DNA of 64,000 nucleotides, taken from NCBI GenBank assembly GCA_004369045.1, contig ML213516.1, positions 651,271 to 715,270 on the forward strand, in the 5' to 3' direction. Each line of letters starts with the position of its first letter. Positions within the stretch are counted from its first letter, which is position 1. Positions 1-64,000 of the stretch are shown piece after piece. The position numbers and the translations under genes are program-made. A model generated the notes under the pieces. The model made no database searches and was not told the DNA's origin. It worked only from the letters and a program-made list of their open reading frames with translations. The stretch is from Heliocybe sulcata (lineage: Eukaryota; Basidiomycota; Agaricomycetes; Gloeophyllales; Gloeophyllaceae).

Positions 1-680
1 TGTTGCTGAGGCTTGGTGGATGAATGCCGGAGGGATGGTGCGGAGGAAACTCACGACATCACTGGATCGCGTCGTGAGGGCAGTCGCGACCTCCAGAGAG
101 GAGCTGTGGATGTGCGCAGATTGGATCCGAAAGCGGATGTAGCTATTATTGGATTATATAGAGAACATCTCTGAAGATGAGACCTGGGAAGCCCATTCCA
201 GTCTGCACAAAAAAGGGCATCACAGTGTATGACGTCATACATCTCGCCCTGCCTGAGGTGACTCAGTGCTTTTCACCATGCATATGCTTTGGTGATCCGA
301 GCTTTAAGCTTTGCTTGCTGAGAACAACTGACTGCACATCCTGAACCCCTGGTCAACGTACAAACTAGTGACAGACCACCCCCAGAAGCTTCTATAACAT
401 TGTGCTCGCAAGAAACGCTGTGTCTCAGGTGTTTCGCAGATTAATTGCACAGCCACGTTTCGCAACGCTTCGCAGAAATCTTGTGACCCGTCTCGCGGGT
501 GCCAGTGCTTGTCTTGATAGACAAACTGACTCGAATACAGCAGAGTGCACTTAATACTTCATGACGAGACTCCGCATTTCTTGATTTTGACACTACACTC
601 CCTGCTCAGCAATCTGTATCGTACACAATACGCCATTCAACTACAATAGATCATTAATCCCTAGTATATGGCATTGGATA
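1..680. other. Intergenic, nothing identified
   Basis: No reading frame longer than about 60 codons with protein-like composition, no repeat shared with the rest of the window and no RNA gene was seen. The right end is the 3' flank of the minus-strand gene that stops at 681. Confidence 0.5.
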
Positions 681-1517
681 TTATCCAGGCACCTGCTTAT
701 CCTGCAGGGCCTTCAAGCACCTGAACACCACGCCAACACCCTCCTTCACGTCCTCCAGTTCCTCAGGCACAACCCTCGCGACCACAGCGCCCAGCTTGTC
801 AGGATGCCATCGGAGCATGCTCCCTCGCAGCCTGCCCTTCGGCGTCACCTTATTTCCGCGAATCTTCAGCGGGGACATGATGAAGTCTTCAATCTTCTCC
901 TGTGTCATTTCTTCTACAGACCCTGGTGCGACAGGAAGAGGCCAAGGGATATCCTTGAAGTGAAGGGGTTCCTGGGACGATGCGATGGCTTGCCAGCGCT
1001 TCTGGTACGTATCCCATTGCTCGCGGAGGCGCTTCTCCTCTGCTTGGAGGTGCAGCTCCTCGCGGATCGCATTGGTACGAGTAAGGTCGCGATTTCCGTC
1101 GGCGTCGCGTAGAATACCGCCTGAGCGCACCCAGTCAATCTCGCCTGCTTCTGCGATCGCGCGTTCTTGCTCTAGCCTTTTGAGACGCGCCTCCTCTTTC
1201 TGACGTTCCTCCGGAGACGGGGACTCTGGTTCGGGTGTTGAGGGCTCCTGATACGCATCATCCTCATGCTCGGGCTCATCCTGTGGTTCTTCCGGTGGTG
1301 TTGATGTGAAAAATGATCTCGTGTTTTGTGATGGTTCGTCTGTTGGAGGTATTGCAAAGTACCCTTTCGCGAATGGTGGAGGCGATCTGAAAGCGTATTT
1401 GTTTGGAACGGCACCAATTTTCCAGAACGATGACTTGTTCAGACCAACGTCGTAGCCCCAGGGATAGGACGAAGCACTCGAAGAACCGGAAGGAATGCCT
1501 CCTAAGTAGCTCGCCAT
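681..1517 (-). CDS. NF-kappa-B-inhibitor-like protein 1 (NFKBIL1) homologue
   Basis: Single-exon protein of 278 residues. The open frame extends five codons upstream, but the first ATG lies at 1517 and gives MASYLGG at the N-terminus. The first third is low in complexity and acidic (runs of Pro, Glu and Asp). Residues about 100-185 form a charged, helical, probably coiled-coil segment rich in Arg, Glu and Lys. The C-terminal region contains IPWPLPV and then a J-domain-like HPD in LRWHPDKLG, followed by a helix with VVFRCLKAL. This layout (acidic N-terminus, charged helix, LRWHPD near the C-terminus) is what I know from fungal proteins annotated as NFKBIL1-like. Their cellular role in fungi is not established. 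It is divergent from the Rpn1 gene, 201 bases away, so the two may share a promoter. Confidence 0.72.
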   Translation of the reverse strand: MASYLGGIPSGSSSASSYPWGYDVGLNKSSFWKIGAVPNKYAFRSPPPFAKGYFAIPPTDEPSQNTRSFFTSTPPEEPQDEPEHEDDAYQEPSTPEPESPSPEERQKEEARLKRLEQERAIAEAGEIDWVRSGGILRDADGNRDLTRTNAIREELHLQAEEKRLREQWDTYQKRWQAIASSQEPLHFKDIPWPLPVAPGSVEEMTQEKIEDFIMSPLKIRGNKVTPKGRLRGSMLRWHPDKLGAVVARVVPEELEDVKEGVGVVFRCLKALQDKQVPG

Positions 1518-1718
1518 CGTATTCGACGACAAGTACGATGCAACGCCACAGACGCGTTATTATGTTGGACGTTTTCCCCCAAATTATGCCAATTCAATAA
1601 TTTACTGATTTAACCGGAAATCGCCCCCGATTAGGGTAATTACGCATACTTCGAGGACGCGCGTCGGTGCACGCGTTTCTCTAAGTCCACCTCTCTCTCT
1701 ACTAAGCAAACCTCCGTC
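1518..1718. promoter_or_regulatory. Bidirectional promoter between NFKBIL1-like gene and RPN1
   Basis: These 201 bases separate two head-to-head start codons. The part next to RPN1 is pyrimidine-rich (CT runs around 1690-1702), as is common near fungal transcription starts. No TATA box is obvious. The shared-promoter role is inferred from geometry alone. Confidence 0.5.
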
Positions 1719-4700
1719 ATGTCCAAAGCTGAGGCCGAGATCACTGTCCCCTCAGAGGACCCTCAAAAGAAGAAAGAGGATGACAAGGACAAGGTCGAAG
1801 GGCCATCGAAGGTGAATGGGGATGCGAAGGAGGGAGAGGAATTGGTAAGTGCACTTTGGACTTGCGCTGCTGCGTTTGCTTAAGGATGCCCTCGCATACA
1901 GTCGGAGGAGGATCTTCAACTCCGGAATGAGCTGGAGATGTTGGTGGAACGGCTGAAGGTATGTAGTATCCAGCTGTAAACTCGAAAAGATGACTGAATA
2001 GACTGTAGGAACCCAATACAGGGCTTTACCGCCCAGCGCTCGAGACACTCCGGACGCTAATCAGAACTTCTACCTCATCCATGACCTCTGTCCCAAAACC
2101 GCTGAAGTTCCTACGTCCACACTATCCTGACCTCCAAACTCTGTTCGAGACATGGCCAGCATCAGAGGACAAGGTACGCGTCATTTACGCTGAGCCACTC
2201 AGCATCTCACCTCTTGGGTAGAGTCTGTTTGCAGACATCCTGTCCGTCTTGGCCATGACCTATTCCGACACCCAACCCCGCGGAACCCTCCGCTACCGTC
2301 TCATCTCCGCCTCCCTCCGCCCTCCTTCCTCGCCGCTCTCCGACCCGGGCTCTTGGGGTCACGAATACGTCCGACACCTTGCCGCCGAACTCGGAGAAGA
2401 ATTCACAGCTCGTGAGGAGAAGGGCGATGAGGAGGCGCAGAAGGAGAGCAAGGTCGTGGGCTCGATCGAGGCGCTGCGCTCGCTCGGGATGGAATGCGCG
2501 GCGTTCTTACTACAGCATAATGCAGAGCCGGATGCGGTGGACTTGATGGAGGAGCTGGAGATTGTCGAGCGAATAGTGGAGCTCGTGGACGAGAACACGT
2601 TTGGGCGCGTGTGCCAGTACATGATTCGGTGAGTTCGCCGCGCTAATTGCGTGATTGCTATCGCTCACTATGCTCTCAGGTGTGTGAACTTCCTTCCTCC
2701 ACCAGACGATGTCACCTTCCTACGAAGTATCCACCAAATCTACATCAAGCACCAGCGATTCCCCGAGGCGCTGTCTCTCGCTATCCGGCTAGGTGACCCG
2801 GAGCTCGTCAGGGAGGACTTCAAGGCTCCAGGCAACCCGTATGTACATTGCAGTGTTCTCGGACTGTCCCTCACGCTTTCCTGGCAGAGTAATGAAGCGG
2901 CAACTCGCTTTCCTGATTGCGCGGTCCCACGTGCCTTCGGAGTGGCTGCAGAAGCCGACGGGCGAGGACGAGGACATCGCAGAGGAGGCGGAAGAGGAAG
3001 AGCTGCCAGAAGACCTTGTGGAGTGCTTGAGCAATACGCGGTTGAGCACGCATTTCAAGGAGTTTGGGAAGGAGCTTGGTGTTCTCGAGCCAAAGAGTCT
3101 GGAAGATGTGTACAAGTCGCATCTGGAAACCACAAGTGAGCATGATAGTTTCCATGGCATAGAGCTTTGCTAACGATGACTTGAGGACCTGGCACGACGG
3201 CGAACATCGACTCTGCGCGCGCTAACTTGGCAGGGACGTTCGTCAATGCATTCGTCAATGCTGGTTTTGGTAATGACAAACTTATGGTCGAGGCTGAGGA
3301 GGGTAGCAGCTGGATCTACAAAAACAAGGACCATGGTATGATGAGCGCCGCGGCTAGTCTAGGGCTCAGTTTGCTTTGGGATACCGACGTCGGTCTGAGT
3401 CATGTCGATAAGTACACATATTCGTCGGAAGAGTATATCAAGGTAAGTATATGCTCTTTGAAATGCAGTCCGGTAGCTTATCCGTTCGTGTGCTTCAGGC
3501 TGGCTCGTTACTAGCCATTGGTATCCTCAGTACAGGTGTCCGGACAGAGGCAGACGCGCCACTAGCTTTGCTCGGCGACTACGTCGACAATAAGTCCGTC
3601 CCGCTGAAGTCGAGTGCTATCGTTGGTCTGGGCCTGGCGTACTGCGGGTCTCACCGCGAAGACATCCTTGCACTCTTGCTCCCGCATGTCGCCGACGACG
3701 GCGTGTCGATGGAGATCGCGTCCCTTGCCGCTCTGGCGCTTGGGTTCATCTTTGTTGGCAGTGGGAACGGTGAGGTTGCTGGGACGATACTTCAGACGCT
3801 GATGGAGAGGGAGGATAAGGTGCTTGATGAAAAGTGGGCGAGGTTTATGGCGCTGGGTCTGGCTCTGTTATACGTCGGCTTGCAGGATGGGTCGGACGCA
3901 ACTGTTGAGACGTTGAAGGCGATTCCTCACCCGGTCGCGAAGCAGGCGCAGATCCTTGTGGAGGTGTGCTCGTTTGCGGGCACGGGGAATGTCTTGAAGG
4001 TTCAGGAGATGATGCATCATTGCGACGATCATATCAATACGGCAAAGGGGAAGGAGAAGGAGAAGGAGGACAAGAAGGAAGAGGAAAAGGAGGAAAAGAA
4101 GGAGGAGACGAAGTTGGATGATACGTTCCAGGCATTTGCAGTGCTTGGTATTGCGCTTGTGGCTATGGGTGAGGATACGGGTGCGGAGATGTCGTTGAGG
4201 ATGTTCAACCACTTGGTACGTGGGTTTTGTATCTCCTATTGATACTGAAGGTCATGTATCTGGCTTAGATGCACTATGGCGAGCCCATCATCCGGAAGAC
4301 AGTGCCTCTGGCTCTTGGCCTCGTCAGCGCCTCAAATCCCCAACTCAACATCCTCGACACCTTGTCCAAGTACAGTCACGACAACGACCTGCAAGTTGCG
4401 CTGAACGCCATCTTTGCGATGGGCCTCATTGGCGCTGGCACGAACAACGCGAAGCTTATGCAGCTCCTCCGGCAACTTGCTGGGTATTACCAGAAGGAGC
4501 CCGACTGTCTGTTCACTGTGCGCATTGCTCAGGGTCTGGTGAACATGGGCAAGGGCACGATTGGGATCAATCCGTTCTTCTGGGACCGGAATGTCATGAG
4601 CCGGACTGGGATTGCGGGTTTGTTGGCGACGTTGATGGCGTTTACGGATGCGAAATCATGTGAGTCTCTACATACTGGAGTAGGTGAAGGAGCAAGGTAC

Positions 4701-5089
4701 TGATTGTACGGCTAGTTATTCTTGACAAGTACCACTGGATGTTGTACTTCTTAACACCATCCATGGCACCCCGCTTCTTGATCACCTTGGACGAGGAGCT
4801 GAACAGCAAGCCCGTCGCAGTTCGCGTTGGTCAGGTATGTGCTATCTCTCGCTCCATCCATCTATTTTCTGACGCACTCTGCATCTAGGCCGTCGATGTC
4901 GTTGGCCAGGCTGGCAAGCCACGCACGATCTCGGGCTTCCAGACGCACTCGACTCCGGTGCGGCTGGGCACGACAGAACGCGCAGAACTTGCGACAGAAG
5001 AGTTCATTCCGTATACACCTGTGTTGGAGGGCTTCGTGATTCTCAGGAAAAACCCCGGATGGGAGACGGAAGATCGAATGGAAGTATGA
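1719..5089 (+). CDS. RPN1: 26S proteasome regulatory subunit Rpn1 (PSMD2)
   Basis: Rpn1 is the large toroidal scaffold of the proteasome base. It docks ubiquitin-like shuttle factors and the deubiquitinase Ubp6 in nucleus and cytosol. I read 11 exons: 1719-1844, 1902-1958, 2009-2173, 2222-2628, 2680-2838, 2888-3135, 3186-3442, 3499-4215, 4269-4659, 4716-4834 and 4889-5089. They sum to 2847 bases and 948 residues, a normal size, and every junction keeps frame. Recognisable stretches are [20 protein letters not shown], the repeated proteasome/cyclosome alpha-helical repeats ([40 protein letters not shown]) and the C-terminal [12 protein letters not shown] region. An acidic-lysine spacer (about 4040-4115) is low-complexity, as in other Rpn1 proteins. 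The ATG at 1719 opens a charged N-terminal tail. Proteasome genes are normally co-regulated, but I see no specific promoter box here. Confidence 0.95.
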
Positions 5090-5322
5090 GTAGAGTAATG
5101 GGACTTTTTTGTTGTTTAATGTTATTCCCTTGCAATACCAAATGCAAAGCGACACTGCCGCAAGCGTGGAATTGGCCGGAAGTCTCCGTCCCGCACGCTT
5201 CAGTACTAGTGAGACACTACGAATGGACGCTTTGAATGATGGACCCTATGGGGAGTCGACTTAAGGCCGCCCGCAAGCCATACACCCTTGTTCTTTCTCT
5301 TCTACGTGGGATTCGCTAGGAT

Positions 5323-6097
5323 ATGTCGCCCGCATCTGCGCCTGTGGCCCCGATTGCTGGATCAGCAGACCCTGTTATGAACGGCACAGTGCTCGAGAAG
5401 GACAAGTATCGAGGGGCAGTAGTGGAGGTAAGTCGGCCTATGTCAGTTACAGAGGGGATCGCTCATACTAATTGGCGGTATATGGTATATGTTGCTAGGA
5501 CCTTCAATTACCTCCTGCATTTGCACTTCCAGCGGATGAAGCGGTATCAAGAGCGATTGATTTGGCCTACGAGCGCGATTACTCTTATATCCCGTACGTC
5601 TCCGCATTATTAATGCAAGACATTATCAATACCTGGCGTTAGTGTGCTGGATCGTACTCGGAACCCTCTTGGGTACTTAGACGTGGCCGCGCTGAAGACG
5701 AAGTGGGAGGCGCAACAGGCTAGCCCGGTATGCATCAGATTACTCTATATGTGACCCTGATGCTGACTCCGAAGCCCAGGACGACAGGGTTCTCAAATAT
5801 ATGACCAAGTTTGAGCGGACTGCATCACATCCTTACACCCTGATCACACCCGCGACGCCATTGTCAGAACTGGAGAAGTTCTTAGACAAGAATATCTTCG
5901 CGATCAGTAGGCATATTTCTCCTCTGTGCACGGTCGTTCGGTCACTGACTGCACGGCATTAGTCACTGATTATGGGAGAAAGTTTGTGCTTGCTGTAGCT
6001 ACGAAGCAAGATCTTGAGGTGTGCCGGCTCCTCAGATGTCGCTGTGTTTAGCTGCTGATACCTCTTGAAGACGTTTGTCTCTCGTCGCGGGCTGTAG
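5323..6097 (+). CDS. Small CBS-domain protein
   Basis: Six exons (5323-5427, 5499-5593, 5643-5727, 5780-5906, 5963-6018, 6071-6097) join in frame to 164 residues. The body reads as a CBS (cystathionine-beta-synthase) pair-like fold. First comes LPADEAVSRAIDLAYERDYS, then LGYLDVAALK, later YTLITPATPLSELEKFL and TDYGRKFVLAVATKQDLETF. This matches the fungal family often annotated only as CBS-domain protein. Such domains usually sense adenine nucleotides, but the ligand and partner of this family are unknown to me. The last exon is only 27 bases (TFVSRRGL then stop). It lies 233 bases after RPN1 on the same strand and converges with the gene ending at 6205. Confidence 0.72.
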
Positions 6098-6204
6098 ATG
6101 CGCGATGCCAGTATTCCGTGTAATATATGGTCCTTTTGGAAAGCATAACTTATATTTTCGCTTTTTCCTTGCTTTACTCTCGAATGTCTGACTCGCCAGC
6201 AGAA

Positions 6205-6963
6205 TTACATAGAGGGTCTGCGCAGATCCCGTATGCGCCTTGCCTTCTCTTCTCTCCAAGACTCCTCGTTGTCGCGACGTTGCACGATCCTCCTAGCCTC
6301 TCTGATCATCTCCGCCTCCTCTTTCTCAGATCTTATCGGACAGTAAGTGAACGCCATTCCTTCCCTCCCTTCCCCTTCCCACATCTTCTCCACATTATCC
6401 CAAGCTTTATGATCGCTCTTGGGTGGCGCTCGGAACGTAGTTCCAACGGGGGTACCCTTGGCTCCGCATCCTGGACAGTGAAGGGGCTTGAGCTGGCTCC
6501 AGAGGTTCCCTGTGGTCGACTCCGCCATATCGTTAAGCTTGCGCCGCAGTCGCGCCAATTCCAGATACTCTTTTTTGGGGACAATCTTCCGAGACGCATC
6601 CCTCATCGCCGACTTCTTCTCCTTAACCCACTCCCGATCCAGCCTCACTTCGAAACTATTCGACCATCCCAACCTCCTATACTCACACTCATCCCGCAAG
6701 TGCGTCTTGAACGCCCTTCTGCAGCCAACGCAAACAAACCTTGCCCTGTACGGGTTCCTGCATTGTTCGTGGCGGTGAGATGGGACTCCTTCGCTCATAG
6801 AGCCTTGAGAGTGGGGAAGGAGATAGCACCGCCGTTCGTTGCTGATGATGTCCTCTTTGGTATCCTTGAGGTAGGGGCAGCAGTTGTAGTCGCAGCCTCT
6901 GAGTGCGACGGGGCCGATATGGCAGCCTATTAAGTTCCGCCTGTCTGCTCTGTGAAGGCCCAC
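6205..6963 (-). CDS. Cysteine-rich hypothetical protein, 5' end uncertain
   Basis: The frame is open for about 250 residues with protein-like composition, but it begins at a non-ATG codon. An upstream exon is likely, spliced near the TAG acceptor around 6930. Three cysteine clusters are visible: CDYNCC near the start, CVGCRR in the middle and CPGCGAKG further on, with further Cys/His (HEQC). This suggests one or two zinc-binding folds. The C-terminal 50 residues are strongly charged (Glu, Arg) and helical. I do not recognise the family; nucleic-acid or protein binding is only a guess from the zinc-ribbon-like spacing. It converges with the CBS-domain gene, leaving 107 bases between stop codons. 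Confidence 0.5.
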   Translation of the reverse strand: MGLHRADRRNLIGCHIGPVALRGCDYNCCPYLKDTKEDIISNERRCYLLPHSQGSMSEGVPSHRHEQCRNPYRARFVCVGCRRAFKTHLRDECEYRRLGWSNSFEVRLDREWVKEKKSAMRDASRKIVPKKEYLELARLRRKLNDMAESTTGNLWSQLKPLHCPGCGAKGTPVGTTFRAPPKSDHKAWDNVEKMWEGEGREGMAFTYCPIRSEKEEAEMIREARRIVQRRDNEESWREEKARRIRDLRRPSM

Positions 6964-8544
6964 ATATCACATATCAGACCAGGTGACGGAGACTGTGAAC
7001 TTGTTGCCTTTGGGGAGCGACCTACCTTCTACAAGCCATGGTATAAACCTAAGGTCAGATTGCACGCGCTGTATAAATACGTGAGGGGGAAGGTGACTCG
7101 TATGTTGCTCGGTCCCGGCCGGGCGGGAGGACCTACTAGCTATCTGCTGTATTAGTCGTTCAAGGAGCGGTTGCAACTAGCCCAAATGTCCTTCGGCGTT
7201 TCGACGCCTGGCCAGCCAAGAGCGCTCTGCAGTACGCCTATTGCTATTGCATCGGTAGGAGTAATGAATTCACAAAACAGCATGAACCACACATCACTGC
7301 ATCCTCGTATAGAGCAATGAGCAGTCTCATCCTATACATTAGTACTATGCATATGCTCTGCATATTCGATTCCATAGAATAGAATGACAATCCAGCTGTC
7401 ACTGCATGCCAATTCTATCTTGTTAGGTAGGGCGCGAAGTTCGACCTTGCGTCTGCGGAAGGGGTAGCTATCGCCGTCTGAGTCGTGATCCACGGTAGCC
7501 AAAAGGATGTAGGGTATCTTCGGAAGCTCTAATGCCCTGCTGCATCCTGCAATGTAACTTTCCGCAGCTATCCATGATACATCGGAGAGATAGAATAGAA
7601 TTACGAGTCCTGAGTTTACGAAGGAAGAGTCTTTACCGGGTCGACGCCGAACAATGCAGATCCTCCCACGATAATGCCGAGAAACTGTGGGAATTAAAAG
7701 TGTAGTCTCGATAACACTTTATTGAAACTCCGGTTGTAGTCGAGACTACAGTTTTTGATTTGTAGTGCCACATTTCAGTAATCTGCACAGTGCTCCTGCT
7801 CCTGTCCTTGGCAGAGGCTAAAATTCTAAATATATTATCTGGCCCATATATTACACCTTCTCAAATATTTGCCTGATTTATGAGTCAATTCCGAGTGTGC
7901 TGTGTGCATGTTCTTGGCAGAGGGACTACAAATCATTTACTTACTCATTTCTGACCGTGAGAGAACACTGTCGGAGCTTCAACTACGAGGTTTCCGCGCC
8001 GGTTGGGATTCCTGGCTTCTGATTGGCTGCCAGCTTGCTAAGGGAGCGCTGCTTACTGTTGACCACAAAAAGTTGTAGTTAGGCTATAAGAGATTCTGAT
8101 TAAGGCAACTATGACGCACATGCAGCTCAACTATCGAACATGCAAGTGCGTCATAGCCCTGCTCTGACATAATCTGCATGATGTAAGCTTGTGCTGCCTT
8201 CAAAGACAGCGATAAAATATGGGGAAAATCACAATAAATCAGCAAATATTCCTGGCAACAGAGGCAGTGCTATATGATCTATTATTAGCACTTGGGAATG
8301 TATGGAGCCCTGTATAAGGCCTCTTTGTTGTTGAACTGAGTTTAAATACCTAAAAATACACCAAAAAAATCAGAATAAGCAGCCAGTGCTCAATCACCTG
8401 GGAAACATGCTTATGTGTGTGCAGAAGCAGACCTGTATGGCATCCAGCAAAATCACTTGAGTAACAAAATGCCCCAACAATTGCCCAAAAGGACGGGGTA
8501 AATCATAATAAATCAAAAAATATTCCCGGAGACAGGAGCAGTAC
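6964..8544. repeat. Degenerate repeat remnants left of the chromovirus
   Basis: AT-richer sequence with no convincing gene. A short hairpin lies at 7701-7711 / 7740-7750 (11-base arms around TGTAGTCTCGA). From about 8213 a unit of roughly 280 bases is partly repeated in tandem. The text near 8221-8310 (CAATAAATCA...GGAGCCCTGTATAAG) recurs at 8500-8544 and continues at 25627 on the far side of the chromovirus. The chromovirus therefore landed inside the second unit. The family of the repeat is not recognised. Confidence 0.55.
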
Positions 8545-8802
8545 TGTAAGGGCTACCTTAACAACCAGTGAGCTGCACGTTGTTGAAGGGAGTTCCAAAG
8601 CAAATATATACACTCATGAGCACTAGATACATCCACTACTAATATCTAAGGGCTCACCTGCACGTTGTTGAAGGGAGTTCCAAAGAGGAACAGGTTAAAG
8701 AACCCTTCAACAAGTGCAAAACATAAAGTGGCCGCACCGCGTGACACGTGACGTCACGTCACGGTGGCTGAAAGCGAAGGTGGCTGAAGGGGAGCCCTTA
8801 CA
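8545..8802 (-). repeat. 3' LTR of outer chromovirus
   Basis: 258 bases from TGTAAGGGCTACC to GGAGCCCTTACA, with short inverted ends (TGTAAGGG / CCCTTACA). A 28-base motif beginning CTGCACGTTGTTGAAGGG occurs twice inside it. It matches the LTR at 25369-25626 base for base as far as I can read. Confidence 0.92.
8749..8756. promoter_or_regulatory. CRE/ATF-type palindrome in LTR
   Basis: TGACGTCA, the classic cAMP-response/ATF-CREB site, sits in a palindromic cluster with CACGTG just before it (an E-box) and a second CGTCACG after it. The same cluster is at 25573-25580 in the other LTR. Sites of this kind are known in stress-activated fungal LTR promoters; activity here is inferred. Confidence 0.45.
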
Positions 8803-11126
8803 TCACCCCCCGTTCTAGGTCGCGGCGACCACGACGCGAAAAGAAGAAAGGAAAATAAGAAAGAGAAGAAGTATTTACAGAGACCGTTTGAAAAAGAAAT
8901 AAAAGGAAAAGTATTAAAATGACCGTAGAAAAGAATAAATTAAAGCACACCATTTGTCCCCACATCTCCACCATCCATCGGCCACTTAACCATCACCCGC
9001 GAGAGTGCTGCAAAGGCGACCGCGTTGACTCGTCTTGGAGCAGAAGGGTGTTGCTGATGGAACTTGGCAACTTCCTTCGGTGCATGGTCCAAGAACTCCG
9101 CCGGCTCCCAGGTGTTTTCCTCAGGCCCATACCCCTTCCATTTGACAAGGTATTGAAGCTTGCGATAGTGGAAACAGCTATCGACAACCTTCTCCACCTC
9201 GTGCTCGACCTGGTTGTCCACCACCACAGGATCAGGTGGGGGTGGGCGAAGGCGGCCAGAGATCGGGTCGGGTAGAGCCTGGTCGAGCTTGACCACCGGG
9301 AACACAGGATGAAGCCGCTTCATAGAGGGCGGCAGCTTCAACCGGTACGCGTTGCGTCCAACTTCCTTCTCCACGACATAGGGTCCCCACCACTTATGTC
9401 CGAGCTTCCGCGAGGGGCGAGTCGTCCGGATGTCAGACGAGTCGAGCCAGACCTTGTCTCCAGGGCGATAAGTAGGCGCAGGAGTACAGCGTTGGTTGTA
9501 GTACCGCATATACTCCTCCTTCGCCTTCTCAATCGCAGCCCTGGCCTCAGTCAAGCCAGCATCCATACGTGCCTTAAAGTCGTTGACTGACTCCAAGGAT
9601 GATGGTTGCTGGTGAGGCTCAAAACCCATGCGCGGATGTCGCCCAGTATCAACCATGAAGGGCATCTGCTGGGTGGAAACGTGGAGGTGGTTGTTGTACG
9701 CAAACTCACCCATAGGCAGCAGCTGGTCCCAGTCATCCTGACGCTCACTCACGAAGAGCCTGAGGAAGCCCTCTAACTCCTGGTTCACCCGCTCCGTCTG
9801 ACCATCGCTCTGAGGGTGGTAAGCAGTGGAGTTGCTAACCTTGATCCCCAAGAGGCGATACAGCTCACGTGTGAAGTCCGCGGCGAACTGCGGACCACGG
9901 TCAGACAGGACATCGGAGGGGAGTCCATGGTGCTTCCAAACCTCGCGCAAGAACAGGCGCGCAGATCCTTCAGCGTCAAGAGTTGTGTGGGTCAGGATGA
10001 AGTGGGCGCGCTTGGAGAGGAGGTCGACGACCACCATCACCGCATCGTAGCCATGTGCTTCAGGCAGCTCGACAATGAAGTCAACGCTAACCTTACTCCA
10101 GCGCTCCAGTGGAGTCTCCGTAGGAACCAACTCGCCGACAGGTGGGCGGCATCACACCTTGGTGCGCAGGCAGAGGTCGCAATGTCTCGTATATTCCCCA
10201 ATAAAACGAGACATCTGCGGCCACCAGTAGTTCCGAGACACCAGCTCCAGCGTCTTGAAACGTCCTGGGTGCCCAGCAATCACCGAGTCGTGGTGTTGCT
10301 CGACGATCCGGTGGCGCAGGTCGTGCGTCGGAGGGACATAGATCCGACCACGGAAATAGAGAAGCCCCTGCCTCTCATCCCACTCGCGACTACGCACTGA
10401 ATGTTCGCCAGACTTATGCAGCTCAAGGACAGCCTTCGCAATAGGTTCCTCCAGCTCGTCATGCCTGACTGCAAACCGGATGTCGCGGAGGACCTCAGAC
10501 TCGGCACCCACTGCGGTGAGACCAGAGAGGGCGGCAATGACAAAGGACTCTGGCTTCAGAACAACGACATTGTCATTGTCAGCAGCCCCATCGCCATGAT
10601 CTGGACGCCGAGAGAGTGCATCGGGCTTACCCATGGAAGTGCCTGGCTGGTGGTGGAGGGAGTAGTCGAACCTGGCGAGGAAGAGCGCCCATCGTGCTTG
10701 ACGACGGTTGACTTTCTGAGCGCTCTTGAAGTACTCCAGGTTCTTGTGGTCCGTCCAGATCTCGACAGGGTGCTTGGCGCCTTCAAGGAAATGTCGCCAC
10801 TCAAGGACGCGCACAATTGCCAACAGCTCCTTGTCGTAGATCTTGTAGTTCCGCTCCACAGCACTAAGGCTCTTGGAGTAGAAGGCCACGGGATGCCACT
10901 TGCCATCTTCCTCTGACTCCTGCTCGAGCACGCCACCAGTCGCAAAGTCTGAGCTGTCAGCCAAGACGCGGAAAGGACGATTGTTGTCAGGGAGGGCGAG
11001 AACAGGAGCGGAGGTGATCAGCTTCTTCAAGAGGTTGAAGGAAGCTTGCTCCATCTCACCCCAGGAGAACTTCACAGCGGCGCGCATAAGGTCGAAGAGA
11101 GGGCGCGCATGCCTCGAGAAGTCCTT

Positions 11127-11152
11127 CATCAGGGAAAATATATATTACTTCA
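11127..11152 (+). repeat. Left terminal inverted repeat of the 4.5-kb transposon
   Basis: Begins CATCAGGGAAAAT and ends TTACTTCA. It pairs with the reverse complement of 15600-15625 with four mismatches. Confidence 0.75.
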
Positions 11153-13872
11153 AAGGTCCTAGGGAACTTTGAAGTCCTGAAAGTCCCCATAGTACCTAGA
11201 GTAACTAAAGACAACCCCCCTTTTCTAAAGTAACTTGAGGTATGCCATTTTGTGCTGCTGGTCTTTGAAGTCCTTCTGATCCCAGCTGAAGTACCCGAAG
11301 TTGCTGACTGCTTTTATCTCATTATTCCTCTTTTCTAGCTTCTCTCAGGTATCATTCAGAATGGAAAGAGGATTTATTAGATTACTGGTACTACTACTAC
11401 ACTATATAATGATGTGAACACAATCCATTATCTCCCTTCCAGTCCCTAGCACCCACCGGTGAGCTCCAACATCTCCACCTCCAGCCTGCTGGCAAGATGA
11501 GTCAATGCTTGTACATCTTGAAAAACAGCGCAGCACATACCTGTCATGGCACCCAGGCTAGTTGGCTCAATTCGGCAGACTGATAGTCCATCATACCTGC
11601 AGGAGGTGTTCGAACTTGGTGATGACATGGGGCGGTGGCGGGGCGTCGATCCATATCGTAATCGCGTACTGACCAAAGGAGGTTGACCTGCGAGCGATGA
11701 CGTCTCCGCAGCAAACAGTCGTCGACGTGCGGGCATTGGCACAGCGCATAACAACATCGCCTTGTAAGTCCAAGTCAGCCTGGCACACCTCGCAGCCATC
11801 AAGACGAACAGTACTCACATGCCAGCGCAAAGTCCACGGCAAACGCAAGTCGGCTCCCGTGAGACAAGCACACGAGGCTGGCTCGCGCAGACCCGCGCTG
11901 GCGATGTGTCCGTGAAACAGGAAGTCGCCGAGGATGACTTGTCGGAAAAGAGAAGCAGCACGTTCACCCGCCCGTGAGATGCGGTGTTGCGTACCTCGAT
12001 GCAAAGAATGTTCCTTGTCGGATGAAGATCCATATAGACATCTTCGCCAAGGTGGGAGAGGCCACTGCACGGACGCCGGTCATCGTTCATGCCACCGACA
12101 CGCGAGGGACGAACCCTAGTGCTCGTCAACCCATCCAGAACCCGACGTACGTCGGCGTAGGATCTGCTCGCAGAGCAGAAACAGCCCCCCTCGTCGCGCC
12201 GCCTGCAAACAGCCTTGAGGTGTCTACAACCCAAAGCCCGAGGGTGTGATGCAGCACGCCTCGCCACCACGCCCCGCGATGCTGAGCTGCACGACGACGC
12301 TCGCCGGACGGCGATACATCCCTATATCGTCCGTCAAGCCGCCAGCGAGACCATGAAGCGAGACATTGACTGTGTCGAAACAGTTGAGAGGCGAAATGTC
12401 CGTCTAGCATCCTTCGAGACGTCGCTGGCGGGGCGTCGATCCATATCGTAATCGCGCACCGACCAAAGGAGGATGATCCGCGAGCGATGATGTCGCTCGT
12501 GGGACGTCAATCTGTATAGTAGTCGTGTATTGCTGAACACCACGCGAGAGGGAGGAAAGACAGGTGACATCCCTCGCGGGACGTCAATCTGTATAGTAGT
12601 CATGCACCGCTGTTCAGGTGAGAGAGAGGAAGACACGCGACGTATAGTAATTGCGCACCGCTGTCAAGGAGAAACTGCCGGCGAGAGATGGAACCCACGG
12701 CATCCCTATATGTTGTTCACAGAGTTCCCAGTAAGGCAGAGGGGAGAGACAGCGGGTTGCAAAGCCGCGTAGACGACGGCAAGGAGAGGAGGACGCGCGA
12801 CGGCATCACGCGGGTGCTTGCAGAGAAGGACCGTTCGATGTCGGAAGGGCGTACCATGGCGGGCGGAAGGCCCAGGACCACAAGTACCGCTTGGGAGGCT
12901 CGATCCTCTATCCAACGCGGGAGGTCACAGGAGACCTCGGAGAAATTTGCATCGGCCACGAGACGGGCGTATTCGAACAGACGGAGGACCTAACAGTCCT
13001 GTGTCTCGTTCGCGAGGAACGATTGCTTCTGGGAGCCAGTGATCGTAGTCGAAACGTGACGAGGAGATGCGAGACTTGTGATGGCGGCCATGTCTCGGGG
13101 AGATATCACCTGCACAATAGAACGAGAAATAAGTCAGCTGTTCTTAGAGCAAATTTGGAAAACATACCATAGCGCGTTCGCCCAGACACTGTCACGGGAA
13201 GTTCCCGTGGAGGTACTCCAGACCACGCTGTCGACGAGGAGAATGGTGAGGATGCGCTTGCAGATGAAGATGGTGTTGAAAGAGAGGCCAAGTCTGGAAA
13301 CTCGAACTTTGGCTTACGCAGTCGTGGGAAAGATTGCACATGGCGGCAGCGATTCTCACATTTCGCTAAGTCCATCAAGCAGACGCCTGTCAGCGCAAGC
13401 AGGGACAAAATCCCTCCACAGCCTCTCGAGCATCAGGATACAGTCTTGCTCTCACAACCGTGACTATACACCTTGCACCTCTCAATATCTGACTATGCGG
13501 CATACCGGACTAGCAAGATTTTAGTCGAAGTGCGCATTATCAGTGGAACGGCGTATTGAGCGGGAGCCTGCCGGCAATGTGCAGTAGACATGCAGGTGAG
13601 ACTCCAAGCTTCTTAGAGTCAACGGGAGTCAGCTAATGCACGTCCTGTGGTGCTAGCGGGGCCCTTACCCAGATTTCCCAACCGAAACCAGCTGCGCCGG
13701 TCAAGACCCACACGGTCATCGACAAATCCCCCATCCTCCTCTAGTGCTCCGACAAGTGCAGGATGAGGGACACTAGCAACCTCAGTGGCGTGTTTGCCTA
13801 CAATCATAGCCCCGGGCACTCCTCCCTCCCCATGCCCCCTGTCCCACACACCTCTTTCAGTGAGTATCGCCA
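11153..13872. other. Transposon cargo of unknown origin, no gene supported
   Basis: About 2.7 kb of mixed, fairly GC-rich sequence. Open frames on both strands are short, overlapping and lack family motifs. A repeated module covers part of it (see 11631-12690). A minus-strand frame around 11591-11700 reads like a fragment of a coding exon (AITIWIDAPPPPHVITKFEHLL) but I cannot name it. It may be debris of other captured host sequence. Confidence 0.4.
11631..12690 (+). repeat. Degenerate tandem/dispersed repeat GGGCGTCGATCCATATCGTA
   Basis: A core of about 25 bases (GGGCGTCGATCCATATCGTA followed by ATCGCG) occurs near 11638 and 12432. Weaker copies GGGACGTCAATCTGTATAG lie near 12499 and 12576, and a trimmed copy near 12637. 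From 12430 onward the spacing is about 60-77 bases, which suggests a decaying minisatellite. The surrounding text ACCAAAGGAGG...GCGAGCGATGA is shared by the first two copies. Confidence 0.6.
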
Positions 13873-15437
13873 CCTTCCTATTCGACACTATCTACAACTT
13901 TGGTGAGCTCGTGCGTCTCAGTTCTCAAGATTTTGCTAAGTCCGAGTCGCTCTCGTTAATGGCGCCTACCACAGTGCATATCTCGAGGGAGCTACGGAGA
14001 AGTTGTGCAGCGAGGACTCGGCGGGGGAGGAGCTTTGGAAAGGAGAAGATTTGGGAATTTCGGTCTATCACATGAGAGACGGTACGTTGCATTCATTCGG
14101 CGCTCACATCTTTCTCATGTAGTCTATAGGCAGCGATCTTCACCAGAGCGAGTCGATCACGAAGTCCCTGTGCGACCAGATCTTTGCGAAGCCTATCCAC
14201 TGGAGTGTTGCTACCAGTTTCCCGGACACTGCGATGCACGCGGTCGACTCCGGTCCCGGTGGTTTGAGCGGTATTGGCCCGCTTACTGCGCGCAATTTGG
14301 AGGGAAGAGGTGTTAGGGTAATTGTGCTGGGTGAGAAGGGGGACCGCGTAGCGGAGTTGTATCATACGAAGAATGTCAAGTATGAGGACTGGTGGAGCAC
14401 CAAGTGGGCGCCAGCTCTTGTCAAGACGAGGTACGCCCGGTAGCGCATTCTTGGAACTCTAGCTAACTGAGGTGATATCTAGCGATGGTCAAATCCACCT
14501 CGACACGCCGTTCTCCCGTCTTCTCGGCAAGCCGCCAATCATGGTGGCTGGGATGACGCCCACTACGGTCAAGGCAGGCTTCGTCAGTGTGGTTCTCTCT
14601 GCGGGTTACCACATCGAACTCGCCGGTGGAGGACACTACAACGCGAACGCCCTCCGAGCCAAGGTTGCTGAGATTCAGGCGAAGATCCCTGCCGGAGTCG
14701 GTATCATGCTGAACTCGCTCTATATCAACCCGCGCCAGTTCAACTTCCAGTACCCCTTATGGCAGGAGATGCGCAAGGAGGGTCTCCCTGTCAAGGGTTT
14801 CTGCGTCGCCGCTGGTATTCCCTCCACGGAGAAGGCCGCTGAGATCATTGGCGGTCTCAAGGAGGCGGGTATCAAGCATATCTCATTCAAGCCCGGCTCC
14901 GTAGACGTCATCCGACAGGTTGTCAACATCGCAGCGGCGAACCCCGACTTCCCAATTATCATGCAGTGGACAGGGGGACGCGTGGGTGGCCATCACTCGT
15001 GCGAGGACTGCCACCAGCCCATGCTCGCTGCATACGGCTCCATTCGCAAGCACGAGAAAATCATTTTCGTCAGCGGTTCTGGATTCGGCGGAGCTGACGA
15101 CATCTGGCCGTACCTTACCGGTGACTGGTCATTGGCTTACGGTGTCCAGCCCATGCCTTATGACGGCTTCCTATTTGCGTCTCGCGTCATGGTCGCAGAG
15201 GAGGCGCATACGAGCTCGTCCGTCAAGGACCTCATTGTGGCGGCATCTGGTGTTGACGACGCGCAGTGGGAAGGTACTTACACGAAGGAGACCGGCGGTA
15301 TCCTTACTGTTCGCTCGGAGCTCGTCGAACCCATCCACAAGATCGCCAACCGCAGTGTCAAGTTGTGGAAGGAGTTTGACGATACCGTGTTCAACTTGCC
15401 GAAGGAGAAGCGCATTACGTGGTTGAAGGAGCACTAT
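13873..15437 (+). pseudogene. Captured fatty acid synthase fragment (enoyl reductase region)
   Basis: The conceptual product matches the enoyl-reductase region of fungal type-I fatty acid synthase and the linker before it. Visible stretches are MAPTTV, LGISVYHMRDG, DSGPGGLSGIGPLTARNLEG, PPIMVAGMTPTTVKAGFVS, IELAGGGHYNANALRAK, MQWTGGRVGGHHSCEDCHQP and SGSGFGGADDIWPYLTG. Two introns are kept, 14082-14129 (48 bases) and 14431-14482 (52 bases), so the copy came from genomic DNA and not from mRNA. It lacks the gene's start, acetyltransferase core, dehydratase and malonyl/palmitoyl transferase. One base appears to be missing near 13974 (after MAPTTV). The similarity stops abruptly after WLKEH at about 15437, where transposon end sequence begins. 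The downstream frame is otherwise open for over 300 codons, so capture looks recent. Confidence 0.88.
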
Positions 15438-15599
15438 TGTAGCAGAATTGTAGTTATGTCCATAGATAAAACAATTCATTAATACTTCAGCATTTGAAGA
15501 CCTATCGCTACTTTTGGTACTTCAGAGTAGTCTAGAGTAAAATGCAGTCTTTGGGGTTGATATTACATAGCTTCTAACTTTAAAGTACTGAAAGCCGGC

Positions 15600-15625
15600 T
15601 GAAGTAATTTTGATTTTTCCTGATG
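15600..15625 (-). repeat. Right terminal inverted repeat of the 4.5-kb transposon
   Basis: Reverse complement begins CATCAGGAAAAAT and ends TTACTTCA; partner of 11127-11152. Confidence 0.75.
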
Positions 15626-16642
15626 TTGATGAACCGGCGATAGAAGTTGATGAACCCCAGGAATGAGGACACCTCCTTCTTGTCCTTGGGCGTCGGCCAA
15701 TCTGTCACTCCCGCAACCTTGACCGGATCCATCTTCACACAGTTGTGAGAGATGATCACGCCCAAGTACTCAACCTCCGTCTTCTCAAACTCGCACTTGT
15801 CCGCACGCAAGTAGAGCTTGTTCTGACGCAACCGATCCAGCACAATACGAGTGATCCGACGATGCTCTTCGACGTCCTTGGTGAAGATGAGGATGTCGTC
15901 AAGATAGATGCAGACCGAGCCTTCCATAATGAGGTCGTGGAAGATGTCATTCATCATTGTCTGGAATGTCGCCGGGCTGTTGGTCAGACCAAAGTACATG
16001 ACGAGCGGTTCAAAGAGACCGCGGTTGGTACAGAAAGCCGCCTTCCACTCATCGCCGTCCTTGATCCGGACATTGTTGAAGCCCCAGCAAACATCGAGCT
16101 TGGTGAAGTACTTCGCACCTCACAGGCGGTTGATGAGGTCACTGATGAGAGGGAGAGGGTACCGGTTCTTCACCGTCATGGCGTTCAGCTTGTGGTAGTC
16201 CTGGACGAAGCGAAGGCCGCCATCCTTCTTCTTGACGAAGAAGACGGGGGAGGCGATGGGAGACTTGGAAGGTTGGATACGTCCTGTTGCCAGGTTCTCT
16301 TCCAGGAATTCGTCGAGTGCAACTTGTTTGACTGGAGAGAGCGGGTAGACCTTGGACTTGAACAGCTCCACGTCTGGGGTGAGCTCGATCGCATGGTCCC
16401 AGCGCTTGCAACCTGGCAGGGTGTCGAAGGACTCCTTCTTGAAGACGTCCCGGAACTCGAAGAACCGCTCAGGGAGGCCATCTGAGGGATCGCGGATGGT
16501 ATTCTTCGCATGGGCTTCCGCAAGGCGCTGTGAGACAGTCGAAGTTGCCTGGATGAACTCCTCCTCGGGTGCAAGGGTGGTGACGAAGATGCGGTCACCT
16601 TCCTCCAAGACTTCCTCGTCCATACCATACTCAGTAGGCAGG

Positions 16643-18062
16643 TGAAAGGCCGTTGGCCTCACTTAAACGGAGATCAGACCAAGACGAAGTTAGACCGCAG
16701 TATAGGATTGACAAGTAAGAGCGGGAAAAGGAGAATACAATACAGGAGGCAGCTCGCCGTCTTTAAAGACGAGCGAGGACAACGATGTCACAGAAGCACG
16801 GACGGGAGAAGCACGTTGAAAGGCACTAACACGCGACGAAACCCGCACAGACCTAAAGGGGAACAACAACCACAAAGCGTAGCACCAATCCCTTGGTGCT
16901 AGATGGCTGCGAGGTCCGGGGCGACGAAGGGTATAATAGACGTTCGGAGGGAGTCAATGGTAAGGATAGGGCCGAGACCGCCAACCACAGTGCGACATAT
17001 ACTCTAACGAAAAATGCGATCAAAGCTAAAAATAGAATGCGATCAAAACGCGACGGCGCGCGACGTCGCGCGCTCTAGAAGCGGAATACGTGCGCTAACT
17101 AAAAATAGATGTAGACGCTAAAAATAGAACAACGCGAAAACGGGGAACTCTGGTGTCTGGCGGACACAGACAGCAGCAGCGACGGAAATCGGGAACAGCA
17201 GCGCAGCGACGAGAGATAGTGGACGCAGTAAGCTCAGAGAGATAAGAGACGCAGAGTTTAGAGGGGAACAGTAGGATTGCGCAGGGAGGTGGTGACCTAA
17301 CCTAAGGCCGAAGCTAACCTAACCTGGGGTACAGTGTCGGGAAGTCCGACTTAAGTATACTACAGAGAAAATCAAATAATCCGAGTACCATATGCTAACA
17401 AACTGAAACTACTCCTGAAAAACAATCTATCACAGACCTCAGACAAGGGGGAACAATCTCCGTACACTACAGTGACCATGTGCAAAGGTGGGCGCATACC
17501 AAAAGGAGCGTGGGAACGCGCACAGCGCCGCATCAAAAAGCGCTGATGGGCCGTGTGGAGGCCACGCCGGTGCCCGCAAGGCACGCACAGCCTCGGAATT
17601 GACTCGAAACTTGATGGATAGCACATGCAAAGGCACCGCCGAGGCAGCGCAGCACCGCCGTGCAACACCGCCGCTGTCGGGAGGGTATTGCCACACCGCC
17701 GCGATGGCTGGGATGAGCACGCGCGCTTACGTAATGCAGCGGAGCGGTTGTCGAATGAGGTCGGGAGTCGTCGGGAATTGCCGGGAATAGTGAAAAGTCC
17801 ACAGAAACTCGAGTTTTGCTCGTAGCGCGACGCCGCGGATACGCTCACTCTCGCACAGAGCGTGGGAATGTGCGCAAATAGCCTAAAAATGGATTTTCGG
17901 AGACCAGAACCACGTAGAGGCGTATCAACGTGAAGAGAAAGGGAAGTCCGATAGATGAAAGTGAAGAGTCGTGACGCGATTGGACATCGGGGATCTCGGG
18001 TGCGGTTTGCTTCCGAGATGTGGCGGTGGTGATTGTGGCGTCGTAAACGCAGCGCGGTTACA
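16643..18062 (-). repeat. 3' LTR of inner chromovirus, split by a solo LTR
   Basis: The first part (16643-16816) and last part (17928-18062) equal the 305-base LTR at 23171-23475. Between them lies the 1111-base insert plus a duplicated ACGT. Confidence 0.92.
16817..17927 (+). mobile_element. Solo LTR, 1.1 kb, unassigned LTR family
   Basis: 1111 bases with TG...CA ends (TGAAAGGCAC...GGCGTATCA), flanked by a 4-base duplication ACGT (16813-16816 and 17928-17931). No internal coding region is present. A second copy, about 97% alike over the part I compared, lies in the opposite orientation at 62280-63398. Size, TG/CA ends and target duplication fit a solo LTR left by recombination. A telomere-like run of CCTAAC-type motifs occurs at about 17294-17330. 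The small frames inside it are not genes. Confidence 0.7.
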
Positions 18063-18162
18063 CTCCTCCCGACCCTCTGAAAACAAAAAAGGGGGGGGGG
18101 GGGAGCGGGGAACTGACGGGAAGGCAAGGGGGGGAGAGCAGGAACAGAGCTCGTTGTCCGTC

Positions 18163-21100
18163 CTAAGAGTCTTGAGGGTGTTCTTCGAGCCAGCGATCGA
18201 GTGCCGCGCAGTCTTCGAGTTCGCGACCGGGCAGCCAGGTGTCATCGCCCTCGTCGTAACTGATCCAGCGGACTAGATAGCGCCATCCTCGTCCTCTTCG
18301 TTTGGCGTCAAGAATTCGTTCGACTTGCCACTCTTGTTCGCCATCCTCGGTGACGATAGGGCCAGGTCGCGCGAGTTTGCGGGAGGGGAACTTGTCGTCG
18401 TCATTGCGGTGGTAGGGGACGAGATGTTTGGCGTGGAATTCCGGGTCGATGTTAGTGGACGCGGGGAGGTCAAGTGTATAGACAGAACGTTCGGGGTAGG
18501 CTTCGATGATTCTATACGGACCATCAAACCGTGGCATGAATTTAGCTGCCCTGTACTCGCCTTTGCGTTTGTAGTCTCGTCGACGGTTCCTCGTTGAAAG
18601 GAGGACGTAATCGCCAACAGCATACTGGACCTCATCACCGCGATGTTTGTTCGCAAAATGTGATTGGTCGACTTTCGAGGCGAGCAGGTTATCGCGGGCT
18701 TCGGTGACGTCGTCCGTGAGGCGTTGTACAAGGGCCTGGGCGTTGAAGGCGTCGCCCGAGCTGGCCGTAGTCGCCGGAACGAGTGGGGGGATAAGACGGG
18801 GTGAGCGACCGTGGCGTAATAGGAATGGGGTATATCCTGTAGAGGCGTTAACAGTGTTCATGATAGCGAAGCGGATGCGTGGTAGGGACTTAGCCCAGCC
18901 TTTCTGTTGACGGTCTACGTGGTAGCGGATAGCTTGGTTTAGGGTCTTGTTGGTGCGTTCGCTGGTCCCATCGGTTTCGGGGTGGAAGGACGTAGACATC
19001 TTGAGTTTGACGCCAGTGAGTTTCGTGAAGGCCTTCCAGAACGTCGACAGGAACAAATGGTCCCGGTCGCTGACGATGTCGAGTGGGAGTCCATTTTCGC
19101 AATACCATTGGTCGAAGAAGAGGGTCGCGAGGCCTTCGGCGGAAAGGTCAGTACGGGTGGCGACAAAGCGGACGTCCGAGCCGAGCCTGTCGGTGAAGGT
19201 TGCGATGCAATTGTACCCATCGTCTTCAGGTAGGGGGCCAATGAAATCGATGCCGACTGAGTCGCAGCGTCCGTCAGGAACGGGGAGAGGGTGGAGAGGT
19301 CCTACTGGTTTAGTAGTACGATCTTTGTTGCGTTGACATGGGACACAGGATGGGATATACGCAGCTTCCAAGTCCTTACACATGTTTGGCCAATAGTAGT
19401 CGTGGCGTAGTGAGGCGTAGGACTTTTCGAAGCCGAAATGGCCGAGGGCGTCGTGAGCGAGTTGGTAGAGGATTTCGCGTAATTGCCCGAATCGCGGGAT
19501 CACCAGGTGATTGGCAATGTATAGCAGGCCGTCTCGTAGCTCCATGCCGTCCATCGTGTTGCTATTGTCGAGGAGACGCTGGCACCAGGTATCTTTGGTG
19601 TAGCCGAGGCGGATATCGGTGACGAAGCCGGGGTCTGTGGCAATCGTGAGGAGCGTGGAAGTGGTGCTGGGAGTGTTGGGTAGGGTGGTGAGGGCGGCGA
19701 CAACCTCTAAGGGAAGATCAGTTGTAACGATTTCGGGTACGGGTGACTCGCCGAGGGAGGGATCGGGGGGTAGGCGGGAGAGTGCGTCGGCCACTGTGTT
19801 CTCCTCACCGGGAACGTATTTGATCTCGAATTCATACTGTGAGAGAAATTCTTGCCAGCGTAGTTGACGTCGAGACAGATTCCGTTGCGTGTTGAAGTTT
19901 TCGAGAGTTCGGTGGTCGGTGTAGACCGTGAATGGAACGCCGAGTAGGTCATTCCGGAATTTTGTGAGCGCGCGGATGATCGCTAGGAGTTCTTGTTCGT
20001 GTACGGGGTAGTTCAATTGTGCACCGTGCATTTGCGTGGAATCGAAGGCGACAGGCCGGGCCGTTTCCCATGTAGGTCCATAGGATAGCATGGCACCTGT
20101 GCACGATTTTGAGGCATCGGTAGTGACAAAAATCTTATTCTCACCGAGGTCATTGTGGTCGATAGTCGTGAGACACTCTCGGCCAACAATGAGTTGTTTG
20201 ATGGCCTCGAAAGCCGCCTGGTGTTCACTGGTCCAGCCCGGCCACGTCTTGTCACACTCCTTCTGGGTGAGCGGTGTAAGCACAACGGTATGTTGTGCAA
20301 GGTGTGGTAGGAATGTTGAGATGTAACGGACAAGCCCCAGGAAGGCTCGGACGTCAGACGCGGTTTTGGGGACGGGCCAGTCCGTGATCTTCTCGATCTT
20401 GGACGGGTCGGCTTCGATGCCTCGCGTTGATATTATGTGGCCAAGGAACTTGATTTCTGTCGCGAAGAGGTCAGTTTTCTTAAGTGAACAGAACAGACTC
20501 GCCGCTCGTAGCGCATCCAGGACTAGGCGGACGTTCTGCTCGTGTTCTTCGACAGTTTGTGACCAGATGACAATGTCGTCTAGATATACATGGCAGATAT
20601 CGCCAACGTACTTGCGGAGGGCGTTGAACATTCGGCGCTGGTGTGTGGCTGGTGCGTTTCGTCCTCCTTGCGGCATGACGAGCCACTCGTATAGGCCGAA
20701 CGGCGTGCTAACGGCCGTGTACGGAACGTCGTCTGGGTGGACGCGCGTCTGGTAGAAGGAGTTAGTCATGTCGAGTTTGGCAAATATCTTGCCTTTGGCG
20801 CAGTCTGAGAGGATATCCTCTATGCGTGGTAGTGGGTGACGATCCGGGATAGTGTTCATGTTGAGCTCTCGGTAGTCGTTAACCCATCGAGGTAGGGCTG
20901 TGGGGTCGGCCTTGGGTACGAGGAAGGCAGGGGAGACGTAAGGGGAGGAACTGGGGCGCATGCGACCTGCAGCGAGGTGTTGGTCGAGGAGCACGCGCCA
21001 TGCTTCACGGTACTTTTTGGGGCAGGAGTACTCCCGGAGGCGGATGATTTTATTTGGGTCTTTGAGGCGAATGCGATGGTAGACATCCGTCGGTAGGTTA

Positions 21101-23025
21101 TCTAGGTGCGGAATATCGTCCGGAAAACAATCAGTGTAGCGTGTCTTGTACTCGGCATCCAGGTCTTTGAGACGTTGGGAAGCGTCAAGTTTGTCAATGC
21201 GATCGCGGATCGCGGCGACGACATTGAACTCTTTGATGAGTTCCGCGCGTTCGTCGACGTCTCGTCGACACGTATGTAGTTGAGCCTTTAGCTCGTCCAC
21301 GAGCAGACGTTTTTCTGCGACGTGGTCATCTGGTGCTTTAGCAATGGGGCGTGGAACACGCGGTTTCGGGTTCAACAGATCATAGCCACAATTTTTATCA
21401 ATACAAGTGCGTGCCTCGTGATCGAGGACGAGAGAATTATGTGAAAGGAATGGGCCCCCTAACAGAATGGAAGAACACAAATTGGGGACCACTACGGCCT
21501 GGAAGGGGCGGGAATGCCAACAGTTATCTGCAGAAGAAACTGACATCTTAATGACGTCGCGAAGGGAATATTGCACGTTTGGTCCTTTGGACATGGCGAG
21601 GGTACAGGTGACGGGCTTTGGTAGCCGTTCGGTCACTAGTCCCATACGCTGTACGAGATTGTCAGATATAAGCACCATGTGGGCACCGCTATCCAATAAA
21701 CCGGAGATGGGGACGGGAAAGTCCTCAGCGGGACCGGAAACGAGGCAATCGAACATGAAATGGGGTGAAAAGAGGGGTGCGTACTCGGGTTCCGAATCAG
21801 ATCCATCGCCGGCCACGCACGAAGGCATCACGGCGCTGACGGCTCCGATGGGGTGGGCCTCGTCGTCCTCCGTTGGCTCGATGGCAGCTGTGACAGCGGC
21901 AACAGGTTTGGACGCGCGAGAAGCGGTAGCGTTCGGGGCCTTCAGGTGGGCGGGGACATCGGCCTCCGTCAACTCGCGGTAGTTCCTGGATTCCGGCGAG
22001 TCGGTGCATTCGCGACGCCGGTGGTTGACGCCAAACTTGCGACACTTGAAACAGCCGTTGTATTTCATTAACAGTTGGCGTTCCTTGTCGGTGAGTTGGG
22101 GGAGACCGGGCGCGTTGTCCCGAGAGGACGTAGTACCAGAGCGAGAGGTGGTGGCGGTAGTAGGAGCGTAGGAGGTCATTCTAGGGTATTTGGACTGGGT
22201 GCGGAGAAGCTCAGCAAGGGCCTCGGATTGCTTCTTCTTCTTGCGGATGCGGGCCTCATCGATGATTCGGACGCGGTCGCACCACTTCTTCAAGGGAAGA
22301 GCCGCGAGTTCCTGAGTCTTCTTCTTGTAGGAGAATTTCATGTCGGGGTGCATATACGCCTCGAGGTGGTGTTTTAAGCTTTGATCGGTCAAGTGGGAAG
22401 GCGTACCGCATAATAGGGAATTATCAGACTGAATGCGGTTTGCCCAGTCCCAGAAGGGTTTGCTGCCCTGCGTCGACTTGAGAATCGCGTCGCGCATGGT
22501 GTCTTCCCAGTCCTCGTGAAGATACAGGTCCTTCATCTCATCGATGTACTGGGAGAGAGTGAGCGCGTCGATGCGATCCTGGTCGGCGCGGTACCAGTCA
22601 GTGATCCGGTCGTCTTGCATACCCCACGCGACCATGGAGACCTGCTTCTCGGCTGCGATGTCCTTGTGCATACAATACACTCGGCATGCCTCATGCCACT
22701 TGCGCAGCACGAGCGGAGTAAGGTCTCCTGGTGTTAACACGGGGGGAGACTTGGGGTTGGACTGAATAACGGTCGCCATGCCGTTGTCGTTATCGGGCAT
22801 TTTGACAGGAGCGGGGGGTTCGTCATCTGAGCTGCAAGAGGTTGTAGACGACGGTGATGGGGTTGAATGGGGTCGTGCTGGGGAGGGCGGGGGTGTGGCG
22901 TCCTCCGGTGGTGGAGAGAGTGAGGGTGAAGCGGGTTTGGCGGGAATAGGGGGTATATGCGTCGATGTGGTAGACAGGGTCGTTTTGCGGACTTGGGAAC
23001 GAGTGTTGACACGGGTTGCGCTCAC
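18163..23025 (-). CDS. Gag-Pol polyprotein of inner chromovirus
   Basis: One continuous frame of about 1620 codons, the usual size for a fused Gag-Pol of fungal chromoviruses. Domains in order are: Gag (about 80-300), a zinc knuckle with C-x2-C-x6-H-x4-C spacing (CFKCRKFGVNH, near 335), an aspartic protease with LLDSGAHM (about 450), reverse transcriptase with KLDMTNSFYQ and the YLDD box, RNase H with TTDASKSCTGAM, an integrase with an HHCC-type zinc finger and GIDFIGPLPEDDG, and a C-terminal chromodomain (RYLVRWISYDEGDDTWLP). The frame's left end reaches a non-ATG codon, so the true start is unsettled. This is element sequence, not a host gene. Confidence 0.92.
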   Translation of the reverse strand: MSATRVNTRSQVRKTTLSTTSTHIPPIPAKPASPSLSPPPEDATPPPSPARPHSTPSPSSTTSCSSDDEPPAPVKMPDNDNGMATVIQSNPKSPPVLTPGDLTPLVLRKWHEACRVYCMHKDIAAEKQVSMVAWGMQDDRITDWYRADQDRIDALTLSQYIDEMKDLYLHEDWEDTMRDAILKSTQGSKPFWDWANRIQSDNSLLCGTPSHLTDQSLKHHLEAYMHPDMKFSYKKKTQELAALPLKKWCDRVRIIDEARIRKKKKQSEALAELLRTQSKYPRMTSYAPTTATTSRSGTTSSRDNAPGLPQLTDKERQLLMKYNGCFKCRKFGVNHRRRECTDSPESRNYRELTEADVPAHLKAPNATASRASKPVAAVTAAIEPTEDDEAHPIGAVSAVMPSCVAGDGSDSEPEYAPLFSPHFMFDCLVSGPAEDFPVPISGLLDSGAHMVLISDNLVQRMGLVTERLPKPVTCTLAMSKGPNVQYSLRDVIKMSVSSADNCWHSRPFQAVVVPNLCSSILLGGPFLSHNSLVLDHEARTCIDKNCGYDLLNPKPRVPRPIAKAPDDHVAEKRLLVDELKAQLHTCRRDVDERAELIKEFNVVAAIRDRIDKLDASQRLKDLDAEYKTRYTDCFPDDIPHLDNLPTDVYHRIRLKDPNKIIRLREYSCPKKYREAWRVLLDQHLAAGRMRPSSSPYVSPAFLVPKADPTALPRWVNDYRELNMNTIPDRHPLPRIEDILSDCAKGKIFAKLDMTNSFYQTRVHPDDVPYTAVSTPFGLYEWLVMPQGGRNAPATHQRRMFNALRKYVGDICHVYLDDIVIWSQTVEEHEQNVRLVLDALRAASLFCSLKKTDLFATEIKFLGHIISTRGIEADPSKIEKITDWPVPKTASDVRAFLGLVRYISTFLPHLAQHTVVLTPLTQKECDKTWPGWTSEHQAAFEAIKQLIVGRECLTTIDHNDLGENKIFVTTDASKSCTGAMLSYGPTWETARPVAFDSTQMHGAQLNYPVHEQELLAIIRALTKFRNDLLGVPFTVYTDHRTLENFNTQRNLSRRQLRWQEFLSQYEFEIKYVPGEENTVADALSRLPPDPSLGESPVPEIVTTDLPLEVVAALTTLPNTPSTTSTLLTIATDPGFVTDIRLGYTKDTWCQRLLDNSNTMDGMELRDGLLYIANHLVIPRFGQLREILYQLAHDALGHFGFEKSYASLRHDYYWPNMCKDLEAAYIPSCVPCQRNKDRTTKPVGPLHPLPVPDGRCDSVGIDFIGPLPEDDGYNCIATFTDRLGSDVRFVATRTDLSAEGLATLFFDQWYCENGLPLDIVSDRDHLFLSTFWKAFTKLTGVKLKMSTSFHPETDGTSERTNKTLNQAIRYHVDRQQKGWAKSLPRIRFAIMNTVNASTGYTPFLLRHGRSPRLIPPLVPATTASSGDAFNAQALVQRLTDDVTEARDNLLASKVDQSHFANKHRGDEVQYAVGDYVLLSTRNRRRDYKRKGEYRAAKFMPRFDGPYRIIEAYPERSVYTLDLPASTNIDPEFHAKHLVPYHRNDDDKFPSRKLARPGPIVTEDGEQEWQVERILDAKRRGRGWRYLVRWISYDEGDDTWLPGRELEDCAALDRWLEEHPQDS

Positions 23026-23170
23026 AGTCGCGCGAGAAACGTGGTTGGTCTTGGGAGGCAGGTTGGAGACGGAGATTCCGGGTTAAACGGGGAACTGGGA
23101 GGGGGGGGGGGAACTGGGGACCGGGGAGGGACGAGGGGAACGGGGACTGCGACGGAAACTTCAAAAAAAG

Positions 23171-23475
23171 TGAAAGGCCGTTGGCCTCACTTAAACGGAG
23201 ATCAGACCAAGACGAAGTTAGACCGCAGTATAGGATTGACAAGTAAGAGCGGGAAAAGGAGAATACAATACAGGAGGCAGCTCGCCGTCTTTAAAGACGA
23301 GCGAGGACAACGATGTCACAGAAGCACGGACGGGAGAAGCACGTGAAGAGAAAGGGAAGTCCGATAGATGAAAGTGAAGAGTTGTGACGCGATTGGACAT
23401 CGGGGATCTCGGGTGCGGTTTGCTTCCGAGATGTGGCGGTGGTGATTGTGGCGTCGTAAACGCAGCGCGGTTACA
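23171..23475 (-). repeat. 5' LTR of inner chromovirus
   Basis: 305 bases, TGAAAGGCCG to GCGGTTACA, uninterrupted. It contains a small palindrome GTCTTTAAAGAC. Confidence 0.93.
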
Positions 23476-25368
23476 GCAGGGGGTCGAACTCGGGTTCCTC
23501 GTCTTCCTCATCCTTGACATGGACCTTAGGGGTGGGTCCCGACTGCAGAGCCAGCTTGCGCTTCTGGTCGAGGCGACGAGCGGCGAGGCGGAACTTCCTC
23601 TCCTGCTGTACCTCCAGTCGGCATGCCTGGCAACGAGCAGGGCAGCGCGTCATGGCGACCTTGCCAGTCGGCCAGTCCACGTCCGGGTTGTGCTCGCGGA
23701 GCCAGCCATGCCCGAGGATGATGTTGTGTTTCCCGAGCCTGGTCACCGCAAGGTTGATGCGCTCCGTATGGTCGCGGTAGCGGAGGACCGTGTCAACGAT
23801 CTCCTCAATCGAACCAGCCTCATTTGGACTACCATCCACGTTGAACACAGGGATCGGCCGTAAGAGTTTGCGAGTGGGCAACCCCTGTTCACGAACGTAG
23901 GCCAGACTGATGTACCCAGCGCTAGTTGCACCGCTGTCGATCAGAGTGTCGGTCGAAACAACCTTCGCTGTCTGCGTAGACTCTAGCTCCACCTTGATGC
24001 TGGTAGAACGTGGTCCAGGGATGGCAGAGACAGTGTACTTGCGCGGAAGCTTACGCTCCCAATGCGGCAGCAGATGGTACGGAATGAGCTTCTGTTGAAC
24101 AACCGGAGGTGGAGACACGAGCGTGGAAGCGACTACCTCAGGGGCGACTTCTGCCAAAGGGGGATCTAGGGAGTCGGAGGCCTCTTCAACAGGGAGCGAG
24201 GCGAAGCGGTTGGTGGATGAAAGAGCTGGCCGAGGGGTTACGACGACTGCAGGTGCTGGTAGTGGTTCCATGATCGGGGCAGGCTCAGGACAGGTCTGAT
24301 CTGCAACCGTTGAGCTGAAAACCTCACTCTCACGGATGCTTCGAGCATAATGCCTGGCTGCCAAGATCCATCCTTCAAGGTCCGAGTCAGAAGGGCAGCC
24401 CAACGAGGTGGCTAACGGGGTCTCGATATCCGGGTGAAGACCGCGGCAGAAGTTCAGGACGTTCAGGGATGCAAGTCCTGGATCCGAAGAGCGTAACTGG
24501 GCAAGGCGGAGCAACTGACGGAACGAGTCGATATACTCCTCGATTGAAGACGAACCCTGGTAGTAGTCGGTGCCTACCAAGGTTAAGGCCGTGTCTGCAC
24601 GTTCGTAGGGGGAAATGAACTCACGTGCGAACTCAGCCTCAAAACCAGCCCAGTCCTCGAAGTAGGGGCTGCCAGTCTCGCGCTCGACCTCGTAGAGGTT
24701 CGTCACGAAGTCTGCAGCTCGCCCAGACTTGAAGAAGCCAAGCGCCCATCGGATCCTCATCTGGTCATCGGGGAAATGACTGGGGTTGGTGCAGACGAGA
24801 TTCCAGAAGTGCCGAGCATGCTCCCGCTGCCCATCAAAGTCAGGGGGATTGGGGAAGTGTAGAGGTGCGAACAGGGAAGTGTTTCCAGGCCCAGGAGAAG
24901 GGGACTGGAAGCGTGACGGCACTCCACCGTAAAACGATGGGGTAACCGAGGGGGTAGGTGTAGGGGATGTGGAAGGTGTGTGGGAAAGGTCACCAGGGTG
25001 TGGGGAGACTGGTTCGCTAACAGAAAAGTAGGGGGTATTCGCACCAGAAGCCAGACCAGAGACCAATGACAACAACTGATCCAACTTCTCTCTCACACCA
25101 ACTTCCTCAACGGCAGCGGCAGAGCTACGAGCCTCCAACTGTTCGAGCCTAGCTAGGATACTGGAGGTGGTCACAGCGTCCATAGTTGGCCCAGGGAACG
25201 GGTAGAGAGGCCGTATGCTTCTGCACAAAGGAGGGGACTATATGATCCAACTGGAAGGGCCACTGGGTCTTGACTACCTGTAGCAAAAGAACGCTGACAG
25301 CCAGATGCCAGTGGCAGCCTCTAAGTGTGGAATAAAGTCCAGTCCTTCAAAGAGAAACCTGTTCCTGC

Positions 25369-25626
25369 TGTAAGGGCTACCTTAACAACCAGTGAGCTGC
25401 ACGTTGTTGAAGGGAGTTCCAAAGCAAATATATACACTCATGAGCACTAGATACATCCACTACTAATATCTAAGGGCTCACCTGCACGTTGTTGAAGGGA
25501 GTTCCAAAGAGGAACAGGTTAAAGAACCCTTCAACAAGTGCAAAACATAAAGTGGCCGCACCGCGTGACACGTGACGTCACGTCACGGTGGCTGAAAGCG
25601 AAGGTGGCTGAAGGGGAGCCCTTACA
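25369..25626 (-). repeat. 5' LTR of outer chromovirus
   Basis: 258 bases matching 8545-8802 over their full length by eye, followed by the target duplication AGTAC. Confidence 0.92.
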
Positions 25627-25815
25627 AGTACTATATCAGCTGTTATTAGCACCTGGAAATGCATGGAGCCCTGTATAAGAGCTCTGGGTTGTTGAACTCA
25701 ACTCAATAAATAACTAAAAATACACCGAAAAAGCATGATAATCAGCCAATACTCAGCCACCTGAGAATCATGCTTATGTAAGCATGGAAGTTGTGCTGCA
25801 TGTCTTCTAGCAGTC

Positions 25816-26620
25816 ACACAGCGGGAGTTGCACCATTTTGAGTGTTGCGATATGTTGGTCGAAATAGATTACACCTGGTAAATATATAGGATTAGCTTTT
25901 GACGGCAGCTGATATAATTACTGACAAGGTGATGCAGATGTATAGCAATTTATTTTATTAGATACAACATTGTAGTGATATTCAATGTGCGATATTTTGA
26001 TGATATCAATATGTCTTGCAAAATATCACATTGGGCTCATGCTGGGGGAGGATTGCCGAATCTAACATTGAGGGAACGAGAATATGCGATAAAAAAGATC
26101 ATATTTCACAACATCAAAAAAGGAAGATAAAACTAAAATTTAGAAATATATTTGCACTGATCTGAAAGCTAATACTGGAAGTAAAGCTATAGCCGAACGT
26201 CTAAAGGTATTTCCCGGCTGGGCCAATACCTTTCGCAAGGTTGCGGAATATATAATTTTTATAAACATTTCGGGCAGTGTTTGCAGCTGATATTATGTAT
26301 TTTGTAGTATTTATTGAATTATTGTCCACGTAAAAAGATCTATCGAGTAACATTTAGTGAACTCCCAAAATCCCAAATTTTGTCACATCCTAAATTAATT
26401 GCAGAGGAAGATATATTATTGGCATTATGCATGGCATTTTTATCTCTTCTATACAATCTTGCCAAAGGAATTACAATAGATAATATATGTAGGGAGCTAT
26501 GAAGGATTTCGAGAATAATAAGTTTTGCAGGTTACGGAATCAATTACGAAATTAAATAGATTTGATTTCCATTTCGACTAACATATAGTAACGTCCGAAA
26601 TGGTGCAACTCCCGCTGTGT
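25816..26620. mobile_element. Non-autonomous inverted-repeat element (MITE-like)
   Basis: About 805 bases with terminal inverted repeats. The left end ACACAGCGGGAGTTGCACCA matches the reverse complement of the right end, and about 43 of the first 50 positions agree. The interior is strongly AT-rich and has no long frame, so it has no transposase of its own. No clear target duplication was found. Superfamily is not recognised. Confidence 0.6.
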
Positions 26621-26653
26621 CACAATTGAGTGGGAAATGGCCCAAAAATCAGA

Positions 26654-26824
26654 ACAGCGGCAGTGATATGGTAGAAGAAAGAAGCACGAATGTGATAGCG
26701 AAGCAGTGGCGTGTGGCGGTATCCGAAAGTATGACTCCGGCACTGCTGCTTTCGGATACCGCCACACGCCACTGCTTCGCTATCACATTCGTGCTTCTTT
26801 CTTCTACCATATCACTGCCGCTGT
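26654..26824. repeat. Perfect inverted repeat, 76-base arms, 19-base spacer
   Basis: Arms at 26654-26729 and 26749-26824 are exact reverse complements as read, with the spacer at 26730-26748. Transcription in either direction would give a long, perfectly paired hairpin. It starts 34 bases after the MITE-like element and matches nothing else I noticed in the window. Confidence 0.9.
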
Positions 26825-27577
26825 CACTCGCTCTTGCTTATAAGCTGGCGAGTTCAAGTTTGTATCGTATTCCTTTTTCCCCTCTCTCTCGCGTCTTGTA
26901 ATACAACGCGAGGTCCTGTTCATCTGTGTGCGCTCTGAGTGTTGCCCGCGCCCGCAGGCTTCCAAACAGTATACTTTGGTGAGTTCCACTTCACATGTAG
27001 GTTTATTACTAAAAGCAGAAATAATTGTGCATAAACTGGGGACAGTGTATCCTTGAACATCATCTAGATAATATGTGGTGGAATATGTGGAATAGCAATT
27101 TTTTATTTTGGATCTGGTTGTCAAGCTTGCATAAACAGGCCTGTACACCCACATGTGTCTGTCCTTGCTTATTAGCTTATCTCTTTCCCTTAGTATCTAG
27201 GTATGGGATGCCATACTTTGGTTCTTCTTGTAGATAGCATCCTTGTCACTATATGTAGATATTGTAGTAACTGCATGTGAGATATGCAATTAAATATTTT
27301 TTCCTACTCATATTTGAGTGACATGTGCCAAATTTATTTCAGAAAATTTCAAACTCAGGACTCGTATCATGCCATGCACAGCAGTGGCCCACTTCCACAA
27401 GTGGACATGGGCGTCACCGCTAGTAAGGCTCTGCTATCCTGGCATGAAGCTCGTTTCCGGCGCCTACAAGAGGTTGGAGAACATCAGCATGGGCACCGGA
27501 AATGGGCATTAACTCACATCAGGAACTCCTCAGAGACGTGGCAATACATCGGATGCTTCCGACCTCCCCAGGTGTCC

Positions 27578-29156
27578 TCAGTCGCCAGGTCGAACTTTCT
27601 CCGTCTGCTTCGATGCCATCGACCCATTCCTGATTTGAAGCTCGACCTCAATTGCACCCACATCCGAGGCTGTACGGGTCTCACTCCCGCCAGGTTCAGT
27701 CGAGGCCTGTGCAAACCGGATGGTCGTAACATGCGGCTCGCGTTCCGTCTTGCGGTTCGTATAGCTGGTGTATTCCGTGTTCGAATCCAAAGTTCGGCCA
27801 AGCGCAACGAATACTATGATGACCGTAGGGAAAATGCCCTGCCAGGAAGTCGTTTGAGGCGCAGGAAGGAAAGATTGGAGGGGAGAACATACCACGATCT
27901 GACCGACGACGGCGAACATGACTGTCTATGGGACCGCATAAGGTCAAATTTGAATGAACTCTCTAGGAGCGGCCTACCCAGCCAATAGTGCCAGCCCGGC
28001 CCGACATGTCGATGAAGATGGCGCATAGAAGTAGGCAGACGGAGTACATGGCGCCGGTCTCTAAGCTAGGCAATTCTCAGTGAAAGGTGATCACGGTATT
28101 GGTGAAACAGCCTACATGAGCGAAGCCACTCGGACATATCTATTCCTCCTCCTACCTAAGCCTCGTGTTGCCTTCCAGATTCTGAACGCTAGAGCAGGTA
28201 TATTCATCCACAAAATCCATGCCAAGAAAAGGTCAGATGCCTACCGATGAGGCTGCTCATCAAGACATTTGTGATGAACGAGGACACAAAGAAAGTGATA
28301 GTCATCGCATTCTCGAGCCTTGACAGCCTGAACCATGCAGGCGGAGGCTCAGTTTCCTCCAGTGCAGCATGGGATCGCAGCAGAAATATCTGCACGTCGA
28401 AGGCGGCGATCGCATAGCCGCATGCTGCATAGGGCACTAAGTAGCAGCTGTGGCAGATACACCCGTACCACGTACCAGCTTCTGCTAGATATAAAATGAA
28501 TGGAACAGCGATGACAGACAATCTTCTATTCCACAGTACATAACATCGCCATATCTGGATTCCGCAAATAAGTTTCTTCCATGAATGAAGGGAAACAGAT
28601 ACAGTACCAGCAGTCCATCTGCTACCAGACTAAAGATAGTCAGGAAAGCTGAAGGACAGCGCGAGAGCCAACTTACTTGCTGCAGGCAAGCATCGCATCT
28701 GCAATGCACTCGCCCTTATTGAACAGGTTGATTTCGTGCAGTAGTGCATAACTATCCCCGTACGACCCATCAGGCAACAGGTCGGTCGAGACGAACGCTT
28801 GCCAGAAAGATACGATCGTTTGAACGGTGGAGAACGCGTAGAGCAGTATCGTGACTATCAAGAGGTGTCGGCGGAGGCTTGACTGTCCGCCCATAAAGAC
28901 GAGGGTATGTATGCAAATCCCGAAGATGATTGTGTACATTCCTATCCCGTGTTAGAAAGTTCTATTACATTCGTCCCGGAGAAAGGGCATACCATAGAAA
29001 AATGTTGTGACCTTGAAGCTTTATCAATGTTAGGTTGCCGTGATTAAGCCGGGTACATACCAAGACGTCCAATATATTTCCCTAGAAATTCTGCTAAGAC
29101 AATATCACACGCACCACGTGAATCAAACATACCTGATTCCATTTGAGGTTCGCCAT
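27578..29156 (-). CDS. Multi-pass membrane protein, Agaricomycete family (copy 1)
   Basis: Minus-strand gene of about eight small exons, probably starting with ATG at 29156 (MANLKWNQ). Membrane segments are visible in order: FFYGMYTIIFGICIHTLV, HLLIVTILLYAFSTVQTIVS, a segment around LVADGLLVL, RLSVIAVPFILYLAEAG, LVPYAACGYAIAAFDV, TITFFVSSFITNVLMSSLIG and PTVIIVFVALGRTL, so roughly seven. The tail is soluble and ends near VELQIRNGS. This is a lineage-expanded seven-helix type family of mushroom fungi with no function I know. Exact splice sites of the first exons are uncertain. The gene lies just downstream of a carboxylesterase on the same strand, an order repeated at 56.3-60.2 kb. Confidence 0.68.
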
Positions 29157-29587
29157 GGTTCAGAGAGAGCTTGAGGGACTGATGGTGAACGTCGTCCGAG
29201 CAAATCCTCAGGACAGGGATATATAGACACCCTTAACCGCCATATGGGGAGAAAATTAAACGCACCGAGCTGTGTTGTGATAAGGTTCACTGATGAAGCT
29301 AGATCCGCCTGAGGCTCCAGGGTGAATTCTGAGGGCCAGAACGAAATCTCCGCGATAGGAACACGAGTCAGTCAGCTGCTTTCTTGCGATGATGTCGCAG
29401 TGTATATAAGGACCGTCATCCTACCTGCGACAACTTGCACACAATGCGTAAGTCACAGAACAGACGCCCTATCCACTCGCTCTCGCGCAGTACCCGGACA
29501 TCAAATGATTTCAAATGCACACTTCACTGCAATATTACTCGTCGTCGTGGATGGCAGCACAGCACGCAGACTCACAACCTGCCCCGC

Positions 29588-31316
29588 TCACTGTCTGATC
29601 TCCACCCCAATACTCAACAAATATGCACACCGCGCCTGCTGATCCTGGGGTACTGTCTCCATCGCGGTCCCGTTGCCCTGCACCAATAACCGCTGGTATG
29701 CTCCCCACGTCTCCCACTCCGCTGATCCCGGATAGCGATACGGATTCGGGTTAAACGACCTGATGAAGCTCGTCCAATAGCCCTGCATGACGGGCACGAC
29801 CTGCGCATTGGTCGTGAGGTACGACGCAGGCGGCGTCCCACTAACGTACTGCGGTCCCCAGATCGCGTTCACCTCAACAGTATGCGGTACTCCATACCCT
29901 TCAGCCACCTGGGTTGGGTCTTCGACGTTGTAGTGGTAGTTCCAGCTCCCGGAAATGCCTGCCGCCACGAGAGTCTCCGAGATAAAGATGCCAGGACATA
30001 TATAGCGGAGCTCGCCATATGCATTGCTCGCCTGCCTCCAGTACTTCCCAGCATTAGGCGCGGCCGGGAAGCTGTCGTTCGTCTCCGGGTACATGGAGTT
30101 GATGGTCGCGAGCTGCTGCACGGTGAGATAAGGGAACTGGGCTTGGATGAAAGCATCAGAGTCGCCGATGCTGTTGGTAGTGTTGTAAACAAAGATCGTG
30201 CCCTCGTTGGTGTCGTCACCGAATATAGCGGGAACACGTATGAACTTGCCCTCCGCGAATAAGCGGTAGGTGAAGTCTGGAACGAGTGCATCGTCGAGCG
30301 TCGGACCATACATGTACAGTGGTGCATACTGGGCGCCAGGTGAGGCAGTGTTGATGTTGATTGATTGAAGTTCCGCAGTACTCAAATTTCGGAGACATGC
30401 CAGGCTGCTGGGAGCACCTGCGCATCCAGCGCGCAGGACAAGGTTATTGTACTGGTACTGGCTGAGTTCTGGGGTCAGAAGGGTGCTGAAGGTCTGGGAT
30501 TCAGCAGCGACAGCGTGGAAGAGGCCATCGTCTCTTCCTCCGTATGCGGTCAAGTGATAGGTGATCGAGGCAGCTCCAGCGCTGTCGCCACCCATCACGA
30601 CGTGACCCGGGTCCCCACCGAACTTCGATGAAGATGTTAGGACAGCACTTATCGAGTGCATGAGACAAGTCGCTTACTTGAGTAATATACTTCTGTACCC
30701 ACTCCATAGCCTTCCTTTGGTCCCAGAGGCCATTATTGAGGCTTCCTCCCTCTACTACTTCTTGACTAGCTAAAAAGCCGTAAGGCCCAACTCGGTAATT
30801 GAAGTTGACCACCACAATGCCCATCCCAGAGGCATCAATAAGGCCGGTACCGTTATAATTGGCGTTCGAATTCGTGCTGAATCCACCGCCTTGGATGAAA
30901 AAGTATACCGGCAATTTCGAAGCCGGAGTGGCTGACGAGGGGGCATAAACATCGAGGAACAGACAATCCTCTGAAGTGGCCGTGTCGTTGGGATCTCCTG
31001 GGGTACTGACGCATATCAAGCCGTGCTAAACTTGTTTAGACTACTCTTGCGACGATCAAATACGATCCCAACATACCTTGTCTGCTATTTGCACGCCGTC
31101 CACTACCAGAGGATCTTGGGGCGCTGCGAACCTGAGGTCCCCAAGAGGAGGTGCCGCATATCGTATTCCTAGCCAGTCGGTTACGCCTCCAGGACGCGCT
31201 GTGCCCAGGTATTGCGCATAATCCACGTTCACCAGCGGGTCGACAGCTATCACGCCGGCGACAAGGAAGGCACAGATCGTAAGCGAGGAAAACATCGCAA
31301 GCCCGTTCCGATGCAT
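29588..31316 (-). CDS. Secreted type-B carboxylesterase/lipase (copy 1)
   Basis: Three exons (31316-31077, 31025-30678, 30622-29588) join in frame to 540 residues. The N-terminus has a signal peptide (MFSSLTICAFLVAGVIA after seven extra residues; the second Met at 31295 is the alternative start and aligns with copy 2). Alpha/beta-hydrolase landmarks are EDCLFLDVYAP, the oxyanion-hole GGGF, the nucleophile elbow GGDSAGAAS, the acid residue in DDTNEGTIF and the histidine in GVPHTVEVNAIWG. The catalytic Ser-Glu-His set is therefore complete. Length fits the family (about 540). The enzyme should hydrolyse esters outside the cell; the substrate cannot be told from sequence. Intron positions are identical to those of copy 2 at 56306-58010. 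Confidence 0.9.
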
Positions 31317-32320
31317 AGTCTGACCATATCTTCTTATATCGATGAAGTCTCTCCTGAAATATTCGAGAAGCAGGCCTATACGCAGACCGTCCGGGGTTTA
31401 CGCGATGAGGTATCGTCGCAAGAGGTCAGCGGTCAACGCTCGCTTGTACTGGATCTCATTGATCTATTTGTGTCTATTCTATAAATTCCGTCAACGCTTT
31501 CGCCAGCGATGCGCATGATGGCGCACCAAAATGCAAATGACCTTGGGGTAAATCTTGGCTGAATCGCGCGCCGTGAGCTTCACCTATAACGGTTTCGTCG
31601 TAGTTTATGATAATTGACAGACGACCGCCGGGGAAAGGGAGAGGAAGATATGACATGCGTCCAGGAGCGCTCTGCGCTGATGCATGCAGCTGGCTTGCTA
31701 TGATTAGCTAGGAGCGACATGTCGAAATCAAACATATTGGAACCGTAGAAGAAATAAAAGCATGGGTGGTGCTCTCGAGGTGGACTTGCCGATATTGTGA
31801 CGGTTGAAATTTCGTCGCTCCGGGCACCGGCACCGGCAAGTCCTATAGAGTGAAAGTACACGGATGCATACATTCTCTAGAAGAGGAATTGAAGTTATAA
31901 TAATCACGGTACGTACACTATGATGCATGAAGGTTCAAACCTCTATATCACACTCCGGATGTTGCTACTATGAAACCACGCAAGGCTAGTTAGTGCATTC
32001 GTACTCCGTTAGACTAGTATTCGTCCTCGGGAGACAGAAAATAATGCTAGGCAATAAACGAGCGCATAGAGTATTGTACTAGGCGTAAACGAGGAGGCTA
32101 CAGATGTACATGTGAAGGGCAGGGTCCGTAGCTGTGAGCTGCAAAAAGAAGGGATAATTTATAGTAATGCGGTGCGAAAGGTGTAGAGGTGTAGTGTGGC
32201 ATGTTATAGTGGATGATGTACGATATTTGTAGTAGTCTTCTTGTTCTTGTCTTCTAGTCTCCCCGTGTCCTGGATCCGGATGTCGTCCATACGCAAGCAG
32301 AATCTTGAACGTCCTGGGCT
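31317..32320. other. Intergenic, nothing identified
   Basis: Promoter side of the carboxylesterase and 3' flank of the gene ending at 32321. Only short frames; no repeat or RNA gene recognised. Confidence 0.5.
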
Positions 32321-33814
32321 TCAAGCTCTCGAGCCAGTCCACTGCACCCAACCACTCGGAATGGCCCTCCTCCTCTTCGTCCCCGCCCTCTCAAACGTCC
32401 CCATCGTCGTCCACGCATCCTCCTCCCCGTCCCCATCCCTCACACACCACTCAAACCCATCTTCATCTTCCTGGTACCTCGCCGCAGCCCGCAGCCGAGT
32501 CGCACTCTCCGCCCGATGCAGATGCCTCCGCAGACTCTTGATCGAGTGCTGCCTTTTCGGCGGCACGAGTAGCCGTGCTAGATCGATCTCGCCCTCTTCC
32601 TCATCGCTGCTTTCATTCTCATCGTACTCCGCCTCGATGGCTTTCGCGTTCCTGCCATGGGACCCTTCAAAGGACAACGACAGCGCGTCGCCCTCAACGC
32701 ACGTGCTGGCCAGCGATGGCAACCGGTCCTTACCCACGTCCCGCGGGCGCTTGACGCTTCCACGGCCACGTCGGACGCTCTTGATGCTGGGCGTGCGGGA
32801 GGGGCATCGGGACGCCGGCGCAGACTGGCAGACAACTTGTGTGGTGCTCACCACCGGGGCAGTGCTCGAAAGAGACCGCGTAAGGATGATCGTGGGCCGC
32901 ATCACCAGAGTCCGGTTCGTCCGGTCTGATAAGGCCGAGTGAGACCGCTTTGACTTTGCGCGGCGGACAGACGAAGCGGGGAGGTCAGTTGTGCCAGGAC
33001 CGCCGAGGTGAGCGCCTGGAACACCGCTCCCGAGGACAGCTTTGGTCACGACCTCAAGCCAAGTAGGAGGTAACGGTGGCTGCGACGAGTTATCGTCATC
33101 TAGAGAAGGTATCTCCGCTGCGTTCGAGGAAGCCGGTCGCGCTTGGGGCATATGCGGTGCGGAAGCCATATGCCGAAGGTAGGCTCGAGCCCGGGATGGC
33201 GGAAGAGCTTGAATACAACTGTTACCGGGCTTTGGGCGAACAATTGAGCGAGTATGCGGCAACTCCCTGTGGAGATGCTGATAAGCCCCTGAGCTAGAAT
33301 CTGGCGACGGGGTCCGTTTCCGCTCCGGATAAGCGACATTGACGTGGTGAGACTTGAGCGAGGACGTGCGGGAGCTCTCTGCGTCCATAGAAGAGTTGGA
33401 GGACGGGGAGCCGGCTGGTGTGGCGTGTACAAGAGCAGGGGTGGCATGACGGTTCCCAGAGTTGTTCGAGGTTCTTTCTTCTTCCTTTCTCGTCCCCATG
33501 AGCCCAGTAATGAAATCGACGACGGCACCCATGCTCATTGAACCCCGCCGCTCAGATTCACCCTCCTCTTCATAACGTTCAGCCTCCGGGGTAAATACCC
33601 GAGTCTCCTTGTATCCCGCCTCTCTCAGCAAATCCTCTAGGCGTTCATAAGTATCCGTCCTCGTCTGGAGGGGCACGCGAGTCCGAGGATTGCGCGAGAG
33701 TTCGGAAGGGTACCGAGCGGAAGACGATCGTGAGAGACGGCGTGGCATCAGAGCAGATGTAGAAGAACTGTCGGTCTGTGGTAGCTGAGCAGATACAGGC
33801 ATGGCCGTTGACAT
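32321..33814 (-). CDS. Large disordered hypothetical protein
   Basis: Single open frame of 497 residues from the first ATG at 33814 (MSTAMPVSAQL); the frame continues six codons upstream from a GTG. Composition is Ser, Arg, Pro and Glu rich. Two short stretches look ordered: TYERLEDLLREAGYKETRVFTPEAERY (about 50-80, a helix-strand motif) with DFITGLMGTRKEEE after it, and a central PPTWLEVVTKAVLGSG. An acidic block (EYDENESSDEEEGEIDLARLL) precedes a C-terminal segment with FEWCVRDGDGEEDAWTTMG. I know similar proteins from other mushroom genomes only as hypothetical. Nuclear or scaffold roles would be guesses. Possible extra 3' exons cannot be excluded. Confidence 0.65.
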   Translation of the reverse strand: MSTAMPVSAQLPQTDSSSTSALMPRRLSRSSSARYPSELSRNPRTRVPLQTRTDTYERLEDLLREAGYKETRVFTPEAERYEEEGESERRGSMSMGAVVDFITGLMGTRKEEERTSNNSGNRHATPALVHATPAGSPSSNSSMDAESSRTSSLKSHHVNVAYPERKRTPSPDSSSGAYQHLHRELPHTRSIVRPKPGNSCIQALPPSRARAYLRHMASAPHMPQARPASSNAAEIPSLDDDNSSQPPLPPTWLEVVTKAVLGSGVPGAHLGGPGTTDLPASSVRRAKSKRSHSALSDRTNRTLVMRPTIILTRSLSSTAPVVSTTQVVCQSAPASRCPSRTPSIKSVRRGRGSVKRPRDVGKDRLPSLASTCVEGDALSLSFEGSHGRNAKAIEAEYDENESSDEEEGEIDLARLLVPPKRQHSIKSLRRHLHRAESATRLRAAARYQEDEDGFEWCVRDGDGEEDAWTTMGTFERAGTKRRRAIPSGWVQWTGSRA

Positions 33815-35072
33815 TATGCCACTGGCGTGCACTATGCACTTGGATTAATACTCGAGCTAGGGGCCGACCGCGCGCATCAACAGCCTCGCTGCAAAGGGAC
33901 GAAAGAGGTGAGGTGCGCAGACGGCAGTAGAAGGCCTTTTGAAAGACGCACCTCTTGAACGTGATATTATGCCTCTACCCAGGCGGGTCAAAGCGAACTT
34001 CGCAACGACGCTTCTACAAGATTATAATGGTTTGTCTTAGAGTTGTTTTGAGGAGGAACAAGGACCTGCCGGCGTTTCGTCGTACAATATCGGGAATTTC
34101 TGTCTTAGTTTTAAACTATAATATCTCATATTAATTACAGTGTATTATTATTCAATACAATATAATTACAATCAAAATTCGACTCGGAGCGCCTCTGCCT
34201 AATAACGGGCTTCTAGAGTGTCCATTCTGCTTTACAGTGTAGCTACAGCTTGTGATAATGCAAAGGATGTCAAAATCCAGGATGTCCAAAATCGCATGCC
34301 GAAGTGGCGAATGAGATCCAGTACTTACTGTCATTTGACTAGTTATGTAAATGTTTTACATAACTGTCCAAATCGACTCTCATATGGCCTGTGTCGCTAT
34401 GATTCCTTCTAGGCATTGGAACCATACTTATATTTATGGACTGGCAGAAGCTGGAGCTTTGGAGAGGTATGACACACTCTGTGAACGTGCCGGACTTGGA
34501 GCACCGAGATCACTCACCGCGCCTTTTCTCATTTATTTCTTCCTATTCACTCGGTTTTTGACCACCCGGGTCTTCATAGAAATGTTTTTTGAGTATATAT
34601 ACATATTAGAAAAAAGTTACAGAGCTGCCACCCAAGGGTAATACCTGATTTGAACAGTTCTGTAAAAAGCCACGTTTTTACAGATCAAATGATAGTATTT
34701 CTTGTTTGTGGTAATCCCATTACAATTATGAAAGTAAATTTCCAGCATATTTTCCAATGGCATCACAAGCCTTCGCTCGGCTATCAAACTGAGCCACGCG
34801 GAGAAGAAAGCTTAGGAGACTGTCACACGAAACCGCATATCATTAATATTTATCATTCCCAGCAGCGAGGTTTGACCGTGATCGTATCGCTGGGGTTGGA
34901 TGGAATTATATCCGAACGCGCGATCAATGGTCCGAGGTTGTCGCGCGCATTACGATTGTTGTTGAAGCGGCCAGTTACCATTTGTACGGCAAACGGGTCC
35001 CAAAACGAGGGTTCTACATTGCATCATGGGCAAACAAGATGGTACATGGATCGCATGACTCAACCGAAGAAA
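33815..35072. other. Intergenic, AT-rich, nothing identified
   Basis: About 1.26 kb between the start of the 497-residue gene and the 3' end of the PTEN-type gene. A plus-strand frame near 34.35-34.64 kb and another near 34.65-35.16 kb lack family motifs and do not look coding. Confidence 0.45.
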
Positions 35073-37680
35073 TCAAGCCTGTGCCACCTGCTTGGCCTCC
35101 ATCGCGTTCCCTTCACCCATCGCAGCAACGGCAGCGGCAGCATTGGCAGCAGTCTCTGACTTCACTCCAGCCGCAGTCTCGACGCTAGTAGCTCGCAGCG
35201 GAGGCTCCACCAGCTCATGAGCTTCGCCTGGGGAAAGCTGCTCCAGTGTGACCTCAACATCGATAATACTCGCGCCAATCCCCAGCGGGAAGTCGACGTC
35301 TTTCTTCTGGAAGACGAGGGGGAAGGGTTCTGTTGACGTGGACGACCATTCGGGCGGAATATGGAACTGGGGGATGAACCAAAACCAGCCCATGAATATC
35401 TGCCACATACGTCAGAGATCTGCGGGAGTGGACTCTGTAATAAGGAACGCACCTGGCCCATGTACATCTTTACCCGAAGCTCCCGGGAAGGATCGAGGAT
35501 GATGCCACGGTCACTGATTCCTTGCTCCTCTGCTCGGGGTACAACCTCATGGATGGAGGTGGCTTCAGATTTCGCAAATCCAGACTTGCTAGACTGGACT
35601 CCCGTGCTTTGTATATCATCCTTAATGCGTCCCCAACTCTCCTTTGATAGGGGCTGAAGGGCGTAGGTGTATATCTTGCCATCCTAAAGTTAATGTTATG
35701 AGTTCGCATAAATGAAACATGTCGATCTACCCAGACCTTCTCGTCTTCCTCCTTCTTAACTTCCTCAGGCTTAGGCAGACCCAGCCTCGCGAAGCTCCTG
35801 ACCATCTTGACCTGATCCCATTTCCCATCCTTGAACAATTCACTCAGTTCCTTCCCTTCAGTCTCCACAATACCCTTCCTCCTTTTCCCTAGGTCTCCAT
35901 CCTCACTCCTACTTGCCTTCTCCCACTCCTCCAGAGTCTCCACAAATTCATCATCATACCTCGCCAGCGAGACCCACACCTGTCCCTCGCCCGTCGCTGT
36001 CTTCGCGAACGTATTCCTATCGATAATCGCGTTGACTGCCTTTACTAGATTTGCCTTCACCCCCGTTGGCTCGCGCATGCGGATCTTGATCTCCTGCAGG
36101 CGAATCTTGGGCTTAGGCTGCGTGGGGGGAGAGAGCGACCAGAAGTTGGGTGGGCCCTCGTGGGCCAATAGAAGCGACCAGTAGGAGAGCCATCGCCGCT
36201 GGCTTGGGATGCTGACGCCTTGTTTGACTTTCTTAAGCTTCGTGACATCCTTGGAGGGAGAGCGTGGCCTCATCCGCTTGGAAGTGTGGAGGTTCAAGAC
36301 ATGCTGTAGAGCTGCCGTTGACGTCGCGCTGACAGGAGTTCCGGACTCTGAGCTAGGGAGATTATTCTCTGAGACAGGCCTGGGCGAGGATGTAGCTTTC
36401 CTATCGATGATAGCCTCTGTACCTGAGGTCGAGGCGGTACCCTGATCGATTTGGACCGGCGAACTTTCCGTCGATTGCCTCGTATCTGCGGTCACTTCAG
36501 CAGCCTCGTCATCTGAAGGCATAGCGTCCATGAGCTCTTCCGCACGCTCTTCTACCAATTGGACGTTCTTGGAACCGTCCGTGGTGGGCAAATTAACTTG
36601 GGTCAACAAGTATGAGCAGGCCATCGTGCCCGATCTGCCCTTTCCAGCTGCAATCAATTAGCTGCGTTCACTTTCGGTGCAGCGGTGGGTTCAACGTACC
36701 TTTACAATGGAGTGCGGCGACTCTGTCTGGGGATCCCTCCAGCCATACTCGGATTTCTCGTGCGACCAGAGGAAGGATTGCGAGGGGCGGAGCGCTAAAT
36801 GTGTATAAATCAGTCACCTACGCTGCGCTAGGCTCGTAAACGGGTCATTCAAGCTCTCCGGCAGAATTAGACATGGAAGTCTGTATAAAACCAACCCTGC
36901 CATCACCAGGGTCGTATTCCCTGAGTGCATGGGCCCACAAAGCGAGTAGTAACGCCACCACACTTGAACTCCTGAGGCGACGAAATATCTCGACAAGCAA
37001 GTCATGCAGGGGCCATGCATTGCAGTCGCTAGACCACGTAAGCCTCCGTGAAATCGACATAGCACGAAATCCATTACTAAGAAGCGCCACCGACAAGGGA
37101 ACCACCAAATGACCGTCCCATCATTGATAGCGGCGGCGCGGATCCTGGCAAGTGCTTATCACCCGATGGAAGCATCAGCAAGTTTTCGCCGAATTGTTGC
37201 TTCTGCCAGGCGGACGTTTAGATCGCAGCAGTATGTGCAGTGCACTATTCCTGAGACCGGGGCTCCGCAATACTGAAACATTGTTTTCACTTGAGGAAGT
37301 AAGCGTGATACCTACTGATGATCGGGGAAGGGATATCTGCTAACTCGCCCATCAAAAAAGCTAGCGGGGTACGAGTTCTCCCTGATGGGACAGAAATTGA
37401 ATATCCAGTAGTTCTTTCCGTGTCGGTGTTCGAGGAACTTCTTGGCGTCCTCTCTGCGATTGCGATATAGGCCCTCTATTCCCGTGGCGGGGTAGCCCAT
37501 GACGATTACTTGGTCGGTGATATATGCCAAGTCTGCAATGGGAGACATCAGACGAACGATCAAGATATTGATGCAGAAGGTGCACTGCGAAATCGGAAGC
37601 TCACCTAGTTCGACATCTAGCGTTTCATCTTTAAATCTGGCCTTGTTTCCGGAGACGATGCGACGAATGAAGTCGGCCAT
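35073..37680 (-). CDS. TEP1: PTEN-type phosphatidylinositol-3-phosphatase (Tep1)
   Basis: Six exons (37680-37605, 37532-37316, 36794-36700, 36647-35737, 35683-35453, 35399-35073) sum to 1857 bases and 618 residues with all phases consistent. N-terminal landmarks of PTEN are present: RIVSGNKARFKDE, DLAYITDQVIVMGYPATGIEGLYRNRREDAKKFLE, WIFNFCPIRE and RYPFPDH. The signature loop is HCKAGKGRSG, so the catalytic Cys and Arg and both PTEN-type lysines are kept. An acidic, Ser-rich insert of about 110 residues follows the phosphatase core. A tensin-type C2 domain comes later (VWVSLARYDDEF; ELRVKMYMGQ; FPLVFQKKDVDFPLG). The enzyme should remove the 3-phosphate of phosphoinositides at membranes. The intron before the signature exon is 521 bases, ten times longer than its neighbours. 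Confidence 0.9.
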
Positions 37681-37959
37681 GGTGAGGGTACAGAGGAGAA
37701 TATTGTAGCTGTAGCATTGTGATTGTGGCCTCCAGCCCCGCACGTATGATGAAGTGAAGTCATAGCTGGGACTGGGATTTAGACATTTAACATCGGCGCC
37801 CAACATTTTCAAGTCCCGACAATCAAGCTGCCGTAAACTTGGCTGCATATCGTATCATACGTATGCCTTCTGCGAAATGAATAAAGACAAAGCTTGCCAG
37901 TCTGAGTATCGCAAACAGTTCTGTAGTACTGTGGCGGTGAAATGCGCCAAGCAGTATTG

Positions 37960-38990
37960 CTAGGAGAGTCTACCCAAGAGTCTTCTTGTTATTTTAATAT
38001 TTGAATCTTCGTTATTGCCATTTGTGATGTCTAATATGGGCTCAAGATTTGAATCTTGAGAAGCACTGGCATAGCTTGAGTTCCCACGATCATAACTGTA
38101 GCAACGGATCAGATTCACCTTTCTCCTCCTTCCAATGGCGGCGTTGCCTTGAGGCTTAGGCGCCTTTCTCGCCAGTTGCAGCGCCGCCGAGCTTGGTCCC
38201 GAGCCTACAGCAATGCTATCGTTCGCTCTGAAGGCAGTCTGGTTTTCCTTTTCACTTTCAGGCGAGCTTTCCCATATTTCATCCTGTAGAAGTGACCTGA
38301 CCTTGTGAGAAATTGTTAGGACTGATCTGCTGCTGGATAGTGCTGGTCTCGTTTGCTAATGTCGTCCAACTGCTCTGGTCGCCACTCCTTTACTGTGTGT
38401 GCGTTACACTCATGCAAGGTGTATTCTGTCTAGGCGAGTTTCAATCTCTTCAATCAAATATCTCTACTCGATTTGGATGGGCATAGTGGAATTGGGGTGC
38501 ATCTGCTCTTTGGTGTCTGTTCTCCACCATCTTCAATTTGCTGGAAAGATAGTCTTTGTTTGAGACTGCTAACAGCCATTAGAGTGTATCTGCTACGGGC
38601 ATTACCGCAAATCCGTATCCTAAACGACTCGAGCCGTGTGCCAGAATGACGGCGCAGTGGCGCTTGGCACTTGGCGATGTATCCCACTATTCCAAAGCGT
38701 CGATGGCTTTAGACCAGAAAATCTCTGGCAACCACTGTAGCGGATATGCTGTCTTTGGACCTGCGGATAACCCCAGGACATCTGCCGTCCTGTACTCGCA
38801 AAGGCGTACCTGCGACGGGCACGGGAATCACACCCAGCTACCGTACTGTTGCGAATTTAGGCGACGCAATAGCCATGATTGGCTGTGGCGATGGGGACCG
38901 GAGACGAGGCAGTCTCCGGGACATGGGACATAGGCGACGCGAACCATGTCCTGGCCGGATTCTCGGCGAACATTCTGTGGTCTTGTCCAT
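37960..38990 (-). CDS. Unrecognised spliced protein gene
   Basis: My best model has five exons (38990-38847, 38809-38688, 38540-38468, 38429-38394, 38283-37960) and gives 232 residues in frame. Protein-like stretches are YRTADVLGLSAGPKTAYPLQ, WLPEIFWSKAIDALEYKLK, APQFHYAHPNRTEYTLHE, then a Ser/Glu-rich part ESSPESEKENQT, a basic patch IGRRRKVN and the C-terminus TRRLLGRLS. The first intron would be only 37 bases. The fourth could alternatively be a 39-base intron, which would add about 24 residues (KEWRPEQLDDISKR) but then leave the frame of the last exon. No domain is recognised. It lies 280 bases upstream of the PTEN-type gene on the same strand. Confidence 0.42.
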
Positions 38991-39331
38991 GGTGGGAGGT
39001 ACGTAGGAGGTCAGAGACTGTAGTTCCTGGTCTCAAAGGATGCTAGGATTTCCCTCTTGGCGAGTGTTGGAGGAGCTTACGCAACGGAAGGCCCGGGGAT
39101 ATGTTGCCTAAGGTCGCGACAGTACAGTATCTCCTTACATGGGAGCATACCTGCAGATTAACCCGGGTTAACCTGTGCCACTAGTCCCTACTTCGGAGTG
39201 GTTCCTGTCGCTTACATCTTCACTCTCTCGTTCAATTTGCTTACTTACACTTCCATTCAGGCCTTCTTTGGAGAATGGACCCACTAGAAATGCCTCGCGC
39301 ATTCTGCATTGGTGCGGGCGATTTCTTCCAG
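38991..39331. other. Intergenic / unresolved 5' region
   Basis: Lies between the divergent unrecognised gene and the membrane-protein gene. It probably holds the first exon of the latter, which I could not place. Confidence 0.35.
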
Positions 39332-41037
39332 GTTTTCGCATTGCCCTACCGGCACATTTGCGACGCCGGTACAATGGACAAGACTTACATATTTCTTTCC
39401 AGCACAAGATGTCCTCATCAACATCGGATCTTTTGTTCTCGCCGGTGTAACCGCCTCCTTTACTCTGGGTGCCATGTTATCCCAACTGCGGCCATACACC
39501 TTGGCCGGTTTCACTCCTTCGTGAGCGATATGCCCTGTCCTTCTGCATTCGATTCTTGACATAGGTGTTCCAGATCATTTTCATGGCATCCTCGCTACCT
39601 ATTACTTACAGCTGTCCTTCCGGCGGTAGCTTCTGTTGTGTATATAGCTGTCCTCCTTCGACTTGATGCCGTCGTTCCCATGGATGACCTGCAATGCGAG
39701 GCCACTCGTCCTATCTGGTAAGCGGCCTCGATGATTCCTCGTAGTGCAGAGATTAATGTATCTGAAACAACAGGGTCCGCTTGCTGGGCTATGCCGGCGT
39801 CCCTTTGCTGTTGTCCATCCCCAATCTGGTTGCCTCGTCCTTCCTGGCCTTTCGGATGATTCAGAAGCAAGGGATCCCCAGTCGACTCGAGTCCAATAGC
39901 AGGGGATGCAGCTATATACGACAAAACACCATGGATGGTCTTACGCCCCTCCCGATACGAAGACATTCTCGGCGGAGCAAGTCCCTGGAATTCCGGGCGA
40001 GCGCCGAGGTCCGCAACGAGAATACGCCGACTCCTACAGCCTCACAACTGGCAGTAGCCACCCCTATTGCTATACCCTCGCCTACATCTTCCGCTGTCTT
40101 TTCTAGTCCCCACCTGCTTCAGTCTCCGGGCCGGATTCCTACCAGCCCAGAGGTGGCTTCATTCGCCAACAAGTATCACCTGCCATTCAATCGTCGGCCC
40201 AGGCAGTCACCGTCCCCCGACCTTCGCCCGGCCTCGCGCACTCGTTCATCCGCTTACTTCCCGTCCGATACGTCGATCTCGTCCGTGTTCCCTACGTTCG
40301 CACCCCCATCTCGTTCCGGCAGTGTCAAAAGCTCGGTCAAGTCTCTCCCTGCATTTCCAGATCATCTCGACGCCCTGCACTACAACGGCGTATCGAGTAG
40401 AGACAATGAACCTGAACTCAGCTTAATCAAGATGGTGTCTTCCACTGCTGTTGGAGGCGATGCGGAGAGCGAGTTGCGATGGGCGAGGCGTTTCTCAATG
40501 TCCAAGTCCGAACTGGAGTTCGTTAGAGACATAGAAGCCGAGAATGGGACTGAAGAGTCCTATGAGCCGACGTATGTTCGGCGTAATCCGTTGAGTAGTG
40601 CGTCATTGTCGGCTTTTCTCCGCTTGATTCTGTTGATCGGACTGTTTGTCTTCCTTGCCAGACATGATGCGCGACAAGACGACTCCGCCCCCTGTGACCA
40701 CTCCGCCTGTTCTCGGGCATATCGTCATATTTCAGATGTGAGTGCATCCGCGTTGGACACTTCTTGGGTGACGCTCACGGCGTCCGCAGCGTTCTATCTA
40801 TTGTCCAAATTCTGGCCTCGATTACGACTTTGGTTGATGTTGCAAAGCGACGAACTATTCCTACGTCCTTCGGAACGCAGCACTTTGCGCTGCTGCTGGC
40901 AGCCTGGTGTCCTTGTTTTATCTTCGGTAAAGCATCACGCGTCTCCCCAAGTGCATCAGCTAACCGGCAGGAATACAGGTTCGATACCAGGCGTCCGGCA
41001 ACGCCTCATGTTTTGGAAGCGTCGTCGATTCTCATGA
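39332..41037 (+). CDS. Fungal multi-pass membrane protein, first exon unresolved
   Basis: Supported exons are a first one ending at 39520, then 39565-39717, 39774-40643, 40790-40926 and 40979-41037, all in phase. The first exon's start is not fixed; 39332 follows a plausible acceptor and there is no ATG in that frame before the first membrane segment. Hydrophobic segments are INIGSFVLAGVTASFTLGAML, YLLLTAVLPAVASVVYIAVLL, LLGYAGVPLLLSIPNLVASS, LILLIGLVLSIVQILASITTL and HFALLLAAWCPCFIFG. Between the third and fourth is a long Ser/Pro-rich cytosolic-type loop of about 250 residues. The C-terminus is basic (RLMFWKRRRFS). The arrangement is like fungal seven-helix receptors with a long third loop, but no receptor family is recognised. 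Confidence 0.6.
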
Positions 41038-41474
41038 CGCGCTCTGCTCCGTCGATTCCTTATCGCTTTCTTGTATAAATGTTGCTCGTGCTTGGATACC
41101 CTCACACACTCCCTTGTCTAGCGAAATCTTGCTTGCAGGATCAGCAGTGTATTGCTGTGTATTAGCATACTCAGGTGTATTACCATAGGATTATCTGTAA
41201 TGGAGGTAACTAATTTATGTTTATATCTGTTCAACAATCTCCGAGTGCTAGAACAAATATGAGTCGTGAAGGCAACTCTAGCTAAGCGGTAGGAGCCTCG
41301 ACGGAAGCTGCCGCGCCGGATCCTGCTCTTTCCTCTTTCCATTCATCTACCACTGCCGCTATACCCACCACGACACAGAGAGCTGGCTTCTTTCACGACT
41401 GAATCCTTAACGTATATTGCTTTGATTCCTTCTTTCTACTCTCTTTTCACTGGCGGCAGAGGCAGATCCGAGTT
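41038..41474. other. Intergenic, upstream of the Tao3/Mor2 gene
   Basis: 437 bases between tandem genes. A CT-rich stretch precedes the start codon at 41475. Nothing else recognised. Confidence 0.45.
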
Positions 41475-44400
41475 ATGAGCTTTGAGGATGTACAGATCAC
41501 TATCCCGGGTGCGTGTACGCACGAATTATAGGTGTTCATGACACTGAATAGTCTCAAGATCTTGACGATGACGCGCTGTACTCTACTCCGATTCCTTTCG
41601 GAAGGGCGCCTGGAGGCAGTGGCTTTGGTTATGGCGGGTCTGGCTCGGGGCAGGAATCGCCAACTGCATTGACACCTTTGGCTCTTCCCGAGCGAGCGGA
41701 TAAGGGCTACTTTCATTCCCGCAATGACTCTGCAGCATCCGAAGATTCGGCCCAGTCTTTCACTACGCGCTATACCGCGAATAGCAAAACGTCGACTGGG
41801 TTTGGGCACTCTGCGTCGGCATCCATCACCACGACGAATACAAGCACCTCCTTCACCAAGAAGCCATCTTTTGCTTCCATCCGAAATGCATTCAAGAGTG
41901 GCAAGTCCACGGAGCCGCCTCCAGTCCCGGCTCTTGACCGGGATGCTTACCCGGTCCTAAAGAATCCATTCAACCGATCGAATTCGTCCCTCGCGCACGC
42001 TGCTCCTCTTCCTAGACGACCTAGCGCTGTCGCCATTGTGAGTCCTTCGCAAGGACGTCCGCCAACACCTGGCACCGACGGAAGATCTCGCGGAACAAAG
42101 TCGAAAGGTCACGCACCTGCTCGGTCTCAGCACTCGCACACTGGGTCAGTGTTTCACAGTTCTGATACAGGCAGTGATCTTGGACATGGCTACTACCCTT
42201 CTTCCTCCCCGCCCCCAATGCCGCCAATGCCGGACATGTTTGGCGGCCAACCATCGCGTGACGGAACCCCCCCTCTGGACTATGAAGACAACATCGTCAT
42301 AGAACCTCGTACCCCTGCTGAATACGCTCTGCACGCCATCTTCATCCGTTTCGTCACATCTGCGGAATCCAAGATAGAGGCATTTCTGAAGCAACCGCTG
42401 GTGCGCCAATTACTGTCGTCACTAGACGCTGATAGCTGAATGCAAGCCGTTATCATCCCTTGGATTGCTGACCATACCAGGATCACGACCCAATGCTCGA
42501 AGACTCAATGGGACCTGGCATCGATCCGAAGTTCGATGACCTCCTGAACTCACTGGGCAAGCTGGCTCACAAGAACGCTAAACCAGTCATCGACTCAATC
42601 ATGCGCTGGCGACGCAGCCAGAATGCAGGTGAAGTCAGCTCCGACGTCATGCGGTCGCACCTGTCGCAGTCTCCTTCCGCCGGCCGAGGGGTGAAGCCGC
42701 AAGATAGCAGATATATCATTGCTGAGCGGAAATCCCTGGCTTCAGTGTACATCATGTGCCGTGCCCTCATAGCTGTCATGCAGTCTGTATCCAAGGATGC
42801 ACTAGGGGATGCAATCGGATACGAACTGGAAGATGTAACTTTCGAACAGTTTAAGACGCCATACTTGAAATTACTCAGTCAGTCTGGCAACCACCGGACA
42901 AATGCAGAGTTGTATGCTACTTTGCTAGGGCTGATCGCCAATGTCAGGTGCGACATTCCATTGTATGTTTCATCTGGCCTAGCTGTTCCTAAAATTTCGG
43001 TAGGTTCGACAGCGTGACGGACAAGTTTCTGAACGAATTGCAACCAGTCGCTGCTGGTCAAGTAGCAAAAGACCTTGATATGAAGTACGAAAGCTTGGTC
43101 AAGGGCTTGAGATACGTGCAGATCAAGGTGAGGTGAACTGGATAATCTTGTACGCGGTTGGGGAGAAAACGTCAACTTATAATCCTCCGCTGCAGGTCTG
43201 GCCTCCCGAAGCCTTTGAGGAGGGTGCCGAGTTCTTCGAGTCTCTGTCAAAATCGTTCGCCAACGCCCACGGGTTTCGTTTGAAGTCTGCTTTTGCGGAA
43301 ACGCTTGTGCAGATACTGCATCCCATCGGTAAGGTATGGCTACTCTTTTGTCGTCATCTTAATGATGCGAGCGTTAATACCACCGACTCTAGACTGCTCA
43401 AGCGGAAGTGAATCACCCCGAGTGGGCGAAGGCAATCGAGGTCATTTATCCTAGGGCCAGGGATATGACGAGCAAGCCGCGGTATTGGCACGCGGCATAC
43501 CCGCTGCTTATCACAAGTCTGTGTGTGGCCCCTCAGGATTACTTTCTCCGGAATTGGATGCCTTGCTTTGAGGCTGGTCTTGCAAAGCTCAAGGTAGATA
43601 CTTTATCCCTTCGCTTTCCTCTACAATGACTGATCTGAGTAACGTGGCACAGGATAAACCGCATCGCTCCGCAGCAATGAACGGATCTATAAGGCTCATC
43701 TGGACGTATCTCTATCGATGTTATGAGCCGGCGTCCACGGCAACATCCAAGCTTGACGGGCTGCTCAAGCATTTTTTTCCGCCCAATCGTCAAACGTTGT
43801 TCCCACAAGACGATCATCTCGAACCATTCATCTACATGCTCCACTTTGTGCTGTCCCGGCACTTCGATTTTGGCGCGGAGTTTTGTCTGGAGCTGATGCA
43901 GGAACAGACCGTCAACGGTTCCTCGACGACCAACATTAGCAGTGTGCTGTCTCCGGAAAGGCTCGCCATCAGCGTCAAGGCGTTGCTGCTCTCTCTTCAT
44001 CTCATCGAAAGAGAAGAGAGGGCACCCTCGTGGCCAACCAGTCCAGAGTTCTCAACCTTTTCTTATGCGGCTGATTATACCGCATCGTCAGGCTTTCTTC
44101 CTGAAGCGGTGCTGCAGAAGCCCGGTGTGCAAGACGTCTTGGATCGGTATTCGACTGTCCTGGCGCGCATAGCGGAGATCAGTGCGAATGCGATCATCCA
44201 GATGTCAGTCCTGGACGATCAGTGGTCCGCTAATCGTTTGACGGCGGCCTACGAGGAGTCACACAACTACGTGCTGCATCGGCATCCGGAGGGCATTGTG
44301 GCCTATCCGCATTCGTATATCCCTCAAATTGGCTACCTCCAGACCTGCTTTGAGTCTTGGCCGCGATGTCTCGCCTCCACCTTGACTGTTGATGATGCGC

Positions 44401-47400
44401 TGGATATGCTTATACGGGGTCTCGTACACGTGGACCCCAGTCTCGCTGACGCTGCCGCCGGCGCATTGCATCGGTTCATGGAGAGTGATCAGCATGCCCT
44501 TTCGGTGTTGATACGATTCTCCAAGTTCCTCTTCGGTCCGCACTGCATATCGCAAGAAGGATCCGGTGTGAAGCTAACAATCGAGAGCACCAAGCTCCTC
44601 GGTACTTGGGCACGCCTGGTTGATAGGTGGATTCAGAGTCTCCAGCAAAAATCTGCAGACGATCTTGCCGAAAAGGCCGCGGGTGTCATGGTTGTTGTGG
44701 ATGAGCTCGAAGCCGGCTCTCTCTTCCTCCTCACGCATGTGGAGCGAGAGCTTCGTACTACTGGAGTCGAAGTTCTGCGTGCATTGCGGCTGCTCGTTGA
44801 CCGGATGGTTGCAAAATCGTCTTCCGGAGAAGCCCAGCCCCCTACCCCGGCTGCCTCGGGGCTATTGCATCTCTTCTACGACGGACAGCTGAACAAGTCT
44901 TATCTAGATGGATATGACGATCTCATCAATAGGGAGGAAGATCTTGACCGATTGAGGCAGTGGCGACAGTCCCAGCGGGCTGATATTCCGCTACGGATAG
45001 CTGACAGTACGGATGGCAGGGACTATGCCATTTGGGAGCATGCATATGCTGCAGTTATACGCCTCGGATCAAGCAGGCATGAGCAAGTGGTTGCAAGGCT
45101 TCGCGAAGCGGTAGTGGCTGCAGCGTCGCGCTATCACCCTTTAATGGCGGCTATTGCGGGAATTAACAGCCGAGCAACGCCAGGGCTGCCTACACGTAAT
45201 CAATCCGGAGGGGAAAAGGAAGGCGCCAAGCTGGTCCTCGACAACATGAACCACATCAAGCAGTGGCGTATGTGGGTGAGAATTCTCTGCTCAACGGCAG
45301 CCGCGGATACCCGTACTGCTGTGGTCAATCGAGAACATGCCAGAGTACCGTCCGAGGCCAACTTTGACCGGGAACGGATGACGACTACTCGCGGTCTGTT
45401 TCGCTTACTTGCTCCATTCCTAGATTCCGAGCACACAGTTTTCCGAGACGCAGCTGTCCTATCTATCAGTACTTTCCCTTCGGAAGGTTATTCCCAGTTA
45501 CTCGATGATCTGAATAATCTCGCTGCACGACAATTCTACGACGATCGGTTCAAGTCGAATGCTCCCCTTGCACCTTCCCGCACGCGGAGACAGGAACGAT
45601 TTTATGCTGCGGTGGCACGAATATACTACCTTACGGCACACCTGATTTTGGATCAGCGCGCTGCAGCCAGGCAGCCAGCCCTGTCCAATATTCTCAAATT
45701 CGTGCGACACACTCAAGCATTCCTGACTAGCCCAGAGTCGCGCGACAAGTACATGCTTCAGCGTCTCCGGCGCTACTTCTGTGGGACAGTGGAGAGACTA
45801 TTCGATGGCATGGCTACTCTGAAGGACTCCGATCGGTTCGTGCCTTATCGAATGCATCTGTATCTGTACCGGCTCTGTGAAGAGTGGTGTCAGCTCGGGC
45901 CACAATCGGAGAGTGTCAGACAGCGATTGATTTATATGCAGAAATCTGCGTCGGATCTCAACGACCCGCAGAAACAAGCTGAAGGGGTAAGACGGTTCCA
46001 GACTGAGACGAAGAAACTCTCGAAAGCCGCCATCGGCGCTATGGCATCAGTATGCGTGCGTATCAGCTTCCCCTGCTTTCTGATCTCTATATGAACCAAG
46101 TTTCTCGTACAGGCAAAGGCGTTCTTTCCTCCTGAAATTTCTTCCGGGTCGCCCACGGATAATCCTATGCAGGAGCCTGTAAAGTCTCTTGACGCGGCTT
46201 CGACGTTAGAACGCTGGACGTTCATCCTGGCATCTTTCGATCCCTCCGATCAGTCACACGCAAAGTATGCGCTTTTCTAATCTCTGGTTCACCTCATAAT
46301 GACGGTTGGTGTAGAAAGGCCCTGCGTTCGCTACTAGCTCACCCAGCACAGGATACAACGCTTATGGAAGAGGCTTTACGACGAGCCGTTGTGCTTTCAA
46401 AGGATCTTGACACCAGCAATAGCCGCTTTTTCGAGGTAGTGGCAGGCGTCATCTGCTCGGCTTCCAGACACGGTTTCGCGTTCAGTCAGATCATATGGCT
46501 GGGTTTAGCCAATCTATGCCATCATCTCGTTGAGATCCGGCGGTGGGCTCTTAAGGTGCTTGAAACTGCTCACGAGCAGTCTGCTGGCCTTCCCTCCCTG
46601 GATCGGTTTCAAGCGGCTGTGGGCAGTTCGGCTCCGAGCACATATCTTCAGGCTCATCGTCTCATCTCTGACCTTCTGGCTGGCGAGCATCCCCAGTATG
46701 CATGCCAGGTCCTCAGCCAATTTGTTACCTGGATGCCTCAGGTACTGGAGGGTGCTACCGGCAAGGCGCATCTTCTTTTGCTACAAAGTCTGGAGTACTG
46801 GATATCAAATATTGACCTCATGCCCGATGACAAGACTCACCTCTCTCCTGACGGTCGAGCTGCTCTCTACAACTTGATATCTCTCACGACGCGCTATGCC
46901 GACACCCACTCGGAGCAAGTACTGACCTTATGGACTCGCCTTGTCGACACTCCACATCAGCACAATGGGCATGCGACGATCAGGTTCCTGCTGGAACAAT
47001 CACATAAGGTTGGGAGCAGTATCTTCGTCAGCTGCGCCAGTAAAGTGGTCGCATGTCTGTCCCAGAGTGTCGTAGGTCGCCAAGTCTTCGAGGATATATG
47101 TGATCTCGTAGAGCCGGCACGGATGCTACCTACCCTTGAACACAAGCTCGTGATACCCTCGCAGGACGAACTAGAGCTATGGTCGGACCTGGACACCCTT
47201 TTCTCTTCGCAACCCCGACTGTCTCTCGCCTCCGGCCAATACGCATTGCTTTTCCTTGCTGATGTTGCCTTGGAGCGCGAATGGGAAGAACAAGCCCAGT
47301 TGCCACGATTACTTCATGCGTTATTCATACACGTTGATCATCGATCCCCTTTTGTGCGACAGCGAGCAAGGTACATGCTATTTCAACTGCTACGGACATG

Positions 47401-49177
47401 GATACCAGGTTACGAAGAGCTCCCTGACCGTTCTGAATATCGTGACCGAGATGCCATCCGATGTGATATAGCCAACCTTGAGCGGAGCTCTGAGGCAATC
47501 TTTTGGCGTGATGACGAGCCCGGGGCTCAATCGGAACCAAAGATGAGGGCCCTGAGTGGCGCGGTCATAGCACTCCTTGAACCACTTCGTCCGGGCTTGG
47601 CCGACGAATGGGGCTCACTTGCTCTGTTCTGGGGCACCGGCTGTGCCATCCGAGCTCTCGCATTCCGTTCGTTGCAAGTGTTCCGGGCATTGATGCCAAG
47701 TGTTAGCAAAGCCGATCTGGGACGGTTACTAGGACGTTTGTCCAGTACCATCGCGGATGAAGACGACGGTATACAAAAATTCACGGCGGACCTTGTTCTC
47801 ACATTGAGCGCTATTTCTAAAGCCGACCATTTCGAGTGGTCCTCTTTGCCGCAGCTATTTTGGGGCGCATATGCATGTCTCTCCACAACAGTCGAGCGCG
47901 AATATCATCAAGCCCTCCTCCTGTTGGAATCGCTGCTCAAGAAGGTGAATCTGGACGACAAAGAGACTTCCGTGTTCATCACATCCCACCGACCTAGGGA
48001 TTGGTCTGGAGCTGCTACCTTACAGGCGTCACTACTTACTGGTCTGCGATCCTCCGTGACATCTGATTTGGCTTTCTCTATCCTGCAGACCCTTGCAGGC
48101 ATCGACGACGGAGAACTGATTGATCCATCGGAAGGACGGGTTAGGGACCTTTACACTGCGTCTCTGCCTTGGCTCCTACAGGCAAAAGCGGCTGAAGCAT
48201 ACGGCGAAACGCTCGTACAATTTGCGATGGACGTCTCTCGTCTGGCTGAGAAAGAGGGGAAGCGTAGCATCAGTCGTATATTGGATTCCTTCGCCAATCG
48301 CCGCTTCCGCACAACGGAAGACTTCCTCCGACAGTCTGTTGCTAGTCTCCGGGAACATTACGGTGTGCAACACTGGACTGAAGTTGTCACTTTGCTTCTT
48401 GGACTGACTTTAAACAGCCAACGCTGGCTTCGTGTCCATTCGATTCAGATTTTAAAGGTCCTATTCCAGCAGAGGGAGACGCGACATCCCGTTGATCGCC
48501 TTGGCTCAGAACTACTAATGCCTCTGTTAAGACTCTTGGAGACTGATCTTGCACCCGAGGCGCTGGGCGTCTTGGAAGAGCCAATGACAATTTCAGGAGG
48601 ACCTCCAGCAAAACATGTTCTTCGGATGAGCATGAACATGAAAACACTCCGTGACCAGGCGGACGTCACGGACGTCTTTGGCATTCCACACGAGTCGGGC
48701 TGGTGTGTAGCTCGACCTACTCTTGCCCAACAAATCTGCCGCGCCAACGTCATGGCTGTCTATGACACATGCAAAGTACCCGACCGACCATCACGTATTG
48801 ACTTCCAGCCGGAAGAAATGGAGGCGTTTGCCGACCGACCGGAAAATAATCTGGGCGAGTTGGTACAGAACCTCCACGAACTGAGCATGTTCTTCCAGGA
48901 TGAAGATTCGGAAGAGCGTGACGGCACGCGAGACCCTCTTCCAACTCGGCAAGTCGAGGCTCGAGTAGCTGCTATTCTGGCTAAGTCCACGGACAGTGAC
49001 ACTGACGGCCCTCAGACGCCCTTCGTGGACGTATTCGATATCAGTGATCTCGCTGCTTCTTACGGGGATTCAGACGAGGATTCGGGAACGGACTCTGAAT
49101 CGGATGCTTTCGTTTTTGACTCTTTGGAACAATTGTCTCTCTCTCGGAGTAATTCTCTCAATGGGTTCTATCGTTAA
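41475..49177 (+). CDS. Cell morphogenesis protein, Furry/Tao3/Mor2 (PAG1) family
   Basis: Very large HEAT/ARM-type scaffold of the NDR-kinase (RAM/MOR) pathway, which controls polarised growth and septation. I read nine exons: 41475-41508, 41559-42436, 42481-42947, 43004-43127, 43196-43333, 43393-43593, 43653-46049, 46113-46264 and 46315-49177, giving about 2400 residues. The N-terminal third is Ser/Pro-rich. The conserved core starts at YALHAIFIRFVTSAESKIEAFL and continues with LLNSLGKLAHKNAKPVIDSIMRWRRSQ, WAKAIEVIYPRARDMTSKPRYWHAAYPLL and AAMNGSIRLIWTYLYRCYE, all typical of this family. The C-terminus is acidic (SYGDSDEDSGTDSES). All junctions are canonical and in phase except that between exons 2 and 3, where no GT donor fits (see findings). 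It converges with MLH1, 165 bases between stops. Confidence 0.9.
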
Positions 49178-49342
49178 CGTTTTTGCTCTTGTGCTCTATG
49201 CTATGTTATCTCTTTCACGCATAATTTATCTGCACTTTGTATCAGTATCAGCATCCATTCATCGTTCAATCGTACAGGTATTACATAGACGTACAGTACG
49301 TTACTTAATCCATAGTCGTCTCCGCAGGCCGTATCCGCTCAC

Positions 49343-52257
49343 CTAGCACCGTTCGAACACCCGATAAAGATCCGGAAGGTTCGCAACCTGGACGATATCC
49401 TGATCGAGCAAAGTCTTGGGAGGCCGGAGATACCGACGCAGCGATGGGAACAGCACATGTTCTACCTGCCACCGCTCGGCCTTCTCCTCATCAGGATCTC
49501 CATCTGTTGATTCAATGATCAACGGGCCCGGCACATAGAACAGGGCGAGCTCCCGCAGGAACGTCTCAAAGCACTTTTTCTCCGAGGTCCAGTCCACCTG
49601 TGGGACAGATGTCAGTAGTTCAGTGCGCCATAACGGAAGTAGCATACTTGAGGGCCTAGCCGCATCAAAAACGAGGGCAACTTGTCCAGATTCGGGGTGT
49701 AGCCTCGCAGAAGGAGGGGCAAGTATTCCACGAGCCCATCACCGCTGATACCCAAAGAGAAGTATTCTTGCAGCATCTCTCTTCTTTCTATCACGGTATT
49801 GACGATCATCTACTCCCTCATTATTTATCAACCCTATCGCACAACGACGTTTGTTCGAACTCACCTCCACGATCTGCTCCTTAGAGAAGCGACTTTTCGA
49901 TGTCTCTTCTGTGTCAACAGCCAGCTTTACCATAGCTTTGAAAGAGGGAGGCGGCGACAGCTTAAACCTGCCCAGGTTACCGAACTGTCTTAGCCCGAGC
50001 TGGTAGAATAGATCCTGGCTTTACATCTCGTATGTAAGAGCGGAATCCATATCGTGAGGGCGACGGGGAGGGGCGTACGCGAAAGCATCGTGATTGACGA
50101 GGTATAATCTCGTGGAGTGCTGGATCAGGGAGAGGCAGCGTTTCACGTCGACGATCCCGACAAAGATGTTTTTCTCCAGGATCTCAGTGAGATCTATAGG
50201 TTCCGTTGAGCTTCCCATAAGCCAGATCTCAAAGGTTACTCACTCTTGTGTCTGGCTTTCTCTACCTCCTTCCTAAGCTCCTGCACCGAGGTCAGATAGC
50301 ACTCCGACTGCTTGATCTCCCGCAGCTTTATCGCTTGTCGGATAGGCTGGGTGCTACCGCTCGCTGCCTGAGTATTCCTATTCGGGGTCTCAGGCGCTTG
50401 GGCGGGGCTGAGGACGGGGAACATGGAGTCCAGCGTCCTGTCCTGAGTAGACGTGCGCACTTTGTGGTGGGAGTATACTTTCTTTTTCTCGGATGTCCCG
50501 ACTGATGCCAGTCAGTCTACCAGATTTGAGCAGAAGCTGCATCTGTACACTTACCAGCGGAAGAGGTGGCCGGATGTTCGCCCTCCTCTTCATTCTGCTC
50601 TTTATCGGGCTCAGGGAGATCCTTCGCTTTCTCTTTGCCTTTGCTCTCTTTGGCTGGTCCCATGATACCGCCGGTAAGCGTCGTCTGCCATCGACGATAG
50701 TATAATATGCACAGATCGTAGTCGATGCGTCCTCACCTGGTACTCCAACACCCTCGACCGACCGCCACCCGACAGAGCCGCTTGGATAGCATCGCAGATA
50801 CGCTCGATGATCTTCTCTTCGTTGAGGAAGTGGACTTCGCGCTTCGTGGGGTGGACGTTGACATCGACTGAGCGTGGGTCGACCCGCAAACTACAAACTC
50901 AGAATCAGCAGCCAATTCGAGCTGGAACGGACGCGGCCGCTACCTAAGATAGATGTACGGAGACGATCCTTTGGGCAAGATGCTGCTGTATGTCGCTTCC
51001 ACAGAGCGCTTGATCCGAGCGGAATCGACAAGGCGGTCTATTTACGCGTATATAAGATCACTTTCCTGAGGGCACATGCGCCTACTTACTGTTGATAAAC
51101 AGCAACAGCACCGTCTTCTTTGCCTGGTAGCTCGCGTTGCTGACATATGCTTCCGCCGACCATGCCTCTGGATCATCTTTCTCTAGTTCTCGTTCATCGT
51201 CGACGTCCATTGCCTCTGCTTCTTTGTCTTTGTCCTGTGATTGGCTAGAAGAAACCGTAACATGAATAAGCTCCTTTGCTACAGAGTGCCCGTAGAGCAG
51301 TCGGATAGCCTGCTGGGTCGTCGAGCCTGAGGGGGTGGCCAAATCGGATGAGGGTGAGCCCGCCTATACACAATGTCAGCTTCACGGCTTAGGACATGAG
51401 CAGGGCCACACGTACCTTCTTGCAGACAAAGGATACCGAGGAGTTGTGTATGGCGTATTTTGTCATGACGTCGAGGATACGGGCGTATTCTTCCGAGGAG
51501 CTGCGGAGTGCGGACAAACGCGTGGGGGTATTATGGAACAGGTCTTCTACCTGTGTGTTACCGTCATCTGGAGGTTCCCTCAGCAATATGCGAGTTGGAG
51601 ACAAGGCTTACAATGATAGTAGTGCCATCATTGCCGGCACATGGTTTTGGGTCAGGTGTCAGCCCAGGCTTCGCTGGGATGAGGGCACCGTCTTCGTAGC
51701 ATGCTCTGTATGCGCCACAGTGAGTCGGTTATACGCAGAGTTGACATTGTGCTGACTTCCAGGCGCAGGTGTCGGACTTTGTTTTGGTCATCACTGTGAG
51801 GTGTGCCACATGCGAGACCGATGCCAGAGCTTCGCCACGGAACCCGTAGGTCGCTAGTTGGGAGAGGTCGGAGAAGGTCGATATCTTGGACGTTGTGAAG
51901 CGTTCCGCGAGGATGGGGAGGTCGCTTGTCTGAGAAAAGACGTTGGCTGCGTTCCGTATCTTAACCCAGTCTCTTACGCGGATGCCTGAGCCATTGTCTT
52001 GTATCTGGAGCAGCTTCATGCCGCCATCTTTGACGGTGACGCGTATGGAGGTCGCGCCCGCATCAAGGCTGTTTTCAATCAATTCCTTTAGGGCAGATGC
52101 CGGTCTGTGTATAATCTATACCATGTTAGACAGTCTGTACACTTCACGCGGTCGCCAGACGTACTTCTCCCGCTGCGATGCGATTGATCAGACTTTCTTG
52201 TAATCTGCGGATTGGCTTGGGCCCCGCTGGCTCTGGTGACTGAGAACGCGTATCCAT
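49343..52257 (-). CDS. MLH1: DNA mismatch repair protein Mlh1
   Basis: MutL-homologue ATPase that pairs with Pms1 to couple mismatch recognition to strand incision. Thirteen exons (52257-52165, 52115-51757, 51705-51612, 51550-51416, 51363-51090, 51037-50944, 50890-50737, 50684-50555, 50501-50244, 50193-50079, 50018-49865, 49809-49648, 49597-49343) sum to 2277 bases and 758 residues, the usual length. GHKL ATPase motifs are visible: [25 protein letters not shown] and [28 protein letters not shown] marks the end of the N-terminal domain. The acidic/disordered linker covers residues about 350-500. The C-terminal dimerisation part ends in FERC, the conserved Mlh1 C-terminus needed for the Pms1 endonuclease site. 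The small insert with acidic [18 protein letters not shown] around residue 260 is a local variation. Confidence 0.95.
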
Positions 52258-52537
52258 CTCGTGTTGAACCTATGCCAGAACTGTTCGTTATTGAATAGAA
52301 CGCTCATGCCACCGTGAACTTTCCTCACACAGCGCGAAAGGTGTCCTGCTCCGCAATAGCGCAGGAAACCCGGCAGAAAGCAGAACGACAGTACTAGGTG
52401 GCGCCGCACGCTTCTTCACGCAGCACGCTTCACGGACACGTGACCTCTACGACGCGTCAGGGATAAAAGCGCCATTTCCTGGCGCCATTTACTCGCCCAC
52501 CACGACCACCATTGAGCGCATATACCCCTCGAACACG
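52258..52537. promoter_or_regulatory. Bidirectional promoter of MLH1 and the RING/RRM gene
   Basis: 280 bases between head-to-head start codons. It contains ACGCGTCA around 52452-52460, which includes an ACGCGT-type (MluI cell-cycle box, MBF) core ACGCGT minus its last base changed, and several CACG motifs. Cell-cycle control of DNA repair genes by MBF is known in yeasts; a functional box here is only suggested. Confidence 0.4.
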
Positions 52538-55206
52538 ATGCCGGCGACGACAACGAAACACGCGTTCTCCTTCCCAATGATCCCTGCGTCCGCGCCCACG
52601 ACGCCGGCCCCGGCGTCGCGTTCAAGCAAGTCAGAGCGCCAGGTCTTCTCCCCCGTCACTCCCCAGCATCTCAATCGCGGCTACCGTCATCAAATGAATT
52701 CTCCCATTACACCGGGCAGCACGATGTCGACGCCCTACACGCCTCTCAGCCTGCGATCGTTCGCGTCGTCCGACGCGTCGATATTGGATACCCCTATTAC
52801 GGTCCCCACCGGCAAACGCCTCAGCTTGTCCATGTCGCCTGAGGTGCATATGCACCACAAGAATAGGAACAGCGTAGCAGATGTCACCGATAATTGGAGG
52901 TCTCGCGCAAAAGAAAATGGTATCAGAGTCACTGCGAGCCAAGAGTCGCGTTACGCTGATGACGAATGTGAGTATTCGCCTCACCACCTATTGGCGCATA
53001 CATCGAGCTTAGACTGTATTGCATGTTGTTTCAGCCAGCGATCTCGAGTATTCCGAGAACGTGTCAGCGGCTCAATCAGCAAACGATCAAGGTAAGTAGC
53101 GACGCGTCTTAGTGAGACATAAGGCTGATAGGTGCCTTCCATTCCATTCATACGTAATGAAGGTAAGACATCATTCAGATATCGCGCATATAGTCTGACT
53201 AACGGCATCCTACAGCCTTGCTGCCTCCTGCGTTCCTGTCGACACATCGCCGCGCTCGGGCTCTGTCGCAGTCCAATGTTAACGCGCAGCCTAGCTCTCC
53301 TCAGGTCCACTCCACTCCGGACCGTCAAACGCTGGCCAGTTTGAACACGCCACCTCCCAAGACTGTAAATATCAACAAGTTGAAGATGAAAGGCAGCATG
53401 ACTGATCCTGCCTACACACGACGCCGTCCCGCGTTCGGTCAGGTTAGCGTGGATTTTAGACTTTGCTCGTGTTGTAATCTGACATCGGAATAGCCCAATG
53501 TAGAGTTATTTGACATAGATGAAGATGATTATACACCCTATTTCCCTCAAGCCCAGCTATTATCTCCGTCCGCCTCGTTCAGTGATCCATTCCACTTCCG
53601 TTCCTTGTCGCCTATCACCGAGGGTGGTCTACACTACGACATACAGGAGCACGAGCCTGTTGAGTCCACCAATTGCTCTGTATGCGGCCGTTCGGGCCAC
53701 TCTCTTGCAATTCTTGTGCCATGCTCTCACCCCTTGTGTTCCGGATGTCTCACAAGCGCGTTGAACATTGTGGGCGAGAAGGATATGCAATGCGCAGTAT
53801 GCAACACTGGTGTCAATGACTTTCATCTGAAGAATGTGACGATGACTGGAGCTGGGAGTGGCTCGGCCTCCAGGGCGTCGCCCCAGCTCCAGGAGGATAG
53901 CTTCTTTCCCAAGGGCTTTGACGACGTTGGTCTACTCTTCGACCGTTTCCAAGGTGCTTCCACGCCAGTAGAAGAGGTCTCCAGGCCCGGGGAGTATCCT
54001 GTCCTCCGTATCGACAACGTTCCTTGGGTATGACTGTCTTGTGCTCGTTGTTCTATGGCAGTCCTAATGTGTGTTCTTCAGGACATCACCCCCACTGCCA
54101 TTGCAACATGGCTCAAGCACCCTGTCGTTCACGCCCACGTCTTGCTCGATCGGAAGGGCAAGACCTTGAGTCATGCATATGCGGAGATGGCCAACGAAGA
54201 TGCCATGAAGAAGGCCTTGCGGACTGCGCAAAACTCCGTTCTTGGGAAGGGCAAGAGGGCTCGAGGCGTGACTGTCACCCGGAGCAGCCAGGAGGAGCTA
54301 ATGAAAGCGCTGTTCCCGTCCTGGCAGGGTGCGTTTGATGGCTCGAGGCCATCCCTGGCTGGGTTGACGAACGACGTGGTGATCTCCACCCTTGGGAGCG
54401 GGTTATTGTCCGAGGCGGAGCTGAACGCGTTGCTGCATTTGATTCGGTCGCCTGATGTAAGTCGTTCAGTGCATATATGCGCATGCGCAGGTGTTGATGG
54501 TTGGCTTGTCGATTACCAGTCGCATTTCCTCAAGGTTCCTTCGTTGCCGTTCCACTCCTTGATAAGCATCCTGTCTAAGTTCCCCGCGGACGTGGATAGT
54601 CGCGTCTTCTGGTCGAGTAAATTGAGGGATGCGTTGTATGATGTTACTTCTTGTGCGTTCACCGTGCATGTTCTTGTCTACAGATTTACTGCAGCTGACT
54701 CACGCCTCTTGTAGCTGGCCTGCATGCTCTGATCACCCGCGTGAACGAGAAGCAAGAGCAGGAGTGGATGGAACTTCTTCAGCGGTTAGGTGAAATCGCA
54801 TTGGATTGTCAAGGTTAGCGGGACTCTGTTGTCGACAACTCGAGCTGTTGTTCATCATTGCTTGTTCCACATAGCCTTCACTCCACAACAAACGACTTGT
54901 CTTGCTGACATGCTCGAGGCAGTCCCGGGCATGCACTTCGCTTCCCAGGTCGTTCCATCCTCTCACATGCACCTCGCTTCTCCCGCTCAGTCTCCCGAAA
55001 CTTCCTTTGCCAGCGCTTCCTCCTCCATCGAGGTATCAATGCAAAGCGCTCCCCCAGGGCTCTCCCTCCAAGCGCCTCCTGGACTACCCCGCCCAGCGAG
55101 CCGCGCCAGCCCCTCTGCTGACGCCTTCGGAGCATTGGCCAGGGAGTTCGGAGTTGATGCGCATCTTGTCGAGGCACTTGCGCAGAGGCTGTCTGGCATC
55201 CAATGA
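52538..55206 (+). CDS. RING-finger protein with RRM-like segment
   Basis: Eight exons (52538-52967, 53035-53091, 53216-53442, 53494-54027, 54082-54456, 54520-54652, 54715-54813, 54875-55206) sum to 2187 bases, 728 residues, with consistent phases. Residues 1-270 are disordered, with many Thr-Pro/Ser-Pro sites (PITPGST, FSPVTPQ), as in CDK targets. A C3HC4-type RING follows: CSVC, PCSHPLCSGCL, CAVC. Then a region that looks like an RRM (RIDNVPWDITPTAIATWL; VHAHVLLDRKGKTLSHAYAEM). A helical C-terminal part ends with Pro/Leu-rich APPGL-type repeats and a UBA-like end (REFGVDAHLVEALAQRL). RING plus RRM suggests an RNA-linked ubiquitin ligase; the order recalls Not4, but the RING type and long N-terminus differ, so I do not assign that name. 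Confidence 0.78.
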
Positions 55207-56305
55207 ACTTGAAGTGTCACTCACTATACGCATTATTTAATCGGGTCTGCGGTATGCATACACTCAGTTATTTCTATTTTTTATGCCGTCATCATTGTCA
55301 CACATGTCCTATTCGCTCAAAACGACCTCTCAATTTCTTCTGCGTTCTGCATCCAATTTCAGTCGATCAGTTCATGTTCATGTTCATTGTTGTCGTTGTC
55401 TGCCCGTTTTGTCGAGCTTCTGGTTGTCGATGCCTTGTTTTCCGAATTTCCTTTGCCGGGGCCTTGTTCGCCGGAGTTTCTTTGTCGATGCCGTGGTCTC
55501 TTAAAGTCGTTTATCGCCCCATGTTTTGATCCAAGCAAGTTTGTAGCAATGTTTTCCTGTCACTGTCGTCGCTCTCCTATGCAGTTTTGAGATCCGGAAC
55601 TTGTACCTTTCGTGGCACCCATGTGTAGAGTATGACTAAGTGTAACATGTTAGGTCTCTGCAAGTCTAATATTGAATTTCCTCAATTCGTGTGGTGGCAG
55701 CTTCAATGGACGTTTTATGAAACTAGGAATACCAGGAAGGGAAAGGAACTCGCCAATTTGGGAACTGGTATTTATAGCGTTGAGTTGCGACGCTCAGCGC
55801 CAACATCAATATTGCAACGTTGACTTTCGGCCCCGCACATGGTGAAAAGTTTCCACAGTTGCTCCTGGCCATGGCAAGCCGAGCCAAGCATGCTTGCACC
55901 AGTAAAGTTACCCTTTCATCTGCGGTTGCTAGCGCTAAAATTGTCTTGCATTTCCCTAGGCGACGGGAAGCCGGACCCGCGAGCCGTGAGCGATGCTCTC
56001 ATCCGCACTATGGCTGCGATATTGAACGCTGATCTCGTCCGCGGTGGGGCGGCCTGCTATAGGTCATCAGACCACTCACGAGGGTATCTTATTTACAACT
56101 AGCATGGACACGAGACCACTTGAAGGCAACGTTGCACCAGGAAGAGGCGAACTATCGCCGTCGAAAAGTACCCATGAAACGTTTCTACACGCCTACACCC
56201 CGGATGGGCAGTTTATAGACCCTTGCACTCATATTATTATGTGGTGTGTGGTCAGTTTAAAGCACGCGTGGACATGGAGAGTGCGAAAGCATCGGCAGCC
56301 CCGCC
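55207..56305. other. Intergenic, nothing identified
   Basis: T-rich 3' flank of the RING gene (to about 55600) followed by the promoter side of the carboxylesterase. Short frames around 55839-56100 have no motif. No repeat shared with the rest of the window was seen. Confidence 0.45.
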
Positions 56306-58010
56306 ATGGTGTCCTCGCTCAGTGTCCTTTCATTGCTTGCTGCAAGCGTCCTAGCGGTCGACCCTCTGGTGACGCTCGACTACGCGCACTACGAGGGCAC
56401 CGCACGTCCAGGAGGGGTGACGGACTGGCTTGGGATGCGATTCGCAGCTCCGCCTCTGGGGAACTTGAGGTTCGCGGCGCCTCAGGATCCCTTGCCTGAG
56501 ATTGGTACCCAGCGAGCAGACCAGGTACGCTGATGATCTTCGTCACTCGCATCTGTCTAAGACGACTCTAGCATGGCTTGATCTGTCTTAAAACTGGCGC
56601 AGCTGCGAACGACACGACGACTTCCGAGGACTGCCTATTCCTGGATGTCTACGCGCCTAGTACTGCCAACGCCACTTCCAAATTGCCGGTCTACTTCTTC
56701 ATCCAAGGCGGCGGCTTTAATGAGAACTCCAATCCCAATCTCAATGGCACGGGGCTGATCGAAGCTTCTGGAATGAATAGTGTCGTGGTTAACTTCAACT
56801 ATCGGGTGGGACCTTACGGCTTCTTGGCAAGCAAGGAGATTGTAGCTGGTGGAAGCCTCAATAGCGGCCTCTTGGACCAACGCAAGGCCCTAGAATGGGT
56901 GCAGAAATACATCAGCCTGGTAAGACATGACTCGCTTATGTGGATGCCAAGTCTTGACGTATTCTGGAGTTCGGGGGGGATCCGGCCCATGTTGTCATGG
57001 GCGGAGATAGCGCTGGAGCAGCTTCCGTGACATACCACTTGACAGCCTACGGTGGTCGAGATGACGGACTCTTCCAGGCCGTTGCGGCTGAATCACAATC
57101 TTTCGCGACTATGCTAACCGCGAACGAAAGCCAGTACCAGTATGACAATCTGGTGATGCGCGCCGGATGCGTGGGCTCGTCCGATACTCTGGCTTGCCTC
57201 CGGAACTTAACCGCTGCTGAACTGCAGAGCATCAATATCAACACGGCATCTCCAGGCGCTCAGTATGCGCCTCTGTACATGTACGGGCCCACAATTGATG
57301 GCACTTTCGTCCCTGACTATACGTATCGCCTGTTTGCGGAGGGCAAGTTCATCCGTGTCCCATCTATCTTCGGCGACGACACAAACGAGGGCACAATCTT
57401 CGTCTATAATACTACGAATACCCTCGGAGACTCCGATGCATTCCTGCAAGCGCAGTTTCCGTACCTCACACTGCCGCAACTTGCGACTATCAACTCCATG
57501 TATCCAGAGACGAACGATACCTTTTCATTGGCGCCCAACGCTGGAAAGTACTGGCGTCAATGCGCTAACGCCTATGGCGAAACCAGGTACATCTGTCCCG
57601 GCATCTACATCTCCTCCGTCCTGCAAACGGCTGGCGTGCCAGGCAGCTGGAACTACCACTACAACGTCGAAGACCCGACGCAGCTGGCGGATGGACGCGG
57701 AGTGCCGCATACGGTTGAGATCAACGCGATCTGGGGCCCGCAGTATGTGAGCGGGACGCCGCCCGAGTCGTACTTCACGACGAACGCCCAGGTGATTCCG
57801 GTTATGCAGGGGTATTGGACGAGCTTTATCAGGACGTTCAACCCGAATACGTATCGCTATTCGGGGTCGGCAGAATGGGAGACGTGGGGAGAGCAGGGGT
57901 TCCAGAGGTTGCTCGTGCAGAGCAACGGGACGGTGATGGAGGAGGTGCCGCAGGATCAACAGACGAGGTGTGCTTATCTGACGAGTATCGGGGTGGAGAT
58001 TAGGCAGTGA
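56306..58010 (+). CDS. Secreted type-B carboxylesterase/lipase (copy 2)
   Basis: Three exons (56306-56524, 56572-56919, 56970-58010) give 535 residues in frame. The signal peptide is MVSSLSVLSLLAASVLA and the mature part opens with VDPLVTLDY. Conserved elements are EDCLFLDVYAP, GGGF, the nucleophile elbow GGDSAGAAS, DDTNEGTIF and GVPHTVEINAIWG, so Ser, Glu and His are in place. It is a close paralogue of the gene at 29588-31316 with the same two intron positions and nearly the same length. The second intron is 50 bases in copy 2 and 55 in copy 1. Secretion and ester hydrolysis are expected. It is followed by a membrane-protein gene on the same strand, as in the first copy. Confidence 0.92.
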
Positions 58011-58632
58011 GGTGGGTGGGAGTATGAAGCTGGCTGATGTGCGGTATTGCGCGAGAGAAAGATACACCACCAGATTGACAACTCCTCATCCTGTCGCTGG
58101 GTTGGGACAATGGCAGTGTACATCTGGTGCGCCTCCGCTGTATCTCTCTAAGTGTCTATCCATATACGATTACTGGAATACCTAGCGCGTCTACATCTGT
58201 TCTCACGAGCTTCGGCGTTATTCTGGTGTACAGATCAATGCGGGCAACGTCGTTGTCATATAAGGTCTTGTGCCAGCAGATATGAGGTGTTCTATGGGAT
58301 ACCACCGGCCCAGTCGACCAACGGTGCATCAAGACTCTGTCCTACATACCAGGCTGGAATACTCTACATTCCGTAGCATGCGACAGAGTCTGCGCTTCCA
58401 TGAGTTGCCGCGCTCTCTGTCGAGTATTGGACATGATTGACCCGTCCGTAAGTCCATCAGCATGATGGCGGACGACTGATGGTATGCAAGCCTCACAGAG
58501 CCTCACCTATTCTCGTCTGTATCTTTACCGCTAAATATATCCGTGGGATGGCTTATATCTAGGACGAAACCAACGGGCAGTACATAAACTGCGTCGGGCC
58601 TCGCGGGCTCTCGTCACATTGATCCAGCCTCC
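58011..58632. other. Intergenic, nothing identified
   Basis: Spacer of about 620 bases between the carboxylesterase and the membrane-protein gene. In the first module the corresponding spacer is 431 bases. Confidence 0.45.
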
Positions 58633-60225
58633 ATGGTGCGCCAGGCCGATATTCCCTTCGCGACGGTGCGTGTGTGACTCAGCTCCTGCCGTCTAGTCCC
58701 TTGACTCTGTTACAGTTGCAGAAAATCAACTGCATATCACTTTGGGTCAGCCTCGACATAGCGACATATTTGCCTCTCTTCCTGATTGTCTCTGTTGCCA
58801 GCTCGCTAGTGTGATCTATGGTTCATCGGGGCCAGCTCTGGATTGATTCATGTTACTAATTCACCTGGAATAGGCTGCCATGTCGTGGTTTTCGCTGCAT
58901 GCGTCTACATTCTGGGATTTCGGGACGGTCGAACTGTCATTAACAAGCGCCTACTCTGCGCGAACGTTGCGGCGTTTGTCTTCTCCACCGCGCAAATTAT
59001 ACTAGCCTTTTTGACGGTATTCTTGGCACTGCCGAGTCAGGGCACATCAACTGAGGCGACAATCAACACATATAATCTCCTCACCTCAGTCACCGATGCG
59101 CTCAACCCAATAACTAAGTGATTCTATGATCGCAATCCGAAAATATTACTTGCTCACGTATGCTTAGCATTATCGCTGATTCCCTACTCGTGCGTAATAT
59201 ATTACCGTCAACGTATCTCCCTCTCGGACTTCAAATAATTGCCTTTGCCCAGATCTGGCGATGCTATGTTGTATGGGGCCGCCGTCTATACATCATACTC
59301 TTGCCCATCTTCCTTCTGATCACAGGCACAGGTAGGCGTTGTCGCTCGCTCAAGCTTTGCACGTCGCTGAGCGTTCGCTCTACATATGGTCTGTGGGTAC
59401 ATACTGGTTTATGCGGAAGTCAAGACATCTCTTATCCGACTTCATGCGCCGCCGACGGAGCTCACCCCTCCCCCGATATACGCACATCTGGAGGTACTGA
59501 CACAGTACATGCTGGTCGGGTACTACGCATCGTCGTTCGCCACCAACATCTTGATGTCAGCGCTAATTGGTTTGTCGCTCTATTGCATTCATCTACGGAT
59601 CCATTTTTCAATGATCGTCCTCAGCGTATCGCATTCGCCGTGCCACAAAGGACTTGCGGACCTTCTTTGGCAAGGGCCATGCAGTGAAGTACGTGAGAGC
59701 TGCGTCCATCATGTGAGGAATTCCATATCTGTTTCTCTTGGGCCTGTACCGAACTGTCTTAGCATCGAAACAGGTGCCATCTATGCGCTGTTCCTCCTGT
59801 TCGCGTTTGTTTTGCGGGGCCCATCACCACTTCCTGCCGGCGTAAGTTATAGGCGTCATCTCAGCTACTGTCCTATCAAATATCTATTCCCTGTAGTGGA
59901 TCTTCGGTACGCTGGTCACGATGTGCGCCGTAAGTATTTTGACATAGCCTGCATAACCCTTCATTGACGAAGATCTTAGAGTATACTTCCTGCCCTTCTT
60001 ACTCTGCTGCTGAGTATAAATGGCAAAAGCGAGGACTGGTCATCGGGTTCCGGTCATATTACCTCGACATTGCCTATTGACTTTGCCATACTGCAGGTGA
60101 CGAGTTCGGGAATGGTACCCACGAATCAACAGATTGAGCCGCGATTCAATTGTGTGCGTCATCCAACGTCCAGAGATGAGTGTAGTCTGCCCACAGCCTC
60201 ATCTGCACTAGAGTGCAAAGTGTAA
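58633..60225 (+). CDS. Multi-pass membrane protein, Agaricomycete family (copy 2)
   Basis: Plus-strand paralogue of the gene at 27578-29156. Recognisable coding pieces are VIYG joined at 58866 to CHVVVFAACVYILGF, then LLCANVAAFVFSTAQIILAFLTVFL, then a short exon IIADSLL, IWRCYVVWGRRLYIILLPIFLLITGT, CGYILVYAEVKTSL, YYASSFATNILMSALIG, RRATKDLRTFFGKGHAVKYV and ETGAIYALFLLFAFVL. The final exon runs from 59980 to the stop at 60223-60225. Membrane topology again suggests about seven helices. The tail differs from the other copies and lacks VELQ. Many exons are under 60 bases, so the first two junctions after the ATG at 58633 are unsure. Function unknown. Confidence 0.6.
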
Positions 60226-60467
60226 CAATCCATGATACGAGGTACGTGATAAATTCTGTGAGATGTCCCGATAAATAACCACTGCTGGTAGATACACGTA
60301 CTATTCTTCCAAAGCAAACGCCAACTGAACATCGTAATCTTGCTGTGATTTGTACAAGATATTCCTCTAGGAATTAAGGAGCATCTCATTCGATGCATCC
60401 TTTCCAGTTTAATATCAGACAGTAGCACGTGTTTGAGTAAGAATGGTCTCTATCTTCCGAGACCACC

Positions 60468-61052
60468 TCATGTGCGTAGTCCAACCTTGGCCGTGCTCTT
60501 TGATCTCATCGACCCGTCCCGCAGCTGGAGCTCAACATCAACAGTGTCCGCAACCGAGGTCGTACCACTGACACTCCCACTAGGTTGAGTCATTCCCTCC
60601 ATAAGCTGGATGGTTGTGAATTGCGGCTCCTGCACAGTCTTGCGGTTCTCGTCGGGAGGATGTCCGTCGTGATGAAGCCTTGCCAGAATGTGACAACCAC
60701 TTGGACCGTTGAAAAGGCCCATAGAAGTCCAGCCGCTACTGAGAGTCGTCAATGGAGGCTTGATTGTCCCTTCATTAAAGTGAGGGTATGTGCACAGGCT
60801 CCAAAGATTATAGTGTACATTCCTATTCCAAGTCAACAAGTCGCATACATGGATATAGGAAGAGGAACATACCATAGAAAAAGGTGATAACCTACGGTGC
60901 TTCAGTAATACGGATCCATCGCGAACGAGACGCTGGGATGTACCAGAACTTCCACCATAGTTACCTTAGAAATATCAACACCTTGGAGTATAAAGCACCA
61001 TAATCGTCCAGCACACCTGGTTCCATCCAATATCCCTGTTGCGAGACGACAT
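60468..61052 (-). pseudogene. Membrane-protein paralogue with large internal deletion (copy 3)
   Basis: The start (MSSRNRDIGWNQ, ATG at 61052), the second-exon text MYTIIFGACAHTLTLMKGQSS and TFWQGFITTDILP match the first helices of copy 1. The sequence then jumps directly to NRKTVQEPQFTTIQL and VELQLRDGS, which belong to the C-terminal tail. The four or five central helices are missing and the two parts lie in different frames. A stop also interrupts the early part. The gene is therefore a remnant. It lies tail to tail with copy 2. Confidence 0.7.
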
Positions 61053-61705
61053 GATTCACAACGAGCTCGAGGGTCAGAGCAACAGAGTTATCTGAGGAGA
61101 CCCTCAGAGAGATCTCGAGACCATATCCTTGTACGCTTCCTGCGACAAACAGCAAGATAGCGTGGCAATAGTACAGTTGAATCATGCACTAATCAGCTGG
61201 ATAATAGCGAGCATTTTCCGTTCCAGTGATCTGCGTGATAACCGAGCAGGGCGTCTGGGCAACCGGATCACTGAGGCGGAGAAGCAAATAGACCTGCGAC
61301 CGTTGAGGAGGTGTATTACGCCGTGCATGCGAAAATCGAATCTTCCGGCGACTCCGCTTTCTCCTTCAACTCTACCATGTCTGCAGCAGCGCTGCCAATG
61401 TTACGAGGCACCATTGGACGGAGGTTGCAAGCATGAAGAACGCCGGGGACGTGCATGGCACAGCACACCATCACTTACAGTACAGTATGATCGGTGTCCC
61501 AATAGAAAGCCGGTACCTACTGCGTGGCATTCACAGGGATAAGCATTGACGGAGATTGCAAACTTACATCCGCATAAACCATACATAAATCACGATACAT
61601 AGAGAGTACTGTACAAAGTATGCAAGATACATACCACACTTCCCCTGATATTCTTGTAGAACCCAGCCGGAGACAGCGCTCCTCCTCTGGCATTCCCGAT
61701 GGGTA
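61053..61705. other. Intergenic, nothing identified
   Basis: About 650 bases between copies 3 and 4 of the membrane-protein family. Short frames only. Confidence 0.45.
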
Positions 61706-64000
61706 CTAAGGCTCTCCTACTTTGTGTTCCTGCGCAAAGTCGAGAGTGCTGCTTCCGAGTTGCAGCTCCACAGTGTGCATCTCCATCTCCAGTGTTGCAT
61801 CGCTGGTCTCAGCACGAGCAGGCGGCGATGCAAACTCAATAGTCGTCAGCCGTCGCCTTGGTTTTCTATCACCACTGGCGATGTACTGGGTTGCTTGGTC
61901 GGACGACTTTCCGAGCGCAACAAGAAGGATGATGATGGTAGGGAAGATGCCCTGCCCAAGAGGATCAACATGCAGAGAACCGCTGACAGAAGGAGATGAG
62001 CTTACGGTGAGCTGTTCGGAGACAGTAATAATAACTGACTGGAAAAAGGAGGGGACATCATCAGGAGCGACGGACAGTTTTGTGAATTGAATGCCTCACG
62101 TATGACAACTCCAGCAACGAACTGGTTGTTGTACCCCCAAGACCAGCCAAGATCGCACTCACGATCAAACTGATCGAGTATAAGAGGCCGGTCTCGAAGC
62201 TGACGTAGGGAATTTGGTGAGAAATGAAGGTAAAATGTGATCTTGTAGCTTACACGAGATGCGCTATGCGAAGATACGGTGATACGCCTCTACGTGGCTC
62301 TGGTCTCCAAAAACGCATTTTCAGGCTATTTGCGCACATTCCCACGCTCTGTGCGAGAGTGAGTGTATCCGCGGCGTCGCGCTACGAGCAAAACTCGAGT
62401 TTCCATGGACTTTTCACTATTTCCGGCAATTCCCGACGACTCTCCAATCTCATTCGACAAACGCTCCACTGCTTTACGTAAGCACGCGTGCTCATCCCAG
62501 CCATCACGGCGGTGTGGCAATACCCTCCTGACAGCAGCGGTGTTGCACGGCGGTGCTGCACTGCCTCGGCGGTGCCTTTGCATGTGCTTCCCATCAAGTT
62601 TCGAGTCAATTCCGAGACTGTGCGTGCCTTGCGGGCACCGGCGCGGCCTCCACACGGCCCATCAGCGCTTTTTGATGCGGCGCTGTGCGCGTTCCCACGC
62701 TCCTTTTGGTATGTGCCGGCTTTGCACATCGTCACTGTAGTGTACGGAGATTGTTCCCCCTTGTCTGAGGTCTGTGATGGATCGTTTTTCAGGAGTAGTT
62801 TCAGTTTGTTAGCATATGGTACTCGGTTTATTTGATTTTCTCTGTAGTATACTTAAATCGGACTTCCCGACACTGTACCCTAGGTTAGCTTCGGCCTTAG
62901 GTTAGGTTAGGTCGCTACCTCCCTGCGCAATTCTACTGTTCCCCTCTAAACTCTGCGTCTCTTATCTCTCTGAGCTTACTGCGTCCACTATCTGCTGTCT
63001 CTCGTCACTGCGCTGCTGTTCCTGATTTCCGTCGCTGCTGCTGTCTGTGTCCTGCCAGACACCAGAGTTTCCCATTTTCGCGTTGTTCTATTTTTAGCAT
63101 CTACATCTATTTTTAGTTAGCGCGCGTATTCTGCTTCTAGAGCGCGTGATGTCGCGCGCCGTCGCGTTTTGATCGCATTCTATTTTTAGCTTTGATCGCA
63201 TTTTTCGTTAGAGTATACGTCGCACTGTGGTTGGCGGTCTCGGCCCTATCCTTACCATTGACTCCCTCCAAATGTCTATTATACCCTTCGTCGCCCCGGA
63301 CCTTGCAGCCATCTAGCACCAAGGGATTGGTGCTACGCTTTGTGGTTGTTGTTCCCCTTTAGGTCTGTGCGGGTTTTGTCGTGTGTTCGTGCCTTTCAAC
63401 TGCGCCTTCCTCTTCTCTGCTCCTACATAACGTGTTGCAGTCCATATACGGAAGGCTGGGTGCACCGATTGTTACTACAGATAATGCAGGGGACACATAC
63501 ACTGACCTATGAGACCGCTCATCAGAAGGTTTGTTACTGCCGAGCATACATAGAACACGATGCCCATCACGTTCACGAGGTAAAATAGCCGATACCACTG
63601 AGCCACCTGGCTCGGAGTCTCGATCGGTAGCAGGAAAGCCTGTAGCTGGAAGACTGGGATGGCGATCCCAAACACTTACGAACAGAAAAAGGGGGAGTCA
63701 CTCTCCATCATGGAAAACAGCGAAAACCACGTACCGGTCTCGGCAACAATTAAGATCAAAGGGATGATAATGATGGAGACCTTCCTGTTCCAGACAACAT
63801 AGCAACACCATGCCTGTGAACATGGCACAATCAGGACGAGCAATCGGATATAGGATACGATGGGCTCACCAGCAAGCCGTCAGCAACAAGGCTGAACAGG
63901 TTCAATCAGCTCTAGCGCGCGAGAGAAAGAGATAGGTCCGCACTTAGCAATTGGCGAAGTTATATCAGAGATGCAGCTGCTAAGCTGCACGAAGTATTGC
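61706..64000 (-). pseudogene. Membrane-protein paralogue split by a solo LTR (copy 4), continues past window
   Basis: Minus-strand copy of the same family; its 5' part lies beyond the right edge. From right to left: FSLVADGLL (about 63880), CYVVWNRKVSIIIIPLILIVAETG, FGIAIPVFQLQAFLLP, VFYVCSAVTNLLMSGLIG, then an exon with RIWTATRYVGAEKRKAQ that is cut at 63399 by the solo LTR. The coding text resumes at 62279 (YLRIAHL) and continues with FETGLLYSISLIVSAILAGLGG, GIFPTIIILLVALGKSS and a tail with VELQLGSST ending near 61706. Apart from the insertion the visible exons look intact. Loss of function is the likely result. Confidence 0.68.
62280..63398 (-). mobile_element. Solo LTR, 1.1 kb, second copy
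   Basis: 1119 bases, inverted relative to the copy at 16817-17927 and about 97% alike over the part compared, with TG...CA ends. On the minus strand the flanks are CAGT before and CCGT after, a 4-base target duplication with one mismatch. The element sits inside an exon of the membrane-protein paralogue. Confidence 0.72.

Follow-up and report, generated by a model that had tools for sequence, protein, structure and literature searches.

The locus studied here raises the question of how a piece of a fatty acid synthase (FAS) gene, introns included, came to lie inside a mobile element that encodes no transposase. The window is a 64,000-nucleotide stretch of Heliocybe sulcata contig ML213516.1; coordinates without a contig label are window positions, and C1, C2, C5 and the like denote contigs of the genome. 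The present analysis confirmed the observation and found it to be larger than described in an initial annotation made from the sequence alone, extending to four further gene pieces, a second copy and transposase-bearing relatives. The element entered its site in one piece, duplicating 2 bp, and its cargo was copied at the DNA level from several host genes that are not linked to one another; its left half is common to a second mobile copy with other cargo, and relatives with similar ends carry both a Plavaka transposase and host genes.

Bounds, ends and insertion site

The 4.5-kb insertion with 26-base imperfect inverted ends proposed in the initial annotation proved to be a 4499-bp non-autonomous DNA transposon occupying exactly 11127-15625, with 26-bp terminal inverted repeats (TIRs) alike at 22 of 26 aligned positions (Table 1). 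Its host site is a Ty3/gypsy copy, and at least 15 other gypsy copies have the site empty; there the left-flank match stops at 11126 or 3 bases beyond, and the right-flank match begins at 15626. Among the 15 gypsy copies listed, two of them partial (left match of 45 bp at C20:490867, right match of 66 bp at C21:177244), the two flank matches share 2 bp of the target in 11/15 copies and 5 bp in 4/15. This overlap demonstrates that an empty site exists and that the target site duplication (TSD) is TT, as had been suggested. The reported richness of the subterminal regions in TGAAGT/ACTTCA is likewise real: seven motifs occur in both ends together (450 bp) against 0.32 expected, a count that none of 2000 mononucleotide shuffles attained, whereas the 4049-bp middle of the element is free of them. 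As also stated earlier, no transposase lies within the element, the PF18759 profile giving 39 stretches in the genome, all elsewhere. Helitrons have neither TIR nor TSD; as both are present here, a Helitron identity was rejected.

Table 1. Features of the element and its flanks (window coordinates)
Feature	Position	Strand	Evidence or remark
Left flank in the reverse-transcriptase region of the host Ty3/gypsy copy, used to search for empty sites	10727..11126	-	gypsy RT read by inspection
TT TSD, left copy	11125..11126	.	2-bp or 5-bp overlap of flank matches at empty gypsy sites
Left TIR CATCAGGG..TTCA, PlavakaB-like	11127..11152	+	22/26 vs right end; identical in C2 copy
Left subterminal region, TGAAGT/ACTTCA motifs	11127..11376	.	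246/250 identical to C2 copy
RPB1 (RNA polymerase II largest subunit) piece a, 76 bp	11501..11576	- (antisense)	92% to C1:3383635-3383710
5-bp filler separating RPB1 pieces	11577..11581	.
RPB1 piece b, 58 bp	11582..11639	- (antisense)	91% to C1:3384612-3384668
C2-shared stretch (97%)	11640..13359	.	otherwise unmatched in genome; internal 48-72 bp repeats
Stretch without genome match	13360..13684	.	begins exactly at C2-copy divergence point
Unnamed host gene piece, 178 bp	13685..13862	+	84% to C7:785137-785314; 354-aa open frame
Rpn9/PSMD13 proteasome-lid gene piece, 62 bp	13863..13924	+	89% to C11:816761-816821; donor with PF22037, PF01399
28-bp filler	13925..13952	.
FAS subunit beta piece	13953..15434	+	95% to C13:157204-158685; PF08354 2.8e-71
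Retained FAS intron 1, 48 bp	14082..14129	+	45 identical
Retained FAS intron 2, 52 bp	14431..14482	+	49 identical
Right subterminal region	15426..15625	.	last 50 bp 84% like C5 Plavaka element end
Right TIR	15600..15625	-	pairs with left end, 22/26
TT TSD, right copy	15626..15627	.	empty-site flank overlap in gypsy copies
Right flank in the reverse-transcriptase region of the host Ty3/gypsy copy, used to search for empty sites	15626..16025	-	gypsy RT read by inspection

A patchwork of host genes

The cargo is a patchwork of at least five pieces of four host genes: two from RPB1 and one each from an unnamed gene, Rpn9 and FAS. The FAS piece recognised at the outset is therefore present, but it is not alone. 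The donor of RPB1 piece b lies about 900 bp further along the same gene than that of piece a, and a Pfam search of the 354-aa donor frame on C7 gave no match. Fragments longer than 50 bp with E <1e-5 to a host coding gene, the Pack-TYPE definition, comprise FAS (1482 bp), the C7 gene (178 bp), RPB1 (76 and 58 bp) and Rpn9 (62 bp). The same 14 bp recur at 13360 and 13930, adjoining two junctions, but this repeat was dropped as being near chance level by a rough estimate.

The approximately 1.5 kb of FAS with two introns seen initially corresponds to 1482 bp with introns of 48 and 52 bp kept. Since introns are retained both here and in the P-type ATPase cargo of the second copy described below, the earlier conclusion that capture took place at the DNA level is upheld, and a processed retrocopy was rejected. 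The piece differs from C13:157204-158685 at 72 positions, with dN 0.027 and dS 0.132 (NG86; dN/dS about 0.2), third positions accounting for 41 of the 66 differences in exons, and 460 codons without a stop. In simulations in which a resident-gene copy decayed neutrally with CpG shares of 0, 0.3 and 0.65 (2000 runs each), 27 or fewer amino-acid changes arose in 0, 0 and 1 runs, respectively. The FAS donor was probably other than the assembled allele.

Related elements in the genome

A second complete element, with TSD CT, is located at C2:292608-296756. It has the left TIR and the left 2.2 kb (97%) in common with the window element and a different right half and right end: the right-half cargo is a P-type ATPase gene with introns kept, and the last 60 bp of the two elements are alike at 45/60 positions. 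CpG changes (CpG to TpG/CpA) account for 45 of the 66 differences between the two copies, a pattern expected of silenced repeats. Both elements are without PF18759 and are therefore non-autonomous. A tRNA gene suspected by eye at the C2 insertion site was not found by ARAGORN (bacterial settings).

A search with the end pattern gave 21 matches, 8 with 0-1 mismatch and 13 with 3, compared with 6 in all for the reversed control pattern; the 8 were kept together with the C27 pair and C32:62499, and the other 10 were dropped. Two elements of this genome, 15.8 and 20 kb long, have ends similar to those of the window element and encode the Plavaka transposase, with PF18759 found within the C5 element (2.5e-81) and the C27 element (1.1e-110). 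In raw six-frame reading these matches are interrupted by stops (one in C5, two in C27), which may represent introns or decay. The transposase-bearing elements also contain host genes, a LIM gene in one case and glucan synthase with an ion channel in the other, so gene capture need not follow transposase loss. Gene cargo and CATCA..TGATG termini are both present in 4/4 elements with both ends located (window, C2, C5 and C27; TSDs TT, CT, CA and CT), and one end each was located for the elements on C19 and C37.

These relatives also preserve states before and after capture within one genome. Both C32 and the host gene have FKS1 (glucan synthase) unbroken across a point where FKS1 in the C27 element is interrupted by an insert of 2200 bp. 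Most of this insert is ion-channel gene (C14:355048-357656, skipping 473 bp), and at the insert site only the 2 bp CT are doubled and no target base is missing. The glucan synthase cargo match continues through an intron. In the C5 element a 3270-bp LIM-gene block stands at the place where C37 has 59 bp. Reading the C27 insert as a nested PlavakaA element (2-bp duplication, TGT start) was rejected, its end being without the matching ACA. Cargo donors lie on C1, C7, C11, C13, C4, C5, C17, C6, C8 and C14, and those identified match the cargo at 73-95% in this genome; a 1.43-kb block of C37 is unmatched elsewhere in the assembly. Pfam searches gave no match for 7/10 frames, namely the C4 family frame and six C5-element frames, nor for 4/7 frames of the C27 block.

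Origin of the cargo

As a joint reading, it is quite probable that this is a Pack-type, PlavakaB-like element, mobilised in trans, which gained its genes by internal filling and later exchanged a half with another element. Plavaka transposase supplied in trans would cut the CATCA..TGATG ends and move the element, as the similarity of the ends suggests. A break or stalled fork within the element may be filled by copying DNA of unlinked genes, with copying presumably jumping along and between templates; the ends would be left intact in the process, and the product would still be mobile. Subsequent exchange between elements could then yield the same left half with different right halves and right ends. 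Several observations count against this reading. Host-gene matches cover only 1856 of 4499 bp, and in the genome search the 1.7-kb C2-shared stretch and the adjoining 0.3 kb have no other match. Where a junction could be compared with both of its source sequences, microhomology is scant (0-2 bp), and there are fillers of 5 and 28 bp. Internal filling alone does not account for the differing right ends.

Swapped right ends may instead be accounted for by hybrid-end capture, proposed for plant Pack-CACTA (PMC13317346, section 7), in which aberrant excision strips two neighbours of the ends turned towards each other, after which their outer ends mobilise the intervening chromosomal DNA; the left ends are near-identical (246/250), whereas the right ends look as if one came from another element. 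However, pieces as short as 58-76 bp from different contigs form no single contiguous interval, and the ion-channel piece of C27 went into pre-existing cargo, which makes this mechanism rather improbable here. It is possible, though unlikely, that another species, or a haplotype of deep divergence, was the place where the elements were assembled or obtained their cargo, and that they arrived in this genome via crossing or horizontal transfer. The substitution pattern of FAS, which neutral decay from the resident gene rarely fits, and the unmatched C2-shared and C37 blocks agree with such a source; against it, each identified donor is matched in this genome, and the assembly may be incomplete. 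Allelic divergence in basidiomycete populations can reach several per cent, so that another haplotype suffices as source. Divergence before capture explains the FAS pattern equally well as selection on a working coding sequence, for which the stop-free frame and low dN/dS would speak; as the piece is truncated on either side when compared with the resident gene, and as the CpG changes between the copies resemble those of silenced repeats, such retention is very unlikely.

A one-off repair insertion or an assembly accident resembling a transposon would explain the patchwork with fillers, as repair insertions show, but is refuted and has next to no probability left. The same ends with other cargo, anticipated in the initial annotation for a capturing family, recur in the complete C2 copy with its own TSD, and similar ends occur on the larger transposase-bearing elements; the empty gypsy sites are exact; and the strain's own FAS gene, also sought, continues past the captured piece on both sides. 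Capture of transcripts has a fungal precedent in histone H3 hAT elements (PMC6710886) and is equally refuted for FAS and the P-type ATPase, given their introns. The internal-filling reading can be extended to a joint proposal in which Plavaka elements of this lineage, transposase-bearing and dependent alike, are habitual gene collectors, combining gap filling, half swapping and transfer between haplotypes or species into a gene-shuffling system. In its entirety this is doubtful; if true, gene shuffling in mushrooms would be comparable to that by Pack-MULEs in rice.

Comparison with known systems

PlavakaB of Agaricomycotina has termini 5'-CATCA..TGATG-3' and a TSD of 2 or 3 bp (Kojima 2025, PMC12730594), which the ends and 2-bp TSDs described here match, as does PF18759 in the C5 and C27 relatives for the transposase; the same source places CACTA/EnSpm in the CMCT clade with Plavaka. 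The genes published for PlavakaB are TET/JBP, with alpha-kinase genes in another transposon group, and the available part of that paper makes no mention of ordinary host-gene fragments as Plavaka cargo; nothing on gene capture by Plavaka was found in the available parts of PMC10853768, PMC8290104 and PMC9674265. Such gene copying, familiar from plants, has seldom been described in fungi for an element of this type. The initial statement on transduplication in fungi needs correction in that precedents exist: hAT elements of Pyrenophora and Pseudocercospora carry histone H3 (PMC3538342, PMC6710886). These differ in superfamily and in holding one gene, the Pseudocercospora copies being without introns, and both cases are described as transcript capture (PMC6710886). 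Gene-carrying Helitrons of Pleurotus are likewise basidiomycete DNA transposons with extra genes, but are rolling-circle elements whose captured genes are said to have neither a known origin nor a known function (PMC4289320). A limited literature search found no report of DNA-level multi-gene capture by a fungal TIR element.

For animal Pack-TIRs, internal capture via template switching (gap-filling and FoSTeST models) has likewise been proposed, and multicopy cases spread by transposition (PMC8277862). There, 59.8% of captures come from the same chromosome and 56.9% from within 15 kb (PMC8277862), whereas here a single element holds several genes from different contigs; a review of 2026 still treats the way in which TIR transposons acquire unlinked gene pieces as an open question (PMC13317346, section 7). 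The finding would place Plavaka among the groups that reshuffle host exons. With its TIRs and TSD, absence of a transposase, DNA-level capture and a second copy with other cargo, the window element has the features of plant Pack-TYPE elements such as Pack-CACTA and Pack-MULE, which are also non-autonomous, have TIRs and contain coding fragments that they captured (PMC8903248, PMC13317346). It differs from them in its fungal host, in having transposase-bearing relatives that carry genes too, and in that internal insertion, not capture between neighbouring elements, is what the related copies display.

The insertion and its group

The window element is a DNA transposon that inserted as a unit, into what reads from its sequence as the reverse-transcriptase part of a Ty3/gypsy copy. 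With 400 bp of flank on either side included in the query, at least 15 other gypsy copies (2 of the 15 partial) matched the left and right flanks back to back. Among the copies listed, every right match begins at 15626 and every left match ends at 11126 or three bases later; in the target the two overlap by 2 bp in 11 of the 15 copies and by 5 bp in the other four. These copies thus represent the empty site, with TT as the duplication. The terminal 26 bp match each other at 22 of 26 positions, and TGAAGT/ACTTCA occurs seven times in the outer 450 bp (0.32 expected; none of 2000 mononucleotide shuffles reached this count) and is absent from the 4049-bp middle. The imperfect inverted ends, motif-rich subterminal regions and TT duplication of the initial annotation are accordingly borne out.

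Relatives bearing a transposase exist in the same assembly (contigs C1, C2 and so on). Two larger elements on C5 and C27 have similar ends and both contain Plavaka transposase domains (PF18759; 39 stretches genome-wide, several per locus). Published PlavakaB features (PMC12730594) are CATCA..TGATG ends and 2-3 bp target-site duplications (TSDs). The window element has such termini and TSD, its relatives supply the transposase domain, and on these grounds it is probably PlavakaB-like; its mobilisation would occur in trans.

Coordinates of the elements and associated features (C, contig)
Feature	Location	Length	TSD	Remark
Window element	window 11127-15625	4499 bp	TT	
Interior other than host-gene pieces	window 11640-13684			matches C2 copy in part, otherwise nothing
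Direct repeats in C2-shared stretch	window 11633-11704, 12423-12494, 12488-12672	48-72 bp		best two 90% alike
Second copy	C2:292608-296756	4149 bp	CT	
C5 element	C5:585985-601735	15,751 bp	CA	
LIM-domain gene	C5:1079972-1082668			
C27 element	C27:416-20424	20,009 bp	CT	
Insert in captured FKS1	C27:10415-12614	2200 bp		
Sister of C27 element	C32:47237-62524			no PF18759 match on C32 among matches listed
Gypsy copy	C32:44523-45323			near expected place of the sister's right part
Block just inside left end of C37 Plavaka element	C37:28544-30132	1.6 kb		includes most of a 1.43-kb stretch (1431 bp searched) with no other match in the genome
Block in C37 element, absent from C5	~C37:39533-47725	8 kb		contains open frames
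C4 gene family, four loci	C4:778807-809429	~31 kb		
Cluster of P-type ATPase loci, with further matches to C2 cargo	C11:18358-62705			near start of C11

Cargo of the window element

Five host-gene pieces make up 1856 of the 4499 bp, and this multi-gene cargo was taken up at DNA level. Two antisense pieces come from RPB1 (76 and 58 bp); a 5-bp filler joins them, and in the gene itself they lie about 900 bp from each other. Next, 178 bp of a nameless C7 gene directly abut a 62-bp piece of the proteasome gene Rpn9, and a 28-bp filler separates the latter from 1482 bp of fatty acid synthase (FAS) beta. The initial annotation was right about some 1.5 kb of FAS with two introns, which is one part of the cargo rather than the whole; both introns are kept (45/48 and 49/52 bases identical), upholding its argument for capture of DNA. 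The intact gene that it proposed to look for lies on C13 and extends beyond both ends of the captured piece, with FAS domains on either side.

Between FAS cargo and resident gene dN is 0.027 and dS 0.132, and 41 of 66 exon differences fall at third positions. In simulated neutral decay of a copy of the resident gene (2000 copies, three CpG shares), as few as 27 amino-acid changes occurred in 0, 0 and 1 copies per 2000. It is therefore probable that the larger part of the divergence accumulated between functional genes, and that the donor was another allele or a relative's gene. Selection on the captured copy, as the source of the pattern, is also compatible with the simulation.

Related copies with other cargo

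The search for copies with different cargo, suggested in the initial annotation, succeeded. The C2 copy shares the left 2.2 kb of the window element (66 substitutions over 2232 aligned positions, one 67-bp indel); 45 of the 66 are CpG to TpG/CpA changes, a bias that suggests cytosine methylation of these repeats. Further right its cargo is different. One piece is 84-87% identical to four loci of the C4 gene family; another, 1077 bp long, comes from a P-type ATPase gene (85%), aligns over the introns too and has a stop that the donor lacks; weaker matches, at 73 and 83%, are to C11. The ATPase donor (PF00122/PF00690) is presumably the plasma-membrane H+-ATPase.

Host-gene pieces occur in all four elements with both ends located (window, C2, C5, C27); a further element, on C19, has one end located. 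A 3270-bp block of the C5 element, where the related C37 element (one end located) has 59 bp, matches a LIM-domain gene in three collinear parts (85, 94, 90%), and also C17 at 75%. Cargo of the C27 element comprises glucan synthase FKS1 (92% to C6; PF02364, 2.4e-166), a gene from C8 (89-92%) and a gene for an ion channel, which we take to be a K+ channel (93-95% to C14; PF07885); the FKS1 and C8 cargo is shared with the C32 sister.

Mechanism of capture

One capture can be seen before and after. FKS1 is unbroken between GACCT and CAC(A/G)CAG in the C32 sister and the resident gene, whereas at that point C27 holds an insert composed of two collinear ion-channel pieces with a 473-bp donor skip and 47 unmapped bp; CT is duplicated there, and no base of FKS1 is missing. 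The sister has the same arrangement as the host gene, which makes the insertion the derived state and a single polarised internal capture event. Such an event is expected if an internal break was filled from an unlinked template, but not if DNA lying between neighbouring elements was captured. Skips within donors recur across captured genes, with pieces overlapping by alignment coordinates (LIM 3 bp, FKS1 13 bp, ion channel 5 bp, one C8 skip 2 bp) or separated by 5-bp gaps (RPB1, the other C8 skip), and microhomology is 0-2 bp where junction letters were read (both the window and the C2 element, and the insertion point in C27). The capture step would be break filling or fork switching, as modelled in PMC8277862.

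A further process is indicated by the window and C2 elements, whose left ends are alike at 246 of 250 positions and right ends at 45 of 60: with the left half common and cargo and right end different, halves appear to have been exchanged. Exchange between elements would yield the different right halves, to which hybrid-end capture, as outlined in section 7 of PMC13317346, may contribute.

Comparison with known fungal cases

Transduplication, called little described in fungi by the initial annotation, does have precedents there: histone H3 in hAT elements is attributed to capture of a transcript, and the Pseudocercospora copies lack introns (PMC6710886, PMC3538342), while Pleurotus Helitrons carry genes (PMC4289320). 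For Plavaka elements with ordinary host-gene fragments, the literature searched, mostly open-access, gave no report. Beside these cases, we regard the present one as an instance of Pack-type capture from a transposon group and a kingdom that are both new for it.
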